NCBI RefSeq assembly: GCF_011516925.1
Contig: NZ_WOTG01000005.1
Span: 1-64,000, forward strand
Direction: 5' to 3'
Source of the DNA: Acetobacter fabarum
Lineage (GTDB): Bacteria > Pseudomonadota > Alphaproteobacteria > Acetobacterales > Acetobacteraceae
Length of the DNA stretch: 64,000 bases
Positions 1-64,000 of this stretch are shown here, in pieces. The position numbers were made by a program, and so were the translations under genes. Position 1 is the stretch's first letter, and each line of letters opens with the position of its first letter. The notes beneath the pieces were generated by a model, which saw only the letters and a list, made by a program, of their open reading frames with translations, was not told the origin of the DNA and searched no databases.

Positions 1-501
1 GGTTACGCGGCCTTCAATGTTGTCTTCCTCCATTTCTGGCGGATAGACGGGGCGCACATTGTTCAGCGGCGATGTTCCGGCCGTTGTATCGGGCGAATCA
101 TTGGGCGGTGTATCCGCAGGCGGGGCCTTTGCTGTCTGGGTTGGCGGAGCCACAGGCTGCTTGGGCGGTGTGCGGGCCACGTGCCTCATGGGTGGCTTGG
201 GGGGCGGCGGCACCTCGATCTTTGGCGGCGGAATGAACGGCGGCGGAGGCACCGTCATCACCGGCGGGGGTGGTGGAGGCGGCGGCGGCGGCGGCGGAGG
301 GGGTGGCGGCGGCAGAACGCGCGTCTGAATGGGCGGTCTGGCCGGCGGGGGCGGGCTGTCACCATTCCCCATCCCGTAGATCAGTCCCCATATGCCCAGC
401 ACATGCATGATCAGCACAAGCAGGAACGCAATCACACCAACAGCAGCACTTGCCCGAAAGGCATACTTTGCCGAACCTGGCTGCTGCTCAGGGTTACTCA
501 T
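1..501 (-). CDS. tonB: TonB energy transducer (C-terminus cut by window edge)
   Basis: The frame opens at ATG 501, five bases after a GGGAGGG ribosome site, and stays open to base 1 (167 residues seen). Residues 1-15 are a short cytoplasmic tail and about 16-42 are one hydrophobic membrane anchor. A proline-rich periplasmic spacer follows, including an unbroken run of 17 prolines and later PPPP/PPP clusters with lysines. The last visible residues (NVRPVYPPEMEEDNIEGRV) match the opening of the TonB C-terminal domain. TonB proteins, with ExbB and ExbD, transmit the proton motive force to outer-membrane receptors. No exbB or exbD is visible, but they could lie beyond the edge. The family call is firm; the receptor served is unknown. 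Confidence 0.9.
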   Translation of the reverse strand, partial: MSNPEQQPGSAKYAFRASAAVGVIAFLLVLIMHVLGIWGLIYGMGNGDSPPPPARPPIQTRVLPPPPPPPPPPPPPPPPPVMTVPPPPFIPPPKIEVPPPPKPPMRHVARTPPKQPVAPPTQTAKAPPADTPPNDSPDTTAGTSPLNNVRPVYPPEMEEDNIEGRVT

Positions 502-728
502 TCTGGCCCTCCCTCTTCAAGCCGCCAAACAAAACATCTCTGTTTCGCTTTCAGCCACGAAAAACACTCAGGAATTTTAATCTGGCCATATGGCTCAGAA
601 CCGGCACGCCTGCTGACATACCTTTATCCATTGGGTTGATTGGGCAATCTGGCACGGCAGATGTCAAGCAGGTTATATGAGAAAAGTTTGCATATGAACT
701 TTATGAAGTTAAGTACTTTATAAACACG
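502..728. other. Intergenic region upstream of tonB
   Basis: No convincing gene. It becomes AT-rich toward 680-728. Read on the minus strand it contains a TTGACA hexamer (667-662) that could be a -35 element for tonB, but no good -10 follows at the expected distance, so no promoter is called. Confidence 0.4.
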
Positions 729-765
729 AAAAAAGGCGGGCCCCTGCAAGGAGCCCGCCTTTTTT
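729..765. terminator. Bidirectional rho-independent terminator after prfB
   Basis: A GGCGGGC / GCCCGCC stem is flanked by A-run and T-run on both sides, so it works in either orientation. It lies about 40 bases beyond the prfB stop codon and closes that transcript. Confidence 0.9.
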
Positions 766-803
766 ACCATCCCGCGTAACGGACCGGACCAAACAGCCCC
801 GGC

Positions 804-1935
804 CTACTGCGCGCTGGCACTTGCCTCCGAGCGGGTTGCCCCTACGCGCATGGCCAGTGCTGCCGCCATAAATGCGTCCAGCTCCCCATCCAGAACGGCA
901 TCGGGGTTGCCGGTTTCAACACTTGTGCGCAGGTCCTTGACCATCTGGTAAGGGGCCAGAACATACGACCGTATCTGGTGCCCCCAGCCAATATCGGTCT
1001 TGGCGGCTTCAGCTTCAGCCGCTGCCGCCTCACGCCGTTGCAGTTCGGCTTCGTACATCCGTGCACGCAGCATCTGCATGGCCGTAGCGCGGTTCCTGTG
1101 CTGGGAGCGGTCTGTCTGGCACGCAACCACAATCCCGGTAGGAATATGGGTGATACGGATAGCGGAATCCGTCTTGTTCACGTGCTGACCACCCGCGCCG
1201 GAAGCACGGAAAGTGTCCACCTTCAGGTCCGCGTCATTGATTTCAATTTCAATTGAATCATCAATAACCGGGTAAACCCAGACCGATGCAAAGGACGTCT
1301 GGCGGCGGGCTGCTGCATCAAAAGGAGAAATGCGCACAAGCCGGTGCACACCTGCTTCGGTCTTCAGCCAGCCATAGGCATTGGGGCCGGAAACCAGAAT
1401 GGTTGCGGATTTAAGCCCGGCCTGTTCACCCTCCGAGCTTTCAATCAGCGTGACCTTGTAATCATGCGCTTCTGCCCAGCGGGTGTACATGCGCAGCATC
1501 ATTTCGGCCCAATCCTGCGCTTCCGTGCCACCGGCCCCTGCGTTGACTTCCAGATAGCAGTCATTGCTATCCGCCTCGCCAGAAAGCAGGCTTTCAATCT
1601 CACGCCGTTTGGCTTCTTCCGCCAAGGCGCGCAGGCTGGCCAGCCCCTCGGCCACCAGATCGGCATCCCCTTCGGCTTCGGCCATTTCGATCAGCTCGGA
1701 GGTGTCGTTCACGTTGGTTTCCAACGCCTGCACACCCTCGATCTGGTTGGCCAGAAGCGTACGCTCGCGCATCATTTTCTGCGCGGCTTCGGGGTTATTC
1801 CACAGGTCGGGGTCTTCGGCCTGGTTGTTCAGTTCCGCAAGGCGGGCTTCAGCGACATCCCAGTTAAAGATGCCTCCTCAGCAGTGCGACCGACTGCTTG
1901 ATCTGTTCGTTAAGGGCTTCTGTCTCGGCGGACAT
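804..1935 (-). CDS. prfB: Peptide chain release factor 2, made by +1 programmed frameshift
   Basis: RF2 ends translation at UGA and UAA codons. The gene is in two frames. A 23-codon leader begins at ATG 1935 ([15 protein letters not shown]...LLRRHL) and meets an in-frame TAA at 1866-1864. Skipping one base resumes at AAC 1865 and reads to 804, giving about 376 residues. The body shows the SPF stop-reading tripeptide ([13 protein letters not shown]) and the GGQ peptide-release loop ([14 protein letters not shown]). The junction [15 protein letters not shown] aligns with the usual alphaproteobacterial RF2 N-terminus (LLRRHLDWD), so both parts belong together. The gene follows mrcA on the same strand, 59 bases apart. 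The start at 1775 used by simple ORF finders would lose the N-terminal helices. Confidence 0.95.
1864..1878 (-). promoter_or_regulatory. prfB +1 recoding site with TAA stop
   Basis: Read on the minus strand: AGGAGG, CAT, CTT, TAA, C. The layout is that of the classical RF2 site (internal Shine-Dalgarno, three-base spacer, CTT slippery codon, stop, C), but the stop is TAA instead of TGA. In known systems low RF2 lets the ribosome slip at this stop, which makes RF2 autoregulated. Confidence 0.88.
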
Positions 1936-1994
1936 CGGGCCTGTTCTCCATCTGCTTTGGGGGAATTATCGTCCCATTCCGTTCTCTGCGGCCT

Positions 1995-4712
1995 TCAATA
2001 AAGGCCGCCCATGCCAATGTCACCCCCAGAAGGTGCGGGAGGGGGTGCGCTGTTGCCTTCGGCCGGGCTGGCCGCAGCCGCACCAGACGGGCCGGAACCA
2101 TTGACGCTGGCCGCCATATCGCTTTCCGAATCCGGCATGTTCTCGGCCCCTGTATCGGCGGCACTCAGCTCCTGAGCATCCACGTTGCTCAGCAGGTTGG
2201 CACTCACACCGGGGAGCTGACCGTCCTTGAACGCATCTATCGCAACACCACGGCCCGTATCGTAGCTGACCAGTGTCACGCCATCGGGGGCAGCAAAGTC
2301 GAGCTTGGGCTGGTCCTTGAGGGCCGTCTTCATCACCTTGTTCCACAACGGGCCGGCAATGGCGCCCCCCGTTTCGTTCCGTCCAAGGGACTGGGGCGTA
2401 TCAAACCCGACCCATACGACTGTCACCAGCTCAGGCGTGTAACCTGCGAACCAGGCATCGTTAAAGTTCTGGCTGGTGCCGGTTTTGCCTGCGATGGGCG
2501 TATCTATGCCCTCACCCGCCCGCACACCCGTACCGCGCCGGATAACGTCCTGCAGCATGGTCGTGATCTGGAAGGCACTCTGCTCGGATGCCGCCACGGG
2601 CCTGTCATCACGCAAAGCGGGGAGGTCCTGCGGCGTGAGCACCACAACCGACGGCTGGGGGGAAGGCTGGCCTGAGCCCGCACCACCAGCATTTGCCTGC
2701 GGTGCATCCGGGTGTATGGCGTCCACCCCATTGGCTGCGCCAGCCCCCCCGGCAGGCAGGGAAGACGCCGCAACCAGAGACAACCCGCTTGCAGGCCGCC
2801 AGATGACATGCCCATCACGGTCCTGCACATCATCAATCAGGGTCGGAGTAATCCTGCGCCCTCCGGCGGCAAGGGCGGCGTAGGCTCCGGCCTCCTTGAG
2901 CACCGTGGTTTCCACAGCACCCAGCGCTGCAGGCAGCACGTGGGGCATGCTATCCACCAGCCCGAGCTTGATGGCCGTATCCGCAACCGTGTTCATGCCC
3001 AGATGGGCGGCAAGGCGAATGGTCACAAGGTTGCGCGATTCACGCAGCGCGTCATGCAGGGACGTGGGGCCCCAGAAGTCTTTTTCGTAGTTATTGGGGT
3101 GCCATGTGCCGTAGGACACGGGGGAGTCATCAAACTCCTGAGAGGGCGATATACCCTGCTCCATGGCCTGTAGATAGACAAATGGCTTGAAGGAGGAGCC
3201 CGGCTGGCGCAGCGCCTGCGTGGCCCGGTCAAACTGCGAGGCCTGAAAAGACCACCCCCCCACCAGAGCAAGAACACGCCCCGTGCGGGCGTTCATGGTG
3301 ACAATAGCACCTTCCACAACCGGTATCTGCATCAGCGCAACACCGGACTGCCCGCTCTGGGGTTCGACCATCACAATGTCACCCGTGCGGAGGGGGCGGG
3401 CCCGGCGGACCCATGCCATATCCTTGGGCTGGATCTGCCCTGTATGGGGTTCACCCCCCTGCGCAACATTGCGGCGGACCACGCTGCCTTCCAGCCAGCC
3501 GACCTGCCCCTTGTTGCCATCCAGCACAATGGCCAGACGCCACTGGTCCAGCATACCGGCCGGAGCACTGACCGTGCGCAGGGCGCGCACCCACTCGTCC
3601 TGCGTGAGCGGCACAGGGGTATTCAGGTGCGTAACAGGGCCGTGCCAGCCACGGTGCTGGCGGTCATACGCCATAAGCCCCTGCTGCAAAATGGTCTGGG
3701 CCGCACGCTGGAGAGGCAGGTCCAGACTGGTATGCACATCCAGCCCCCCCTGCATGGTGACATCCTGACCATATTTTTCCAGCAGTTCACGCCGGACTTC
3801 CTCGGCAAACCATTCGGAGCCGGGAGCGGGGCCGGGGCGGGAATAGCTGATGCTGACAAGCGGCTCCGCCTCGGCCATACGGGCCTCGGCCTGCGTAATG
3901 GCGCCAATATCGGCCATGCGCTCCAGCACCCAGTTGCGGCGGCCCCGCGCTGCATCGGGGAAGCGGGCAGGGTTGTAATTGGTGGGCGACTTGGGCAGCG
4001 CCGCCAGAAACGCGACCTCCGCGTTATCCAGCTGGTCCAGAGGTTTGTTAAAATACGTCTGGGCAGCGGCACCAATGCCATAGGCACCGTTACCCAGATA
4101 AATTTCGTTCAGGTAAATCTCGAGGATTTTTTCTTTGGGCAGAACCTGCTCGATACGCATGGCCAGAAACGCTTCCTTGGCCTTGCGCTTGAACGAGACA
4201 GCATTGCTCCCTAGCAGCATGACGCGGGCAACCTGCTGCGTAATGGTGGACGCACCAATGGGCCTGCGCCCGCGTCCACGTGTCAGGTCGGTCAGGCCCG
4301 CGCGGATAATCGCGGCGGGGTCCACACCCTTATGGGTCCAGAACTTCTGGTCTTCCGCCGCGATAAACGCACTTTTCACCCGGTCGGGAATGGCGTTGGA
4401 GGGCACGAACACCCGCCGCTCGTCCGCCAGTTCGGCGACCAGCTGGTCATCCGATGCGTACAGGCGGCTCATGACCGGCGGCTGATAGGAGCGCAGGCCA
4501 TCCACTGTTGGCAGGTCGGCCACAATACTCTGGTATTGCGACCACACCACCACGGCCCCGCCAGCACTGCCCACCAGCAGCACGGCCGCAGCCGTGCCCA
4601 GCAGCATACGCCATTGGCGAAAGCGCGGCCTGCCTAACAAAAAGGACCGTGTTGTATCCCGGTCATGGGGGGGGGAAGAATCCGGATCACCAGAAGGTGG
4701 AGTGCGTGTCAT
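1995..4712 (-). CDS. mrcA: Penicillin-binding protein 1A, bifunctional glycosyltransferase/transpeptidase
   Basis: Class A PBP (905 residues) that polymerises and cross-links peptidoglycan in the periplasm. A cytoplasmic tail of about 35 residues leads into one membrane anchor (about 37-57). The GT51 domain shows AAEDQKFWTHKGVD, GASTITQQVARVML and EIYLNEIYLGNGAYGIGAA. The transpeptidase domain shows the SxxK nucleophile motif in PGSSFKPF, SRN (SxN) and GKTGTSQNFNDAWFAGYT (KTG). A low-complexity Ser/Ala/Gly/Pro-rich tail ends in GDIGMGGLY. Length agrees with alphaproteobacterial PBP1A. It is followed by prfB, an arrangement often seen in this class. Confidence 0.95.
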   Translation of the reverse strand: MTRTPPSGDPDSSPPHDRDTTRSFLLGRPRFRQWRMLLGTAAAVLLVGSAGGAVVVWSQYQSIVADLPTVDGLRSYQPPVMSRLYASDDQLVAELADERRVFVPSNAIPDRVKSAFIAAEDQKFWTHKGVDPAAIIRAGLTDLTRGRGRRPIGASTITQQVARVMLLGSNAVSFKRKAKEAFLAMRIEQVLPKEKILEIYLNEIYLGNGAYGIGAAAQTYFNKPLDQLDNAEVAFLAALPKSPTNYNPARFPDAARGRRNWVLERMADIGAITQAEARMAEAEPLVSISYSRPGPAPGSEWFAEEVRRELLEKYGQDVTMQGGLDVHTSLDLPLQRAAQTILQQGLMAYDRQHRGWHGPVTHLNTPVPLTQDEWVRALRTVSAPAGMLDQWRLAIVLDGNKGQVGWLEGSVVRRNVAQGGEPHTGQIQPKDMAWVRRARPLRTGDIVMVEPQSGQSGVALMQIPVVEGAIVTMNARTGRVLALVGGWSFQASQFDRATQALRQPGSSFKPFVYLQAMEQGISPSQEFDDSPVSYGTWHPNNYEKDFWGPTSLHDALRESRNLVTIRLAAHLGMNTVADTAIKLGLVDSMPHVLPAALGAVETTVLKEAGAYAALAAGGRRITPTLIDDVQDRDGHVIWRPASGLSLVAASSLPAGGAGAANGVDAIHPDAPQANAGGAGSGQPSPQPSVVVLTPQDLPALRDDRPVAASEQSAFQITTMLQDVIRRGTGVRAGEGIDTPIAGKTGTSQNFNDAWFAGYTPELVTVVWVGFDTPQSLGRNETGGAIAGPLWNKVMKTALKDQPKLDFAAPDGVTLVSYDTGRGVAIDAFKDGQLPGVSANLLSNVDAQELSAADTGAENMPDSESDMAASVNGSGPSGAAAASPAEGNSAPPPAPSGGDIGMGGLY

Positions 4713-4820
4713 ACCGGTCCTTTATCATTCCCATATTCTGTCGTCTCCTCGCCATTGCCATTCTCTTTACAATCGTGGCGGAATTCCGACCTGTGCTCCA
4801 AACCCTGACAGACCCGGCTT

Positions 4821-5900
4821 TTACGCCTGACCCAGCAGTTCACCCAATATGCGCGCTGTATAGTCCACCACGGGCACAACACGCCCGTAATTTATGCGCG
4901 TTGGGCCAATAACGCCTATGGCCCCGACAATCCTGTTGGCCTCGTTTCTGGCCGGAGCCATGACAACGGACATGCCAGTGGTACCAAACAGGCCACTTTC
5001 CGCGCCAATAAAGATGCGCACCCCTTCCGAACTTTCAACCAGTTCCAGCAGACGCAGCATTGTCTCCTGCGCTTCCAGCCGGTCAAACAGGGTCTGGATG
5101 GCAACAAGACGCTCCTGCCCGTCCACATCGGCCAGCAGGCGGGACTGGCCACGCACGATCAGCGTGCCGCCACTTTCCCCCCGCTCGGTGTTCCAGATCG
5201 CCAGACCACTCTCCACCACCTCGGCGGTCAGGCTGTTCAGCACCGTGCGGTTTTCGCTCATTTCCGCCCCTACGCGGTGGCGCAGGTCGGGCAGGGATGC
5301 CCCCATGGCGCGCGCGTTCAGGTAATTGGCAGCCTCCACCAGCGCAGAGGGAGGAGTCCCGGCCGGGATTTCGATCACCCGGTTTTCCACATGTCCATCC
5401 GCCCCCACCAGCACCACAAGGGCACGGTTACCACCCAGCGCCACGAACTCTATGTGCTTGATCCCGCCCTCACCCTTGGGGGCCACAACCAGCCCCGCCG
5501 CATCGGACATGCCTGCGAGCAGGGAGGATGCCTCGGTCAACGTATCCTGCAAGGAGCGTCCGTGCGCTTCCAGCGAATGGCCGATGACCTTCTGCTCATC
5601 TTCGGAGAGCGCACCAAACTGGAGCAGCCCATCCACAAACAGACGCAGCCCTTTTTCCGTTGGCAGGCGGCCTGCCGATGTATGCGGGGAAAACAGCAGA
5701 CCCGCCTCGGTCAGGGAGACCATGACATTGCGGATTGTTGCGGGGGAAAGCGGCTGCCCCAACCGGCGTGAAAGAGTGCGCGACCCCACGGGTTCGCCAC
5801 TGGCCATGTATTCTTCCACAATCTCGCGCAGGATGTTGGCGGAGCGTCCATCCAGTTCGGGAGGTAGCATTGCTTGGGCGGGCAACAGGCCACGCTTCAT
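4821..5900 (-). CDS. hrcA: Heat-inducible transcription repressor HrcA
   Basis: HrcA represses chaperone genes by binding CIRCE operators. The 359-residue protein has an N-terminal winged helix (about 15-85: SANILREIVEEYMASGEPVG, LGQPLSPATIRNVMVSLTEA, SPHTSAGRLPTEKG) and the C-terminal HrcA domain ending in GVIGPTRINYGRVVPVVDYT. An AAAGGAG ribosome site precedes the ATG by ten bases. It diverges from rph. I found no CIRCE inverted repeat (TTAGCACTC-N9-GAGTGCTAA) in the divergent region or elsewhere in the window, so autoregulation is not supported here; grpE and dnaK are not in view. Confidence 0.95.
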   Translation of the reverse strand: MKRGLLPAQAMLPPELDGRSANILREIVEEYMASGEPVGSRTLSRRLGQPLSPATIRNVMVSLTEAGLLFSPHTSAGRLPTEKGLRLFVDGLLQFGALSEDEQKVIGHSLEAHGRSLQDTLTEASSLLAGMSDAAGLVVAPKGEGGIKHIEFVALGGNRALVVLVGADGHVENRVIEIPAGTPPSALVEAANYLNARAMGASLPDLRHRVGAEMSENRTVLNSLTAEVVESGLAIWNTERGESGGTLIVRGQSRLLADVDGQERLVAIQTLFDRLEAQETMLRLLELVESSEGVRIFIGAESGLFGTTGMSVVMAPARNEANRIVGAIGVIGPTRINYGRVVPVVDYTARILGELLGQA

Positions 5901-6024
5901 GGCTCTCAGGCTCCTTTGGGCGGTCTGATAAGCGATTATAACGGCTTATTGCCGGTTTTACTCCTGCCAAAAGCATTTTATGTGCAGGCGCAACCCTTTG
6001 TTATTGTTTTGCAGGAGCAGCAGC

Positions 6025-6753
6025 ATGCGTCCATCAGGCCGACAGGCCGGGCAGATGCGCCCGATTATTATAGAAACCGGCTTTTCCCGCCATGCGGAAG
6101 GCTCTGCCCTTATCCGCATTGGTGGCACAGAGGTCCTGTGCACCGCCAGTGTGGAAAACCGTGTTCCCCCTTTCCTACGCGGCAAGGGTAGCGGGTGGGT
6201 TACGGCGGAATATGGCATGTTGCCCCGCGCCACCCATGCCCGCGGCAACCGTGAGGCCGCACGGGGCAAGCAGTCAGGCCGCACGCAGGAAATCCAGCGC
6301 CTGATCGGCCGCTCCCTGCGCGCGGTTACGGACCTTAAGGCCCTTGGCGAACTCTGCATTACACTGGATTGCGATGTGCTGAACGCCGATGGCGGCACGC
6401 GCTGTGCCTCCATTACCGGCGCGTGGGTGGCCCTCCGTCTGGCCCTTGGCAAGCTGGTCGCCAACCGCGTGCTGCAACGCATGCCACTAACCGGGCAGGT
6501 CGCTGCCGTATCCTGCGGGCTGACCAGTGCCGGCGCCGTGCTGGACCTTGACTACACGGAAGACAGCGCCGCACTGGCCGACACCAACTTTGTGCTCAGC
6601 GCTGATAACCGTATTGTGGAAATTCAGGCCTCGGCCGAACATGCCCCCTTTAGCGAGGATGCCTTTAACTCCCTGTTCGCCCTTGCCCGCAAAGGTGCAG
6701 GCGAACTGTTTGAAGCCCAGTTGACTGCCGTCAACACAGCAGAGCAGCCCTGA
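6025..6753 (+). CDS. rph: Ribonuclease PH
   Basis: Phosphate-dependent 3'-5' exoribonuclease that trims tRNA 3' ends. ATG 6025 is chosen because AGGAG lies seven bases upstream and the product (242 residues) begins with the family pattern MRPSGR...[10 protein letters not shown]. Signature stretches include [72 protein letters not shown] and the C-terminal [19 protein letters not shown]. rdgB starts two bases after the stop, so the two are one transcription unit, as commonly seen. Confidence 0.96.
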
Positions 6754-6755
6754 AC

Positions 6756-7355
6756 ATGACCAACCCCACCCTTAAATCCGGCGACAGGCTGGTGCTTGCC
6801 ACGCATAACGCAGGCAAGCTGGCCGAATTTTCCGCCCTTATGGCGGAGTTTGGCATTACCGTACTCTCCGCCGGGGAATTGAACCTGCCCGAACCGGAGG
6901 AAACCGCCACAACCTTTGCCGGTAATGCCGCCATCAAGGCGCTGGCAGCCGCCCGTGCCGCCAACCTGCCAGCACTGGCCGATGATTCGGGCCTGTGCGT
7001 GAGTGCTCTGGGGGGTGCGCCGGGTATTTACTCCGCCCGCTGGGCTGGCCCGGACAAGGACTTTAACGCCGCCATGGCCCGGATTGAGGAAGGCATCGGG
7101 CAGGACGAACGCAATGCGTGGTTTATCTGCGTGCTCTGCCTTGCCTTCCCCGATGGGCGCACATTCAGCTTTGAAGGGCGGATTGACGGGCAGATTGTCT
7201 GGCCCCCACGTGGCGCCAACGGCCACGGATATGACCCGATTTTTGAACCCGAAAACCAGACCCGCAGCTTTGCGGAAATGACGGATGAGCAGAAAAACGC
7301 CATCAGCCACCGTGCCCGCGCATTTGCGGCCTTCCGCAAGGCCTGTCTGGACTAA
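6756..7355 (+). CDS. rdgB: Non-canonical purine NTP pyrophosphatase (Ham1/RdgB)
   Basis: Hydrolyses dITP, dXTP and ITP to monophosphates, keeping deaminated purines out of DNA and RNA. The 199-residue protein shows the family marks [20 protein letters not shown] (substrate-binding start), [34 protein letters not shown] (catalytic Asp), [23 protein letters not shown] and the C-terminal ISHRARAF. Full length for the family. Translation is probably coupled to rph because only two bases separate them. A terminator follows 12 bases downstream. Confidence 0.96.
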
Positions 7356-7367
7356 GGCATAGTCCAT

Positions 7368-7402
7368 AAAAAAATAACGCCCTTGTGGGGCGCTATTTTT
7401 TT
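7368..7402. terminator. Bidirectional terminator between rdgB and rpsA
   Basis: A hairpin with CGCCC/GGGCG core extended by A-T pairs across one mismatch, with A-run on the left and T-run on the right, lies between two convergent genes. A second weaker hairpin (AACCGGG...CCCGGTT followed by T) lies at 7425-7457. Confidence 0.8.
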
Positions 7403-7460
7403 GCATGGCAAATGATTTTGCCAAACCGGGATGGCGCAAACCACCCCGGTTTTTTTATGC

Positions 7461-9173
7461 TCAGTCTTCGGTGTTACGGCGACGGATCGCTGCACCCAGA
7501 ATATCACCAAGCGATGCACCGCTATCTGCGGAGCCGTATTCGTTGATAGCCTGCTTGTCTTCTTCCACTTCGCGGCCCTTGATGGTCAGGGCAACTTTGC
7601 GGGATGCACGGTCAACGGACACAACCTTGGCGTCCACACGTTCGCCAACGGCGAAGCGTTCGGGGCGCTGTTCGGCTTTGTCACGAGCCAGTTCCGCACG
7701 ACGGATGAAGCCGCTCAGAACGTCGTCAACCTTCACTTCAATGCCGTTGGTCTGCACAGCGGTCACGATGCAGGTAACGATCGTGCCCTTCTGGATGCTG
7801 GCCAGCGCATCGGCTGCCGGATCTTCCTGAAGCTGCTTGATGCCCAGGGAGATACGTTCTTTTTCCACGTCCACGTCCAGAACCTTGGCTTTTACAACCT
7901 GGCCCTTTTCGTAGTTCTTCATGGCTTCTTCGCCAGCTTCGTCCCAGGACAGATCGGACATGTGAACCATGCCGTCGATGTCTGCGGACAGGCCGATGAA
8001 CAGGCCGAATTCCGTAATGTTGCGGATTTCGCCTTCCACGGTGGAGCCAACCTTGTGTTCTTCGGCGAACTGTTCCCAAGGATTGCGCTGAACCTGCTTC
8101 AGACCCAGGGAGATGCGGCGCTTGGAGCTGTCCACATCCAGAACCATCACGTCCACTTCCTGAGAGGTCGCAACGATTTTGCCGGGGTGGACGTTCTTTT
8201 TCGTCCAGGACATTTCGGAAACGTGCACCAGACCTTCAACACCGGGTTCCAGCTCAACGAATGCGCCGTAATCGGTAATGTTGGTCACGCGGCCCGTAAA
8301 GCGAGCGCCCGGCGGGTACTTAAGTGCCACATTTTCCCACGGATCAGCTTCAAGCTGCTTCATGCCAAGGGAGATGCGCTGCGTTTCGGGGTTGAAGCGG
8401 ATCACCTGCACGCGTACCGGCTGGCCGATCTGCAGTGCTTCGGAGGGGTGGTTGATGCGCTTCCATGCGATGTCGGTCACATGCAGCAGGCCGTCAACGC
8501 CGCCCAGATCAACGAACGCACCGTAATCGGTGATGTTCTTGACCACGCCATCAAGGATCATGCCTTCGGTCAGGCCCTGGATCAGTTCGCTGCGCTGTTC
8601 AGCACGCGTTTCTTCCAGAACGGCACGACGGGAGACAACGATGTTGCCACGTGCACGGTCCATCTTCAGAATCTGGAACGGCTGGGGCACACCCATCAGC
8701 GGGCCGACGTCACGCACGGGGCGGATGTCCACCTGGCTGCCGGGAAGGAACGCCATGGCGCCGCCCAGATCAACCGTAAAGCCACCTTTAACGCGGCCAT
8801 AGATGGTGCCGTTAACGCGCTGGTTGGCTTCGAAAGCTTTTTCGAGGCTGGTCCAGGCTTCTTCACGGCGTGCTTTTTCGCGGGAGAGAACGATGCTGCC
8901 GTCGCGGTCTTCGTAACGCTCGACGTACAGTTCGATCACATCGCCCGGCTGCACTTCAGGCTTGACGCCCGGAGGTGCGAATTCACGCAGGGAAACGCGG
9001 CCTTCGCTCTTCAGGCCGACGTCAACAATGGCGTAGTCGTCGGTCAGACGAACAACGCGACCGCGAACAACGGACCCGTCAAAGCCGGAATCGCGGCCAA
9101 GGGTCTCATCAAGAAGGGCGGCAAAATCTTCGCCACGGAAGTGATCCGTGGTCTGGGTGGTGGCTGAAGCCAT
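7461..9173 (-). CDS. rpsA: 30S ribosomal protein S1
   Basis: S1 holds mRNA on the 30S subunit during initiation. I chose ATG 9173 (MASATTQTTDHFRGEDF), 570 residues; the open frame extends 34 codons further but that part does not look like S1. Repeated S1/OB-fold units are visible by their recurring pattern (GRVVRLTDDYAIVDVGLKSE, GVVKNITDYGAFVDLGGVDG, GRVTNITDYGAFVELEPGVE, GEIRNITEFGLFIGLSADID and a last degenerate copy), giving six as in E. coli. It is third in the order aroA-cmk-rpsA. A hairpin after cmk suggests rpsA also has its own promoter in the 9174-9315 leader. Confidence 0.96.
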   Translation of the reverse strand: MASATTQTTDHFRGEDFAALLDETLGRDSGFDGSVVRGRVVRLTDDYAIVDVGLKSEGRVSLREFAPPGVKPEVQPGDVIELYVERYEDRDGSIVLSREKARREEAWTSLEKAFEANQRVNGTIYGRVKGGFTVDLGGAMAFLPGSQVDIRPVRDVGPLMGVPQPFQILKMDRARGNIVVSRRAVLEETRAEQRSELIQGLTEGMILDGVVKNITDYGAFVDLGGVDGLLHVTDIAWKRINHPSEALQIGQPVRVQVIRFNPETQRISLGMKQLEADPWENVALKYPPGARFTGRVTNITDYGAFVELEPGVEGLVHVSEMSWTKKNVHPGKIVATSQEVDVMVLDVDSSKRRISLGLKQVQRNPWEQFAEEHKVGSTVEGEIRNITEFGLFIGLSADIDGMVHMSDLSWDEAGEEAMKNYEKGQVVKAKVLDVDVEKERISLGIKQLQEDPAADALASIQKGTIVTCIVTAVQTNGIEVKVDDVLSGFIRRAELARDKAEQRPERFAVGERVDAKVVSVDRASRKVALTIKGREVEEDKQAINEYGSADSGASLGDILGAAIRRRNTED

Positions 9174-9315
9174 GTGGTACCGTAAATCCTGAGCCCGCCA
9201 GCAACATGCGTGCAGGCTGTTCCTGCGCACCGCAAACTGCGGCACGACTTGCCCGACGGAACGGATGGGTAGCAATACCCCCCGCTTTTTGGGTCAGGCC
9301 AGACTGTTATCCAGA

Positions 9316-9341
9316 AAAACCCGCCATCGGGGCGGATTTCT
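9316..9341 (-). terminator. Terminator-like hairpin between cmk and rpsA
   Basis: On the minus strand AAATCCGCC pairs with GGCGGGTTT (one T-G wobble) around a five-base loop and runs into TTTTT. It stands about 115 bases after cmk and 140 before rpsA, so it could attenuate read-through into rpsA. The 283-base cmk-rpsA spacer holds no other gene. Confidence 0.55.
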
Positions 9342-9456
9342 GTTTGCACAGAGAACACCTGACCCCGGTTTGTCAACTTAAAGCGCCATCCATCACGCAA
9401 ATGGGGGGCAAAAAATGCGCAACCACGGCTTGCGCCCCCTGTACGGGGGTCCGCAC

Positions 9457-10110
9457 TCAGCCCCGTGCAGCCACGAGTCGTTCCCGCGTAAACCGCAAGG
9501 CTTCGGCCAGAACGGCCTGTGCATCCAGCGTGTCCGTCTCAATCACGTATGCGTCATCCGCAACCCGCATGGGTGCGGAATCCCGGCTTGCATCAGCTTC
9601 GTCACGCGCGCGCAGGGCGTCTTCCATGGCCTGAAGCTGCGTTTGCGCATCTGGGGCGGCCGGGTCCCCCCCACTTTGCAAAAAGCGCCTGAGCGTGCGG
9701 GTGGCGGGGGATGCGGTAATGAACAGTTTGACATCCGCATCGGGGAAAATGGCCGTGCCAATATCCCGCCCGTCCAGCACGGCCCCCTGCCGGGCGGCAA
9801 ACCGGCGCTGGGTTTCCACCAGAGCGGCACGCACCGCAGGCTGGGCCGCCACCTTGCTGGCTGCCAGAGCCGCATCTGGCAGGCGCAGGTCCTTGCGCTG
9901 CATGTCCTCTGGCGTCAGGGCCTGAGCAAACCGTTCGGCAGGTTGTGCGGGGTCCTGCCCGGCATCAAGGGCCAGCCGCCCGACTGCACGGTAGAGCAAC
10001 CCTGTATCCAGATACGGCAGGCCCAGTGCTTCGGCCAGCTTGCGGGCCAGAGTGCCCTTGCCGGCCGCCGCGGGACCATCCACGGCAATAACGGGTCCGC
10101 CGCGCGTCAT
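9457..10110 (-). CDS. cmk: Cytidylate kinase
   Basis: Phosphorylates CMP/dCMP to the diphosphate. The 217-residue protein has the P-loop VIAVDGPAAAGKGTLARKLA near the start, the YLDTGLLYRAVGRLAL nucleotide-binding segment, LDGRDIGTAIFPDADVKLFI, and the lid-like RTLRRFLQSGG. Its ATG overlaps the aroA stop as ATGA, which implies translational coupling. Fusion-like adjacency of aroA, cmk and rpsA is common in proteobacteria. Confidence 0.95.
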   Translation of the reverse strand: MTRGGPVIAVDGPAAAGKGTLARKLAEALGLPYLDTGLLYRAVGRLALDAGQDPAQPAERFAQALTPEDMQRKDLRLPDAALAASKVAAQPAVRAALVETQRRFAARQGAVLDGRDIGTAIFPDADVKLFITASPATRTLRRFLQSGGDPAAPDAQTQLQAMEDALRARDEADASRDSAPMRVADDAYVIETDTLDAQAVLAEALRFTRERLVAARG

Positions 10111-11456
10111 AGTGCAAACCCCGCGCCAAGGCTGTTCATGAGCTGCAAATAGCCGGGGAAGCTGGTGTCTATGAACGCGGTATCATCTATTTCCACCGGG
10201 TTCTGGGCCACCAGCCCCAGCACGGATGCGCTCATGGCCAGACGGTGGTCCATATGGGTCTGCACCACGCCACCGCCGGGAATGGCGTTGCCGGTGCCGT
10301 ACACAACCAGATCATCCCCCTCCACTGCGGTTTTAACGCCATTGTTTTCCAGCAGCGCCACGGTTGCGGCCAGACGGTCGCTTTCCTTCACGCGCAGTTC
10401 TTCCACCCCGCAAAAGCGCGATACGCCAGAAGCATGCGCCGCCGCCACAGCCAGAATGGGGTATTCATCAATCATGGACGGAGCACGGTCGGCAGGTACG
10501 GTCACGCCTTTGAGGCTGGATGCACGCACATGCAAATCCCCCACCAGCTCGCCCCCTTCGGTGCGGATATTGGTGACCTCAAGCTGTGCGCCCATTTCCT
10601 GCAAGGTAATGAACAGGCCGGTGCGCAGGGGGTTCAGCCCCACGGTGGAAATTGTAATATCCGCCCCCGGCACCAGCAGGGCCGCAACAATAGGGAAGGC
10701 GGCGGAGGACGGGTCCCCCGGCACCACCACATCGCGCGCAACAAGGTCCGGGCGGCCCTGCAACAGAATAACCCGGCCACCCTGTGGGGTTTCCTCCACC
10801 TTAACGTGCGCGCCAAAGTGGCGGAGCATGTTTTCGGTATGGTCCCGGGTGGCTACGGGTTCTTCCACCCGTGTCTGCCCCTGTGCGTTCAGCCCGGCCA
10901 GCAGCACGGCGGATTTGACCTGCGCAGAGGCCACGGGCAGGCGGTAATCCAGCGGCTTGGGGTCCGCCAGACCATGAATGGCCATGGGCAGGCGTCCGCC
11001 CTCACGCGCCATAAAGGTGGCCCCCGTACCTGCCAGCGGGTCCATAACGCGCTTCATGGGCCTACGGCGCAGGCTGGCGTCCCCCGTCATGACCGACACC
11101 ATGCCGTGGCTGGCCAGAATACCGGACAAAAGACGGGCCGCCGTACCGGAATTGCCCATATCCAGCACATCCTCAGGCTCACGCAGCTTGCCAATGCCCA
11201 GACCACTCACGCGCCAGTCCCCCGGTGCGTGCTGCGCTACCTGTGCACCCAGCGCGCGCATGGCCGCCGCAGTGCGCAGAACGTCCTCCCCTTCCAAAAG
11301 CCCGGTAATATGGGTTTCCCCCCGTGCGAGGGAGGCAAACATAAGGGCGCGATGGCTGATGGATTTATCACCCGGCACACGGATGGAACCGGAAAGAGGG
11401 GCCTGCGCGCGCGTAACCCGCAGCGGACGGGCGGAGGGGGAGGATGCGTGTGTCAT
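10107..11456 (-). CDS. aroA: 3-phosphoshikimate 1-carboxyvinyltransferase (EPSP synthase)
   Basis: Sixth step of the shikimate pathway. ATG 11456 gives 449 residues beginning MTHASSPSARPLRVTRA; the longer open frame adds a 57-codon tail unlike AroA. Motifs: VPGDKSISHRALMFASLARG (shikimate-3-phosphate site), LDMGNSGTAARLLSGILASH, LRRRPMKRVMDPL, VASAQVKSAVLLAGLNAQGQ, RDHTENMLRHFG, DEYPILAVAAA and EELRVKESDRL. The overall pattern resembles the class II EPSP synthases of alphaproteobacteria, but the loop reads GNSGTA with glycine where the glyphosate-tolerant CP4 enzyme has alanine. Stop codon overlaps the cmk start by four bases. Confidence 0.95.
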   Translation of the reverse strand: MTHASSPSARPLRVTRAQAPLSGSIRVPGDKSISHRALMFASLARGETHITGLLEGEDVLRTAAAMRALGAQVAQHAPGDWRVSGLGIGKLREPEDVLDMGNSGTAARLLSGILASHGMVSVMTGDASLRRRPMKRVMDPLAGTGATFMAREGGRLPMAIHGLADPKPLDYRLPVASAQVKSAVLLAGLNAQGQTRVEEPVATRDHTENMLRHFGAHVKVEETPQGGRVILLQGRPDLVARDVVVPGDPSSAAFPIVAALLVPGADITISTVGLNPLRTGLFITLQEMGAQLEVTNIRTEGGELVGDLHVRASSLKGVTVPADRAPSMIDEYPILAVAAAHASGVSRFCGVEELRVKESDRLAATVALLENNGVKTAVEGDDLVVYGTGNAIPGGGVVQTHMDHRLAMSASVLGLVAQNPVEIDDTAFIDTSFPGYLQLMNSLGAGFAL

Positions 11457-11702
11457 GCTCTTTTCATTCCGGCGGGACGGCCTGCAAGTCAATCCGGGCA
11501 GGGGCAGAAAAAGAGGGGTGGGGATGCAGAAAATACCACCTTTTGCAAACTCCGGGTTTGACACGACCCGAAACACAGTGGCATTGGGCATCGCCTTAAC
11601 AGTCTGGTTCGAGTCCTGTCCCAGCACTCCGGTGCTGTTCGGGGTTCGTTCGTGTTCCGGGGCGTTGGCCCCAATATCTGCTCAGGATTGACAGGTAGCA
11701 AG
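11457..11702. other. Divergent aroA / FYDLN-gene intergenic region
   Basis: 246 bases without a gene. It contains two short hairpins readable on the plus strand: CAGCAC-tccg-GTGCTG around 11625-11640 and GGGGC-gttg-GCCCC around 11659-11673. Both could be part of the leader of the downstream gene. Promoters for both directions must lie here but none is clear by eye. Confidence 0.4.
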
Positions 11703-12032
11703 ATGTCCCAGCCCGATCTCGGCACCAAACGCGTCTGCGTGTCCTGTGGTGCCCGTTTTTATGACCTGAACCGCGCACCCGCCATTTGCCCCAAATGCGG
11801 AACGGAACAGCCTGCTCTGGTGCCGCGCCTGCGCCGCAACTCTGACAGCCTGTCCCCCGTTCCAGCGAGTGCTGCCCCCATCAAGAAGGCCGATGAAGAT
11901 ATCGATATCGACACCGATGACGATACGGACGACGATGATGTGATGGAAGACACCGCTGATCTGGATGATGATGACGACGACATCAGCTCAGACATCGATG
12001 TCAACACGGATTCGGAAGACCACGAATCCTGA
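11703..12032 (+). CDS. TIGR02300/FYDLN-type acidic zinc-ribbon protein
   Basis: A 109-residue protein of unknown function known from alphaproteobacteria. ATG 11703 is chosen because the family begins close to its first CxxC. The N-terminus holds two CxxC pairs (VCVSCGARFYDLNRAPAICPK then CG), a likely zinc ribbon containing the name-giving FYDLN. The C-terminal half is almost entirely Asp/Glu (DEDIDIDTDDDTDDDD and similar), probably disordered. It stands alone, opposite to aroA, and is closed by a strong terminator. No function is claimed. Confidence 0.88.
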   Translation: MSQPDLGTKRVCVSCGARFYDLNRAPAICPKCGTEQPALVPRLRRNSDSLSPVPASAAPIKKADEDIDIDTDDDTDDDDVMEDTADLDDDDDDISSDIDVNTDSEDHES

Positions 12033-12070
12033 CCCCTCAGGGGGTTCTGAACATCTTTGTATCAGACCAA

Positions 12071-12104
12071 AAAAAGCCCGCTGGCATACAGCGGGCTTTT
12101 TTTT
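12071..12104. terminator. Bidirectional rho-independent terminator
   Basis: AAAAAGCCCGCTG pairs with CAGCGGGCTTTTT around a five-base loop, with eight T on the plus side and an A-run opposite. It serves both the FYDLN-type gene (+) and folB (-). Confidence 0.93.
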
Positions 12105-12141
12105 ATGCCGCCAGCCCCGGCTGGCAGGCCGGGGCCAGAAA

Positions 12142-12540
12142 TCAGCTTGCAGGGCGGCGTTCTATTTCCACGCCAACACCTTCTATTTCTGCAAACACAT
12201 CCAGTTTTTCTATGCGCACACGCACAACACGCACGCGGTCATCGCTCAGCACGCCGGAGGCTATGCGTTCGGCCAGTGTTTCCACCAGCCGCACATGCCC
12301 TTCACGCACAATACGGTGCACAAGCTGGACCACCCGCTCGTACGAGACCGTGCGGCTCAGGTCATCCGGCCCGACCTCCAGATCCGTGCGGTCATCCACC
12401 CCATAATGGACCGACACCCGAATACGCTGGGTTACACCCTGCTCATGCGGGAACACGCCAATATGGGCATCGAGCACCATGTTCTTCAAAAACAGGCAAC
12501 GCAGCGGCGGCTGGTCGGCCCACGGAGCAAAAACGGCCAT
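12142..12540 (-). CDS. folB: Dihydroneopterin aldolase
   Basis: Converts dihydroneopterin to hydroxymethyl-dihydropterin in folate synthesis. ATG 12540 gives 132 residues; an ATG seven codons upstream (12561) would overlap the preceding SDR gene. FolB features are visible: FLKNMVLDAHIGVFPHEQGV near the start, the DDLSRTVSYERVVQLVHRIV segment, LVETLAERIASGVLSDDRVR with the glutamate of the active site, and VRIEKLDVFAEIEGVGVEI at the end. It directly follows an SDR that looks like a pteridine reductase, which fits a small folate module. Confidence 0.92.
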   Translation of the reverse strand: MAVFAPWADQPPLRCLFLKNMVLDAHIGVFPHEQGVTQRIRVSVHYGVDDRTDLEVGPDDLSRTVSYERVVQLVHRIVREGHVRLVETLAERIASGVLSDDRVRVVRVRIEKLDVFAEIEGVGVEIERRPAS

Positions 12541-12544
12541 TCTT

Positions 12545-13339
12545 TTATTCTTCCACGGCATGTCCGGCCAACAGGGCCGGGGACCATTGCAGGTGTTGCC
12601 CGCTGTTCAGGGTCAGCATCTGCCCGGTCACAAAGGGCTGGGCCAAAAGGGCAAGGGTTGCCCGCGCAGCCTGATCAGGCAAAGCGTCCTGGGCAGGGGG
12701 CACAGACGCGCATTGCCGTGCTGGCTGTTCCTGCATCGGCCCGGAGCAGGGCAGGGCAGGACCGGGAGCAGAACCCAAGGCGTTAACCCTGATCCCTTTG
12801 GGGGCAAGGGCCTGCGCCATGGTCTGTGTGAGTGTCCACAGCGCGGTTTTGGATACGGTATGGCTGACAAAGTGCGGCGATAGCGGCCACACATGCTCAT
12901 CCAGCATATTCAGCACCATGCCCTGTGCCCCTTGGGGCAACCCCTTGGCAAAAGCCTGAATCAGCACAAAAGGCGCACGCAGGTTGGGCTTCATGTGCAG
13001 CATCCAGCTTTCCAGTGAGGCACTGTCCCATTCATCCTGCTCACAGGTGGAGGTATTGTTGACCAGCACACCCAAAGGGCCGCCAAGAGCCTGCGCAGCC
13101 TGCCCATACAGGGCCTGCACCTGCTCTTCCCGCATGAAGTCGGCCTGTAGCACACAGCCGGTGCGGCCTAGCGCGCGCACGGCATGCAATATGCCCTCCG
13201 CCCCGGCCCTGTTGGTGCGGTCATGGATGGCCACATCAAACCCAGCCTGCGCAAGACCAAGCACAATGGCCTGACCAAACCGCTCGCTACCCCCGGTTAC
13301 CAGAGCGCGGCGTGGTATGGCCGGGCTGATCGGCTGCAT
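12545..13339 (-). CDS. SDR oxidoreductase, FolM/pteridine-reductase-like, catalytic Tyr replaced by His
   Basis: Short-chain dehydrogenase of 264 residues from ATG 13339. The nucleotide-binding motif is ALVTGGSERFGQAIVLGLAQ, the TGxxxRxG form found in pteridine reductases (PTR1/FolM), followed by HDRTNRA. NNTS is at the usual NNA(G/S) position and NMLDEHVWPLSPHF holds the Asp typical of the pteridine subgroup. The active site should read Y-x-x-x-K but reads SHTVSKTALW: a CAT codon (His) at 12882-12880 occupies the tyrosine position while the lysine remains. Followed by folB within four bases. The role is probably dihydropterin or dihydrofolate reduction, but activity is doubtful given the substitution. 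Confidence 0.8.
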   Translation of the reverse strand: MQPISPAIPRRALVTGGSERFGQAIVLGLAQAGFDVAIHDRTNRAGAEGILHAVRALGRTGCVLQADFMREEQVQALYGQAAQALGGPLGVLVNNTSTCEQDEWDSASLESWMLHMKPNLRAPFVLIQAFAKGLPQGAQGMVLNMLDEHVWPLSPHFVSHTVSKTALWTLTQTMAQALAPKGIRVNALGSAPGPALPCSGPMQEQPARQCASVPPAQDALPDQAARATLALLAQPFVTGQMLTLNSGQHLQWSPALLAGHAVEE

Positions 13340-13382
13340 GTCCACGGGTATGCTTCTTCCCTTAATGGTTGGCGCCACTCTG

Positions 13383-13979
13383 TCAGGCAGGGCGACGAGC
13401 ACCCAGAGCCGCGGCCAGAGTGCCATCGTCCAGCACATCCAGAGCGCCCCCCATGGGTACGCCCTGCGCCACACGGCTGATGGTCAGCCCCTCATATGCT
13501 TCCAGCTGATCCATCAGCCAGTGCATGGTGGTGGCTCCTTCCACCGTGGCGCCCAGAGCCAGAATCACCTCGCGTACGGTGCCTTCATGCAGGCGGGTCA
13601 TCAGGGCGGATACGTTAAGGTCTTCCGGCCCAACCCCAGCCAGAGGGGACAGAGTACCCCCCAGAACCTGATAAACACCCCTATGGACCCCCGCACGCTC
13701 AAGTGCCCACAGGTCTCCCACCGTTTCCACCACACACACCAGCCCCCTGTCACGCAGCGGGTCGGTGCAGATGTGGCACGGGTCCGATGTATCCAGATTC
13801 CCGCAGGAAGAGCAGGTGCGAATGGCCTCCCCCGCCCGTTCCATGGCGCGGGCCAGCGGGGCCAGCCGTGTATGGGGCTCGCGGAGCAGGTACAGCGCCA
13901 CACGCCGGGCCGAGCGCGGGCCAAAACCCGGCAGGCGCCCCAGCAGGCGAATAAGCTGCTCTATTTCCTGACCACCCAT
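13383..13979 (-). CDS. recR: Recombination mediator RecR
   Basis: RecR works with RecO/RecF to load RecA at gaps. The 198-residue protein has the helix-hairpin-helix (LIRLLGRLPGFGPRSARRVA), a four-cysteine zinc finger (CSSCGNLDTSDPCHIC), and the Toprim domain (LVCVVETVGDLWALERAG, YQVLGGTLSPLAGVGPEDLN, EVILALGATVEGATTMHWL). Full length. It lies downstream of ybaB and dnaX in the widely conserved dnaX-ybaB-recR order. Confidence 0.96.
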   Translation of the reverse strand: MGGQEIEQLIRLLGRLPGFGPRSARRVALYLLREPHTRLAPLARAMERAGEAIRTCSSCGNLDTSDPCHICTDPLRDRGLVCVVETVGDLWALERAGVHRGVYQVLGGTLSPLAGVGPEDLNVSALMTRLHEGTVREVILALGATVEGATTMHWLMDQLEAYEGLTISRVAQGVPMGGALDVLDDGTLAAALGARRPA

Positions 13980-14024
13980 ACCCGCCTGCTTTCCCCCGCA
14001 CTCAAGGTCGGTTGTATCTGCGGT

Positions 14025-14348
14025 TCAGAACGGCAGTTTCATGCCTGCGGGCAGGTTAAGCCCACCGGTGACCTTCTGCATTTCCTCGGCTGCTTTTTCG
14101 TCCAGCTTCTTGCGGGCATCCGCACAGGCCGCAACAATCAGATCCTGCAACATTTCCATTTCGGTCGGGTCGGCCAGCTTGGGGTCGATTTTAATGGAGC
14201 GCATGTCCCCCTTGCCGCTCAGCACAACGCTGACCATGCCTGCACCGGCCGAACCATCAATGTTCATGGCTTCCAGTGTGCTCTGCATGGCTTCCATCTT
14301 GGACTGCATCTGCGTAGCCTGCTTCATCAGTGAGGCAAGGTTCTTCAT
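14025..14348 (-). CDS. YbaB/EbfC nucleoid-associated protein
   Basis: Small DNA-binding dimer of the YbaB/EbfC family. I chose ATG 14348 because AAGGGG lies seven bases upstream; the ATG at 14354 directly abuts that site. The product (107 residues) begins [20 protein letters not shown], a helical segment typical of the family, then [20 protein letters not shown] and [20 protein letters not shown]. Sits between dnaX and recR as usual. Confidence 0.94.
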
Positions 14349-14467
14349 GGTCATCCCCTTAGCTTGTCTGTCTGCCGCGTGGTGCGGCTATGGCGCACCC
14401 CTGCGGCGCATCACCTGTTCCCTATCTGGCCCAGAACGTGCTGTTTTGCCAGCCCGGCCCGCTCACT

Positions 14468-16513
14468 TCAGTCCTGCGAGGCTCCGGGGTCGTATGGTCG
14501 GTCGTCTTCATCCAACGGCTGCGCATCCAGAGGAGCAAACAGCAGTTCGGGCGGCTCCTCCGGGGGGAGGCCGTAATCATCCAGCCCGTGGTCATTCACC
14601 TCACCCAGCTGCGCATCGGGAAAAGCGTTCAGAATAGCCCGGACCAGCGGGTGCGCCTCTGCCTCGCGCCGGCGGAACTGGATAACCTCCGCGCCCTGCG
14701 CGTCCAGCGTGGGCTCACCATCCTCCTGCCCGGCTTCAATCTGCCAGCTTATGCCCGTTGCGCGGTCCAGCACGCGGCGGAGCTGCGGCACAATATCGCT
14801 CGGCACCCCGCGCTCAAACCGCAGGACAATCCGCCCGGGAGCAAAAGAAATCAGATGCGCGGCATGCCGTAACTGCCCGTGCAGAATTGCCTCGCGCTGC
14901 TCCCTGACCAACGCCACGGCCTCCCGCCATGTCCGCGGGACCGGCGGAGGGGCCGGCTCAACCGGGGCCACGGGCTGCACAACAGGGGCTGCTGCCTGTA
15001 CGGGCGCGGCCACGGCCATACCGCCGGAGCTGACCATGCGCAGGCGCGGCGGCTCATGCCCACCTGCTGCATCACCCTGTGGAGCCACAAAAGCGCCGGT
15101 CCCGTTCGGGCCAGCACTCCCCACAGGCGCACCAGCCAGCCCGGACGGGCCACTGACCTGTGGCGCGGAAAGGGGGGCAGATGCTCCGCCACGCCCGGCA
15201 TCGTCCTGCGTAGCGCTCAGGCGTTTGACCAGATCCTCGGGCGAGGGCAGATCGGCCACGTAACACAGGCGGATCAACACCATATCTGCTGCAGCGCGGC
15301 GGTCTGGTGCACTTTCCACCTCCCGCACACCCTTGACCAGCATCTGCCATGCCCGCATGAGCACGGGCACGGTAAAGGCGCTGGCCATATGTGTGCCCCG
15401 CACCCGCTCGGCCTCTGGCATATCTGCCGAGTCCCCCAGACCGGGCACAGCCCGCAGGCGGGAAACAATATGCACAAGCTCCAGCATATCCCCCAGCACA
15501 AGGCCGGGGTCAGCCCCACGGGCATAGGCTGCATCCAGCAGGGCAAGGGCTTTGTCGGGCTTGCCGGTCAGCACCGCGTCGAGCAGGTCGAACACTACCT
15601 CGCGGTCCGCCAGCCCCAGCATGTCGCTCACAATGCCTGCGCCAATAACCCCGCCTTCATCCGTCACACCACTGCCCTGGGCAATGGCCTGATCCAGCAG
15701 GGAGAGGCCATCCCGCACCGAGCCGTCTGCCGCACGGGCGATCAGGGCCTGTGCATCATCGGAGAGGGCAACGTGTTCCTTTTGTGCAATCCGGGCGAAC
15801 AGACCGGCCAGTTCGGCCTGTGGCACGCGCCGCAGGTCAAACCGCTGGCAGCGCGACAGAACCGTGACCGGCACCTTGCGCAGTTCGGTCGTGGCAAAAA
15901 TGAACGTTACCTGCGCAGGCGGCTCTTCCAGCGTTTTGAGCAGGGCGTTAAAGGCATTGCGCGAGAGCATATGCACTTCGTCGATGATAAAGACCTTCAT
16001 ACGCCCCTGCATGGGGCGGAAGCGCGTGGCCTCTATGATCTCGCGCACATCATCCACCCCTGTGCGGGAGGCGGCGTCCATTTCCAGTACGTCGGGGTGG
16101 CGGTCAGCCAGAATGGCCACGCAGTTGGGGCATACACCACACGGGTCAGCCGTGGGGCCACCGTTGCCATCCGGCCCGGTGCAGTTAAGGGCACGGGCAA
16201 TAATGCGTGCGGTCGTGGTTTTGCCCACCCCGCGCACCCCGGTCAGCATAAAGGCATGGGCCACACGCCCCAGCGCAAACGCATTGCGCAGGGTGCGGAC
16301 CATGGCCTCCTGGCCGATCAGGTCATCAAATGTTGTGGGACGGTATTTGCGGGCAAGCACCCTGTAGGGAGGGGCTGCGGCATCGGGCGCTGGCGGGGGA
16401 GGCGCGGAGGGGGCGGGAGCCGGATCGGCATCACCAAACAGGCCGGGGCCTTCCGGTTCCGGACTGGGAAGCCCCTCATCGTGAGGGAACTGCTCGTCAG
16501 TCGTATCACTCAT
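14468..16513 (-). CDS. dnaX: DNA polymerase III subunit gamma/tau
   Basis: Clamp-loader ATPase, 681 residues. After an acidic/proline-rich 50-residue extension comes VLARKYRPTTFDDLIGQEAM, Walker A GVRGVGKTTTARIIARAL, the zinc-binding cysteines (C...CGVCPNC), Walker B region VFIIDEVHMLSRNAFNALLK (DEVH), the sensor FIFATTELRKVPVTVLSRCQ (SRC arginine finger) and DGSVRDGLSLLDQAIA. An Ala/Pro-rich linker around 430-520 separates the C-terminal tau part, which would contact DnaB and alpha. I see no clear slippery A-run for a programmed gamma product. The SRP RNA gene lies about 90 bases upstream on the same strand. Confidence 0.95.
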   Translation of the reverse strand: MSDTTDEQFPHDEGLPSPEPEGPGLFGDADPAPAPSAPPPPAPDAAAPPYRVLARKYRPTTFDDLIGQEAMVRTLRNAFALGRVAHAFMLTGVRGVGKTTTARIIARALNCTGPDGNGGPTADPCGVCPNCVAILADRHPDVLEMDAASRTGVDDVREIIEATRFRPMQGRMKVFIIDEVHMLSRNAFNALLKTLEEPPAQVTFIFATTELRKVPVTVLSRCQRFDLRRVPQAELAGLFARIAQKEHVALSDDAQALIARAADGSVRDGLSLLDQAIAQGSGVTDEGGVIGAGIVSDMLGLADREVVFDLLDAVLTGKPDKALALLDAAYARGADPGLVLGDMLELVHIVSRLRAVPGLGDSADMPEAERVRGTHMASAFTVPVLMRAWQMLVKGVREVESAPDRRAAADMVLIRLCYVADLPSPEDLVKRLSATQDDAGRGGASAPLSAPQVSGPSGLAGAPVGSAGPNGTGAFVAPQGDAAGGHEPPRLRMVSSGGMAVAAPVQAAAPVVQPVAPVEPAPPPVPRTWREAVALVREQREAILHGQLRHAAHLISFAPGRIVLRFERGVPSDIVPQLRRVLDRATGISWQIEAGQEDGEPTLDAQGAEVIQFRRREAEAHPLVRAILNAFPDAQLGEVNDHGLDDYGLPPEEPPELLFAPLDAQPLDEDDRPYDPGASQD

Positions 16514-16599
16514 GCCATGCCCGCAGACTGTGTAAGGTCACGCCCTGCATGCGCGGTTTGACCGGCGCAGAATGGTCTGATCCACAAGGGCGGAAAATT

Positions 16600-16712
16600 A
16601 GGGTGGAAAGCCGAACAATGACCCGGACGAAACTCACCATGGCTGCTTCCTTCCGGACCTGACCGGTTTAGCAAGGTGTCCGTCCACCGCCGACTTTCCG
16701 AGGTCACACCTA
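16600..16712 (-). ncRNA. ffs: Signal recognition particle RNA (4.5S, bacterial small type)
   Basis: Read on the minus strand, the conserved apical domain GGTCAGGTCCGGAAGGAAGC is present, containing the GGAA tetraloop and the Ffh-binding internal loop. Flanking arms pair: GGAAAG with CTTTCC at the base, GGACG with CGTCC in the middle, and ACACC with GGTG near the tip. Length about 113 bases matches 4.5S RNA. End points are estimated from the pairing to within some ten bases. Position upstream of dnaX is conserved in many bacteria. Confidence 0.92.
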
Positions 16713-16836
16713 GCACCAAATCCAAGTCCATGCCAAGCCTGCTGGCAGCTTTTCCGGGTTGTTTCTTTACCTATCCGACACAGACAGGCTAGAAAACAGG
16801 GTAATTGGTGCGCAGTGTCGCAGACTCAGGAGAATT

Positions 16837-17268
16837 GTGCTCGTGTCCGGTTTTCGTTTGTATCATGCCGCTATGGCATCCGTTCTTCTGGCCGGTGGCC
16901 TGAGCGCAGGCTCCCTTGCCATGGCCGATGATGAGACAGCCCCGCGCAACAACGTCAACAACGTCCAGTTGCAAAAGGAACTTGCGGTTCTGCACCTCAA
17001 GCCCGACGCGGCGGGGCCTGCCTGTATTGAATCGCTCAAGGAACTGCACAAAACGCAGGATCTTTTGCAAAAGGATGAAGAAAACACCCGCAACCAGGAC
17101 CTGACGGTTGCCGAGGACGTGCTTGAATCCGACTTTGAAAATTCGATCGAGGCCTGCGCCGCCGATGTGGAAAAACTGTGCGAGACGCATAACCCCTCCA
17201 CCGAGCTGCGTCAGGCCTGCGAAAAAATAGACAGCCTGCCGTCCAAGGATGCACAGGCAGCCGACTAG
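16837..17268 (+). CDS. Exported hypothetical protein with conserved cysteines
   Basis: No family recognised. I chose GTG 16837, four bases behind AGGAG (16828-16832); GTG 16843 is an alternative. The product (143 residues) starts with a signal peptide (FRLYHAAMASVLLAGGLSAG, then SLAMA cleavage before DDETAP), so it should be periplasmic. The mature part is polar and helical with four cysteines (PACIESLKE, IEACAADVEKLCETH, RQACEKID), suggesting two disulfides or a metal site, and no membrane segment. It lies between the SRP RNA promoter region and the sugar transporter gene, reading toward the latter. Confidence 0.7.
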   Translation: MLVSGFRLYHAAMASVLLAGGLSAGSLAMADDETAPRNNVNNVQLQKELAVLHLKPDAAGPACIESLKELHKTQDLLQKDEENTRNQDLTVAEDVLESDFENSIEACAADVEKLCETHNPSTELRQACEKIDSLPSKDAQAAD

Positions 17269-17316
17269 GCCCCACACCCCAAACCCTGAAAACCCTACAG
17301 CGGGCCATAGCCGGAC

Positions 17317-18651
17317 ATGCCACAGCCGCCCACCCAGCCCACAGCCGCCGCACGCATACCCTGCCCGGCTGGGCCTTATGGGTGGCGGCCACTGGTGCTT
17401 AGCGCGGCGCTGTTTTTCATCATCGGGTTTGTCACATGGCTGAATGGCCCGCTGATCTCTTTTGTGCGGGTCGCCTTTACCCTGAATGATCTGGCAGCAT
17501 TTATGGTGCCGCTTGTTTTTTACTTTTCCTATTTTGTCTTTTCCATCCCCGCGAGCCTGAGTGTCACACGCACCGGTTTTAAAAACGGGCTGGTTTATGC
17601 CCTGCTGGTCATGGCGGGCGGCATGGGGCTGACTGGCCAGTGCCTGCATGCGCGCTCCTACCCCGGTGCGCTGGGGGGCTTTTTGGTACTGGGCATGGGG
17701 CTGGCCCTGCTGCAGGTGGCCATTAACCCATATGTCAGCTTTCTCGGCCCTGAAAACCGCAGTGCACAGCGTATTGCCATTATGGGTATCTGCAACAAAC
17801 TGGGGGGCATTGTGGCCCCCGTTGCGCTGGCCACACTGGCCATGCGTCACATGGCCGACATATCCGCGACCCTGCCCGCCCTGACCGACCCGGTTCAACG
17901 CCTGTCTGTACAACAGGATTTTCTGAATAGTGTTTACTGGCCCTATATGGGCATGGCGTTTTTTCTGGCCCTGACTGCCCTGTGGGTTTTGCGGTCATCC
18001 CTACCGGAAATTCGTACAGATATTTGCAAAAATAGTTCTTCAAAAACAAGTTTTATAAAAATACTTCTCTCCTCCCTCAATACCCGAACCCCGCTGGGTG
18101 CCGGGGCGATGTTTTTTTATGTAGGAGTAGAAGTACTTTCCGGTGATGCCGTGGGAACCTATGCTCAGGGTTTTGGCATATCCCTTGATCAGACAAAGTT
18201 TTTTACATCCCTTACTCTTTTTTTCATGCTCTGCGGGTATGTGGCGGGGCTTGTCCTGTCCCCCCGCCTGATCACACAGGAACGCTATCTTCCCCTCTCC
18301 TGCCTGTGTGGGGGGCTGCTCAGCGTGGGAGCATGGGTTACGCACGGCTACATGTCCGTTGCCTGCGTTACCCTGCTAGGTTTTGCAAACTCCATGATAT
18401 TTCCATCCCTGTTTCCATTGGCCCTTAAAGGTTCCGGTCAACATACGGCGCAGGTTTCGGCTTTTCTGGTCATGGCATATTGCGGGGGTGGGGTTGTGCC
18501 CCAGCTTTTTGTTCTTTTAAAACCCGTCATGGGTTTTCAGGCAGCATTCACATGCCTCGCCCTTTTATCCTACGCTCTCATCACCCTGTACGCGCTCCAC
18601 TTCATGAACAGGGATTTACGCAAAACCCCGCCTATGGTGAAGGAAATCTGA
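17317..18651 (+). CDS. MFS sugar transporter of the FucP/GluP/NagP group
   Basis: Inner-membrane proton-coupled sugar carrier, 444 residues with about 12 membrane segments. Recognised by the FucP-family opening ALFFIIGFVTWLNGPLISFV, the GLALLQVAINPYVSFLGPE motif in the middle of the N-terminal half, QRIAIMGICNKLGGIVAP and SMIFPSLFPLALKG in the C-terminal half. The stop is three bases before nagA, so co-transcription is expected and N-acetylglucosamine is the likely substrate (NagP-like); glucose/galactose transport (GluP) is the alternative annotation. A mid-gene stretch around 18000-18150 is more AT-rich than the flanks. Confidence 0.85.
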   Translation: MPQPPTQPTAAARIPCPAGPYGWRPLVLSAALFFIIGFVTWLNGPLISFVRVAFTLNDLAAFMVPLVFYFSYFVFSIPASLSVTRTGFKNGLVYALLVMAGGMGLTGQCLHARSYPGALGGFLVLGMGLALLQVAINPYVSFLGPENRSAQRIAIMGICNKLGGIVAPVALATLAMRHMADISATLPALTDPVQRLSVQQDFLNSVYWPYMGMAFFLALTALWVLRSSLPEIRTDICKNSSSKTSFIKILLSSLNTRTPLGAGAMFFYVGVEVLSGDAVGTYAQGFGISLDQTKFFTSLTLFFMLCGYVAGLVLSPRLITQERYLPLSCLCGGLLSVGAWVTHGYMSVACVTLLGFANSMIFPSLFPLALKGSGQHTAQVSAFLVMAYCGGGVVPQLFVLLKPVMGFQAAFTCLALLSYALITLYALHFMNRDLRKTPPMVKEI

Positions 18652-18654
18652 AGC

Positions 18655-19761
18655 ATGACCGAACTCAGAGGGCATCTTGTTCTGCCCGAACGCATTGTTC
18701 CAGGCCATGTAACCTTTGCGGAGCAGATACAGGCCGTAACGCCAGATAACGCCGCCATTCCCGACCGTTATATTTTACCCGGCTTTATTGATGGCCATGT
18801 GCATGGCGGCAATGGAGCGGATACCATGGACGGCGTACAGGCCATTCACACACTTGCCCGCTTCCATGCCCGCCATGGCACCACCACCATACTGCCCACC
18901 ACCATTACTAGCCCTTGGGCAGACGTGCTTGGCGCACTTGCCGCCATTGCCGAAGTTTGCGGCACCACCATGCCAGACGGCCCAAACATACATGGTGCAC
19001 ACTTGGAAGGCCCGTTTGTAAGCCCGCACAAGCTGGGTGCGCAGCCTCCCCATGCCTTGGCGCCAACCCCCGAACGCGTGGCGGAAGTTCTGGCGTTTGA
19101 CTGCGTGCGCGTTGTAACCCTTGCCCCTGAACTCCCCCATGCGCAGGAAGCCATGCAGCTTTTTGCGCAGGCTGGTGTGCGGGTCAGCCTTGGGCACACC
19201 CTTGCCGGGTATGAAGAAACCGAGCAGGCCATATGCCGCATCTGCTCCGCAGGGGGCGTAACAGGCGCCACCCACCTGTTTAACGCCATGGCTGGGATAG
19301 AAAGCCGCAAGCCCGGCCCCGCGACGGCCCTGATGTGCAGCGATGCCTACGCCGAACTGATTTTTGATACGCACCACGTCCACCCCGCCACCTTCCGGCT
19401 GGCCCAGCGCGTTATGCCCGAACGCCTGCTGTTTGTAACAGACGCCATGCGGGCCGCCGGGCTACCCGATGGTCCAAGCCTTTTGGGGGGGCAGCAGGTT
19501 ATGGTGGAGCACGGCGCGGTCCGCCTGCCCGGCGGCAATCTGGCCGGAAGTGTGTTGACTCTGGATACCGCATTGCGCAACGCGGTGCAGGCGGGCCTGC
19601 CGTTGCATCAGGCCGCCGTGCTGCTCACACGCAACCCGGCCCAGTATCTGGGCCTGCATGACCGGGGCACCCTGCACGCAGGCAAACGCGCCGATTTTGT
19701 TGTGATGGATAAGGCACTCACCGTGCAGGAAGTCTGGGTGGCTGGCCAGCGCATTGCCTGA
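18655..19761 (+). CDS. nagA: N-acetylglucosamine-6-phosphate deacetylase
   Basis: Removes acetate from GlcNAc-6-phosphate. Amidohydrolase fold, 368 residues: YILPGFIDGHVHGGNGADTM (HxH metal site), HGTTTILPTT, HLEGPFVSPHKLGAQPPHA (metal-binding Glu), RVSLGHTLAGYEETEQAI (His), GVTGATHLFNAMAGIESRKP (His), LFVTDAMRAAGLPDG (catalytic Asp) and LTRNPAQYLGLHDRGTLHAG near the end. Three bases separate it from the sugar transporter; a ribosome site AAGGA sits in the end of that gene. No nagB or nagK lies in the window, so the rest of the route is elsewhere. Confidence 0.94.
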   Translation: MTELRGHLVLPERIVPGHVTFAEQIQAVTPDNAAIPDRYILPGFIDGHVHGGNGADTMDGVQAIHTLARFHARHGTTTILPTTITSPWADVLGALAAIAEVCGTTMPDGPNIHGAHLEGPFVSPHKLGAQPPHALAPTPERVAEVLAFDCVRVVTLAPELPHAQEAMQLFAQAGVRVSLGHTLAGYEETEQAICRICSAGGVTGATHLFNAMAGIESRKPGPATALMCSDAYAELIFDTHHVHPATFRLAQRVMPERLLFVTDAMRAAGLPDGPSLLGGQQVMVEHGAVRLPGGNLAGSVLTLDTALRNAVQAGLPLHQAAVLLTRNPAQYLGLHDRGTLHAGKRADFVVMDKALTVQEVWVAGQRIA

Positions 19762-19815
19762 GCAGGCCGCACACCCATCGACCCCATAACAGGGCCACCA
19801 CCCCGCGCCGTTTTG

Positions 19816-21966
19816 TTACGACTCGGGGAGGTGCAAAATCAGGTCCACACCTTTGCGGCTACCCAGAACGGCGGCTTTTTCCTTAACCGTCAGGCGGCGT
19901 TCCGCATCCGGCAGGGAGGGCGCTTCCGCCAGCTTGACCAGACCGACAAGCTGATCAGCGTTAATAGGGTCCCCCACACGGCGCTCGGCTGGCAGCATGG
20001 CAATATGCGCCTGACACAATGCGGGATCAGCCCGCAGGGCGCGCAGGGCGTCATCGGGCAGGGTTGGGGTTTGGTCCTGCGCCTCCTCATGCTCAAGCTT
20101 TTGCAGGACATCGGGGGTCTGTGTTTCTTCGGGCACCAGCAAAAGCCCTGCCCGCCTGAACCCAAGCCCCACATTCCGGCTGCTGGTAAAGGCAACCAGA
20201 GGAATGGAAAACACCAGCCCAAGCAGAACCGGCGTCATCCAGAAAAACAGGGAGGGAGAAACAACCCAAGCCCCAGCCCCCAGCACCAGCCCAAACAGGG
20301 TAAAGCGCGCGTACTGGCGCACCACTTCCATGAAGGGAATACCACCATCATCACGCCGCTGGGTATTCCAGCCGGAATCATGCCCGCTCAGGATCGAGAT
20401 AACGCCCGATGTCTGGATAAGCATGGCAATGGGTGCGATCAGGCCGCCGATCAGCGTTTCCACCAGCACGGACACAGCCGCACGGACCGGCCCACCACTG
20501 CCGCGCCGTGCCTCGGGGTCCAGCAGCAGGGCAATATAGGCCAGCAGCTTGGGGGCAAGCAGCACAACCATTGTGCCAATAAACACGTATTTGGCCTGCA
20601 CCGGGTCCACATGGGGCCAATGCGGGTACAGGAGCTTGGTATCCCCAAAATATTCAGGACGCTGAAAATGCGCCTGAAGCGAAATTAAAATCCCGGTCAG
20701 CAGGAACACCAGCCACAGGGGGGAGGTCACATACGCGCCAATGCCCACAACCATGTGCATGCGACTGACCCAGTGCAGCCCCTTGGTGGGCAGCACCTTG
20801 ACGTGTTGCAGGTTACCCTGACACCAGCGCCGGTCACGGATGGCAACATCGGTCAGCGAGGGCGGGCTTTCCTCATACGATCCATCCAGTGCGGGGATCA
20901 TGTGAATGGCCCAGCCACCACGGCGCATTAACGCGGCTTCCACAAAGTCATGGCTAAGAATATGCCCGCCAAAAGGCGGCTTGCCGGGCACATGGGGCAA
21001 CCCCGCCTGACTGGCAAAGGCGCGGGTACGAATAATGGCGTTGTGCCCCCAGTAATTGCCTTCCGAGCCATGCCACCAGGCAATGCCATACGCAATAATG
21101 GGGCCATACACACGCCCCGCAAACTGCTGCAACCGGGCGAACAGGGTGGTGCCCCCCACAATAACAGGGAGTGTCTGGATCAGCCCCACACCGGGGTTGC
21201 GTTCCATGGCATCCGCCATACGCACCAGCGTTTGGCCGGACATGACGGAATCCGCATCCAGCGTAACCATGTGGTCGTATGCTGCCCCAAAGCGGCGCAC
21301 CCATTCCCCCACATTGCCCGCCTTGCGCTCTACATTGTTGTGCCTGCGGCGGTAAAAAATACGCTCATGCCCGCCAACCTGCTCCCGCAGGGCCAGAAAA
21401 GCGGCTTCTTCCTTGACCCATACATCCGGGTTGGTCGTGTCGGAGAGGATAAACAGGTCAAAACTGCCAAGCTGCCCCGTTTCCTCCAGACTGCTGTAAA
21501 TGGCCCGCAGCCCGGCCATAACGCGATGAGGTGGTTCGTTATAGGTGGGCAGCAGCAGGGCGGTTCTGCGGGTCAGCCGGGGCAGGGGGCCTGTGCGGCG
21601 GATGCCAAGCCCAAGGCCGCCATGCGTTACCAGCGAGCAGAACCCGGCCACCGAAGAGGTGAACGCAAGGGCAATCCACATAAACAAGGCAATGAACAGC
21701 ACCAGCATGATAACGCCGAGGGCAGACACACCCGCCTCGTCCATAACCATGTGCGTGCGCCATGCCCCATACGCCGTAAGTGCGAGCGCGGACCCGATAA
21801 CCGATAGGCGGCGCAGCACAATGCTGGAAGGCGATGTGGCAGGCGTGCGCCCGCGCCCTTCCATACTGGCGGGTTTTTGCAGATTCTGGACCGGCATATC
21901 CAGCCGTGCTTCGGGGGGCAGGGCTTCAAAAGGTCGTTCAGAGGCGCCCGTATTCATATCCGGCAT
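19816..21966 (-). CDS. opgH: Glucans biosynthesis glucosyltransferase H
   Basis: Inner-membrane glucosyltransferase that makes the backbone of osmoregulated periplasmic glucans from UDP-glucose. ATG 21966 (three bases after the opgG stop) gives 716 residues; 21957 and 21993 are alternatives. Two membrane segments lie near 50-110, then the GT2 domain with LLLPTYNEPPHRVMAGLRAI, VTLDADSVMSGQTLVRMADA (DxD), and DVAIRDRRWCQGNLQHVKVL (QxxRW-like), followed by four or more further membrane segments. It is the second gene of an opgG-opgH operon. Confidence 0.94.
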   Translation of the reverse strand: MPDMNTGASERPFEALPPEARLDMPVQNLQKPASMEGRGRTPATSPSSIVLRRLSVIGSALALTAYGAWRTHMVMDEAGVSALGVIMLVLFIALFMWIALAFTSSVAGFCSLVTHGGLGLGIRRTGPLPRLTRRTALLLPTYNEPPHRVMAGLRAIYSSLEETGQLGSFDLFILSDTTNPDVWVKEEAAFLALREQVGGHERIFYRRRHNNVERKAGNVGEWVRRFGAAYDHMVTLDADSVMSGQTLVRMADAMERNPGVGLIQTLPVIVGGTTLFARLQQFAGRVYGPIIAYGIAWWHGSEGNYWGHNAIIRTRAFASQAGLPHVPGKPPFGGHILSHDFVEAALMRRGGWAIHMIPALDGSYEESPPSLTDVAIRDRRWCQGNLQHVKVLPTKGLHWVSRMHMVVGIGAYVTSPLWLVFLLTGILISLQAHFQRPEYFGDTKLLYPHWPHVDPVQAKYVFIGTMVVLLAPKLLAYIALLLDPEARRGSGGPVRAAVSVLVETLIGGLIAPIAMLIQTSGVISILSGHDSGWNTQRRDDGGIPFMEVVRQYARFTLFGLVLGAGAWVVSPSLFFWMTPVLLGLVFSIPLVAFTSSRNVGLGFRRAGLLLVPEETQTPDVLQKLEHEEAQDQTPTLPDDALRALRADPALCQAHIAMLPAERRVGDPINADQLVGLVKLAEAPSLPDAERRLTVKEKAAVLGSRKGVDLILHLPES

Positions 21967-21968
21967 AA

Positions 21969-23513
21969 TCAGGGCGTCCACCGGTACAGCCACTGTTCGG
22001 AAATGGGGCCAGAATCCGTTTCCAGCACCGCACTCAGGTCAGCGACCTTGGCATCCCCCGGAATAAACTCAAACGTAGTACGGATTCCGTTAATAGCCGG
22101 ATTAGGCTCGACAACCACATTCTGGATTGTGCCCGCCGATGTTTTGGGCGTGACATGGAAATGCGTGTCCTTTGGCAGATGCTCAAAGGGAGTGCCCATA
22201 AAGTCTATGGCAAAGAAACGGGCATCATTATTATCCACCACCGAACCCACGCGGGTCGCGCCTATACGGGCCAGCGGTGTGGGGAAGGGCGCATCCCACC
22301 CCCAGTACATGCGGTAGGTAAAGTGGTATTCCTGCCCCGCGCGCAAGGGTTCCTTGGGCCGCCAGAAGGAGACGATGTTATCGTTCACTTCGTTGGGGGT
22401 GGGGATTTCCACCAGATCAACCCAGCCAGCACCCCAGTCCCCGATCGGTTCGATCCACAGGGAAGGGCGTTTTTCGTAATGCAGGGCAAGGTCTTCGTAA
22501 TCATGGAAGGCGCGCCGGCGCTGCATCAGCCCGAACCCACGGGGGGACACATCCGAGAACGTCGAAAACTGGAGATCCAGCGGATTGCGCAGCGGGCGGT
22601 AAAGCTGCTGGTCCGCACCGGTCCACATTTGCAGGGCTTCGCTGTCATGCGCTGCGGGGCGCCAGTCATCGACGTGGTTATGGTCGTTAACATCAAAATA
22701 GAACATGCCGGTCAGGGGAGCGATACCGGACTGCTCGATCTTGGCGCGCGGGAACAGGGTTGTCTGCACGTCAAACACAGTGTTGTCGCCCGGGCGGATG
22801 GTAAAGCGGAAGGCCCCTGTTACCGTCGGGCTGTCCAGCAGGGCATGCACAACAATGGACTGTACGCCCGGCTGCGGTTTTTCCAGCCAGAATGCCCGGA
22901 ACAGTGCGAATTCTTCCCCTTTTGGATCCCCCGTACCATTGGCGAATCCACGGGCGGAAAGCCCATAATCCTGCCCCTTGGCCACAGCCCGGAAGTAGGA
23001 CGCCCCCAGAAATACGCAGAACTCCTCCATAACACCGGGGGTGTTAATGGCGGTACGCAGGCGGACACCGGCAAAACCCAGATCATCCGTAACCCGCAAG
23101 GCGGGGTCGGAATAAGTGAACAGGTCGGGGGAGTAGGGCACAGTGCCAGCCTGCCCGTCCCGGACCTCATAAATTTCTATGCGGGGACGGTAGAGAAAAC
23201 CGCGGGGGAAGAACTCCACGTCAAACGCAAGGTTGTCCCCTGCCCACAAGGCGCGGTCGGGCCGGTAGGCAATGCCCCGATACTGGTCAAACGTCAGATT
23301 ATCCAACGCTTTGGGCAGGCTCTGCCCCGGCGGATGATACTCCGCATTGGCCAGCCTGCGGGCAATCTGGATTACGGTGCTATCATCAAACTTGCCGGTG
23401 GCGCCACTCAGCCCCTCCGCCCGTGCCTTACGGGCGACTCCGCCAACGAGCGATGCCAAAGTCACGCCCGCCCCGGCCCGAATGACCCCGCGTCGCTGTA
23501 CGTTTGATGACAC
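21969..23513 (-). CDS. opgG: Periplasmic glucan biosynthesis protein OpgG/OpgD, Tat-exported
   Basis: Periplasmic partner of OpgH, 514 residues. Starts at GTG 23513, seven bases behind GGGAG. The N-terminus QRRGVIRAGAGVTLASLVGG is a twin-arginine signal ending near ARKARAEG, as in OpgD. The mature protein shows FDQYRGIAYRPDRALWAGDN, FYFDVNDHNHVDDWRPAAHD, LDLQFSTFSDVSPRGFGLMQ and PSLWIEPIGDWGAGWVDLVE, all hallmarks of the MdoG family. Upstream, on the same strand after a 61-base gap, lies a ModE-type regulator gene. Confidence 0.92.
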   Translation of the reverse strand: MSSNVQRRGVIRAGAGVTLASLVGGVARKARAEGLSGATGKFDDSTVIQIARRLANAEYHPPGQSLPKALDNLTFDQYRGIAYRPDRALWAGDNLAFDVEFFPRGFLYRPRIEIYEVRDGQAGTVPYSPDLFTYSDPALRVTDDLGFAGVRLRTAINTPGVMEEFCVFLGASYFRAVAKGQDYGLSARGFANGTGDPKGEEFALFRAFWLEKPQPGVQSIVVHALLDSPTVTGAFRFTIRPGDNTVFDVQTTLFPRAKIEQSGIAPLTGMFYFDVNDHNHVDDWRPAAHDSEALQMWTGADQQLYRPLRNPLDLQFSTFSDVSPRGFGLMQRRRAFHDYEDLALHYEKRPSLWIEPIGDWGAGWVDLVEIPTPNEVNDNIVSFWRPKEPLRAGQEYHFTYRMYWGWDAPFPTPLARIGATRVGSVVDNNDARFFAIDFMGTPFEHLPKDTHFHVTPKTSAGTIQNVVVEPNPAINGIRTTFEFIPGDAKVADLSAVLETDSGPISEQWLYRWTP

Positions 23514-23574
23514 TTTAATCTCCCGCTATGACCAATAACTCTCTGGCGCGATTGTACCTACGCCATGCATTTTG

Positions 23575-23949
23575 TCACTCAGATAAGGTTTTTTGGAGGC
23601 ATTCGGCCGCAGGTGCCAGCAGGGCTTCCATCTGGCTGATACCAGAACGGGCCGCCTGTGCCGCGTCACGCTCGATCTGGCGATAAAGTGCCAGAACGGT
23701 TTTGCCTGTCTCGGTCAGGAATGCGCCACCACCCCCGCCAGGCCGGGTCATGACCAGCGGCTCCACAAAAAGCTGGTTCAGGTTATCCACCAAAAGCCAC
23801 GTACGCCGGTAAGACATACCCATGGCACGCCCTGCCGCAGAAATAGAGCCAGTTTCGGCCAACTGCTCCAGCAGGCGAACCTTGCCATGCCCCAGAGCGG
23901 CACGTCCATCGGCATCAACCCGCAATGTCAGTCTCAGTCGGCCTGTCAT
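23575..23949 (-). CDS. Single-domain ModE-type winged-helix regulator
   Basis: 124-residue protein equal to the N-terminal DNA-binding domain of ModE: LTLRVDADGRAALGHGKVRL, LLEQLAETGSISAAGRAMGM, SYRRTWLLVDNLNQLFVEPL, and GGGGGAFLTETGKTVLALYR. The C-terminal molybdate-binding (TOBE/Di-Mop) domains are missing, so it cannot sense molybdate in the E. coli manner. Many alphaproteobacteria have such short LysR-like molybdenum regulators. No mod transport genes lie nearby; it precedes opgG on the same strand and may or may not be co-transcribed with it. Confidence 0.85.
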   Translation of the reverse strand: MTGRLRLTLRVDADGRAALGHGKVRLLEQLAETGSISAAGRAMGMSYRRTWLLVDNLNQLFVEPLVMTRPGGGGGAFLTETGKTVLALYRQIERDAAQAARSGISQMEALLAPAAECLQKTLSE

Positions 23950-24013
23950 GATCTCTGCTTTTCAGTCATAAGTAGCTCCGTGCAACACCACGCATAAAGA
24001 GCGGAACCTTGGT

Positions 24014-24529
24014 ATGAACACTTCGCGCGCAGATACCATCTGGCGTTTGATGACGCCAGATGATCTTGCCCACGTTACAGCACTGGCTGGCAGTGTGCAC
24101 CCTGACTACCCCGAAGATACAGATATTTTTGCCGAACGCCTGCGCCTTGCCCCCACAGGCTGCCTGAGCCTGATGCTGGACGGAATGTTAGCGGGCTACC
24201 TGATCAGCCACCCGTGGCGGGGGCTGCTTTCCCCCCCATTGAACACCCTGCTCGGTGCCCTGCCCGCTCCGGCGGACCGCTGGTATATTCATGATGTGGC
24301 CATAGCCCCGGCCGGGCGCGGCAGGGGCTATGCACAAATGGCCATTGCCCGGGCCGAAGAGGCCGCGCGCACAGCGGGCCTGAACACACTGACCCTGACA
24401 TCCACCTGCCATGCCCTTCAGTTCTGGGCGCGGCAGGGGTTTGTGCCAGATGTGATCAGTGCGGAAGAACAGGCCATTCTGGCATCATACGACCCACAGG
24501 CCTGCCTGCTCTCCCGCCGTATCGGGTAG
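24014..24529 (+). CDS. GNAT family N-acetyltransferase
   Basis: 171-residue single-domain acetyltransferase. The acetyl-CoA site is seen in VAIAPAGRGRGYAQMAIARA (R/Q-x-x-G-x-G/A) after the strand YIHDVAIAP, with the late beta-bulge region LTSTCHALQFWARQGFVPD. N-terminus WRLMTPDDLAHVTALAGSVH is a common GNAT opening. Substrate unknown. It converges with recA; its TAG stop directly abuts the recA stop with no spacer and no visible terminator between them. Confidence 0.85.
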   Translation: MNTSRADTIWRLMTPDDLAHVTALAGSVHPDYPEDTDIFAERLRLAPTGCLSLMLDGMLAGYLISHPWRGLLSPPLNTLLGALPAPADRWYIHDVAIAPAGRGRGYAQMAIARAEEAARTAGLNTLTLTSTCHALQFWARQGFVPDVISAEEQAILASYDPQACLLSRRIG

Positions 24530-25561
24530 TTAGTCTTCGCCCTCGGCATCATGCTCGGGGGCGACCATCATGGCTTCAGCCACAACGCCTGCATGTTCAC
24601 GCACCTTGCGCTCAATATCCGCCGCCATTTCCGGGTGATCACGCAGGAACTGCTTAGCGTTCTCACGCCCCTGACCAATACGCTGGCTGTCGTAGGAGAA
24701 CCATGCGCCAGATTTTTCTACCACGCCGGCCTTCACACCAAGGTCGATGAGTTCCCCCACCTTGCTGATGCCTTCACCGTACATGATGTCAAACTCGACC
24801 TGACGGAAGGGCGGGGCCATCTTGTTTTTGACGACCTTGACGCGCGTCTGGTTGCCCGTGACCTCGTCCTTGTCCTTGATCGAGCCGATGCGGCGGATAT
24901 CCAGACGGACAGAAGAATAGAACTTGAGCGCATTCCCGCCCGTTGTGGTTTCGGGGTTGCCGAACATCACACCGATTTTAAGGCGGATCTGGTTCAAAAA
25001 GATCATCAGCGTATTGGAACGTGCGACTGTGCCGGTCAGCTTACGCAAGGCCTGGCTCATCAGGCGGGCATGCAGGCCCACATGGCTGTCGCCCATATCG
25101 CCTTCAAGTTCGGCACGGGGCACAAGGGCAGCCACACTGTCCACCACCAGCACGTCAATCGCCCCTGACCGCACCAGGGTATCAGCAATTTCGAGCGCCT
25201 GTTCACCCGCATCAGGCTGGCTGATCAGCAGGTTATCAACATCCACGCCCAGTTTTTTAGCGTAGCCGGGGTCCAGCGCGTGTTCGGCATCAATAAATGC
25301 GCAGGTGCCGCCCCGTTTCTGCGCCTCTGCAATGGCGTGCAGCGCCAGCGTGGTTTTACCCGAGCTTTCCGGCCCGTAAATTTCCACCACACGGCCACGG
25401 GGCAGACCACCAATGCCCAGAGCAATATCCAGCCCGAGCGAGCCGGTGGAGATGACATCCGACTGTTCCTTGGGCCGCTGGCCCAGCCGCATGACGGACC
25501 CTTTGCCAAAAGCCCGTTCAATCTGCCCAAGAGCGCCTTCCAGCGCCTTTGCCTTATCCAT
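24530..25561 (-). CDS. recA: Recombinase RecA
   Basis: DNA strand exchange and SOS coprotease, 343 residues. Visible: [20 protein letters not shown], Walker [41 protein letters not shown], the Walker B strand [20 protein letters not shown], the L2 loop [20 protein letters not shown] and the acidic C-terminal tail ending HDAEGED. Conserved over its whole length. A promoter with an overlapping 23-base palindrome lies about 175 bases upstream, which fits SOS control by LexA. Confidence 0.98.
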
Positions 25562-25736
25562 TCTCTACCATTCCCTCAGCTTATGAGCCGAACAACCAGA
25601 CCGGGCCCCCGCGTGACCCCGAGCCTGAAACCTGTTGGTTCAGGTTTAAAACCCCTGCCACAAACATTTTTGCTCCGCAACGCGCCGCCACGAAGGCTCA
25701 GGCCCCGGCACAAACCCCGTTAAGAATTTGGACCCG

Positions 25737-25773
25737 TTTTGTTCTATTATAGAACAAAAGAAAAACATAGCAA
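25737..25773 (-). promoter_or_regulatory. recA promoter with overlapping palindromic operator (candidate LexA site)
   Basis: A perfect 23-base palindrome occupies 25737-25759 (arms TTTTGTTCTAT and ATAGAACAAAA around one T). On the recA strand it includes a perfect -10, TATAAT (25751-25746), with TTGCTA 16 bases upstream (25773-25768) as -35. A repressor on the palindrome would cover the -10 element. The core is GTTC-N7-GAAC, whereas the published alphaproteobacterial LexA box is the direct repeat GTTC-N7-GTTC, so the LexA assignment is inference. Confidence 0.7.
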
Positions 25774-25823
25774 GGGCGGCATGCTGCTCCAGCACGCCAC
25801 CCCTGATTTTTATAACGCCAGAC

Positions 25824-27260
25824 CTAGTGCGCGACAGGGGTGCTCCCCACCGCAAGGCCGGCTCCTCTGGGGTCCGTCCAGCCAAAGCACCGGCCAGCCC
25901 CACCAGAAAGCCCACCAGGGCAGGACACAAAGTTGGCCCGCCCGTTGCCATTGGTCACCTGCGGGCGCACGCCTGCAACCGCTGCCTGCAAGGCAATGGC
26001 CGCCGTATCAGCCGCCACATTCTGCCCCGAGGCCGTAGCGGCCGCGCGGAAATCCGTGCCCTGATGCACAATACCCGCTGCCAGCAGGGGGAGCGGCCTT
26101 TGTGCGGGAGAAGCCCCCAGCACAATGCCGGTCGAACCTGCAATACGCCCTGTGCCGAACAGATTGTTCATGCTCAGTGCGCAGGCCACGGTCTGGCCCT
26201 GCCGGTCGGTCACAACAAAGGAGGTGGAGGCTGGCAGCGCAGGCAGCGCCCCGCCGGAGGAGAGGCTGCCAGAATTAAGCAGTGCCTGTGCATCGGCCAC
26301 CATGGTCGCACTGCCCTTGCCGCTCTGGCGCGCCCGCCATGCCGCTACAACACGCTCCCCACCACGGCCACCGGCCATATAGGCCGCAGCCATGCCAACC
26401 CCGCCATCGGCTGGGGGAGGAAGAAAACTGATGTCCAGCCCACGGGCATGCACCGTAAGCGGGGGCTCGGCCACGGGAACATCCCCTCGCAGGTCGGCAG
26501 AGGACAGGCCACCACCCGCAGCCTGCGCCCCTTCAATAAAGGTCTGGGCCAGAGCGCCTGTGTACAGGTCACCCACCCCGGCAATGCGCATGCGCTCAAG
26601 TGCTCCCGCCAGACGGGTCTGCACCAGTATGTCATCTGCTGCCAGCACATGCCCGCTGTCGTTACCAAAAACGGCACGTGCCTTGTCATCCGCCAAAAGG
26701 GAGGACTGAACAGCCGCCAGATCCGCTGCCAGCAACCCTCCGACGGGCACCCCGCGGGAGGCCAGATTCCGCGCAGGCACAATAAGGTCTGCAAAATCCA
26801 CGCTGCCATAACGCATCTGCATCAGGAACAGCCCACGCGCGAGCAGGGGCACGGATGCAGGCCGGTCTGCCTGTGCGTTGGTCTGGGCAGCACCCTGAGG
26901 CACAAAAACAAACGCCTGTCCCGCAGGCTCACCCGGACGCCATGCAAGGCAGGCCCCGCCCCCACCAAGGGAGGCGCGCGATGGCAGGGAAACCGAAAGC
27001 GCAAGCCCCAGTGCCGCAGCTGCGTCCGCCGCATTGCCACCCTTGGCCAGAATGTCCCGCGCGACCAGAGCCGCGCGCGGTTCATCCGCCGCCACAGCCC
27101 CGACAAACCCGCTGACAACCGGCTGGTTCACGTGGTCATCCGCCCCCCCACAGGCCGCCAGTGTGCTGGTCAGGGCAAGAGCAAGCGCTGCCGCGCGGGC
27201 ACGACCGGGCAAGCCGGTGCGGGGCAGGACAGAACGGTGTTTGTTGAATCGGGCAGCCAC
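25824..27260 (-). CDS. Degenerate gamma-glutamyltransferase-like lipoprotein
   Basis: GTG 27260 behind GGAG opens a 478-residue frame with a lipoprotein signal (ALALALTSTLAACGG, lipobox LAAC). The fold is GGT-like: AARDILAKGGNAADAAAALG-type opening (here ALVARDILAKGGNAADAAAA), SLGGGGACLAWRPG, FADLIVPARNLASRG and TSFVVTDRQGQTVACALSMN. Several GGT active-site features look lost by eye alignment: TTH at the autoprocessing threonine reads STS, PPPSSGG reads PPPADGG, and PLSSMSPT reads PLPLLAAG. It is also about 100 residues shorter than E. coli Ggt. Probably not a normal glutathione hydrolase. Lies upstream of recA on the same strand. Confidence 0.75.
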   Translation of the reverse strand: MAARFNKHRSVLPRTGLPGRARAAALALALTSTLAACGGADDHVNQPVVSGFVGAVAADEPRAALVARDILAKGGNAADAAAALGLALSVSLPSRASLGGGGACLAWRPGEPAGQAFVFVPQGAAQTNAQADRPASVPLLARGLFLMQMRYGSVDFADLIVPARNLASRGVPVGGLLAADLAAVQSSLLADDKARAVFGNDSGHVLAADDILVQTRLAGALERMRIAGVGDLYTGALAQTFIEGAQAAGGGLSSADLRGDVPVAEPPLTVHARGLDISFLPPPADGGVGMAAAYMAGGRGGERVVAAWRARQSGKGSATMVADAQALLNSGSLSSGGALPALPASTSFVVTDRQGQTVACALSMNNLFGTGRIAGSTGIVLGASPAQRPLPLLAAGIVHQGTDFRAAATASGQNVAADTAAIALQAAVAGVRPQVTNGNGRANFVSCPGGLSGGAGRCFGWTDPRGAGLAVGSTPVAH

Positions 27261-27453
27261 GCCTAGCGCTCTCCACTTCTGGGCCCGTCCGGCGGGCAGA
27301 CGTTTTTGTACTTTAATCTCATAGCTGGATTACCCTGCTTTGGGGCTATCAGCAACACAACTTGCGTGGCACCTTTGTTGCAGAACACTCTGTGTATTCC
27401 CTTGCCCCAAGCGGGCGGGCACCGTAGCGTCCTGTTTTACGGATAAGGACACC

Positions 27454-28230
27454 ATGCAAAAACTGATCTCATCTTTCTATCGTCTGACAGCCTCAGGCGC
27501 TCTGGCAACCCTGCTTGCACTGGGCGGCCAGACAGCCGCACATGCTGCAACCGATGGCAGCTTTACCCCCGCCCAGCGGGCCGAGATTGTCTCGATCGTA
27601 CGCAATGCGCTTAAAACCGACCCCACAATCCTGACCGATGCCGTGGCAGCCATGCAGAGCAAGGCATCAGAGCAGAAGGCGACATCCGCACTGGATGTTG
27701 TCCGCCACAACAAGGCGCAGTTTGGCAACAGCACAAGCGACATTGTTCTGGGCAACCCCCACGGCAAGCTGAGCATTGTCGAGTTTTATGACCCGCGCTG
27801 CCCTTACTGCCGCAAGGTGCTGCCAGACCTTGATGCACTGGTTGCCGCTGAACCGGACCTGAAGCTGGTGGAAAAGGTCATTCCCGTACTGGGGCCGAAC
27901 AGTGTGCTGGATTCCCAGGCTATTGTGGCCGCCGGTTTGCAGAATGCCTACAAGCCGTTCCAGCAGGCTCTTATGGCCGACACCTCCGCCCCCGGCATGG
28001 AACGTATCCGCCATGCAGCGGCACTGGCCGGGCTGGATGCGGACCGGCTGGTAAAGGACATGAAAAGCCCCGCCGTAGCCACAGCACTGGCACAGAACGT
28101 AGCCCTTGCCCGCTCGATTGATCTGGATGGCACGCCTACCTTTATTATTGGCGAACAGCAGATTATTCCCGGCGCGGTCTCTCTGGACGACCTGAAAGCT
28201 GCGGTTGAAAAGCTGAAGCAGGCGCACTAA
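27454..28230 (+). CDS. DsbA-family periplasmic thiol oxidoreductase/isomerase
   Basis: 258 residues from ATG 27454 (AGGA five bases upstream). A signal peptide (FYRLTASGALATLLALGGQT, cleavage near AHA-ATDG) is followed by a helical N-terminal extension (FTPAQRAEIVSIVRNALKTD) and the thioredoxin-like domain with LSIVEFYDPRCPYCRKVLPD, so the active site is CPYC. The cis-proline loop is DLDGTPTFIIGEQQIIPG. This layout matches the ScsC/BdbD-like DsbA family common in alphaproteobacteria, some of which act as isomerases. A hairpin follows the gene. Confidence 0.88.
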   Translation: MQKLISSFYRLTASGALATLLALGGQTAAHAATDGSFTPAQRAEIVSIVRNALKTDPTILTDAVAAMQSKASEQKATSALDVVRHNKAQFGNSTSDIVLGNPHGKLSIVEFYDPRCPYCRKVLPDLDALVAAEPDLKLVEKVIPVLGPNSVLDSQAIVAAGLQNAYKPFQQALMADTSAPGMERIRHAAALAGLDADRLVKDMKSPAVATALAQNVALARSIDLDGTPTFIIGEQQIIPGAVSLDDLKAAVEKLKQAH

Positions 28231-28244
28231 CCGCCATAGGCACA

Positions 28245-28287
28245 CCATCCGGGCATACCTGTGCCCGGATGGTAATACCACCTTTTT
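28245..28287 (+). terminator. Probable terminator after the DsbA-family gene
   Basis: CCATCCGGGCA pairs with TGCCCGGATGG (11 base pairs, six-base loop), but the T-run comes about ten bases after the stem, so it is a strong hairpin and a weak intrinsic terminator. The rest of 28288-28492 is AT-rich with no gene. Confidence 0.55.
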
Positions 28288-28492
28288 ATGACACAGACTT
28301 TTTACCAAACTTTCATATTAATTTTATAGACTTCACTTTTTTAAAACCTGTTTGAAATGGACGGATTTGCAGTTCTCTCCCGCAATCCGTCAACACGGCG
28401 GCCAGCGGAGCGACACAAAACTGTCACTTTACCCTTCGCAAAAACTGGCACTACGCTCAAAAACCCTTTTATTTTAACCAAAAAATAGACAA

Positions 28493-29746
28493 ATGACCCT
28501 GCCGCAAACATTCGACCAGCACAGCATGGGTTCCCTCGCGCAAGACGGATTCAGACTCAGCCCGACAGAATCCGGAAGTGCCGTCATGGAGATTTTTAAA
28601 AATCATCCAGACACCCATCATATTTGCATTATTAACGCCAGGAATATTCCCGTTGGCGTGGTGGAAAGGCAAAAGTTCCTTTCCCTTATGTCCAGTCCGT
28701 TTTCATACGCCCTGTATCACAAACGCCCTGTTACACTGCTGATGGATGATAGCCCACTTATGGTGGAGGCCAGAACGCCCATTCTGGATTTTACAAAAAA
28801 GATTCTGAACAACAAAATATCCGACATTAACAAATCTTTTATAATTACACATAACCAGTGCTACGTTGGCACGGCCACTCCGTTTGACCTTATGCGGATG
28901 TCCTACCTCCACAGCAATCGTATTTCAGATACACTCCAGACCAGAACCATAACGCTGCATGAAACACTGCATAAAATCCAGACCGCAACCCATTCGATCA
29001 GTGCGGAATCCCGCAGCCTGAGGGATGAGTCCGAAAACCTTTCGGAGCGGAACCGCACGCAAAACCAGCATTTGCAGGAATCTGACAAACGCATAAAATC
29101 AACCATAGAAAAAACCCAAGACCAGAATATAAAAATGGAAGAATCCAGAAATTATATTCAACATGCGTCCACCAGCATACGGGAATCATGCGTAAAAATT
29201 AACGACACCATAGAAAAATTCAAAAAAATATCGGAAGCATCAGAAGATATTGGTAAAATTCTTAATATCATGAAAAGCATTTCTTCCCAGATCAATATTC
29301 TGGGGATCAATGCAACCATAGAAGCCTCCAAGGCTGGCAGCTATGGTGCTGGCTTTGGTGTAGTTGCGCAGGAAATCCGTAGCCTGTCACACATGACATC
29401 GGAATCTCTGCTCCGCACCAGAACACTTATCTCCTACTTGCAGGATTCCATACATACCTGCTCCGGCTCCATGTGCGACAACTCCCAGACACTGGCCGGC
29501 ATTATTCACCACGTTGAAAAAATAAAGCGTTCCTTTAAAGAGTTTGAAGAAACCGCACTGGTGCAAAAAGAAGAAATTAACCAACTGCACCAGATTATGC
29601 AGAAACTCAATGTCTCCACCGCCCAGAATAACGAAACAGTGCATAACACCAACGCGATCTGCGACAATCTGTTCATCAATGTTTCAGAACTGGCGCAAAT
29701 GACAAGTAACATGCACAGCCTGCCAGCACATTATAACCTGCAATAA
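28493..29746 (+). CDS. Soluble methyl-accepting chemotaxis-type protein
   Basis: 417 residues with no signal peptide or membrane segment. The first about 145 residues look like a pair of CBS-like repeats (MEIFKNHPDTHHICIINARN, IPVGVVERQKF... then SPLMVEARTPILDFTKKILN, CYVGTATPFDLMRMSY); this assignment is tentative. The rest is a long helical signalling domain with a recognisable MCP tip, KSISSQINILGINATIEASK and GAGFGVVAQEIRSLSHMTSE, diverged from the usual QTNLLALNAAIEAARAGE. The DNA is clearly more AT-rich than its neighbours, and no Shine-Dalgarno is seen before the ATG. It has its own terminator and no che or fla genes around it, so transfer or relaxed selection is possible. Confidence 0.82.
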   Translation: MTLPQTFDQHSMGSLAQDGFRLSPTESGSAVMEIFKNHPDTHHICIINARNIPVGVVERQKFLSLMSSPFSYALYHKRPVTLLMDDSPLMVEARTPILDFTKKILNNKISDINKSFIITHNQCYVGTATPFDLMRMSYLHSNRISDTLQTRTITLHETLHKIQTATHSISAESRSLRDESENLSERNRTQNQHLQESDKRIKSTIEKTQDQNIKMEESRNYIQHASTSIRESCVKINDTIEKFKKISEASEDIGKILNIMKSISSQINILGINATIEASKAGSYGAGFGVVAQEIRSLSHMTSESLLRTRTLISYLQDSIHTCSGSMCDNSQTLAGIIHHVEKIKRSFKEFEETALVQKEEINQLHQIMQKLNVSTAQNNETVHNTNAICDNLFINVSELAQMTSNMHSLPAHYNLQ

Positions 29747-29775
29747 AAAACCCTCCATTTTCATGGAGGGTTTTT
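29746..29775. terminator. Bidirectional terminator between MCP-like gene and hemA
   Basis: AAACCCTCCAT pairs with ATGGAGGGTTT around a short loop, with an A-run before and TTTTT after, between convergent genes. Confidence 0.92.
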
Positions 29776-29809
29776 AAACAGTTCAGACCAGAACAGGGCC
29801 GGTTCTGCC

Positions 29810-31081
29810 TCAGGCTACGTTTTCGACCTTTTGCGCAACCGGCTGGGGAATAACCCCTTCCTCGCGCAGAAGATGTGCAAGTGCGCGCACCATATCGTCC
29901 ATCATCTCATCCGTATGGAAGGGTCCGGGCGTCAGGCGCAGGCGCTCGGTGCCTTCGGGCACGGTCGGGTAGTTGATCGGCGTTGCATAATGGCCAAACT
30001 CCACCAGAAGACGGCGGCAGATCCGCTTGCAGCGCTCGGCATCCCCAATGGGAATGGGCACAATATGGCTTGGCGTCATGGTAAAGGGCACACCGGCAGC
30101 CCGCAGGCGCTGGCGCATGGTATGCACACGCTCAAACAGGGACTCGCGCCGCCAGTTTTCTGCCCGCACCTTGCGCACGCTGGTCAGCGCCGCCCCCACC
30201 ACGGATGGCGGCAGGGCTGTGGTGAAAATAAACCCCGATGCCGTTGAGCGCAGGAAGTCCACAATTTCGGCCGAAGCGGTAATGTAGCCCCCATGCACGC
30301 CAAAGCCCTTGGCCAGCGTGCCCTCAATAATGTCCACCTGATCGGCCACACCATCGCGCTGCGATACGCCGCCACCTTCCTGCCCGTACAGCCCTACGGC
30401 ATGCACTTCGTCCAGATAGGTCAGGGCATTGTATTTTCTGGCCAGAGCACAGATCGCGCCAATGTCGGACATGTCTCCATCCATGGAGTACACGCTCTCA
30501 AACGCAATCAGCTTGGGGGCATCAGCCGGGGCTGCGGCCAGCTTGGCTTCAAGGTCCTGCAGGTCGTTATGTTCAAAAATAACGGTCTGGGAGCCACGCG
30601 CACCCTTGATGCCCGCAATCATGGAGGCATGGTTCAGGCGGTCGGAAAAACAGATCCAGCCGGGCATCGACGTCAGGATTGTCTGTAGGCTGGCCTGATT
30701 GGACACATAACCCGAAATAAAGAGCAGCCCGGCTTCCTTGCCATGCAGGGCGGCCAGTTCGGCTTCCAGCTGGTTATGCAGCGGGCTGGTGCCAGCAATA
30801 TTGCGCGTGCCCCCCGCTCCTGCGCCATGCTCGCGAATGGCGGCAATGGCGGCATCCTGCACTTCGGGCACTACACCCATGCCCAGATAGTCGTTTGTGG
30901 ACCAGACGATAACCTCACGCCCTTCGGGCATGTTGGCCACGTATTCCTCATACAGGGGAAAGCGTTCTGCCTGACGCGCAAGTGGCGTAAAGGTTCTGTA
31001 ACGCCCCTGCTGCTTGATCCGCCCCAGCGCTTCCTCACAGTGTTCGTAAAATGGATGCCGGGCGTTCTTGATCGCTCCCAC
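29810..31081 (-). CDS. hemA: 5-aminolevulinate synthase
   Basis: PLP enzyme joining glycine and succinyl-CoA, the first step of heme synthesis by the C4 route of alphaproteobacteria. I chose GTG 31081 (nine bases after GAGGAG), giving 423 residues; the open frame runs on to 31195 but that would overlap the next gene. Seen: [80 protein letters not shown] and the PLP lysine in [19 protein letters not shown] is usually about 405 residues, so the C-terminal [10 protein letters not shown] tail is a small extension. Confidence 0.95.
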
Positions 31082-31184
31082 GCTTGTTTTCTCCTCGCTT
31101 CTCGTCAGAAACGGTCGGGGCATGGGCTTACCCATCGGCCGTCTGGCCTTTTGTCTTCGTACTTTTGCGTTTCGGTTCGGTAAC

Positions 31185-31661
31185 CTATCGCACATACACC
31201 CGTATGGTGGGCTTCGTCACCGACGAATCCGGCATAGCGGACATTTCCACCTGTGCTTCGGGCGCGCCTGCGTCCACCAGTTCCTGCATAATGGCGTGTC
31301 CGTCATGCTGGACAAGCTCCTGCAAGGCGGTCTGTTCCGCCTCCTGCCCGGCCTGTGGTGGCACCAGACAGCTTACAACAAAGAGCACTTCCTTTTTACG
31401 CGCAAGAGCCTTGTGCGCAATCTGGTCCACCGGCGCCTTCCATTCCGCCTGTGGCGTGCCCGCCACCAGCTCAATCAGGGGCGGCACGGGTGGCGGACCG
31501 GGAGGAGGAGGGGGAATATACGGTTTGGGCTCAACGCTGGCGGAAGGGTCAAACGTTCTCTGGTCCAGCGGTTTGCACCCGACCATGCCCGCCAGCAGGC
31601 AGACCGAGAGCGCCGCCCCAACAGCGCGCCCCCCTTTTGCGGCATGAAAAACAGACAGCAT
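31185..31661 (-). CDS. Small lipoprotein, unknown function
   Basis: ATG 31661 gives 158 residues. A hydrophobic leader ends in LLAGMVGC, a usable lipobox, so the mature protein would begin at that cysteine and be membrane-anchored. A proline-rich linker ([20 protein letters not shown]) leads to a C-terminal domain of about 90 residues with [19 protein letters not shown] and [20 protein letters not shown]. The ending resembles OmpA-like/Gly-zipper-free periplasmic domains only vaguely, so no family is claimed. hemA starts about 100 bases downstream on the same strand. Confidence 0.65.
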
Positions 31662-31915
31662 GACCGGACCACTCTCCACTTGAAACAAGGCAGCGCACCA
31701 GACGCACGTATTTTACAAGGTATCCGCCCCTTCTTTCGCGCTCCCACGCGCCCGGCGCAAGCCCTTACGCCTGTAACCCGGCTGCAAAACGCGTATTCGA
31801 CCGCCAAACTGCCTCTTGCGGGTACCGTTTGCTCTCTGGTTAACTACCCAGCGGCACCGGGCGGGTTGCACGGGGCACTTCTGTACTGCACTCCCTTGGG
31901 CAAAACACAGGGCTG

Positions 31916-33871
31916 ATGGCCGGCACATCTTCCACAGACCACACCATACCACACGCCTCCCACACGCAGGACGCCCTTGTGCTGCGTATGGACAAGGCAG
32001 CCCGCGCGCTTCTGGCCTCCGCCACCACGGAAGAGGACACCCGGACCGAACTCCAGACCATGTGCCTGCCCATGACAGCGCTATGGTGCCGCATTCTCCG
32101 CTTTGACCCCGCAATGCCCACATGGCCGGACAGGGACCGCTGCGTAGTACCCTCTTCCGCCATGCTGCCCCTGCTGGCCGCCATGTTACGCCTGACTGCC
32201 CCCGTCGGCGCGCAGGAATTAAGCCCAACGCTGGAATATGGCCAGCACCCGGCCGTGGAAATTGCCACAGGCCCAGCGGGGCAGGGCATGGCTGCGGCGG
32301 CCGGTATGGCGCTGGCCGAACAGCATCTGGCCAAACGCTATGGCCGCTCCCTTGTAAACCACCGCACATGGGTGCTGGCGCGTGACAGTGATCTGGCCAC
32401 AGGTGTTGCGCTGGAAGCCGCACAACTGGCCAGCCGCTTTGGCCTGAACCGCATGGCCGTACTTGTCTGCCCCTCCCCTCTGACCGACCCGGCTGATTTT
32501 TCGGACTCACTGGCCCGGTTTGGGGCATCGGGGTGGAGTGTGCGCAAAGTGCGTGCCCATGACCTTGGTGGCATTATGGCAGCGCTACAGGCCACGCTGC
32601 GGGCCAGAAAACCGACCCTTGTTGCCTGTATGCCCGAATGCTGCGCCACCCTGCCCGACCTGCCAGCGGAGGAGGAGCTGACCGGCCCATGGAGCCCCAC
32701 CGCCCGGCGTGGTGGCTCCATCCGCCGCTCCTGGCTGCGCAGGCTGGCCCAGCACCGCGCCCGTGCGGATTTTGAGCGTGAACAGTCCGGCAAGGCCCGC
32801 CAGACCATGCGGGAGGACTGGGGGCGGCTCTGGCGCCAGACCATGCGCGCAGCCCCCGATGGCTCATCCCAGCAGGCAGCCTTTGCCGGGCTGCGCTCAC
32901 TGGCAATACTCCGGCAGGATGTGGCCATTCTGGCCGCCACCTCCAGCACCAGAAGTTCACGCCGGGCCAACCTGCCCATCCCCTTCAGCAATACCGCGCA
33001 ACCTTGTGGCATACAGGAGCATGGCATGGCGGGCATGCTCAACGGCATGGCCCGCCACGGGGGTATTCTGCCCTGCGGCGTAGCCGGGATGATGACCATT
33101 GACCGCATGCGCTCGGCTTTGCGCATGACGGCACTCATGCGCAGCAAGGTGCTCTACCTGCTAACCGATGACGGGCTGGCCCTGAGCGATAACGGCGGCG
33201 GCTGGCAACCTGTGGAACAGCTAGCCAGCCTGCGCGCCATGCCGCATCTGGCCGTTTTCCGCCCGGCCTGTGCCGATGAAACCTTTGCCTGCTGGCAGGC
33301 TGCCCTGAACTGGCCGCAAGGCCCGGCCCTGCTGATCCTGTGCCCACACCCCCCACCGCCACGCGCAGCCCGGCGGGCCGGGCATTACGGCGGCCCATCC
33401 CATGGCGGCTACCTTATAAGCTGTGGTGCGGGGGAGCGGCACGTCACGCTCATGGCATCCGGCCCCGAGGTTGCCATTGCCACGCAGGCAGGGCAGCATC
33501 TGGCCGAGCAGGGGCTGAACGTGGCTGTTGTTTCCATCCCCTGCTGGGAGGTTTTTGCACAGCAGCCAGCCGCCTACCGCACAGCCGTGCTGGGGCAGGA
33601 GGGTTTGCGCGTGGGAATAGAAGCCGCAAGCAGCTTTGGCTGGGAACGCTGGCTGGGAGCAGATGGAATTTTCGTTGGCATGGATGATTTTGGCATATCC
33701 GCCCCTGCCAACGCGGTGTATGAACGCTTTGGCATTACAGCTGGAGCGATCTGCGAGAAAGTGCTTGCACGTTTTCTTGCATCTGGAGCGCAAAAGGACT
33801 CGTCCCCTACCGCCCCACCCCCGTCCCGGCTGGAAGCCCTGGACATGTCACTAACGATAACAAGATCATAA
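31916..33871 (+). CDS. Transketolase-like protein with lost cofactor and catalytic motifs
   Basis: 651 residues with transketolase architecture: PP-domain segment [40 protein letters not shown], Pyr-domain segment [20 protein letters not shown] (catalytic Glu kept) and a C-terminal domain ([40 protein letters not shown]). Key positions are changed: the SGHPG histidine region reads SATTEED, LSNGHGS reads VVPSSAM, and the thiamine diphosphate motif GDGDLMEG reads ARDSDLATG without the later N. It therefore looks like a pseudo-enzyme. gap begins 20 bases after the stop, then pgk, so it is the first gene of a lower-glycolysis operon. A separate active transketolase must exist elsewhere. Confidence 0.85.
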
Positions 33872-33891
33872 AAAGTACGGAGACACATCCC

Positions 33892-34914
33892 ATGGCAGTC
33901 AAAATCGCCATCAATGGCTTTGGTCGTATCGGTCGCCTTGTGCTGCGCGGCATTATTGAAAGCGGACGCACCGACGTTGTGCCCGTAGCCATTAACGATC
34001 TGGGCAGCGTTGAAGATAACGCCCACCTCCTGAGCTATGACAGCGTGCACGGCCGCCTGCCTGCGGACGTTCGGGTGGAAAACGGCAAGCTGGTCATTTC
34101 CGCCAATGGCCGCACATGGGACCCGATTACCGTTTCCGCCGAGCGTGACCCCTCCAAGGTACCGTTTGCAGGCGTGGACGTGGCCATGGAATGTACCGGG
34201 CTGTTCACCACCAAGGAAAAAGCAGGCCTGCTGCTGGCTGCTGGTGCACGCAAGGTTATTGTCTCCGCCCCGGCAACGGATGTGGATGCAACCATCGTCT
34301 TCGGCGTGAATGAAGATGTGCTGACATCGGATATGACCGTCATCTCCAATGCCTCGTGCACCACCAACTGCCTGGCCCCCATTGCCAAGGTGATGGAAGA
34401 CGCCTTTGGCATCGAACGTGGCTACATGGTGACCATCCACTCCTACACCGGCGACCAGCGCACGGTGGACACGCTGCACAAGGACCTGCGCCGCGCCCGT
34501 GCCGCAGGCATGAACATGATCCCCACCTCCACAGGGGCAGCCCGCGCCGTGGGTCTGGTTCTGCCGCAGCTCAAGGGCAAGCTGGATGGCACGGCCATCC
34601 GTGTGCCTACGGCCAATGTTTCCGTCGTCTCGCTCGACTTCGTGCCCAAAACGGCTCCCGGCAGCGTGGAAGAGGTCAACAACGCGATCAAGGCCGTTGT
34701 GGACTCCGGCAAAATGAAGAACGCACTGGCCTATAACGAAGCCCCTCTGGTCAGCTCCGACTTCAACCACGCCATTGCCTCCTCCACCTTTGATGCCACG
34801 CAGACCGCACTGGTCGATGGCGGCAAGCTGGTGCGCGTGTGCTCCTGGTATGACAACGAGTGGGGCTTCTCCAACCGTATGTCCGATACGGCAGCCCTGT
34901 TTGGATCGCTCTAA
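33892..34914 (+). CDS. gap: Glyceraldehyde-3-phosphate dehydrogenase, type I
   Basis: Oxidises glyceraldehyde-3-phosphate to 1,3-bisphosphoglycerate. 340 residues with the Rossmann start [40 protein letters not shown], the catalytic cysteine in [20 protein letters not shown], histidine and substrate loop [20 protein letters not shown], and [16 protein letters not shown] at the end. Ribosome site GGAG is ten bases upstream. The TAA stop overlaps the pgk ATG by one base (TAATG), a sign of translational coupling. Confidence 0.97.
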
Positions 34915-36140
34915 TGGCTACCAATCTCCCCTTTGCCACGCTGGATACGCTGGACCCCAAGGGCAAGCGCATCCTGCTCCGCGTGGATCTGAACGTCCCC
35001 ATGAAGGACGGACAGGTTACCGATCAGACCCGCATTGAGCGGGTCGTTCCCACCATTCGGGAACTGGCGGAAAAAGGCGGGCGGGTTATTCTGCTCAGCC
35101 ATTTTGACCGGCCCAAGGGCCAGGTTGTACCGGCCATGTCGCTCAAACCCATTGCCACGGCACTGGCCACGGCACTGGGTCGCCCGGTCAGTTTTGCCCA
35201 TGACTGCATTGGGCCTGAAACAGAAGCCGCAACCCGCACCATGAATGACGGGGACGTTCTGCTGCTGGAAAACACCCGCTTCCAGCCCGGTGAAGAACGT
35301 AATGACGCAGAACTTTCCGCAGCACTTGCCAATCTGGGCGATGTGTATGTGAACGATGCGTTCTCCGCCGCACACCGCGCCCATGCCTCCACGGCCGGGA
35401 TTGCCACCCATCTGCCATCCTTTGGTGGCCGACTGATGGAAGCGGAGCTGCAGGCCCTGTACGCAGCACTGGAAAACCCCGAACGCCCCGTGGGGGCCAT
35501 TGTGGGCGGAGCCAAGATTTCCACCAAGCTCCAGCTGCTCGAAAACCTGCTGGACAAGGTGGACATGCTGGCTATTGGCGGCGCCATGGCCAACACGTTT
35601 CTGGCAGCTCAGGGCCTGAGCGTTGGCAAATCGCTCAAGGAAGAGGACATGCTGGACACGGCCCGCCTGATTATGGCGCAGGCCAAAGCCAAGAACTGCG
35701 ACCTGATCCTGCCGGTTGACATGATCATCTCCGAAGACTTCATGGCAGGAGCCCCCACCAGCACCGTGCCATCCAACGCCATTCCCGATGGCTGGATGGC
35801 GCTTGATGTGGGGCCGGAAACGGTCAAGCTGCTCAACAGCAAGCTGGCAGGGCTTAAAACGCTGGTCTGGAACGGCCCGCTGGGCGTGTTTGAACTGCCT
35901 CCGTTTGATGAGGGCACAAATGCCGTGGCACAGGAAGCTGGCCGACTGACCAAGGCTGGCCAGCTGAAAACCGTTGCCGGTGGGGGGGATACCGTATCCG
36001 CCCTGCGCCATGCGGGTGTGCTGCATGACATGACCTATGTCTCGACCGCTGGTGGCGCTTTTCTGGAATGGCTTGAAGGCAAGATTCTGCCGGGCCTGAC
36101 CGCAATCAGCACCACGCTGGAAAAAACCCTGCCGATCTAA
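34914..36140 (+). CDS. pgk: Phosphoglycerate kinase
   Basis: Makes ATP from 1,3-bisphosphoglycerate. ATG 34914 shares its A with the gap stop. 408 residues: [104 protein letters not shown] and [16 protein letters not shown]. Length and motifs are complete. A long hairpin follows. Confidence 0.97.
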
Positions 36141-36158
36141 CGCGCAGGACCAGACCAT

Positions 36159-36201
36159 ATCAGGCGCTTGTGGCTTACTTTGTAACCCGCAAGCGCCTGA
36201 T
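36159..36201. terminator. Hairpin closing the gap-pgk operon
   Basis: A 12-base perfect stem (ATCAGGCGCTTG with CAAGCGCCTGAT) around a 19-base loop lies between the convergent pgk and acyltransferase genes. It is followed by CTCATTTTAAAA, a modest T-run. Confidence 0.65.
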
Positions 36202-36226
36202 CTCATTTTAAAACCCACAGACAACC

Positions 36227-38152
36227 TTAGTGCGGCAAAGCCTCGCCAGCATTGTCGTGTGTCTGGCCAAACAGCGGCATGTTTTTGGCCAGAGAAACCG
36301 AACCCTCGGCTGTAAAATGGTCCGCATCGAATAAAACCGGCACGTTGTTGTTGACCGTTGTCAGGCACACAGTGCCGGGGCAAAGAATGTTGTACACCGA
36401 TACATATTCAATGCCTGTTCCCTTCAGCCGGGCGGCAAGCATCTGGTCCCGTTTTTTCCGGTCCTGCAGAATGTGGTTGAAAACCAGATCCATATTGTTT
36501 TTTACCATCGCCCGCACAAGCAGCAATGGCAGAGGTTGGTCGTATTCCGGGCTTGGGCCAAGCACAATAACGCGGTCTGTATACTTCCTGAGCATCTGTG
36601 CTGTTTTAACAATGTTGTTAAAATCGTGCTCCAGCCAGTTTGCTGAAAGAATAATGCCATCCAGATGATGAGACGGCACAAAATCTTCAAAAATATAGTG
36701 CAGGAGAGCACCACACTGGCCGCCATTTTTGCCCAGAACAGGCTCACAGCTTGGCGCTGTTGCCTGCAGAAAATGGATGTTGGGGTAACTCTGCTGCAAC
36801 CCGTACCAGCGGTCTGCCGCATGGCTATCCCCCAGAACCAGATAGTTCGGCTGACCTGCCTGTACATCCAGGCAATGTGCGGCCTTATATGCCTCAATAT
36901 CTTCGGTCTTCCGGTCAATAAAGCATGTGCCAGTCCGCATTGTAGTCGGCTTGTATGCCATATAGGACATGACCTTCTGCTCAGCAGGGCTGTAATGCCA
37001 TAGTGTTGCATTAAGCCTGCTGCTTGCAAAAGCCAGAAGCACCATGAGCACCATAACGCCCCCCATGACGCCTATTGTGCTTTTGGCGGATAAGCAGAAT
37101 GGCCTTGTGCGGAATGGCTGCTCAATAAACCGCCATGACAGAACAGAGACCCCAAAAGCAGCCCCCAGCAGCAACGGGATTGTCCAGAAATTGGGTCTGT
37201 CGTACATGGAAAAAAAGACCCATATCGGCCAGTGCCACAGGTATAACGAGTAGGAAACAAGGCCAATAAACCGCAACGGCCTGTAGGAAAGGGCAGAAGC
37301 AACAACCGTGCGCTGCTGGCTACCAGAATACAGGACTAAAGCTGCCCCCAGACATGGCCCCAAAGCCCCCGGTCCGGGAAAGAGCGATTTGTTGTTAAGC
37401 GCGAACAGACTGGCCAGAATAAAAACAAGACCAACAGCCCCAGAACTTTCCAACACAAGCTTTGTCACCCGGCTTCTGGCCAGAACAGCTGGCTGCGTGG
37501 CAAGCATGACAACAGACCCCAGTAGAAACTCCCACGCCCTGTATTGCGGCAGGTAGAATGTTGCGGGTTTATCGTAAAAAACCTCGACCAGGCAGGCAGA
37601 AAAACTTAACGCCAGAAGAGATAAAATTATGAATTTTAAAGGTATTTTTAGAACTTTTTTGGAAAAATAGATCAAAAAAGGAATAACTATATAAAACTGC
37701 TCCTCAACAGAGAGTGACCATGTATGCAAAAGGGGGTTAGCCTGCAAAGAGGAATCAAAATAGCTGCTCTGGCTATAGAAAAAAATGTTCGATGCAAAAA
37801 GTATGGACCACAGGATTCCACGACTTGTATTATAAACCTCCGGTGGCGTTTGCGTGAGTGTGGACACACCAAAGCAGACCACCAGAACTGAAAACAGCGC
37901 AGGCAATATTCTGCGAATTCTACGGTTATAGAAATCAAGAATATCAAACCGCCCCTGCTCCACCGCATCGTTGATGTGCCGGGTAATCAAAAAACCGGAA
38001 ATAACAAAAAAAACATCAACCCCGGCAAACCCGCCGTTAAAGGGATGCTTAAGTCCATAATGGAAGAAAACAACAGGAAGAATTGCAAGCGCGCGCAGGC
38101 CGTCAATATCACTTCTATAACGCATCATACGACGTTCATATTCCTCAGCCAT
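36227..38152 (-). CDS. OafA/YrhL-type acyltransferase with C-terminal SGNH domain
   Basis: 641-residue integral membrane O-acyltransferase (acyltransferase-3 family). N-terminal part: RYRSDIDGLRALAILPVVFF, FAGVDVFFVISGFLITRHIN, RRIRRILPALF, NPLLHTWSLSVEEQFYIVIP, about ten membrane segments. From about residue 400 a periplasmic SGNH hydrolase-like domain follows: NYLVLGDSHAADRWYG (GDS block) and VLFDADHFTAEGSVSL (DxxH block). Such fusions O-acetylate lipopolysaccharide, exopolysaccharide or peptidoglycan. No surface-polysaccharide genes adjoin, so the substrate is unknown. The gene is moderately AT-rich. No clear ribosome site precedes ATG 38152, where the upstream gene's terminator ends. Confidence 0.9.
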   Translation of the reverse strand: MAEEYERRMMRYRSDIDGLRALAILPVVFFHYGLKHPFNGGFAGVDVFFVISGFLITRHINDAVEQGRFDILDFYNRRIRRILPALFSVLVVCFGVSTLTQTPPEVYNTSRGILWSILFASNIFFYSQSSYFDSSLQANPLLHTWSLSVEEQFYIVIPFLIYFSKKVLKIPLKFIILSLLALSFSACLVEVFYDKPATFYLPQYRAWEFLLGSVVMLATQPAVLARSRVTKLVLESSGAVGLVFILASLFALNNKSLFPGPGALGPCLGAALVLYSGSQQRTVVASALSYRPLRFIGLVSYSLYLWHWPIWVFFSMYDRPNFWTIPLLLGAAFGVSVLSWRFIEQPFRTRPFCLSAKSTIGVMGGVMVLMVLLAFASSRLNATLWHYSPAEQKVMSYMAYKPTTMRTGTCFIDRKTEDIEAYKAAHCLDVQAGQPNYLVLGDSHAADRWYGLQQSYPNIHFLQATAPSCEPVLGKNGGQCGALLHYIFEDFVPSHHLDGIILSANWLEHDFNNIVKTAQMLRKYTDRVIVLGPSPEYDQPLPLLLVRAMVKNNMDLVFNHILQDRKKRDQMLAARLKGTGIEYVSVYNILCPGTVCLTTVNNNVPVLFDADHFTAEGSVSLAKNMPLFGQTHDNAGEALPH

Positions 38153-38155
38153 GCG

Positions 38156-38194
38156 TAAAAAGGAGGGTTTTTATGCTCGCTTCCTGCACCCTCC
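38156..38194 (-). terminator. Terminator after the EamA-family gene
   Basis: On the minus strand GGAGGGT pairs with ACCCTCC around a 19-base loop and runs into TTTTTA, only four bases before the acyltransferase ATG. Confidence 0.6.
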
Positions 38195-38256
38195 CTCTCC
38201 TTACAACAAAAATCCGGTTTTATTCGGTGTCGGCATAACCCTGGTGCCCAGCGGCC

Positions 38257-39174
38257 CTAATCCGAGCCGTCTGGCAGGGTAAGCGGAACAGATCGGGGGC
38301 GGCCATATGTTTGCATGAGCAACACGCCAGCCATAACCACCGCCCCACCCACCAGTGTTGTCAGGGCGGGCACTTCATGCGTCATGACATAAGCCAGAAT
38401 CAGCGTTGTTGGAGCCAGCAGAAACAAAAAGCCCGAAGAACGCGCGACACCGACCGCACCCACAACATGCGCCCATGCCGCATACCCCAGAACAGCGGGG
38501 AAAACACCAAGCAGAATGACCAGAAACCACGGCCAGCCCCCTTGCCCCTGCAAGGCCGTAAGGCCTGCGGGCAACCAGGGGGCCAGCACAACAGCACCAA
38601 TCAGCAATATCCATGCCGTGGATGCCAGTGCGCCATAGCGTGCCACAAGTGGCCTTTGCAGCAGAAGGTACAGGGCCGAACAAAACGCAGCCGCCAGCAC
38701 ATCGGTCGCCCCCGAACCAAAGGTAAAACCGCCCGGCAGGCCACTGCCAATCAGCACAATCCCGCTAAAACTTATAACGGAACCAACCCACCCCCATAAC
38801 GGCAGGGATTCCCCCAGAAACACCACAGCCACAAAAGCAGACATAAACGGCGCAAAATTAACCAAAAGGCTTGTTGCCCCAGCAGAAACACTCTGCTCGC
38901 CCGTGTTGAACAAAATATTATACAGGGCAATACCCACAGCCCCGCACAGTAAAAAACGCGGGACATCACGCAGTTGAGGGCACACTGGCCGCCGCACACA
39001 CAACCACCCGGCCACAATAACGGCGGCTACAGCGTACCGTAATGCGGCAAGGGGGATGGGAGGCACGTAAACAAGCGCCATTCGCACAAGCGGATATGCG
39101 CTTGCCCAGGACAAAATAGCCGCACACACCGCCAGAAAAGGCACCTTGCGCGTTGCGTATCCTCCATGTGTCAT
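38257..39174 (-). CDS. EamA/DMT family transporter
   Basis: 305-residue exporter-type membrane protein with ten hydrophobic segments arranged as two EamA repeats. Recognisable pieces are ILSWASAYPLVRMALVYVPP, PLAALRYAVAAVIVAGW, ALYNILFNTGEQSVSAGATS, LLVNFAPFMSAFVAVVFLGE and, in the second half, YAAWAHVVGAVGVARSSGFL and LLAPTTLILAYVMTHEVPAL. Family members export amino acids or other small metabolites; the substrate cannot be told. It follows the phosphatase gene by 27 bases on the same strand, so the two are probably co-transcribed. Confidence 0.9.
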   Translation of the reverse strand: MTHGGYATRKVPFLAVCAAILSWASAYPLVRMALVYVPPIPLAALRYAVAAVIVAGWLCVRRPVCPQLRDVPRFLLCGAVGIALYNILFNTGEQSVSAGATSLLVNFAPFMSAFVAVVFLGESLPLWGWVGSVISFSGIVLIGSGLPGGFTFGSGATDVLAAAFCSALYLLLQRPLVARYGALASTAWILLIGAVVLAPWLPAGLTALQGQGGWPWFLVILLGVFPAVLGYAAWAHVVGAVGVARSSGFLFLLAPTTLILAYVMTHEVPALTTLVGGAVVMAGVLLMQTYGRPRSVPLTLPDGSD

Positions 39175-39201
39175 GCACGGCTCTTTTTTAATGATGCAGG
39201 G

Positions 39202-39864
39202 CTACTCCCTGCGCAAAACCTGATCGGTCAGGAACGCGGCAATCCGCCCTGCGACAAAATCCTGTTTAAGGGCGGCTTCATCATACTCGGTGTTCAGCCA
39301 TTCCATGAACGGGATGCGCCCCTCCGCCTGTGCCTGATAACGCAGGAAAAACGCATCCAGAATTCCCGTGCGAGAACCACGGAAATGACCAAACCGCCAC
39401 GAAAGCTCCCGCAGGGCCTGTGCCGCACTCCCGCCTTCAAACATCACCACCAGAGCAGATGCCAGCCCGGCTCGGTCTGCACCGGACTTGCAGTGCATCA
39501 GCATAGGGAATTGCAATGTGCTGTACATCTGTGCAAAGCGCAGAATACGGTCCTTGTGCGGAGCACCCCTGCTCTCAAACGCCATATCCAGATGGGTCAG
39601 GCCGATCTGTGCAGCAGCATTGCGGGAGAGGGCATCCGAGCCACACTGCCTGTGCCCACGCAGGTTGACCAGCGTGCGCAGGCCCAGCCTGCTGACAGCC
39701 CGCCGCAAACGGGCAGGGGTGGGGTGGTTACACCGGTACACCTTACCCGGAATAACCGCATGAAAATTGGTCCAGACCAGACGGAGGATAGCATGATCAA
39801 CAAACAGGCTATCCGTCCATGCTCTGGCACGGCCGGTCTGGGAAGAAAGATGGCCGTTAAACAC
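39202..39864 (-). CDS. Dual-specificity/tyrosine-type protein phosphatase
   Basis: 220 residues from GTG 39864, five bases behind GAGGGGG. The phosphatase loop MLMHCKSGADRAGLASALVV fits C-x5-R (HCKSGADR), and LRTLVNLRGHRQCGSD precedes it at the position of the general-acid loop in this family. The opening NFHAVIPGKVYRCNHPTPAR is typical of bacterial DSP-like proteins related to plant and fungal atypical phosphatases. No signal peptide is seen, so it acts in the cytoplasm. Substrate unknown; it could dephosphorylate proteins, phosphoinositides or polyphosphate-like compounds. Confidence 0.87.
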   Translation of the reverse strand: MFNGHLSSQTGRARAWTDSLFVDHAILRLVWTNFHAVIPGKVYRCNHPTPARLRRAVSRLGLRTLVNLRGHRQCGSDALSRNAAAQIGLTHLDMAFESRGAPHKDRILRFAQMYSTLQFPMLMHCKSGADRAGLASALVVMFEGGSAAQALRELSWRFGHFRGSRTGILDAFFLRYQAQAEGRIPFMEWLNTEYDEAALKQDFVAGRIAAFLTDQVLRRE

Positions 39865-39969
39865 AAAACCCCCTCATGTCTCATGCAGCAGCATGCTGGC
39901 TTTCCATGTTCCACCTCCGGCCCCACACGTCAATAATCCCCCGCTGCCCCGTGCATGCGCCCTGAACAG

Positions 39970-40001
39970 AAAAACCCCGGCAGGGGTTACTCCTGCCGGG
40001 G
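39970..40001 (-). terminator. Terminator of the sdh operon
   Basis: On the minus strand CCCCGGCAGG pairs with CCTGCCGGGG (ten base pairs) and runs into TTTTT, 49 bases after the sdhB stop. Confidence 0.88.
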
Positions 40002-40049
40002 CTTCATTTATTCCTGCCAGACCAAACCAGGCAGGCCGAACCTGTAGGA

Positions 40050-40832
40050 TCAGATCTTGCGTTCGATCTGCAATTCCTTGATCCGGCCAATGGCCTTGGC
40101 CGGGTTCAGCCCCTTGGGGCAGGTCTGGGTGCAGTTCATGATCGTACGGCAGGCGTAGAGCTTGAACGTATCTTCCAGTGAATCAAGGCGTTCACCGGTA
40201 TGTTCGTCGCGGCTGTCTGCAATCCAGCGATATGCGGCAAGCAGCACGGCCGGGCCAAGATACTTGTCCCCATTCCACCAGTAGGACGGGCAGGACGTGG
40301 TGCAGCAGAAGCACAGAATGCATTCCCACATACCGTCCAGCTTACCACGTTCCTCAATGCTCTGGCGGCGTTCACCATCCGGCGGAGGAGCGCTGTCTGC
40401 CTGCATCCAGGGCTGGATGGAGCGCAACTGCGCATAAGCCCCATCCAGGTTGGACACCAGATCCTTGACAATAGGCATATGGGGCAGCGGGTAAATCCGC
40501 ACGTCACCCTCAATGCTTTTGATCGGCTTAAGGCATGCCAGTGTGTTTTCGCCATCAATATTCATGGCGCAGGACCCACAGATCCCTTCGCGGCAGGAGC
40601 GCCGGAATGTCAGTGTGGGGTCCACTTCATTCTTGATGTGGATAATGGCATCAAGCACCATTGGCCCAAAGGTATCCAGATCAAGCTCGTAAGAGTCTAT
40701 GACCGGGTTTTTACCGTCATCAGGGGACCAGCGGTACACCTTGAAGGTTTTGACATTTTTTGCGCCGGCCGGAGCGGGAAAGGTTTTGCCTTTCCCTACG
40801 GTGCTGTTACGCGGCAGTCTGAGTTCGACCAT
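40050..40832 (-). CDS. sdhB: Succinate dehydrogenase iron-sulfur subunit
   Basis: Electron-transfer subunit of respiratory complex II, 260 residues. The 2Fe-2S ligands are in [22 protein letters not shown]-type spacing (C-x4-C-x2-C...C), and the 4Fe-4S/3Fe-4S ligands in [20 protein letters not shown] and [20 protein letters not shown]. The sequence [20 protein letters not shown] leads into the first cluster domain. It is the last gene of sdhC-sdhD-sdhA-sdhB and is followed by a strong terminator. Confidence 0.97.
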
Positions 40833-40856
40833 GTTCGCCTCCCTTTGCCCTGCGGA

Positions 40857-42668
40857 TCAGTAAACGCGCTTTTTGGGTGGGAAAACCTCGACATCGTCGG
40901 TCAGGGTTTTCATATGTACCGGACGGTAGGTCAGCTTGACGCCGCCCTTGTCATCCAGCCACGAAACGGAATGTTTGAGCCATTCCTTGTCATCACGATC
41001 GGGGAAGTCATCGCGGGCATGCGCGCCACGGCTTTCGTGCCGGGCCAGACCACTTTCCAGCGTGGCTGTTGCATTGGCCAGCAGGTTTTCAAACTCCAGC
41101 GCTTCCATCAGGTCACTGTTCCAGATCAGTGAGCTATCGGAAACGGAGATGTCACCCAGACCACTCCAGATATCACGGATCTTGTCCACGCCTTCCTGCA
41201 GGCTTTCCTGCGTACGGAACACGGCGGCATGGGCCTGCATATCCCGCTGGAGGCGGTCACGCATGGCGGAAACCTTGGTCCCGCCCTTGGCGTAACGCAG
41301 CTTGTCCAGACGATCGAGAGCAAACTCGCCAGCCCCAGCGGGGAGCGGGCGCACAAAGTCGCTCGGCTTGACGACCTCTGCCGCACGGCGGGCCGCCGCA
41401 CGACCAAACACGATCAGGTCGAGCAGGGAGTTGGTGCCAAGACGGTTTGCACCGTGCACGGACACACACGCGGCCTCGCCCACAGCCATCAGGCCCGGCA
41501 CCACCGCATCGGGGTTGTCCGCTGTGGGGCGCACCACTTCGCCGTGAATATTGGTGGGAATACCACCCATATTGTAATGCACGGTCGGCAGAACCGGCAC
41601 GGGTTCTTTGGTTACGTCCACACCGGCAAAAATACGCGATGTTTCCAGAATACCCGGCAGGCGTTCATGCAGCAGGTCGGAGCCCAGATGCTCCAGATGC
41701 ATCATGATGTGGTCTTTTTTGGGACCACAGCCACGCCCTTCCTTGATCTCGATCGTCATGGCGCGGGACACCACATCGCGCGAGGCCAGATCCTTGGCGG
41801 TAGGAGCATAACGCTCCATAAAGCGCTCACCCTCGGAGTTGGTCAGGTAGCCACCTTCACCACGGCACCCTTCGGTCAGCAGGCAACCTGCGGGGTAGAT
41901 ACCCGTGGGATGGAACTGCACAAACTCCATATCCTGCGTCGGCAGGCCGGCACGCATGACCATGCCGTTACCATCACCCGTACAGGTATGGGCGGATGTG
42001 CAGGACTGGTAGGCACGGCCATAACCGCCCGTAGCCAGCACCACCATTTTGGCATTGAAGCGATGGATCGTGCCATCGTCCTGGCACCAGGCCATAACGC
42101 CACGGCAGGCACCTTCATCATCCATAATCAGGTCGATGGCGAAGTATTCGACAAAGAACTCAACATTATGTTTGAGGCACTGCTGGTACAGCGTGTGCAG
42201 AATGGCATGGCCCGTGCGGTCGGCGGCAGCGCATGCGCGGGGCACCGGAGCCTTGCCAAAGTCGCTCATATGGCCGCCAAAGGGGCGCTGGTAGATCTTG
42301 CCTTCTTCCGTGCGGGAGAAGGGAACACCAAAATGTTCCAGTTCCTGCACAGCGGGCACGGCCTCACGCACCATGAACTCGATGGCGTCCTGGTCGCCCA
42401 GCCAGTCAGACCCCTTTACGGTGTCATACATATGCCAGCGCCAGTTATCCTCGGCCATGTTGCCAAGGGAGGCACCAATACCACCCTGTGCGGCCACCGT
42501 GTGGCTGCGGGTGGGGAAAACCTTGGTAATGCACGCAGTACTCAGGCCCGCGGCCCCCATACCCAGCGTTGCACGCAGGCCCGAACCACCTGCACCCACG
42601 ACCACAACATCGTATGCGTGATCAACAATCCGGTAAGCTCCCCGAGAAGGAGAGGAATTGGCATTCAT
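40857..42668 (-). CDS. sdhA: Succinate dehydrogenase flavoprotein subunit
   Basis: FAD-containing catalytic subunit of complex II, 603 residues. The dinucleotide fold is [20 protein letters not shown], the covalent FAD histidine lies in [20 protein letters not shown], and the active-site region shows [20 protein letters not shown] and [36 protein letters not shown] and [20 protein letters not shown] mark the capping and C-terminal parts. sdhB begins 24 bases downstream; 117 bases of non-coding DNA separate it from sdhD. Confidence 0.97.
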
Positions 42669-42785
42669 CGTGACGGCGCTCCCATATGCGTTCGGCCTGT
42701 CAGTCGTTCAGGTTCATGCCGCCGCGTATCCGACCTGTTCCGTCGGCGGCACAAGGCTCTTTATCTATGTGGGCAGGTGCCCGGC

Positions 42786-43199
42786 TTACTTGCCGGAACC
42801 GCTCCGCACCACCAGCTTGATCACGGCAAATACGCCAAGCAGCCCCATAAGGGACGTGCCAATCTTGACCAGCAGGCGGGTAGGCAGGTGCGCCTTGCCG
42901 TGCACGTAGTCATCCACAATAACCTGCAGGCCAACCTGCGCATGGTAGAAGGTGGTAATGATCAGTGCTGCCAGCATGGTGGCGTTAACGGGCTTGCCGC
43001 CCCATTTAACCACCTCGGCGTGGTCTGCCCCGCCAAGGCGGAACATCTGCACAACAAACCATGTGGAAAGCGGCAGCAGGCTGGCGGCGGAAACACGCTC
43101 GGCCCACCAGTGGCTTACACCCGAATGCCCCGCACCCAGACCGCGCGCACGGCCAAGCTGGGAGCGCATGACTTCAATATGTGGAACAGAAGCGTTCAT
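42786..43199 (-). CDS. sdhD: Succinate dehydrogenase membrane anchor subunit
   Basis: 137 residues from ATG 43199, one base after the sdhC stop (TGACATG). Three hydrophobic helices follow a polar start (MNASVPHIEVMRSQLGRARG). The motif HWWAERVSAASLLPLSTWFV and the heme-b/quinone-side segment ITTFYHAQVGLQVIVDDYVH identify SdhD. It ends with LVVRSGSGK. Longer starts upstream lie inside sdhC and are rejected. Confidence 0.93.
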   Translation of the reverse strand: MNASVPHIEVMRSQLGRARGLGAGHSGVSHWWAERVSAASLLPLSTWFVVQMFRLGGADHAEVVKWGGKPVNATMLAALIITTFYHAQVGLQVIVDDYVHGKAHLPTRLLVKIGTSLMGLLGVFAVIKLVVRSGSGK

Positions 43200-43200
43200 G

Positions 43201-43674
43201 TCAGGATACCTTCCCGGCTTTGGCGCGTTTGCTTCTGCGGCAACCCGCCACAGCAAGCAGGGCGACGGCCAGCACGGTGCTTACACCGGCTGTAACACCC
43301 ACCGCCACTGGGCCATCCTTGTTCAGCTCTTCCTTGTCGTAGCGGTATCCTGCATCCCAGATGAGATGCCGGATGCCACCGACCGTGTGGTAAACGACCG
43401 AAGCCAGCCACCCTACCAGCACAAGCTGGCCTAGCGGGTTGCCCGTTACCTTACGCGCCGTAGCATAGGCTTTTGGCCCCTTGGCCGCAGCGCCAAGCCA
43501 AAAAACGCCAAGCGCGGCACCGGCCGTGGCGACCACTCCCGTGATTCGATTTGAAATGGAAAGAACCATGGAAAGCCGGTAACGGTACACCTGCAAGTGC
43601 GGCGACATGGGCCGCTGGATCAGTGTGCCGTCACTTCGGCTCCCTACATAGAGGGCCTTACGGATATCCTGCAT
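43201..43674 (-). CDS. sdhC: Succinate dehydrogenase cytochrome b556 subunit
   Basis: 157 residues, first gene of the operon. The SdhC signature RPMSPHLQVYRYRLSMVLSI, SNRITGVVATAGAALGVFWL and the heme-ligand motif VVYHTVGGIRHLIWDAGYRY are all present, with three membrane helices. The C-terminus is basic (RRSKRAKAGKVS). The leader upstream (43675-43811) contains a CGCTGG/CCAGCG hairpin around 43712-43730. Confidence 0.95.
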   Translation of the reverse strand: MQDIRKALYVGSRSDGTLIQRPMSPHLQVYRYRLSMVLSISNRITGVVATAGAALGVFWLGAAAKGPKAYATARKVTGNPLGQLVLVGWLASVVYHTVGGIRHLIWDAGYRYDKEELNKDGPVAVGVTAGVSTVLAVALLAVAGCRRSKRAKAGKVS

Positions 43675-43811
43675 TGTCAGCCTCGTACCCCGTGTCTATC
43701 CCTGAGCGCTGGTTGCATCCAGCGTTTTGCATCGTTTTTGTCCTACGCCCCGTGCCTCGGCCCGGTCAATTCAACGGATCAACACGAGACCGAGAGGGGC
43801 AGGATTCTCAC

Positions 43812-44834
43812 TCAGGCGTGTCTGGGCAGCAGATCAAGTGCGATCATGGTTTCAGCGATCTGAACCGCGTTCAAAGCCGCACCTTTCCGCAGATTATCGG
43901 ACACGCACCAGAACGCCAGACCATGCGGCACGGTCGGGTCGACACGAAGGCGTGACACATAGGTTGCATCTTCCCCCACGCACTCGAGCGGGGTCACGTA
44001 CCCGCCATCTTCGCGCTGGTCGAGCAGGACAACCCCTTCGGACTCCCGCAGGGCCGCACGGGCGCGCTCAAGGTCCACAGGCTCGGCAAACTCGGCAATA
44101 ACGGCTTCGGAATGACCGACAAACACCGGAACACGCACGCAGGTTGCCAGCACTTCCACGTCCGGATCGAGAATTTTTTTGGTCTCGACTCGCATCTTCC
44201 ATTCTTCCTTGGTCGCACCGTCATCCATAAAACGGTCGATCTGGGGAATGCAGTTGAACGCGATCTGCTTCTGGAACTGCTCGATCTTGGGCGGGTCGTT
44301 CACAAAGCTGCCACGGGTCTGGGAGAACAGCTCGTCCATGCCATCCTTCCCCGCGCCGGATACGGCCTGATACGTGGAGACCACCACCCGCTTGAGGGTA
44401 AACAGGTCATGCAGGGGCTTGAGAGCCACCACCATCTGAATGGTCGAGCAGTTGGGGTTGGCAATAATGTTGCGCTTCATGTCCTTGAGCGCCAGCGGGT
44501 TAACCTCGGGCACCACCAGCGGCACATCCGGCTCCATGCGGAAGTGGGATGTGTTGTCGATCACAACGCAGCCAGCCTTGGCGGCGATGGGCGCATATTT
44601 GGCGGACACAGACCCACCGGGGGAGAACAACCCGACATCCCAGCCCTTGAAATCAAAGGTTTCAAGGTTCTGGACTTTCAGAACGCGATCCCCGAACGAG
44701 ACTTCACGCCCAGCAGAACGCGGGGAGGCCAGTGCGACAATCTCATCCACCGGGAATTCCCGTTCGGCCAGTGTCTTGAGGATTTCCCGCCCCACCGCAC
44801 CTGTCGCGCCTACAACAGCAACCCGATAACCCAT
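43812..44834 (-). CDS. asd: Aspartate-semialdehyde dehydrogenase
   Basis: Reduces aspartyl phosphate to the semialdehyde for lysine, threonine, methionine and diaminopimelate synthesis. 340 residues: YRVAVVGATGAVGREILKTL (NADP site), PRSAGREVSF, GLFSPGGSVSAKYAPIAAKA, NPNCSTIQMVVALKPLHDLF (catalytic Cys in PNCST), STYQAVSGAGKDGMDEL, CVRVPVFVGHSEAVIAEF (RVPVxxGHS) and the C-terminal DNLRKGAALNAVQIAE. Full length. It stands alone upstream of the sdh operon on the same strand with a 137-base gap. Confidence 0.97.
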   Translation of the reverse strand: MGYRVAVVGATGAVGREILKTLAEREFPVDEIVALASPRSAGREVSFGDRVLKVQNLETFDFKGWDVGLFSPGGSVSAKYAPIAAKAGCVVIDNTSHFRMEPDVPLVVPEVNPLALKDMKRNIIANPNCSTIQMVVALKPLHDLFTLKRVVVSTYQAVSGAGKDGMDELFSQTRGSFVNDPPKIEQFQKQIAFNCIPQIDRFMDDGATKEEWKMRVETKKILDPDVEVLATCVRVPVFVGHSEAVIAEFAEPVDLERARAALRESEGVVLLDQREDGGYVTPLECVGEDATYVSRLRVDPTVPHGLAFWCVSDNLRKGAALNAVQIAETMIALDLLPRHA

Positions 44835-45243
44835 AATCCACCTTTGATTCAGAGCACGTTAGAAACCAGAAAAACGCACCCCCGCACGGGGGCCGTTCAA
44901 TCGCGCGAACCCTAGACCATTCCGGCAGCAAATGGAATTGCTCGCCCCAAAGCTTTCCCACCCACCACTCCGACAAATGGCGGGCAGGGCGGAATACGGC
45001 CCGCGCGGATGACAAGCCGCTCAGGACATTACGAGAAATGACACCTGAGACTTATTTATAAAGTGCAATAATGAAAAAAATATTTTTATATCCTGCGGGA
45101 AAGGTTTCTTTGACGCATATCAATGCAACCTTTTTCAGATATGGTTGTCATATCAAACAGAAGAAGTTGTGGAGGACGACCGTTTTTCTACCCTGCCATC
45201 CCGGTCCCTCCTCACCCCATACAGAATGCATTGGGAAAAGAAC
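44835..45243. other. Divergent asd / pntAA intergenic region
   Basis: 409 bases without a supported gene. The part near asd is GC-rich and includes a CCCCCG-cac-GGGGG-type hairpin around 44880-44892. From 45040 to 45140 the DNA is strongly AT-rich and holds an FNR-type palindrome (45110-45123). No riboswitch is recognised. Confidence 0.5.
45110..45123. promoter_or_regulatory. FNR/FixK-type box upstream of the pnt operon
   Basis: TTGA-CGCATA-TCAA matches the TTGA-N6-TCAA core of FNR/FixK/CRP-family operators exactly. It lies 120 bases before the pntAA start in an AT-rich stretch. FNR-type regulators are known from acetic acid bacteria (GoxR of Gluconobacter). Binding here is inference. Confidence 0.55.
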
Positions 45244-46392
45244 GTGACCGTTAAAATTGCCATCCTGAAGGAAACGCAGCCCGACGAACGCCGGGTTGCC
45301 ATGATTCCCGCGGTAGCACAGCGCATAGCCAAGCTTGGGGCAAATCTTGTTCTGGAGCAGGGAGCGGGCAGTGCTGCAACCTACACGGACGATGCCTATA
45401 CAAAGGCAGAAGTAACGCAGGAGCCCGATACCGGGAAACTGGTTGCCGATGCGGATATTGTGCTCTCCGTCCAGCCTCCATCGGTCGAGACCGTCAAACA
45501 GATGAAGCCCGGCGCCCTGCTGGTTTCCTTCATTTACGCCCAGACACAGCCTGATCTGGTCAAGGCGCTGCGCGATGGCAAGATCACCACGTTTGCCATG
45601 GAGCTTATTCCGCGCATCAGCCGTGCGCAGGCCATGGATGCGCTGTCCAGCCAGGCAGCTCTTGCAGGGTACTATGCGCCCCTGCTGGGCAGCGTGCATA
45701 TGCAGAAAATCCTGCCCATGATGACCACCGCCGTTGGCTCGCTGCGTGCGGCTCGCGTGCTGGTCATGGGGCTGGGGGTTGCGGGCCTGCAGGCACTGGC
45801 CACCGCACACCGCCTTGGCGCTGTGTGCGAAGGCTACGACGTACGCCCCGAAACCAAGGAAGAAGCAGAATCCGTTGGCGCCAAGTTCGTGGATACGGGC
45901 ATTGATGCACGCGGCGCAGGCGGTTACGCCCGTGAGCTGACAGCAGATGAAAAAGCCAAGGTCCGGGCGACCCTTTCGCAGCATATTGCACAGGCCGACC
46001 TGATCATTACCACAGCAGCCGTCCCCGGCCGCAAGGCCCCCCGCCTGATTGACGCCGAACAGCTTGCCGGCATGAAGGAAGGCTCCGTTGTGGTGGACAT
46101 GGGCGCACCTAACGGTGGGAACTGTGAAGGCACCAAAGCGGGCGAAACCATTAAGGTTGGTCCCGTGGTCATGGTTGGGCCAACCAACCTGCCCTCCAGC
46201 CTGGCAGCACAGGCGAGCGAGCTCTACGCCAAGAACATTTACAACCTGCTCGAACAGGTTCTGCATGATGGTGTGCTCAAGCCCGATTTTACAGACGAAG
46301 TCATAACCGGCACCACCCTGACCCATGATGGCAAGATTACCAATGCCGCCATCCAGAAGGTCATCGAAGGCACACCAGCGGAGAAAGCATGA
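45244..46392 (+). CDS. pntAA: NAD(P) transhydrogenase subunit alpha part 1 (NAD-binding)
   Basis: Domain I of the proton-translocating transhydrogenase, which transfers hydride between NADH and NADP. I chose GTG 45244 because the family begins (M)KIAxLKET; GGGAAAAG lies just before it, giving 382 residues. ATG 45226 and the open frame back to 45145 are alternatives. Seen: VKIAILKETQPDERRVAMIP, RISRAQAMDALSSQAALAGY, VLVMGLGVAGLQALATAHRL (NAD fold), TAAVPGRKAPRLIDAEQLAG and VVDMGAPNGGNCEGTKAGET. The stop overlaps pntAB by four bases. Confidence 0.94.
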   Translation: MTVKIAILKETQPDERRVAMIPAVAQRIAKLGANLVLEQGAGSAATYTDDAYTKAEVTQEPDTGKLVADADIVLSVQPPSVETVKQMKPGALLVSFIYAQTQPDLVKALRDGKITTFAMELIPRISRAQAMDALSSQAALAGYYAPLLGSVHMQKILPMMTTAVGSLRAARVLVMGLGVAGLQALATAHRLGAVCEGYDVRPETKEEAESVGAKFVDTGIDARGAGGYARELTADEKAKVRATLSQHIAQADLIITTAAVPGRKAPRLIDAEQLAGMKEGSVVVDMGAPNGGNCEGTKAGETIKVGPVVMVGPTNLPSSLAAQASELYAKNIYNLLEQVLHDGVLKPDFTDEVITGTTLTHDGKITNAAIQKVIEGTPAEKA

Positions 46393-46718
46393 TGGATTCC
46401 GTAACATCCATGACCTTCATTATCGCCCTCTACATCTTCATGCTGGCCGCGTTTACCGGCTACGTGGTGATTAGCCGGGTGCCCTCCATCCTGCATACGC
46501 CCCTTATGTCCGGCTCCAACTTCATTCACGGTATTGTGGTGGTTGGTGCGCTTGATGCGCTGTTCAACGCTACCACGCTCACCGGGCAGATCATCGGGTT
46601 TGTTGGCGTTTTTCTGGGCGCAGGGAACGTTATGGGCGGCTACGTCGTGACCGACCGCATGCTGGCCATGTTCCGCCCGAGCCAGAAGCAGACCACAGAG
46701 AAAAAAGGCCAGCAGTAA
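46389..46718 (+). CDS. pntAB: NAD(P) transhydrogenase subunit alpha part 2 (membrane)
   Basis: 109 residues with three hydrophobic helices, corresponding to the C-terminal membrane part of E. coli PntA. FIIALYIFMLAAFTGYVVIS, RVPSILHTPLMSGSNFIHGI, and QIIGFVGVFLGAGNVMGGYV with VTDRMLAMF are characteristic. ATG overlaps the pntAA stop (ATGA). The split alpha subunit is the Rhodospirillum-type three-gene arrangement. Confidence 0.94.
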   Translation: MMDSVTSMTFIIALYIFMLAAFTGYVVISRVPSILHTPLMSGSNFIHGIVVVGALDALFNATTLTGQIIGFVGVFLGAGNVMGGYVVTDRMLAMFRPSQKQTTEKKGQQ

Positions 46719-46719
46719 C

Positions 46720-48135
46720 ATGTTTATCGAATACATTGTTGGCCTGAGCGGACTGATTGCCGCAGGCCTGTTCATTTACGGGCTGAAGGCCATGTCCTCC
46801 CCCGTAACCGCCGTATCGGGCATTGTGACCGCAGGTTACGGTATGGTGTTTGTGGTTGGGGCCACATTCCTCAACCTGTTCAATGTCAGCCCCGATGCGC
46901 GCCCGCACCTGCTGGTCAATGTTGCGCTGGCTGTTGTGGCCCTGCTGCTGGGCTGCCTGTGGACCGGCTGGCGTGGCCGCACGGTGCAGATGACCGCCAT
47001 GCCGCAGATGGTCGCCATCTTTAACGGCATGGGGGGTGGCTCTGCGGCATCCCTTGCTGCGGTCAGCCTTCTGTCCGACCATGCCACGTCCGGCCTGCAC
47101 CTGAGCGTTACCATCGTGGGTGCGCTTATTGGCTGTATCTCCTTTACCGGCTCGATCATTGCATGGGCCAAGCTTGACGGGCGTATGAGGAAACCCGTGC
47201 GCTTTGGCGGACAGCGGATTTTCAATGCCGCCCTGTTCCTGATCTCGCTCGTCCTCGGTGCGCTGACAGTCATGCAGTATGGCACGCCAGAAGGTGTTCT
47301 GCCCGGTATTCTGTTCTTTGGTGCGGCCCTGCTGTTTGGTGTCTGCATGACCCTGCCCATTGGTGGGGCAGACATGCCGGTTGTGATCTCGCTCTACAAC
47401 GCCTTTACCGGTCTGGCCGTGGGCCTTGAAGGCTACGTGATGGGCAACCCCGCCCTGATGATTGCCGGCATGGTTGTTGGCTCGGCTGGCACGCTGCTGA
47501 CCGCCCTGATGGCAAAAGCCATGAACCGCTCGCTCACCAACGTGCTGTTCAGCAACTTTGGGGATACGGCAAGCTCCGCCAAAGGCCCCGAAGGGGAAAT
47601 GAAATCTGCCGACCCGTCGGATGCAGCCACCTCCATGCGCTATGCATCCAGCGTGATTATTGTGCCCGGCTATGGTCTGGCCGTGGCACAGGCACAGCAG
47701 AAGCTGTACGAGTTTGTTAAAATGCTTGTGGCTGATGGTGTGGATGTCAAATTTGCCATTCATCCCGTGGCAGGCCGCATGCCGGGGCACATGAACGTGC
47801 TGCTGGCCGAAGCTGGCGTTCCATACGACATGATTTACGATATGGACGATATTAACGACAGCTTTGCCACCACCGACGTTGCCCTGATTATTGGTGCGAA
47901 CGACGTGGTCAACCCCGAAGCCCTGACCGATAAATCCTCCCCCATTTATGGCATGCCTATCCTGAACGCTTACAAATCGCGTCAGGTCTTTGTCATCAAA
48001 CGTGGGTCCGGCACGGGGTATTCCGGGGTGCAGAACCCGCTCTTCTTCCAGAAGAACTGCACCATGGTCTTTGGGGATGCACAGGCCGTGCTCTCCAAAA
48101 TGGTCGAAGCCGTCAAGGCGCTCGGCACCGCCTAA
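46720..48135 (+). CDS. pntB: NAD(P) transhydrogenase subunit beta
   Basis: 471 residues: an N-terminal half of about nine membrane helices forming the proton path (PQMVAIFNGMGGGSAASLAA, LGALTVMQYGTPEGVLPGIL, GGADMPVVISLYNAFTGLAV), then the NADP-binding domain III (SVIIVPGYGLAVAQAQQKLY, KFAIHPVAGRMPGHMNVLLA, DVALIIGANDVVNPEAL, PIYGMPILNAYKSRQVFVIK). It starts one base after the pntAB stop. A strong terminator closes the operon. Confidence 0.96.
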   Translation: MFIEYIVGLSGLIAAGLFIYGLKAMSSPVTAVSGIVTAGYGMVFVVGATFLNLFNVSPDARPHLLVNVALAVVALLLGCLWTGWRGRTVQMTAMPQMVAIFNGMGGGSAASLAAVSLLSDHATSGLHLSVTIVGALIGCISFTGSIIAWAKLDGRMRKPVRFGGQRIFNAALFLISLVLGALTVMQYGTPEGVLPGILFFGAALLFGVCMTLPIGGADMPVVISLYNAFTGLAVGLEGYVMGNPALMIAGMVVGSAGTLLTALMAKAMNRSLTNVLFSNFGDTASSAKGPEGEMKSADPSDAATSMRYASSVIIVPGYGLAVAQAQQKLYEFVKMLVADGVDVKFAIHPVAGRMPGHMNVLLAEAGVPYDMIYDMDDINDSFATTDVALIIGANDVVNPEALTDKSSPIYGMPILNAYKSRQVFVIKRGSGTGYSGVQNPLFFQKNCTMVFGDAQAVLSKMVEAVKALGTA

Positions 48136-48141
48136 CGGCAA

Positions 48142-48177
48142 ACGGGAGGGAACCAGACGGTCCCTCCCGTTTTTTTT
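48142..48177 (+). terminator. Terminator of the pnt operon
   Basis: ACGGGAGGGA pairs perfectly with TCCCTCCCGT around a nine-base loop and is followed by eight T. Confidence 0.93.
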
Positions 48178-48200
48178 GTTTGCAACAAAAGGCGTAGATT

Positions 48201-49229
48201 ATGTCAGGCAAGATGAAAGCCGCTGTTGTCCATGAATTTGGCAAGCCGCTCACGCTTGAGGAACTGGACATTCCCTCCATCAACTCCAACCAGATCCTGG
48301 TCAAGATGATCGCCTGCGGCGTCTGCCATACGGACCTGCACGCAGCCAGCGGGGACTGGCCCAAAAAGCCGACCCTGCCCTTTATTCCCGGGCATGAGGG
48401 CGTGGGCACGGTTGTGGAAGTTGGCAGCAATGTTGACTGGATTAAAAAGGGGGACATCGTTGGTGTGCCCTTCCTGTATTCCGCCTGTGGTCATTGTGAA
48501 CACTGTTATGCAGGCTGGGAAACCCTTTGCCAGAAACAGGAAGAAACCGGCTACTCCGTTAATGGCTGCTTTGCGGAATACGTTGTGGCGGACCCGGGCT
48601 ATGTGGCCCATATTCCCCCCGGCGTGGACCCCATTAAAATTGCGCCGGTCCTGTGCGCAGGGCTGACCGTTTACAAGGGTCTGAAAATGACCGACACGCG
48701 CGCAGGTGACTGGGTTGCGGTGTCCGGTGCCGGCGGGCTGGGGCAAATGGCCATCCAGTACGGTGTGGCCATGGGCCTGAACATGATCGCGGTTGATATT
48801 GACGACGCCAAACTTGAAACCGCACGGAAACTTGGCGCCGCACACACCGTTAACGCCAAGACAACCGACCCGGCAGCCTTTATCCAGAAGGAAGTCGGGG
48901 GCGCTCATGGGGGGTTGATCACGGCTGTTTCCACCAAGGCGTTCTCTCAGGCCATGGGGTATGTGCGCGCTGGTGGCACACTAGTCCTGAACGGGCTGCC
49001 GCCGGGGGACTTCCCCATTTCCATTTTTGATATGGTCATGAACGCCATTACCGTCCGCGGTTCCATTGTGGGTACCCGGCTGGACATGATCGAAGCTCTC
49101 TCCTTCTTTGCTGAAGGAAAAGTGACCTCGGTTACCAAGACTGATCGGCTTGAAAACATCAATCAGATATTTGATGATCTCGAGCATGGTCGTGTTGAAG
49201 GGCGTGTTGTTCTGGATTTCAGAAACTAA
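48201..49229 (+). CDS. Zinc-dependent alcohol dehydrogenase (AdhP-like)
   Basis: 342-residue medium-chain NAD(P)-dependent alcohol dehydrogenase, closest in pattern to the tetrameric bacterial/yeast ethanol dehydrogenases. Catalytic zinc ligands are in MIACGVCHTDLHAASGDW and FIPGHEGVGTVVEVGS; the four-cysteine structural zinc site is CGHCEHCYAGWETLC; coenzyme fold WVAVSGAGGLGQMAIQYGVA. Cytoplasmic, no signal peptide. ATG at 48201; an internal ATG four codons later is also possible. It lies 23 bases beyond the pnt terminator and 37 bases before an aldehyde dehydrogenase, together able to convert ethanol to acetate. Confidence 0.92.
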   Translation: MSGKMKAAVVHEFGKPLTLEELDIPSINSNQILVKMIACGVCHTDLHAASGDWPKKPTLPFIPGHEGVGTVVEVGSNVDWIKKGDIVGVPFLYSACGHCEHCYAGWETLCQKQEETGYSVNGCFAEYVVADPGYVAHIPPGVDPIKIAPVLCAGLTVYKGLKMTDTRAGDWVAVSGAGGLGQMAIQYGVAMGLNMIAVDIDDAKLETARKLGAAHTVNAKTTDPAAFIQKEVGGAHGGLITAVSTKAFSQAMGYVRAGGTLVLNGLPPGDFPISIFDMVMNAITVRGSIVGTRLDMIEALSFFAEGKVTSVTKTDRLENINQIFDDLEHGRVEGRVVLDFRN

Positions 49230-49266
49230 CCCCCTTCAATATTGACGAACCAGAAGGATTTTTTCC

Positions 49267-50658
49267 ATGGCTTACGCAACGACAAACCCTTTTACCGAAG
49301 AACAGGTCAAGGTTTTTCCCAGCCCGACCGATGCTCAGGTCGATGCCGCACTGGACAAGGGCCATGCGGCCTTCAAAAAATGGAAAAACACAACTTTTGC
49401 TGAACGTGCACGCGTTTTGCAAAAAGCGGCTGATCTGCTGCGCGCCAATGTGGACGAATACTCCAAGCTGCTGACGCTGGAAATGGGCAAGCTCTACGCC
49501 GAAGCAAAGGCAGAAACCGAGCTTTCCGCTGCAATTTTTGAATATTATGCCGTTAATGCCGAGCGCCTTCTGGCGCCCGAAGTGCTCCCCCTTGCCTCCG
49601 TCAAGGAAGGTCGCGCCAAGATCGTGTTCGAAGCGCAGGGCATTCTGCTGGCTATCGAACCTTGGAACTTCCCCTACTATCAGGTCGCCCGCATTATTGC
49701 GCCGCAGCTTTCTGCCGGTAACGTGGTTATTCTCAAGCACGCATCCAACGTGCCGCAGTGTGCCGCCGCCATGGAAAAACTGATGCACGATGCAGGTCTG
49801 CTTGAAGGTGGGTTCCAGAACCTCTACCCAACGCGTGACCAGCTTGCCAAGATTATTGCCGATATCCGCGTACGTGGTGTGGCCCTGACCGGCTCCGAAG
49901 GTGCTGGCGCCAAGGTTGCTTCCGAAGCGGGGCTTGCACTTAAAAAATGCACCATGGAACTCGGCGGGTCCGATGCCCTGATCGTGCTGAACGATGCTGA
50001 TATTGAAAAAGCCGCCAAGTGGGCCGTTTATGGCCGCCACTGGAACGGTGGGCAGGTTTGCGTTAACGCCAAGCGCATGATTGTGGAAGACGGCGTTTAC
50101 GACAAATTTGTTGAGCTGTACCGCAAAGGTATTTCCGAACTGCGTATGGGCGACCCGATGGACCCCGCCACCACGCTGCCGCCCCTGTCCTCTCGCGGGG
50201 CGGTAGATGGGCTGAAGCAGCAGGTTGCCGATGCCGTGGCACAGGGTGCCAAAGCGGAAGAAATCCCGCTGGAAATGCCCAACAAAGGCTGCTTCTTCCG
50301 CCCGGTTATCCTGAGCAATCTGGAAGAAGGCAACCCGGCCCGCCACACGGAATTCTTTGGCCCGGTGACCATGCTGTTCCGTGCGAAAGATGCTGACCAC
50401 GCCATTGAAATTGCCAATGACTCCCCCTACGGGCTTGGTGGTTCCATCTTTACCAAAAACGAAGAACGTGGTGCAGAACTGGCCCGCCGGATTGATACCG
50501 GCATGGTCTACATCAACCACCCGACCATGGTTAAGGCCGATCTGCCGTTTGGTGGCGTCAAGCGCTCGGGCTTTGGCCGCGAATTGCTGGGTCTGGGCCT
50601 GAAAGAGTTCGTCAATGCCAAGCTGATTGATATTGTGGACATTGACGCACCGTTCTGA
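49267..50658 (+). CDS. NAD(P)-dependent aldehyde/succinate-semialdehyde dehydrogenase
   Basis: 463-residue aldehyde dehydrogenase of the Sad/GabD-like group. ATG 49267 follows AAGGA. Motifs: AIEPWNFPYYQVARIIAPQL, the general-base glutamate in CTMELGGSDALIVLNDADIE, the catalytic cysteine in WNGGQVCVNAKRMIV, EFFGPVTMLFRAKDADHAIE and GGVKRSGFGRELLGLGLKEF. The short form (463 against about 490 residues) fits the Sad subgroup. The neighbouring alcohol dehydrogenase suggests acetaldehyde as a natural substrate; succinate semialdehyde is the usual family annotation. Confidence 0.9.
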   Translation: MAYATTNPFTEEQVKVFPSPTDAQVDAALDKGHAAFKKWKNTTFAERARVLQKAADLLRANVDEYSKLLTLEMGKLYAEAKAETELSAAIFEYYAVNAERLLAPEVLPLASVKEGRAKIVFEAQGILLAIEPWNFPYYQVARIIAPQLSAGNVVILKHASNVPQCAAAMEKLMHDAGLLEGGFQNLYPTRDQLAKIIADIRVRGVALTGSEGAGAKVASEAGLALKKCTMELGGSDALIVLNDADIEKAAKWAVYGRHWNGGQVCVNAKRMIVEDGVYDKFVELYRKGISELRMGDPMDPATTLPPLSSRGAVDGLKQQVADAVAQGAKAEEIPLEMPNKGCFFRPVILSNLEEGNPARHTEFFGPVTMLFRAKDADHAIEIANDSPYGLGGSIFTKNEERGAELARRIDTGMVYINHPTMVKADLPFGGVKRSGFGRELLGLGLKEFVNAKLIDIVDIDAPF

Positions 50659-50684
50659 TGCTTTCTGAACAGGGTTAACCAGAA

Positions 50685-50717
50685 AGGGCGGAAGGATCAC
50701 TCCTTCCACCCGTTTTT
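50685..50717 (+). terminator. Terminator after the aldehyde dehydrogenase gene
   Basis: GGGCGGAAGGA pairs with TCCTTCCACCC (one mismatch) around a short loop and is followed by GTTTTTA. Confidence 0.82.
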
Positions 50718-50808
50718 ATCTGTATGTTAGACTAAAGGTTTTCAAACACCCCGCACAGATCATGCTTTTTTCGTGTGGGCCGTATTTTCCGCACAAATCC
50801 CGCATAAA

Positions 50809-50839
50809 AAAAGACCGTGTGCCAGGCACACGGTCTTTT
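50809..50839. terminator. Bidirectional terminator after serC
   Basis: AAAAGACCGTGTG pairs with CACACGGTCTTTT around a five-base loop, with A-run and T-run on the two sides, 37 bases beyond the serC stop. Confidence 0.9.
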
Positions 50840-50875
50840 CACAATACTGGTCAGGGTTGTCCTCTTCAGGCAGAA

Positions 50876-52051
50876 TTATGCAGGCACAACCAGTGCAAAC
50901 GCCCAGTCCAGCCAAGGCAGCAAGGCCGCAATATCGGCTGTTTCCACCGTAGCACCGCCCCATATGCGCAGGCCCACGGGCGCATCCCGGTAGCTGGCAA
51001 GGTCAAAGCCAATGCCTTCCTTATCCAGCACAGCCAGCATTGTTTTGACTGTTGCCATCTGCCGGTCCCGCTCCAGAGCCAGAAACCATGGTGCGACAAT
51101 CCGCAGGCAAATCGCGGTAGAGGAACGCTCCTCCTCCTTTTCTGCCAGAAAGGAGACCCAGTCCGTGGTTTTAACCCACGCAGCAACCGCCGCCAGATTG
51201 GCCTGAGACCGGGCCTTGAGCCCTTCCAGCCCTCCGACGGATTCTGCCCATTGCAGGCTGTCCAGCGCGTCTTCCACACACAGCATGGAAGGGGTGTTGA
51301 TGGTATCGCCCTTAAAAATACCTTCGATCAGCGCATCCTTGGCGGTCATGCGGAAAATCTTGGGGAGCGGGCGGGGGGCCTTAAAGGTTTGCAGCCGTTC
51401 CACAGCACGCGGCGAAAGCGCGATCATGCCATGTGCGGCCTCGCCCCCAAGAGCTTTCTGCCAGGACCATGTTACCACATCCAGCCGGTCCCATGGCAGG
51501 TCCATGGCAAAGGCGGCGGAGGTGGCATCGCAGATCACCAGCCCTTCATGCTCGGCGGGAATGGCATTGGCAGATGGCAGGCGCACGCCCGAGGTGGTGC
51601 CATTCCATGCCAGCACCACGTCATGCGCCCAGTTAACTTCGTTCAGGTCTGGCAACTGGCCGTAATCGGCCTTGAGCACGCGGGTCTTGTCCAGCTTGAG
51701 CTGGGTTACAATATCCTGCGCCCACAGGGCGGAAAAACTCTCAAACGCCAGCACGTCCACCGGGCGTTCACCCAGCAGGGACCACAGGGCCATTTCCACC
51801 GCACCCGTGTCGGACGCAGGCACAATGCCCACCCGCCAGCCTTCGGGCACACCCAGAATTTTGCGGGAGCGTACAATAACCTCGTTCAGCCGCGCACGCC
51901 CTTCTGGCGAACGGTGGGAGCGGCCAACCAGCGCCTTATCCAGCGCGGCAAGGCTCCACCCCGGGCGCTTGGCGCACGGTCCGGATGAAAAACAGGGATT
52001 GAGCGGGCGAATGGCCGGACGGGACGAAGCGGAAGGGGAAAGGGCGTTCAT
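50876..52051 (-). CDS. serC: Phosphoserine aminotransferase (alphaproteobacterial type)
   Basis: PLP enzyme of serine synthesis (3-phosphohydroxypyruvate to phosphoserine), also used in pyridoxal phosphate synthesis. The 391-residue protein is of the divergent SerC type of alphaproteobacteria and methanogens: [79 protein letters not shown], the PLP lysine in [20 protein letters not shown], and [20 protein letters not shown]. serA is not next to it. A tRNA-Leu gene ends 31 bases upstream on the same strand with no terminator between. Confidence 0.93.
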
Positions 52052-52082
52052 AACCTTGGCCGAGAAGAGGGAGGGACAAGTC

Positions 52083-52169
52083 TGGTGCGAGAGAGGGGAC
52101 TCGAACCCCTAAGCCCGTAAGGGCGGTCGATTTTGAGTCGACTACGTCTACCAGTTCCGTCACTCTCGC
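52083..52169 (-). tRNA. tRNA-Leu (anticodon CAA)
   Basis: Minus strand reads GCGAGAG at the 5' acceptor and CTCTCGC-A-CCA at the 3' end, with CCA encoded. The anticodon arm is GTCGA-CTCAAAA-TCGAC, giving anticodon CAA (codon UUG). A long variable arm (CGCCCTTACGGGCT), typical of class II tRNAs, precedes the T arm with GGTTCGAGTCC. Length 87 bases. Confidence 0.97.
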
Positions 52170-52254
52170 GAACTGCTTTTTCCCCTACCAGCAAATTGCC
52201 GCCCGGAAAAGGGTTTGTTGGCGGCATTTGTCGCACAAAGCGCTTCACCCCAGC

Positions 52255-52596
52255 CTAACGGCAGACCCGCTGGGTGCCGTCTGCAGCAATGTAGGTGCCA
52301 GTCTGTGTATTGTAGCACGCATTGCGCACGCAACTGCCCCCTACGGCAAGCGGCTGGGGGTAGTTTTGCACCGCCATGGCTATGGCCTCCCGCGCGGCGG
52401 CCCCGCACAGCGGCGTATTGGTGGGGGCGGAGGGGTCATTCACCAACTGGCTTTCATTTGCGGGGGGCGGTGTTGGCGCGCTCAGCCCCGGTGCAAAGCT
52501 CTGCGGGGGAATACGGGTAGGCTGGCTGGCGCACCCGGCCAGCAGCCCAAGCACAAGGACAGACCCCAAAGCCGGAATACGAACAGGAATGAACAT
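52255..52596 (-). CDS. Small lipoprotein, unknown function
   Basis: 113 residues. The leader RIPALGSVLVLGLLAGCASQ ends in a clear lipobox (LLAGC). The mature part starts with a Pro/Ser/Thr-rich linker (PPQSFAPGLSAPTPPPANES) and has a compact C-terminal region with four cysteines: TPLCGAAAREAIAMAVQNYP, VGGSCVRNACYNTQTGTYI and QRVCR. The GGSCVRNACYN stretch may recur in acetic acid bacteria but I recognise no named family. It lies between the xseA end and the tRNA, all on the minus strand. Confidence 0.75.
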   Translation of the reverse strand: MFIPVRIPALGSVLVLGLLAGCASQPTRIPPQSFAPGLSAPTPPPANESQLVNDPSAPTNTPLCGAAAREAIAMAVQNYPQPLAVGGSCVRNACYNTQTGTYIAADGTQRVCR

Positions 52597-52692
52597 GCGC
52601 TCTTCAGTCTTTCAGCACGCGGTGGCTTGTTGCCCACACAGTTGCAGGGAGGCCAGCATAACCCGGTTACCCGCCTGAACCCAACATCAGGC

Positions 52693-54141
52693 TTACAGGT
52701 CCAGCAGGCCCTGCGCGGGTTGGCCACCAATAATGGCACGGCAGGAGCCATCGCCAAAAGTCAGGTCAACCTGCTGCCCGCTCCTTAGCCCTGCGGCTTT
52801 TGTCACGGGGTGGCCATCTGCTGTGACCAGCGCATAACCGCGTGCCAGCACTGCTTGGGGAGATACTGCCTCCAGTTGCCCGGCGGCCCCTGCCAGCGCA
52901 ATCCGCCGCTCACGCAAAAGCGCCATCAGGGGGGCGGGGGACACGCGGCAGCGGCCCAGCCGCACTTCCTGCCGTTGCAGGGTGTGCTGCATGCCCCCCA
53001 CAAACGCGCCACCCAGTACGGCAAGCCGTGTTCTGCGGCCGGACAGAAGTGTTTCCACCGCAGGCATATGCCGCTCCACCGCCACAAGGTCCGCCTTACG
53101 GCGGCGGACAAGGGCGGGCAGGGCCACGTCCAGCCTGCGGGCACGGTCATCCAGTTGCATGCGCGCGGTCTGTACCAGGCCGGGCAGGTCCGGTAGCGCG
53201 GCGGCTGCCCTGTCCAGCCGCAGGCGGGCGGTTTGCATCTGCCGGGCCAGTGCACCTGTGGCACGGGCAGCGCGGTGTTCAATTTCGGCCAGCAGTTCGC
53301 TCCGCACAGGTACGGCCATTTCTGCCGCCGCGGTGGGGGTGGGCGCTCTGCGGTCGGATGCAAAGTCGATCAGGGTTGTATCGGTCTCATGCCCTACGGC
53401 CGAGATCAGGGGGATGGAACAGGCGGCGGCTGCCCTCACCACGCCTTCATCGTTAAAGGCCATCAGGTCTTCGAGCGAGCCGCCACCGCGTGCGACTATC
53501 AGCACATCGGGCCGAGGCACGGCCCCTGTGCCATCCAGCGCGGAAAAACCGTTAATGGCAGCCACAATCTGGGCGGCAGCACCTTCACCCTGCACGGGCA
53601 CGGGCCACACCACCACAGGCCGGGGGAAGCGCCGCCGGAGCGTTGTGCAGATGTCATGCAGCACAGCCCCCTGCGGGGATGTAACAAGCCCGATCACGCG
53701 CGGCAGAAGGGGAATGGGTCGTTTGCGGGCGGGGTCAAACAGCCCCTCCTCCCCCAGCCTTATCCGCAGGCGCTCAATACAGGCGAGCAATGCGCCCTCG
53801 CCCGCATATTCCATGCGTTCCACAATAAGCTGGTAGCTTGAGCGCTCGCCGTAGGCGGAGACCTTGCCGGTTGCAATAATTTCCAGCCCGTTTTCAGGCA
53901 CCAACCCAAGGCGGCTGACACTGCCACGCCAGACCACGCCGGAAATCTTGCCCTGCTCATCCTTGAGCGAAAAATAGATGTGCCCGGAGGGGTAGCGTTT
54001 GAATTCCGTAATTTCGCCGCGCACGCGCACGCGGCTGAACGACCCCTCCAGCGTACGCCGGATTGCGCCGGAAATTTCCGAAACCGTATATTCAGGGACA
54101 TTGCCGCCAGATGGGGAGGCGGCTCCAAACTCTTCGTGCAT
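52693..54141 (-). CDS. xseA: Exodeoxyribonuclease VII large subunit
   Basis: Degrades single-stranded DNA with XseB. ATG 54141 gives 482 residues (a GTG two codons upstream is possible). The N-terminal OB fold is seen in VSEISGAIRRTLEGSFSRVR, VRGEITEFKRYPSGHIYFSL; the catalytic core in LVTSPQGAVLHDICTTLRRR, VLIVARGGGSLEDLMAFNDE (G-rich motif) and PLISAVGHETDTTLIDFASD, RRAPTPTAAAEMAVPVR. A long helical region and LARGYALVTADGHPVTKAAG close the protein. It diverges from purD. xseB is not in the window. Confidence 0.96.
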   Translation of the reverse strand: MHEEFGAASPSGGNVPEYTVSEISGAIRRTLEGSFSRVRVRGEITEFKRYPSGHIYFSLKDEQGKISGVVWRGSVSRLGLVPENGLEIIATGKVSAYGERSSYQLIVERMEYAGEGALLACIERLRIRLGEEGLFDPARKRPIPLLPRVIGLVTSPQGAVLHDICTTLRRRFPRPVVVWPVPVQGEGAAAQIVAAINGFSALDGTGAVPRPDVLIVARGGGSLEDLMAFNDEGVVRAAAACSIPLISAVGHETDTTLIDFASDRRAPTPTAAAEMAVPVRSELLAEIEHRAARATGALARQMQTARLRLDRAAAALPDLPGLVQTARMQLDDRARRLDVALPALVRRRKADLVAVERHMPAVETLLSGRRTRLAVLGGAFVGGMQHTLQRQEVRLGRCRVSPAPLMALLRERRIALAGAAGQLEAVSPQAVLARGYALVTADGHPVTKAAGLRSGQQVDLTFGDGSCRAIIGGQPAQGLLDL

Positions 54142-54184
54142 CCGCACAACCTATGCTACAGACGCTCGCCCTGAAAGAGCAGAC

Positions 54185-55474
54185 ATGAACAGCAGGAGAA
54201 AAGAATTGCGCGTACTTCTGGTAGGCTCAGGCGGCCGCGAACATGCCATGGCCGAAACACTGGCCAAATCCCCAGCACTTTCCGCGCTGTTCATTGCCCC
54301 CGGCAACCCCGGCACGGCCCGTTGCGGAACCAACGTGCCCATTGGCGCGCATGATGTGGCAGCCCTTGTAACCTTTGCCCGCGAGCAGAAGATTGATCTG
54401 GTAGTACCCGGCCCCGAAGCGCCACTGGTCGCAGGGCTGGCCGATGCCTGCGCACTGGCGGGCCTGCCCTGTGCCGGCCCCACGCAGGCCGCCGCCCAGC
54501 TTGAAGGCAGCAAGAGCTTTACCAAGGAAGTCTGCGATGCGGCGGGTATTCCCACCGCGGCATGGGAACGCTTTACGGATGCGCCCTCCGCCATTGCCTA
54601 TGTGCGCCGCAAAGGAGCGCCCATCGTGGTCAAGGCCGACGGGCTGGCTGCGGGCAAGGGCGTTGTTGTTGCCACAACCGTAGCCGAAGCCGAAGCCGCC
54701 ATTACGGACATGATGACAGGTGGCGCACTGGGCGATGCCGGGCGCAGCGTGGTGATCGAAGATTGCCTTGTAGGGGAGGAGGTCTCTCTCTTTGCCTTCT
54801 GTGCGGGGGAAACCGCCTGCCTGATTGGTGCGGCACAGGACCACAAACGCATTGGAGATGGGGATACAGGCCCCAATACCGGGGGCATGGGTGCCGTATC
54901 CCCCCCAAAAGGCTTTGGCCGGGCAGAGCAGGAAGCCGCACTGGACCTGCTGGTGCGCCCCATGCTGCGCGAAATGGTACGCCGGGGCACGCCATTCCGG
55001 GGCGTCATTTTTGCCGGGCTGATGCTGACCGAAAACGGGCCATCGCTGATTGAATACAATGTGCGCTTTGGCGACCCCGAGGCCGAAGCCCTGCTCCCAC
55101 GCCTGACGTCGGACCTGCTACCTGCCTTGCAGGCACTGGCCGAGGACCGGCTGGACGTGGCCCCCATTACATTTTCCAACCAAGCATCGGTCTGCGTGAT
55201 CATGGCGGCACGGGGTTACCCCGGCAGCCCGGAAAAAGGGGCCGTAATCCATGGGGTGGACACAGCCAATGCTCTGGAAGGGGTGCGGGTTTTTCAGGCA
55301 GGCACCACACAGAACATGGCCGGAGAACTGGTGGTTTCAGGCGGGCGTGTGCTGGCTGTCTGCGCTCTGGCAGACACGGTGCAAGAAGCCCAGAAGCGCG
55401 CTTATGCCGGTGTTAAGGCCATTACGTGGGATGGTGCGGTATGGCGGACGGATATTGGCAACCGCGCCCTGTAA
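54185..55474 (+). CDS. purD: Phosphoribosylamine-glycine ligase (GARS)
   Basis: Second committed step of purine synthesis, ATP-grasp fold. 429 residues from ATG 54185; TTG 54206 is an equally likely start because AGGAG lies seven bases before it and the family begins at (M)KVLxxGSGGREHA. Seen: LRVLLVGSGGREHAMAETLA, FIAPGNPGTARCG, VVPGPEAPLVAGLADACALA, APIVVKADGLAAGKGVVVAT, AAQDHKRIGDGDTGPNTGGM, YNVRFGDPEAEALLPRLTSD and VCVIMAARGYPGSPEKG. Complete. Confidence 0.95.
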   Translation: MNSRRKELRVLLVGSGGREHAMAETLAKSPALSALFIAPGNPGTARCGTNVPIGAHDVAALVTFAREQKIDLVVPGPEAPLVAGLADACALAGLPCAGPTQAAAQLEGSKSFTKEVCDAAGIPTAAWERFTDAPSAIAYVRRKGAPIVVKADGLAAGKGVVVATTVAEAEAAITDMMTGGALGDAGRSVVIEDCLVGEEVSLFAFCAGETACLIGAAQDHKRIGDGDTGPNTGGMGAVSPPKGFGRAEQEAALDLLVRPMLREMVRRGTPFRGVIFAGLMLTENGPSLIEYNVRFGDPEAEALLPRLTSDLLPALQALAEDRLDVAPITFSNQASVCVIMAARGYPGSPEKGAVIHGVDTANALEGVRVFQAGTTQNMAGELVVSGGRVLAVCALADTVQEAQKRAYAGVKAITWDGAVWRTDIGNRAL

Positions 55475-55484
55475 GCAACCGGGT

Positions 55485-55509
55485 AAAAACGGGGTCAATC
55501 TGGCCCCGT
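55485..55509 (-). terminator. Terminator after rimI
   Basis: On the minus strand ACGGGG pairs with CCCCGT around a nine-base loop and runs into TTTTTA. It lies between the convergent purD and rimI genes. Confidence 0.72.
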
Positions 55510-55555
55510 AAACCAGCATACCCCATGCTGCAAGGCACCCCCGGCGGCATGGGCC

Positions 55556-56014
55556 TTACCCGCCACACTCCAGAACATGCCCAAGCACAAGGGCATCGGA
55601 CCCATCGGGGTAATAGGCCCGGCGCAGGCCTTTTTGTTCAAACCCGGCCTGTGCATACAGCTTTTGTGCCGCAGGGTTCCCGACCGAAACTTCCAGAAAA
55701 ACCATTTCGGCCTTTTGCGCTCTGGCGTAGGCAAGGCTCCATGCCACCAACTGCGCGGCCAGCCCCTGCCGCCTGTATGCAGGCAGCACGCACAAGGTCA
55801 GAATTTCTGCCTCCCCCGCCACGCAACGCAACATGACAAACCCTGCGGGCTGCTCCCCCACCAGCACCAACCCGGCGCAAACACCGGCTGAGCCGAGCAG
55901 GCTGAGCATGGCGGCTGTGTCCCACTGCTCCTGCGGGGTAAAACACTGCGTATGCAGGCAGGCCAGCACAGCCGCGTGCCCCACCCCCACAGACTGCATT
56001 TGCGGCAGACCCAT
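55556..56014 (-). CDS. rimI: Ribosomal protein S18-alanine N-acetyltransferase-like GNAT
   Basis: 152-residue GNAT protein. Acetyl-CoA motif in LTLCVLPAYRRQGLAAQLVA (RRxGxA) after EAEILTL, and the RimI-type ending FLEVSVGNPAAQKLYAQAGF followed by LRRAYYPDGSDALVLGHVLE, where NxxAxxLYxxxGF and YY are hallmarks. Its ATG overlaps the tsaB stop as TAATG, the usual tsaB-rimI pairing, which supports the name over a generic acetyltransferase. Confidence 0.9.
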   Translation of the reverse strand: MGLPQMQSVGVGHAAVLACLHTQCFTPQEQWDTAAMLSLLGSAGVCAGLVLVGEQPAGFVMLRCVAGEAEILTLCVLPAYRRQGLAAQLVAWSLAYARAQKAEMVFLEVSVGNPAAQKLYAQAGFEQKGLRRAYYPDGSDALVLGHVLECGG

Positions 56015-56706
56015 TAGACCGGAGCAGCCCGCAACCCATTGGCTGGCAGTTTGGCCTCCGGCGGGTCCACATAAACCGGCAGTGCGCCACGCGGTGGCAA
56101 GTCCCCACGCATCCGGCGTAGGGCCGTAGCCGCAACCTGCTCTACATCAGGGTGGGTAATCGGGCATAGGATCGCGGAGGGGAAAGCCAGATCAGCGCGG
56201 GATTCACCTGCAACCAGCCACCGCCCTTGCGGGGCGGACCAGTCTGCTATGGTTACGGCCCGCGCACCCTGCCTGTCTTCCACAAAAACGCGGCCACGCC
56301 GGGCGGCGGTCACCACCAGCCAACCAGCCATGGGGTCTGGCTGAGCGGCAAGGGCGGCATCCAGTTCCGGGGCCAGAGCCTCTGCCCGCGTGACCCCCAC
56401 AACCGGGCACCCCACACCTACGGCATACCCTGCCGCCGCAGCACAGGACGCCCGCAGGCCGGTAAAAGACCCCGGCCCCACCACAACAGCAACCAGATCC
56501 GGCGCACTCCCCTGTGCGCGTGACCAGCCAGCCTGCTGCAAAACCTGTGCTGCCAGCAGGCTAAGCCCTTCCGCCGCCTGCTTGCCGGCCTCCTGCCTGA
56601 AGGCAAGCACCTGCAACACGCCATCTGTATTGGTAACACAGGCCGCCGTGCCACAGGCATGGTCGCCTGCGGGGCTCCCGTCGAGCACCAGAATACGCTG
56701 CACCAC
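56014..56706 (-). CDS. tsaB: tRNA threonylcarbamoyladenosine biosynthesis protein TsaB
   Basis: Partner of TsaD in t6A37 tRNA modification. 230 residues beginning at GTG 56706 (VQRILVLDGSPAGDHACGTA). ASKHA-type segments: LVAVVVGPGSFTGLRASCAA (GPGSFTGLR, the TsaB signature), AAGYAVGVGCPVVGVTRAEA and RRGRVFVEDRQGA. The start overlaps or abuts the stop of the nitroreductase gene and its stop overlaps rimI, so the three are translationally linked. Confidence 0.94.
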   Translation of the reverse strand: MVQRILVLDGSPAGDHACGTAACVTNTDGVLQVLAFRQEAGKQAAEGLSLLAAQVLQQAGWSRAQGSAPDLVAVVVGPGSFTGLRASCAAAAGYAVGVGCPVVGVTRAEALAPELDAALAAQPDPMAGWLVVTAARRGRVFVEDRQGARAVTIADWSAPQGRWLVAGESRADLAFPSAILCPITHPDVEQVAATALRRMRGDLPPRGALPVYVDPPEAKLPANGLRAAPV

Positions 56707-57290
56707 TACTCTACAATCCGGCAGGCCTGATCGAACTCAAGCCGGGGGGCCCGCTCGGGCTGGCCAGCAAAGTCCCCATACCCCAGACAGAGCAGGAAGT
56801 TGGCGCGCCAGCCCCATTCGGCCAGAAAAGCGTCTTCCACCACGGACTGGTCAAACCCTGAAACGGGCAGAACATCCAGCCCAAGGGCGCGGGCCGCCAT
56901 GATCATATACCCGCCCTGCAAGGTGCCATTACGAAAAGCAGTTTCCTCAGACAAACCGACATCGGCGGCAAACCAGGAGCGCAGTTCTTCCCCCGGGCTC
57001 AGCTTGGGGAGCTGTTCAAAAAACAGCGGGTCATGGGCAAGCACAGCAATAACCGGTGCCCCCATAACGCGGTTGACGTTCCCTGCGGACAGGGCAGGGC
57101 GCAGTTTTTCGCGCCCATTGGAGCCTGTAATAAAAACAATGCGGGCAGGGCAGCAATTGCCCGAGGTCGGCCCCATGCGCACCAGATCATATATCTGGCG
57201 CAACAAAGCCTCCTCCACAGGGCGGGTCGTCCAGCGCAGGGGGGTTCGCGCCTTTGTAAACAGCAGTTCTAACCCACTTGCGTCCAACAT
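56706..57290 (-). CDS. Nitroreductase-family protein (malonic semialdehyde reductase RutE/HadB type)
   Basis: 194-residue FMN-dependent oxidoreductase. LELLFTKARTPLRWTTRPVE, VRMGPTSGNCCPARIVFITG, AVIAVLAHDPLFFEQLPKLS, GGYMIMAARALGLDVLPVSG and FLLCLGYGDFAGQPERAPRL follow the RutE/HadB pattern and length (about 196). RutE reduces malonic semialdehyde in pyrimidine degradation, but no other rut gene is nearby, so a general nitro/quinone reductase role is possible. First gene of a tight cluster with tsaB and rimI. Confidence 0.88.
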   Translation of the reverse strand: MLDASGLELLFTKARTPLRWTTRPVEEALLRQIYDLVRMGPTSGNCCPARIVFITGSNGREKLRPALSAGNVNRVMGAPVIAVLAHDPLFFEQLPKLSPGEELRSWFAADVGLSEETAFRNGTLQGGYMIMAARALGLDVLPVSGFDQSVVEDAFLAEWGWRANFLLCLGYGDFAGQPERAPRLEFDQACRIVE

Positions 57291-57392
57291 GTTCTGTCCT
57301 GCCTCCTGCTGCGCCAGCTTGCTCCGGCGCGTGACTTCCCTCTTTTAAGGCAAGCATCCCGCGCCGAAAAGAGCCACCGTTGCAGGGGCTGC

Positions 57393-57953
57393 TCAGTCCA
57401 CCTGTTCGACCGAGACAACCTCTGGCACGTAATGCTTGAGCATGTTTTCCACCCCATGCTTGAGCGTTGCGCGGGAGGAGGGGCAGCCGGAGCACGCACC
57501 CTGCATGGTCAGGCGCACAACCCCGTTGCGATACCCGCGAAAAACAATATCCCCACCATCGCCCGCAACGGCAGGGCGTACGCGCGTATCCAGCAGTTCC
57601 TTGATCTGGACAACAATCTCCGCATCTTCTGGGGCAATGTCGTCTTCAAGAACAGCAACGCCTTCGGCAACAACCGGCAGGCCCGCCACAAAATGATCCA
57701 TCAGGGTGGACAGCACCAGCGGGCGCAGTTCCTCCCAGTCCGCGCTGTCGGACTTGGTGACGGAGACAAAGTCATTCCCCAAAAACACGCGGGCAACACC
57801 GGGCAGGGCAAACAGCGCATCGGCCAGAACCGAGCGGCCAACCACGGCGTCGGCATCAATAAAGTCTATGGTGCCCGCATCCCCTACCACGGCCTGACCG
57901 GGCAGGAACTTGAGCGTTGCGGGGTTGGGGGTGCCTTCGGTTTCGATAAACAT
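57393..57953 (-). CDS. NifU-like iron-sulfur cluster carrier (Nfu family)
   Basis: 186 residues in two domains: an N-terminal Nfu_N domain (MFIETEGTPNPATLKFLPGQ, ALPGVARVFLGNDFVSVTKS) and a C-terminal NifU domain with KELLDTRVRPAVAGDGGDIV and the cluster cysteines in LTMQGACSGCPSSRATLKHG (CxxC). This is the architecture of human NFU1/HIRIP5 and alphaproteobacterial homologues that deliver 4Fe-4S clusters. It is 102 bases upstream of the nitroreductase gene, same strand. The 207 bases further upstream (57954-58160) hold no gene that I can support. Confidence 0.94.
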   Translation of the reverse strand: MFIETEGTPNPATLKFLPGQAVVGDAGTIDFIDADAVVGRSVLADALFALPGVARVFLGNDFVSVTKSDSADWEELRPLVLSTLMDHFVAGLPVVAEGVAVLEDDIAPEDAEIVVQIKELLDTRVRPAVAGDGGDIVFRGYRNGVVRLTMQGACSGCPSSRATLKHGVENMLKHYVPEVVSVEQVD

Positions 57954-58160
57954 GGCGGAAATGTCCGATCTGTAGGGTAAACCTGTATGATTACCTTTCA
58001 GTTGGCACCAGAATGAGGACAGAACAAGTTCTGTATGAAAATTTTAGTGCCACCAGCCCCCGGAACAGGGCCAGAAAGGGCTGTTTTGGGCCGTTCCCGC
58101 CCGACATCCACACAAGGCAGCCATGCCGTGCACGACATTCAGCCCTGGCCCTTTGCCCCC

Positions 58161-59384
58161 TTACCCGGCCCGGAGCTGAACAAGACGTGCCCTTAACGCG
58201 GGGTCGTGAGCATAAATATAAAGCCCCCTGACCGCGCGCGTCATCAACACATTGATCGCATTGAGCATGATCCGCTCCATGGTCTGCCTGGGCTGGGCAA
58301 TACCACTACGCCCGGCAAAAGCTGCGCCATCCTCATACCGGGTCGGGTCAAGTATCAGGGTATCAGCCGCGCTATCGCACCTTACGGATGGGCCAAGCAG
58401 CAGACCAACGTAATTCAGGTCGAACCCCTGAACGGTGTAAACGGAGCCGACCTCATCTATTGTATCGGCACGTTCGGCCCATGGCAGGCGGGCTTCGGGT
58501 TTGGCAATATCCCATTTAAGGCGAAAACGCCCTTCGGTTACAAAATGCTCCTGACCATCCAGCCGGTAGGGGTAGTCATACGTTGCCACCATGCGGGAGA
58601 GGCCGAACTCGGTGTTTTTCTGGCGCACCAGATCGTACATATCCTGCGCATCCTCAAAAACCCTGAGGTCAAAAGACGGATCATGGGGAACCGGCAGAAT
58701 GGTCTTTTTGCAAAATGCATCTATCCATGCACATGTCTGTGCACCAGCGTGCATACGGAACTGGTTTTTAAGCCGACAGGTCTGCACCTGCTTTTGGGCC
58801 AGAACTGTTTCCAGCATATTCCTTGTCCAATGGCTTTTGAACTTGAGAACCTGCTTGTCATCAAAAACCAGTACAACAACCCTTGCACATTTCAGAATCT
58901 CTTCAAGATGATTATCCTGTGCAAACCTGTTGTATTTATCGGATTTTGTTAAAAGAAGGTGCGCCTCGTCCACCAGAACCACATCCGCCATCTGCCCGGT
59001 TTTGTGCATGGTGTTGATGAAAGTTGTCGGGCGCTCATAGTCTTTCTTTTTCACATAAAGCGAATGTTCCGAGATGTTCCTGTAAAGTTTCATCATCTCT
59101 GGATGATTGACCAAGAGATAATTTTTTGTCCCCGTTAACGGGTTTGCAGCTGATTTTTTTCGGGACAGTTTTTGTATTTCGTTAAAAATTTTATTGATAA
59201 CAATACTTTTTCCTGTTCCTGCATCACCTTCAATAACAAAAACAGCATTCCCCTGCCCAACGTGGTCCTGACAGAACCTGACAACCTGCTGGCACAGCTG
59301 CTCCTGCTCTACGGAAAGAGAACGATCGGGAGAGAGTTTTTGCAAAGCCTGATTGTTCTGCCTATCCACCACGTTTACCCCCAT
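58161..59384 (-). CDS. DUF2075/Schlafen-group-3-like SF1 helicase-domain protein
   Basis: ATG 59384 gives 407 residues; ATG 59408 further up would start inside the preceding terminator. Walker A is FVIEGDAGTGKSIVINKIFN, Walker B is ADVVLVDEAHLLLTKSDKYN, with VVVLVFDDKQVLK after it. The arginine-rich motif III/IV-like CRLKNQFRMHAGAQTCAW, and EVGSVYTVQGFDLNYVGLLL and LNAINVLMTRAVRGLYIYAH (motifs V and VI) complete an SF1 helicase core. It is a stand-alone helicase without nuclease domain. DUF2075 proteins are of unknown function and some occur in mobile elements; none is seen here. The 5' half is more AT-rich than its surroundings. Confidence 0.85.
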   Translation of the reverse strand: MGVNVVDRQNNQALQKLSPDRSLSVEQEQLCQQVVRFCQDHVGQGNAVFVIEGDAGTGKSIVINKIFNEIQKLSRKKSAANPLTGTKNYLLVNHPEMMKLYRNISEHSLYVKKKDYERPTTFINTMHKTGQMADVVLVDEAHLLLTKSDKYNRFAQDNHLEEILKCARVVVLVFDDKQVLKFKSHWTRNMLETVLAQKQVQTCRLKNQFRMHAGAQTCAWIDAFCKKTILPVPHDPSFDLRVFEDAQDMYDLVRQKNTEFGLSRMVATYDYPYRLDGQEHFVTEGRFRLKWDIAKPEARLPWAERADTIDEVGSVYTVQGFDLNYVGLLLGPSVRCDSAADTLILDPTRYEDGAAFAGRSGIAQPRQTMERIMLNAINVLMTRAVRGLYIYAHDPALRARLVQLRAG

Positions 59385-59391
59385 AAAACAA

Positions 59392-59425
59392 AAAAGCCTT
59401 TCCTCCATTATGAGGAAAGGCTTTT
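59392..59425. terminator. Terminator after the beta-propeller gene, abutting the DUF2075 start
   Basis: AAAAGCCTTTCCTC pairs perfectly with GAGGAAAGGCTTTT (14 base pairs, six-base loop). On the minus strand TTTTTTGTTTT follows immediately and leads straight into the ATG at 59384. The only purine-rich ribosome site for that ATG (AGGAAAGG, 59404-59397) lies inside the hairpin arm. Confidence 0.85.
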
Positions 59426-59451
59426 GATCCGTCCAGAAAACCCGGTGGTTT

Positions 59452-60654
59452 TTAGCGCAGGATACCCGTGTGACCAATGGAGTAGCGGCCCGGCTGCGGC
59501 CATACGGTAAGGCCATGCGGCTCCTGCCCAACCGGAATACTGATCATGCTACCATCATCGGTGTTAATCCGGTAAACGACATCATCAAAGCGGCCAGACA
59601 GCCACAGGGCTTTACCATCCGCGCTGACATTGCCCATATCCGGGCTGCCACCACCGGGGATAAGCCATGTTGCCACAACCTTGTTTGTAGCAAAATCAAT
59701 AACCGAAACCCCGCCCCCCTTGCTGTGGGGGTGGCCATGAATCAGGTGGGAACCACGGTTGGCAACATACATTTTTGTGCCATCACGGCTGGGGTACAGC
59801 CCATGCGCACCCAGCCCCGTGCGGATAAAGCCTGTCTCGCGGAATGTATCCCCATCCACCAGAAACACGCCATCGGCCATCATGTCGGCAACATAAAAGG
59901 TTTTGCCATTGGGGGAGACCAGAACATCCTGCGGCATGCCACCACTGGACAGCTTGAGGTAACCCAGAACCTTTTTCTCAACCATATCCACCTTGACCAG
60001 ATGGCCACCAAATTCGCAGGTGAAAATGGCGTAGCGCCCATCTATGGAAAAATCGGCGTGGTTGACGCCCTTGCACTCGGGCACATCAATGGACTGCTGC
60101 AACTGCATGCTATGCGGGTCGCGGAAATCCAGACGTTTGCGGGCTTCGGCCACCACAATGGCGGATTTGCCATCGGGCGTAAAATACATGTTGTAGGGAT
60201 CATCCACCGCAATGGACGGGCCGGGGCGGGCCGTGCGCGGGTCAATGGGGGTCAGGCTGCCATGCACGGTGCCTTCCGCATTATTGGTCACCCACAGGGT
60301 GCGCAGGTCCCATGACGGCACAACATGCTGGGGGCTTTTACCCACAGGAAAATGGTCCACCACCTTGTTGGTGGTCGGGTCGATGACAGACACATCATTC
60401 GAGCGCAGGTTGGGCACGTAAACCCGCTCGGGGTCCTGCGCCACTTCCGGCGCAATGTGGCCTACCCCGGTCTCGCTATACAGGTTGGCAGGGTTGGGGA
60501 CTGGGGGCATGCCAGGAATGGTCTGCACCAGAGGAGCCGCCGTGCTGCTCCCGCTCTCGGACGGAGTGCCAACATCCTGCGCCCAACCGGGCGCACTGCC
60601 AGCATTTATGCCAACAATGGCAACCGCCGCAACCAGATACTGTTTAAAACCCAT
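59452..60654 (-). CDS. Secreted YncE-type beta-propeller protein
   Basis: 400 residues with an N-terminal signal peptide (YLVAAVAIVGINAGSAPGWA, cleaved before QDVG). The rest is a repeated beta-propeller pattern of the YVTN/40-residue family: VYVPNLRSNDVSVIDPTTNK, TLWVTNNAEGTVHGSLTPID, MYFTPDGKSAIVVAEARKRL, VLVSPNGKTFYVADMMADGV, MYVANRGSHLIHGHPHSKGG and LWLSGRFDDVVYRINTDDG, about seven blades. HGHPHSKGG is a histidine-rich loop that could bind metal. Periplasmic; function unknown. It follows the creatininase-family gene by about 135 AT-rich bases with a TATAAT at 60733-60744 as a possible promoter. Confidence 0.87.
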   Translation of the reverse strand: MGFKQYLVAAVAIVGINAGSAPGWAQDVGTPSESGSSTAAPLVQTIPGMPPVPNPANLYSETGVGHIAPEVAQDPERVYVPNLRSNDVSVIDPTTNKVVDHFPVGKSPQHVVPSWDLRTLWVTNNAEGTVHGSLTPIDPRTARPGPSIAVDDPYNMYFTPDGKSAIVVAEARKRLDFRDPHSMQLQQSIDVPECKGVNHADFSIDGRYAIFTCEFGGHLVKVDMVEKKVLGYLKLSSGGMPQDVLVSPNGKTFYVADMMADGVFLVDGDTFRETGFIRTGLGAHGLYPSRDGTKMYVANRGSHLIHGHPHSKGGGVSVIDFATNKVVATWLIPGGGSPDMGNVSADGKALWLSGRFDDVVYRINTDDGSMISIPVGQEPHGLTVWPQPGRYSIGHTGILR

Positions 60655-60789
60655 AACCCAGACCCTTCTGTGCCTGTTATCACTTTAACTCCTGATACGG
60701 CTCCGCATTTATCATGCGGCGTAAATAACGTCTATTCGGGGGTGGTTAAAATCTTTCATTTATTATTATAGAAAAATTATTTTATATAT

Positions 60790-61608
60790 TTATTTGCTGC
60801 GCGCATCATCAATGGCTTTAACGGCCGCGTCCACCTGCATGGACAAGCCGGGCTGCCCCAGTGTGGACGTGGCCCGCCGTGGGTCTCCACCATAAATCCC
60901 CTGCGCCGCAGACGGGTTGGGTGCGTGCCGCAAGGCCTCCTCCCGGACCATGGATGGATCAACCGCGAGCATGAGCGATGTATCGCTTATATCCGCATGC
61001 TGGCCCACATCCAGCCTGTAGCCATTCTGCCGGAGCCATTCGCTATACTGGTGGGGGATCACATTGTAATAATCCCGCACATACAGCACCCGCGCACCCG
61101 TGGCCTGCCACCGCACATTCAGCTGTGCGGCCAGTTTTTCCATATCTTTCTGGTAACCACCGTGATCACCGATCAGAACAACCAGCTTAAACCCCTGCAC
61201 CCGAAAACTTTCGGCAATGGAAGCCAGCATTCTGTCAAACACATCGGGTGGTAATGTAATGGTACCGGGGAAGCGCATATGCGATGTACGCGGAGCCGTA
61301 CCCCCTTCTGGCACATAAGCCACCACAGGAGCCACCAGTGTTCTGCCCGACTGGTGGGCTATTTTTTCAGCCTGAAACTGCACACGGCTGTTGTGTTTGC
61401 CAACGGCTATGTACGGTCCACTCTGCTCCGTACCCCCCACAGGCACAATAATGGTTGTAAAACCACAGGATATATCCTGTGCAATTTCGGTCCATGTCAG
61501 TTTTTCAAACAGAACACTTCTGGCAAGGTTCAGGCACTGGGCCTGCGCTGGCAGGGGTGATACTGCCAACGCCCCTAAAAACAGACCGTATAACCATGCT
61601 TTTTTCAT
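60790..61608 (-). CDS. Creatininase-family protein, exported
   Basis: 272 residues from ATG 61608, which overlaps the uvrA TAA by one base (TAATG). A signal peptide ([20 protein letters not shown] then AQAQ) precedes the creatininase fold: TTIIVPVGGTEQSGPYIAVG, FPGTITLPPDVFDRMLASIA, LVVLIGDHGGYQKDMEKLAA and HADISDTSLMLAVDPSMVRE. By comparison with creatininases the EQHG motif reads EQSG and the aspartate of LGTD reads H, while HGG is kept, so metal ligands differ. Creatininase relatives hydrolyse cyclic or formamide amides (also MftE, FAPy deformylase). Export and position behind uvrA are unusual. Confidence 0.83.
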   Translation of the reverse strand: MKKAWLYGLFLGALAVSPLPAQAQCLNLARSVLFEKLTWTEIAQDISCGFTTIIVPVGGTEQSGPYIAVGKHNSRVQFQAEKIAHQSGRTLVAPVVAYVPEGGTAPRTSHMRFPGTITLPPDVFDRMLASIAESFRVQGFKLVVLIGDHGGYQKDMEKLAAQLNVRWQATGARVLYVRDYYNVIPHQYSEWLRQNGYRLDVGQHADISDTSLMLAVDPSMVREEALRHAPNPSAAQGIYGGDPRRATSTLGQPGLSMQVDAAVKAIDDARSK

Positions 61609-64000
61609 TATGACTGCACCAGAAGAGGGGCAAGAAACTGACCCGTATAGCTTTTTTTGCATGCAGCAATGGTTTCGGGCGTGCCTTCGGCAACAATGGT
61701 GCCACCACCATCGCCCCCTTCTGGCCCTACATCTATAAGCCAGTCCGCAGTCTTGATAACTTCCAGATTATGCTCGATCACGATAACCGTGTTCCCCTGA
61801 TCGACCAGTGCATGCAAAACTTCCAGAAGTTTTCTAACGTCTTCTGTATGTAACCCGGTTGTGGGTTCATCCAGAATATAGACGGTTCTGCCCGTAGCCC
61901 TGCGCGCCAGCTCCTTGGAAAGTTTGATGCGCTGTGCTTCCCCCCCCGATAGGGTCGTTGCCTGCTGGCCAAGTGCCACATAGCCCAGACCAACCTTTTG
62001 CAAAATGGCCAGTCGGTCGCGGATCCGGTTCTGGGCGGAAAAGAGCGGATAGGCTTCATCCACACTCATGGCCAGCACATCCGCTATGGTTTTACCCCTG
62101 AAGCGGATATCCAGTGTTTCGCGGTTATAGCGCGCACCTTTACAGGCATCGCAGGTAACAAACACATCGGGGAGGAAGTGCATTTCTATTTTAAGCACGC
62201 CATCACCCTGGCAGGCCTCGCACCGTCCCCCTTTGACATTAAAGGAAAAACGCCCCGCCTTGTACCCTCGGGCCTTGCTTTCTGGCAGTTCGGCAAACCA
62301 GTCCCGGATGGGGGTGAACAGGTCGGTATAGGTTGCGGGGTTGGAGCGGGGAGTGCGGCCAATGGGGGACTGGTCAATATCAATAATTTTGTCCAGCAGT
62401 TCCATGCCCTTGATTTTTTTATACGGCTCGGGCGAGGTGGCAGCCCCCATAAGCTGGCGCGAGAGCGCCTTGTAAAGTGTATCAATCACCAGGGTTGATT
62501 TACCGCTCCCCGAAACACCGGTTACACATGTAAATGTACCAAGCGGAAAATGCGCGGTGACATCTTTAAGATTATGCCCTGTTGCCCCTTCCACCGTAAG
62601 CATCCGTTTTTTGTTCACGGGCCTGCGCTGTTGCGGCACCTCAATTCTTTTGCGACCAGACAGGTAAGCGCCTGTCAGGCTATCGGGGTTTTTGGCAACC
62701 TGCTCCGGCGTACCCTGTGCAACAACCTGACCGCCATTAACCCCGGCTGCGGGCCCCATATCTACCAGCCAGTCAGCGCTTCTTATGGCGTCCTCATCAT
62801 GTTCGACAACAATGAGTGTATTCCCAAGGTTTTTCAACCGCTCGAGAGTACCCAGCAGGCGTGCGTTATCGCGCTGATGCAGCCCGATGGACGGCTCATC
62901 CAGCACATAAAGCACCCCTGTAAGCCCCGATCCAATCTGGCTTGCCAGACGGATACGCTGGCTCTCCCCCCCAGAAAGGGTGGCTGACCCGCGCGAGAGG
63001 GTCAGGTAATCCAGCCCCACATCATCAAGGAATTTCAGACGTTCCAGAATCTCACGCAGGATACGCCGGGCAATTTCTGCCCGCTGAGGGGTAAGGGTTG
63101 GCAAAACAGTGTCAAACCAGCCCAGCGCATGCCCAATGGAGAGGTCGCAGGCCTGCGCAATTGTTTTGTCCGCCACACGAACAGACAGGGCCTCCGGCCG
63201 CAGGCGTGCACCATGGCAGACATGGCAGGCTTTTTCTGACTGATAACGGGAAAGTTCTTCCTTGACCCACGCACTCTCCGTATTGGCCAGTCTTTTTTGC
63301 AGGCTTGTCAGAACCCCTTCAAACGGCCGTTCGACAACATAGCTTTTTTTACCATCCTGATAAGTAAAGCTTATATCGTCTTCCACACCGTAAAGAATAC
63401 CGTTCTGGGCCTGCTCGGGCAGGTCGCGCCATGGGGTATCCATGCTGACGCCAAAATGCTTTGCCAGACTTTGCAGTGTCTGCTCCAGAAGGGGAGATTT
63501 TGCATCTTTCCATGGTGCAATAGCACCTTTTTTAAGGGAGAGTGCGATATCGGGCACAACCAGAACCGGGTTGAAGTATGTTTCCACCCCCAGACCATCA
63601 CAGGCCGGGCAGGCCCCCTGCGGCGCATTGAAGGAGAACAGGCGCGGTTCTATCTCTTCCAGAGTAAACCCGCTGACAGGGCAGGAAAAATGCGATGAAA
63701 AAACCAGTTTTTCCGGTTCGCGTTCTTCATCCTTGAGCACTTCCTCGGCATAGACAATGCCATCACTCAGGGTCAGCGCGGTTTCCAGACTATCCGCCAG
63801 ACGGGTTTGCACGCCGGGTTTTACCACCACGCGGTCCACAACCACTTCCACCGTGTGGCGGAGTTTGCGGTTCATGCTCGGGGCTTCTGCAATTTCGTAC
63901 AACGTGCCATCCACCCGCACACGGGTAAAACCCTTGCGCTGGAGTTCGGCCAGTTCCTTACGGTATTCGCCCTTGCGGTCCCGAATAACGGGGGACAGCA
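61608..64000 (-). CDS. uvrA: Excinuclease ABC subunit A (N-terminus beyond window end)
   Basis: Damage-recognition ATPase of nucleotide excision repair. About 797 residues are visible; the frame remains open to base 64000 ([20 protein letters not shown] is part of the first-domain insertion), so the first about 150 residues are missing. Seen: the first zinc region [40 protein letters not shown] and [20 protein letters not shown] (first ABC signature and Walker B), [20 protein letters not shown] (second Walker A), the second zinc finger [11 protein letters not shown] and [10 protein letters not shown], and [20 protein letters not shown] with [18 protein letters not shown]. Stop overlaps the next gene. 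Confidence 0.97.

Follow-up and report, generated by a model that had tools for sequence, protein, structure and literature searches.

A TAA-type prfB frameshift site across a clade of Acetobacter

In a clade of Acetobacter, the programmed +1 frameshift site of prfB, the gene for release factor 2 (RF2), carries TAA in place of the usual TGA and, judged from the genomes sampled here, this form is fixed in the clade rather than a scattered oddity. We think it likely that the site is the classical autoregulatory frameshift of RF2 with UAA in the ribosomal A site, the change from TGA to TAA having been near-neutral for the switch and the new stop having then stayed. The identity of the stop matters here, as it is a main argument that the cassette senses RF2 alone. 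A switch readable by RF1, clade-wide and repeatedly evolved, is a natural experiment on the worth of RF2-specific feedback; among close relatives of the acetic acid bacteria the cassettes match except at this one base, which makes the importance of that feedback directly testable.

The prfB cassette in Acetobacter fabarum

The window analysed is a stretch of 64,000 nucleotides from Acetobacter fabarum (contig NZ_WOTG01000005.1, positions 1 to 64,000), in which prfB lies on the minus strand. Its zero-frame leader (1867..1935) opens with ATG at 1935 and has 23 sense codons, closing with CTG AGG AGG CAT CTT, after which come TAA and C. The leader thus contains an internal Shine–Dalgarno-like AGGAGG (1873..1878), CAT as a three-base spacer, and the slippery codon CTT (1867..1869), where, from the E. 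coli literature, tRNA-Leu would be expected to slip from CUU to UUU. The in-frame stop TAA (1864..1866), which is TGA in the sister clade, and the +4 base C (1863) follow. A first-pass annotation of this DNA had read TAA at the shift site, behind AGGAGG with three-base spacing, and the minus strand bears it out. The RF2 body, starting AAC TGG GAT (NWD...), occupies the +1 frame through its stop codon (804..1865, minus strand; 353 aa) and matches TIGR00020 with 516.9 bits against a cut-off of 370 (519.3 bits in the genome search). Immediately upstream of the shift site this frame is blocked by TGA, and its first ATG, GTG or TTG is body codon 31; full-length RF2 therefore depends on the frameshift. 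Above the family cut-off the genome encodes a single RF2, with two more matches below it, and it also has one RF1 and an RF3.

The site has the sequence features of an RF2 frameshift cassette. The Shine–Dalgarno-like hexamer stands three bases before the slippery codon (AGGAGG CAT CTT), the RF2 body is reached from a short leader by a +1 change of frame that no ordinary start would bypass, CTT and the +4 C are both present, and the stop should be readable by the RF2 encoded here, which carries SPF and SGAGGQ; UAA is a codon read by RF2. A stop for RF2 only, TGA, is usual without being a defining feature, and its place is taken by TAA. In common with the TGA form are AGGAGG, the three-base spacer, CTT, a stop, C and an RF2 body after the shift; it differs in that RF1 too is able to terminate at TAA and RF2 gets Asn, not Asp. 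Leader and body join as LLRRHL-NWD, and we agree with the first-pass annotation that this is a real programmed-frameshift cassette with UAA and no annotation artefact.

The genus sample comprised 49 genomes, three without an RF2 match at threshold and one (G027) truncated, leaving 45 loci. Across these the leader protein is conserved with synonymous changes, the hexamer is AGGAGG in 44 and CGGAGG in one, and CTT and the +4 C are each present in 45/45. TAA stands at 30 of the 45 loci and TGA at 15. An error of sequencing or assembly, or a downstream start yielding RF2 without the leader, is extremely improbable. We found nothing in favour of either; the same TAA recurs in 24 named Acetobacter assemblies (for this count, the gene in L063 lies at the locus edge and its TAA is unconfirmed) as well as at the 30 genus loci, which excludes a sequencing error, and a downstream start would have to lie at or beyond body codon 31.

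RNA structure past the hexamer gave no signal (z −0.02), the region folding no better than shuffles. Flanking the stop, GGCAUCUU and GGGAUGUC (window 1854–1874, minus strand) could form an 8-bp hairpin. Further along the window, positions 1–501 (minus strand) encode a protein that looks TonB-like: it is rich in proline, with one long polyproline stretch, and its N terminus resembles a membrane anchor.

Distribution of the TAA form

The TAA variant itself is already known and cannot be called unprecedented. The consensus YTT_TRA_C was given by Antonov et al. (2013, PMC3711429), and in 8,164 genomes the prfB shift sites were reported, in the accessible text of Prince et al. (2025, PMC12421855), as TGA in 98.6% and TAA in 1.4%; as far as the available portions of the two papers describe it, the published TAA form of the cassette is exactly the Acetobacter variant. 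What is apparently unreported is its distribution at the level of clades. A literature search of incomplete coverage, with subscription papers mostly outside it, turned up neither TAA fixation across an Acetobacter clade nor, by title, a paper on Acetobacter prfB.

A cassette pattern with either stop matches 334/397 sampled Acetobacteraceae genomes. The TAA pattern, which is narrower than the either-stop pattern, matches 19 of the 397, in 3/102 genera: Acetobacter (g1, 10/14), Gluconobacter/Neokomagataea (g54, 7/13) and the reduced-genome genus g30 (2/2). Among 26 RF2 sites read in g54, 11 have TAA and 15 TGA. Within Acetobacter, AGGAGGCAT is found in 43/45 loci, TAA and TGA alike, with the same hexamer and spacer, and no cassette change that might compensate for TAA was consistent across the loci compared. 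Two reduced-genome Acetobacter, L201 (G039) and L202 (G038), keep TAA with TAT as spacer, one of them having CGGAGG for AGGAGG; their cassettes read CGGAGGTAT and AGGAGGTAT, respectively, and AGGAGGTAT also occurs, among the matches listed, in the TGA relative G375.

A wider scan, for TAA-form cassettes leading into TGG-GA, returned 48 stretches, of which 24 were from Acetobacter, six from Gluconobacter, three from Neokomagataea, three from Bartonella and 12 from others (Agrobacterium vitis, Tokpelaia, Sneathiella and Sneathiellales, Hyphomicrobiales, Breoghania and unclassified alphaproteobacteria). Individual loci with the TAA form include L056, L065 and L067 (Bartonella), L068 (Agrobacterium vitis) and L084 (Tokpelaia). 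A scan of 388 genomes of the phylum, which sought TAA only and so carries no TGA denominator, gave ten matches: the window's genome, one genome with a Bartonella clarridgeiae leader, and eight of genus g199. This genus belongs to family f46 (18 genomes), outside the window's class, and has TAA at 8/8 sites read (11 genomes, three without a readable RF2 site) in a cassette AGGGGG-CAT-CTT-TAA-C (L225, L236–L240, L242, L243), while its sister genus g212 has TGA at 5/5 (seven genomes, two without a match). A TGA match in G596 (g199) was rejected as an RF2 site, there being no RF2 after it.

Evolutionary history

The stop was mapped onto a tree of RF2, with the junction residue removed, combined with the gene immediately upstream of prfB, which in the window (1995..4712, minus strand) encodes a PBP1A-family penicillin-binding protein (TIGR02074, 569.3 bits). 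Of 81 rows, L169 and L187 were excluded for want of the PBP gene, leaving 79, one of which (L141) has no site. This is a quick tree without bootstrap, in which the named outgroup does not form one side of a branch and some branches are long, including those of g30 (0.81) and L141.

The window's clade of Acetobacter, in which L196 is the row closest to the window, has TAA in 18/18 rows (SH-aLRT 100), and the adjoining Acetobacter clade has TGA in 7/7; a tree from RF2 alone recovers the same TAA clade (99). On these sequences, TAA in this clade is best read as a single change on its stem. Parsimony requires at least four TAA/TGA changes on the tree, three of them forced by well-supported branches alone, and a single origin of all TAA rows is rejected (p-AU 5.3e-50, in a test that presumes a group named beforehand). 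Acetobacter, Gluconobacter/Neokomagataea and g30 would thus, by parsimony, each have gained TAA separately, with a further separate origin in g199, outside this tree. For Gluconobacter, one gain plus one loss and two gains fit the tree equally.

Prince et al. describe TAA, in the text available, as spread over multiple phyla and not broadly clade-fixed (PMC12421855), whereas here one Acetobacter clade is fixed for it and every g199 site read carries it. The Acetobacter pattern contradicts the published inference, as far as the accessible part of that paper states it, that clades are not fixed for TAA, which was the reason given for its being poorly tolerated.

Retention of TAA and the residue after the junction

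Once acquired, TAA appears able to persist for a long time. The 30 Acetobacter TAA genes have a median fourfold-site divergence of 0.55 (maximum 0.84), yet the A that decides between TAA and TGA is identical in 30/30, with zero reversion. As a control, none of the 42 conserved Gln, Glu and Lys codons of these genes is free of A/G wobble changes along the tree (mean 3.79). Retention is weaker evidence in the other TAA groups, where 9/51 (g54) and 8/46 (g199; first 330 codons, compared without alignment) of the control codons are likewise unchanged.

The base that makes the stop TAA is also the first base of an RF2 codon, and the change from TGA to TAA would replace Asp by Asn in the protein. 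Selection could have favoured Asn over Asp after the junction, with UAA as a by-product, an explanation that we regard as unlikely. The TAA sites read do encode Asn, as the base change requires, and 23/24 other RF2 columns restricted to Asp and Asn show no change across these 30 genes. Because those columns are frozen too, the retention test does not separate codon from amino acid: a constraint on the residue could explain the unreverted A, and retention is no proof that the codon itself was selected. Against a preference for Asn, relatives that make RF2 without a frameshift have Asp after the junction in 13/15 scored cases and Asn in 2/15, and one genus has both (L253 Asn, L254 Asp), which indicates that either residue works, Asp being the commoner. 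This set came from 22 non-cassette genomes, five without a match, giving 17 loci, of which L258 and L260 (the latter visibly Asp) were left unscored. The first-pass annotation had compared the junction with the LDWD of such proteins; 13 of those scored read LDWD and the other two LNWD.

The same relatives bear on the idea that regulation has been lost and that the frameshift is a relic of fixed efficiency. In its favour, several species are described as little affected when prfB autoregulation is removed (accessible portions of PMC8710568 and PMC13245932). Against it, elements that slippage requires are kept in Acetobacter: CTT, the AGG at leader codon 21 and the +4 C are each conserved in 45/45 loci despite large synonymous divergence, whereas hexamer and CTT are both absent in 15/15 scored frameshift-free relatives, these genomes having been chosen for mismatch to the cassette pattern. 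RF2 overexpression is moreover toxic in B. subtilis, according to the text available of Prince et al. (PMC12421855). We consider a relic highly improbable.

One frameshift-free locus (L141/L244) is from a small genome, G113 (genus g66, Acetobacteraceae), that sits amid frameshift users; its RF2 frame runs uninterrupted across LLRRHLDWD, the hexamer is altered and TTG stands where CTT would be.

Probable frameshifting at UAA and a possible contribution of RF1

Our preferred reading, the classical switch with UAA in the A site, takes its mechanism from E. coli, where the Shine–Dalgarno-like element holds the ribosome in place and slippage of tRNA-Leu from CUU to UUU competes with termination (PMC13245932, accessible text). 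In Acetobacter, a ribosome with peptidyl-tRNA-Leu on CUU would be strained by AGGAGG three bases upstream and would either terminate at UAAC or slip to UUU and go on to make RF2. Scarcity of RF2 should slow termination, so that more RF2 is made. As UAA is also read by RF1, this factor would act as an added brake and the loop would sense a weighted sum of RF1 and RF2, its RF2-directed gain dropping by RF1's share of UAA termination. We infer slippage and RF2 feedback by analogy with E. coli, and the RF1 term along with them. With F as the shifted fraction and s as RF1's share of termination, the modelled gain toward RF2 is (1−s)(1−F) instead of (1−F), and that toward RF1 is s(1−F). Synthesis rates in the available part of PMC5373646 would put s at 0.10–0.14 if the two factors had equal kinetics. 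Equal kinetics cannot be assumed, because in E. coli with the K-12 type of RF2 it is mainly RF1 that reads UAA, though RF1 is made in smaller amounts; where RF2 is of the B type (Ala246), both factors do so (PMC5373646, same portion). The evidence cited by Prince et al., in the text available, makes RF2 the main reader of UAA in most taxa (PMC12421855).

All 78 tree rows with a site (27 TAA, 51 TGA) encode RF2 with Ala four residues before GGQ. This residue in Acetobacter we take to be position 246, and so of the E. coli B type. An Ala-type RF2, together with the cited evidence that UAA is in most taxa read chiefly by RF2, suggests that feedback at UAA is probably blunter, because RF1 and RF2 overlap there, and not abolished. 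The first-pass annotation had proposed a feedback that depends on both factors and is blunter or differently wired; its observation of the stop was confirmed and this interpretation is partly supported.

A stronger form of that proposal is that RF1 does much of the termination at UAA, so that the cassette chiefly registers the total capacity to read UAA and the level of RF1 sets that of RF2. The summed sensing of both factors would then be an adaptive rewiring, kept across the Acetobacter clade and with independent origins in three or more further bacterial lineages. We consider this quite unlikely. UAA is an RF1 codon, RF1 being its main reader in E. coli K-12 (PMC5373646, as far as available), and TAA has, by parsimony, several origins after which it persisted. 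A scan of RF1 columns in 27/27 family genomes (G544, G484 and G548, of another family, left out), covering the three TAA lineages of the family and not g199, gave two columns common to the Acetobacter TAA lineage and g30 and absent from ten TGA rows. The Gluconobacter TAA lineage has neither, and neither of the two (residues 136 and 167 of the open RF1 frame in the window's genome) falls within the PxT or GGQ motif. Seven other pairings of Acetobacter groups with a Gluconobacter group, g101 or g30 share 0, 0, 0, 0, 0, 1 and 1 columns, and pairs of closer kin that do not share a stop have 3 to 20 in common. The two columns thus stand little above the level of unrelated pairs and may be taken as a weak lead. 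In RF2, where a compensating change might be sought, no column rare among TGA rows was shared by as many as two of the family's three TAA lineages. The large share that RF1 can take in K-12 and the two RF1 columns led us to trim our confidence in the classical switch very slightly, and we still hold it likely.

Summed sensing would also accord with fewer UGA stops in TAA genomes, and this was seen in two of three genome contrasts: 49% of stops are UGA on the TAA side vs 60% on the TGA side in one (p 0.097) and 41% vs 74% in another (p 1e-07). The third contrast is flat (39/66 vs 44/79, p 0.74). Open reading frames were taken by length and base composition only, the TAA sides covering 200, 180 and ~122 kb and the TGA sides 200, 220 and ~134 kb. 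The loci around prfB, pooled by group, show the same tendency in Acetobacter, where UGA makes up 54/99 stops with TAA vs 35/48 with TGA, but not in Gluconobacter (23/47 vs 6/13). With UGA lower on the TAA side in two contrasts, one of them significant, and not in the third, we rejected stop-codon usage as a general driver of the change. Drift in GC content was rejected as well, since GC on the TAA side falls below that of the TGA side in two contrasts but exceeds it in the third (0.628 vs 0.535), as was loss of RF3 as a companion of TAA, RF3 being above its cut-off in 7/7 genomes tested.

The middle residue of the RF1 PxT motif is itself variable in the family, being Ala in 20/27 genomes and Thr, Ser or Met in seven (L282, L283, L284, L285, L288, L289, L290). 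These seven comprise four TGA Acetobacter, two TAA Acetobacter and one g30, and the residue does not follow the prfB stop.
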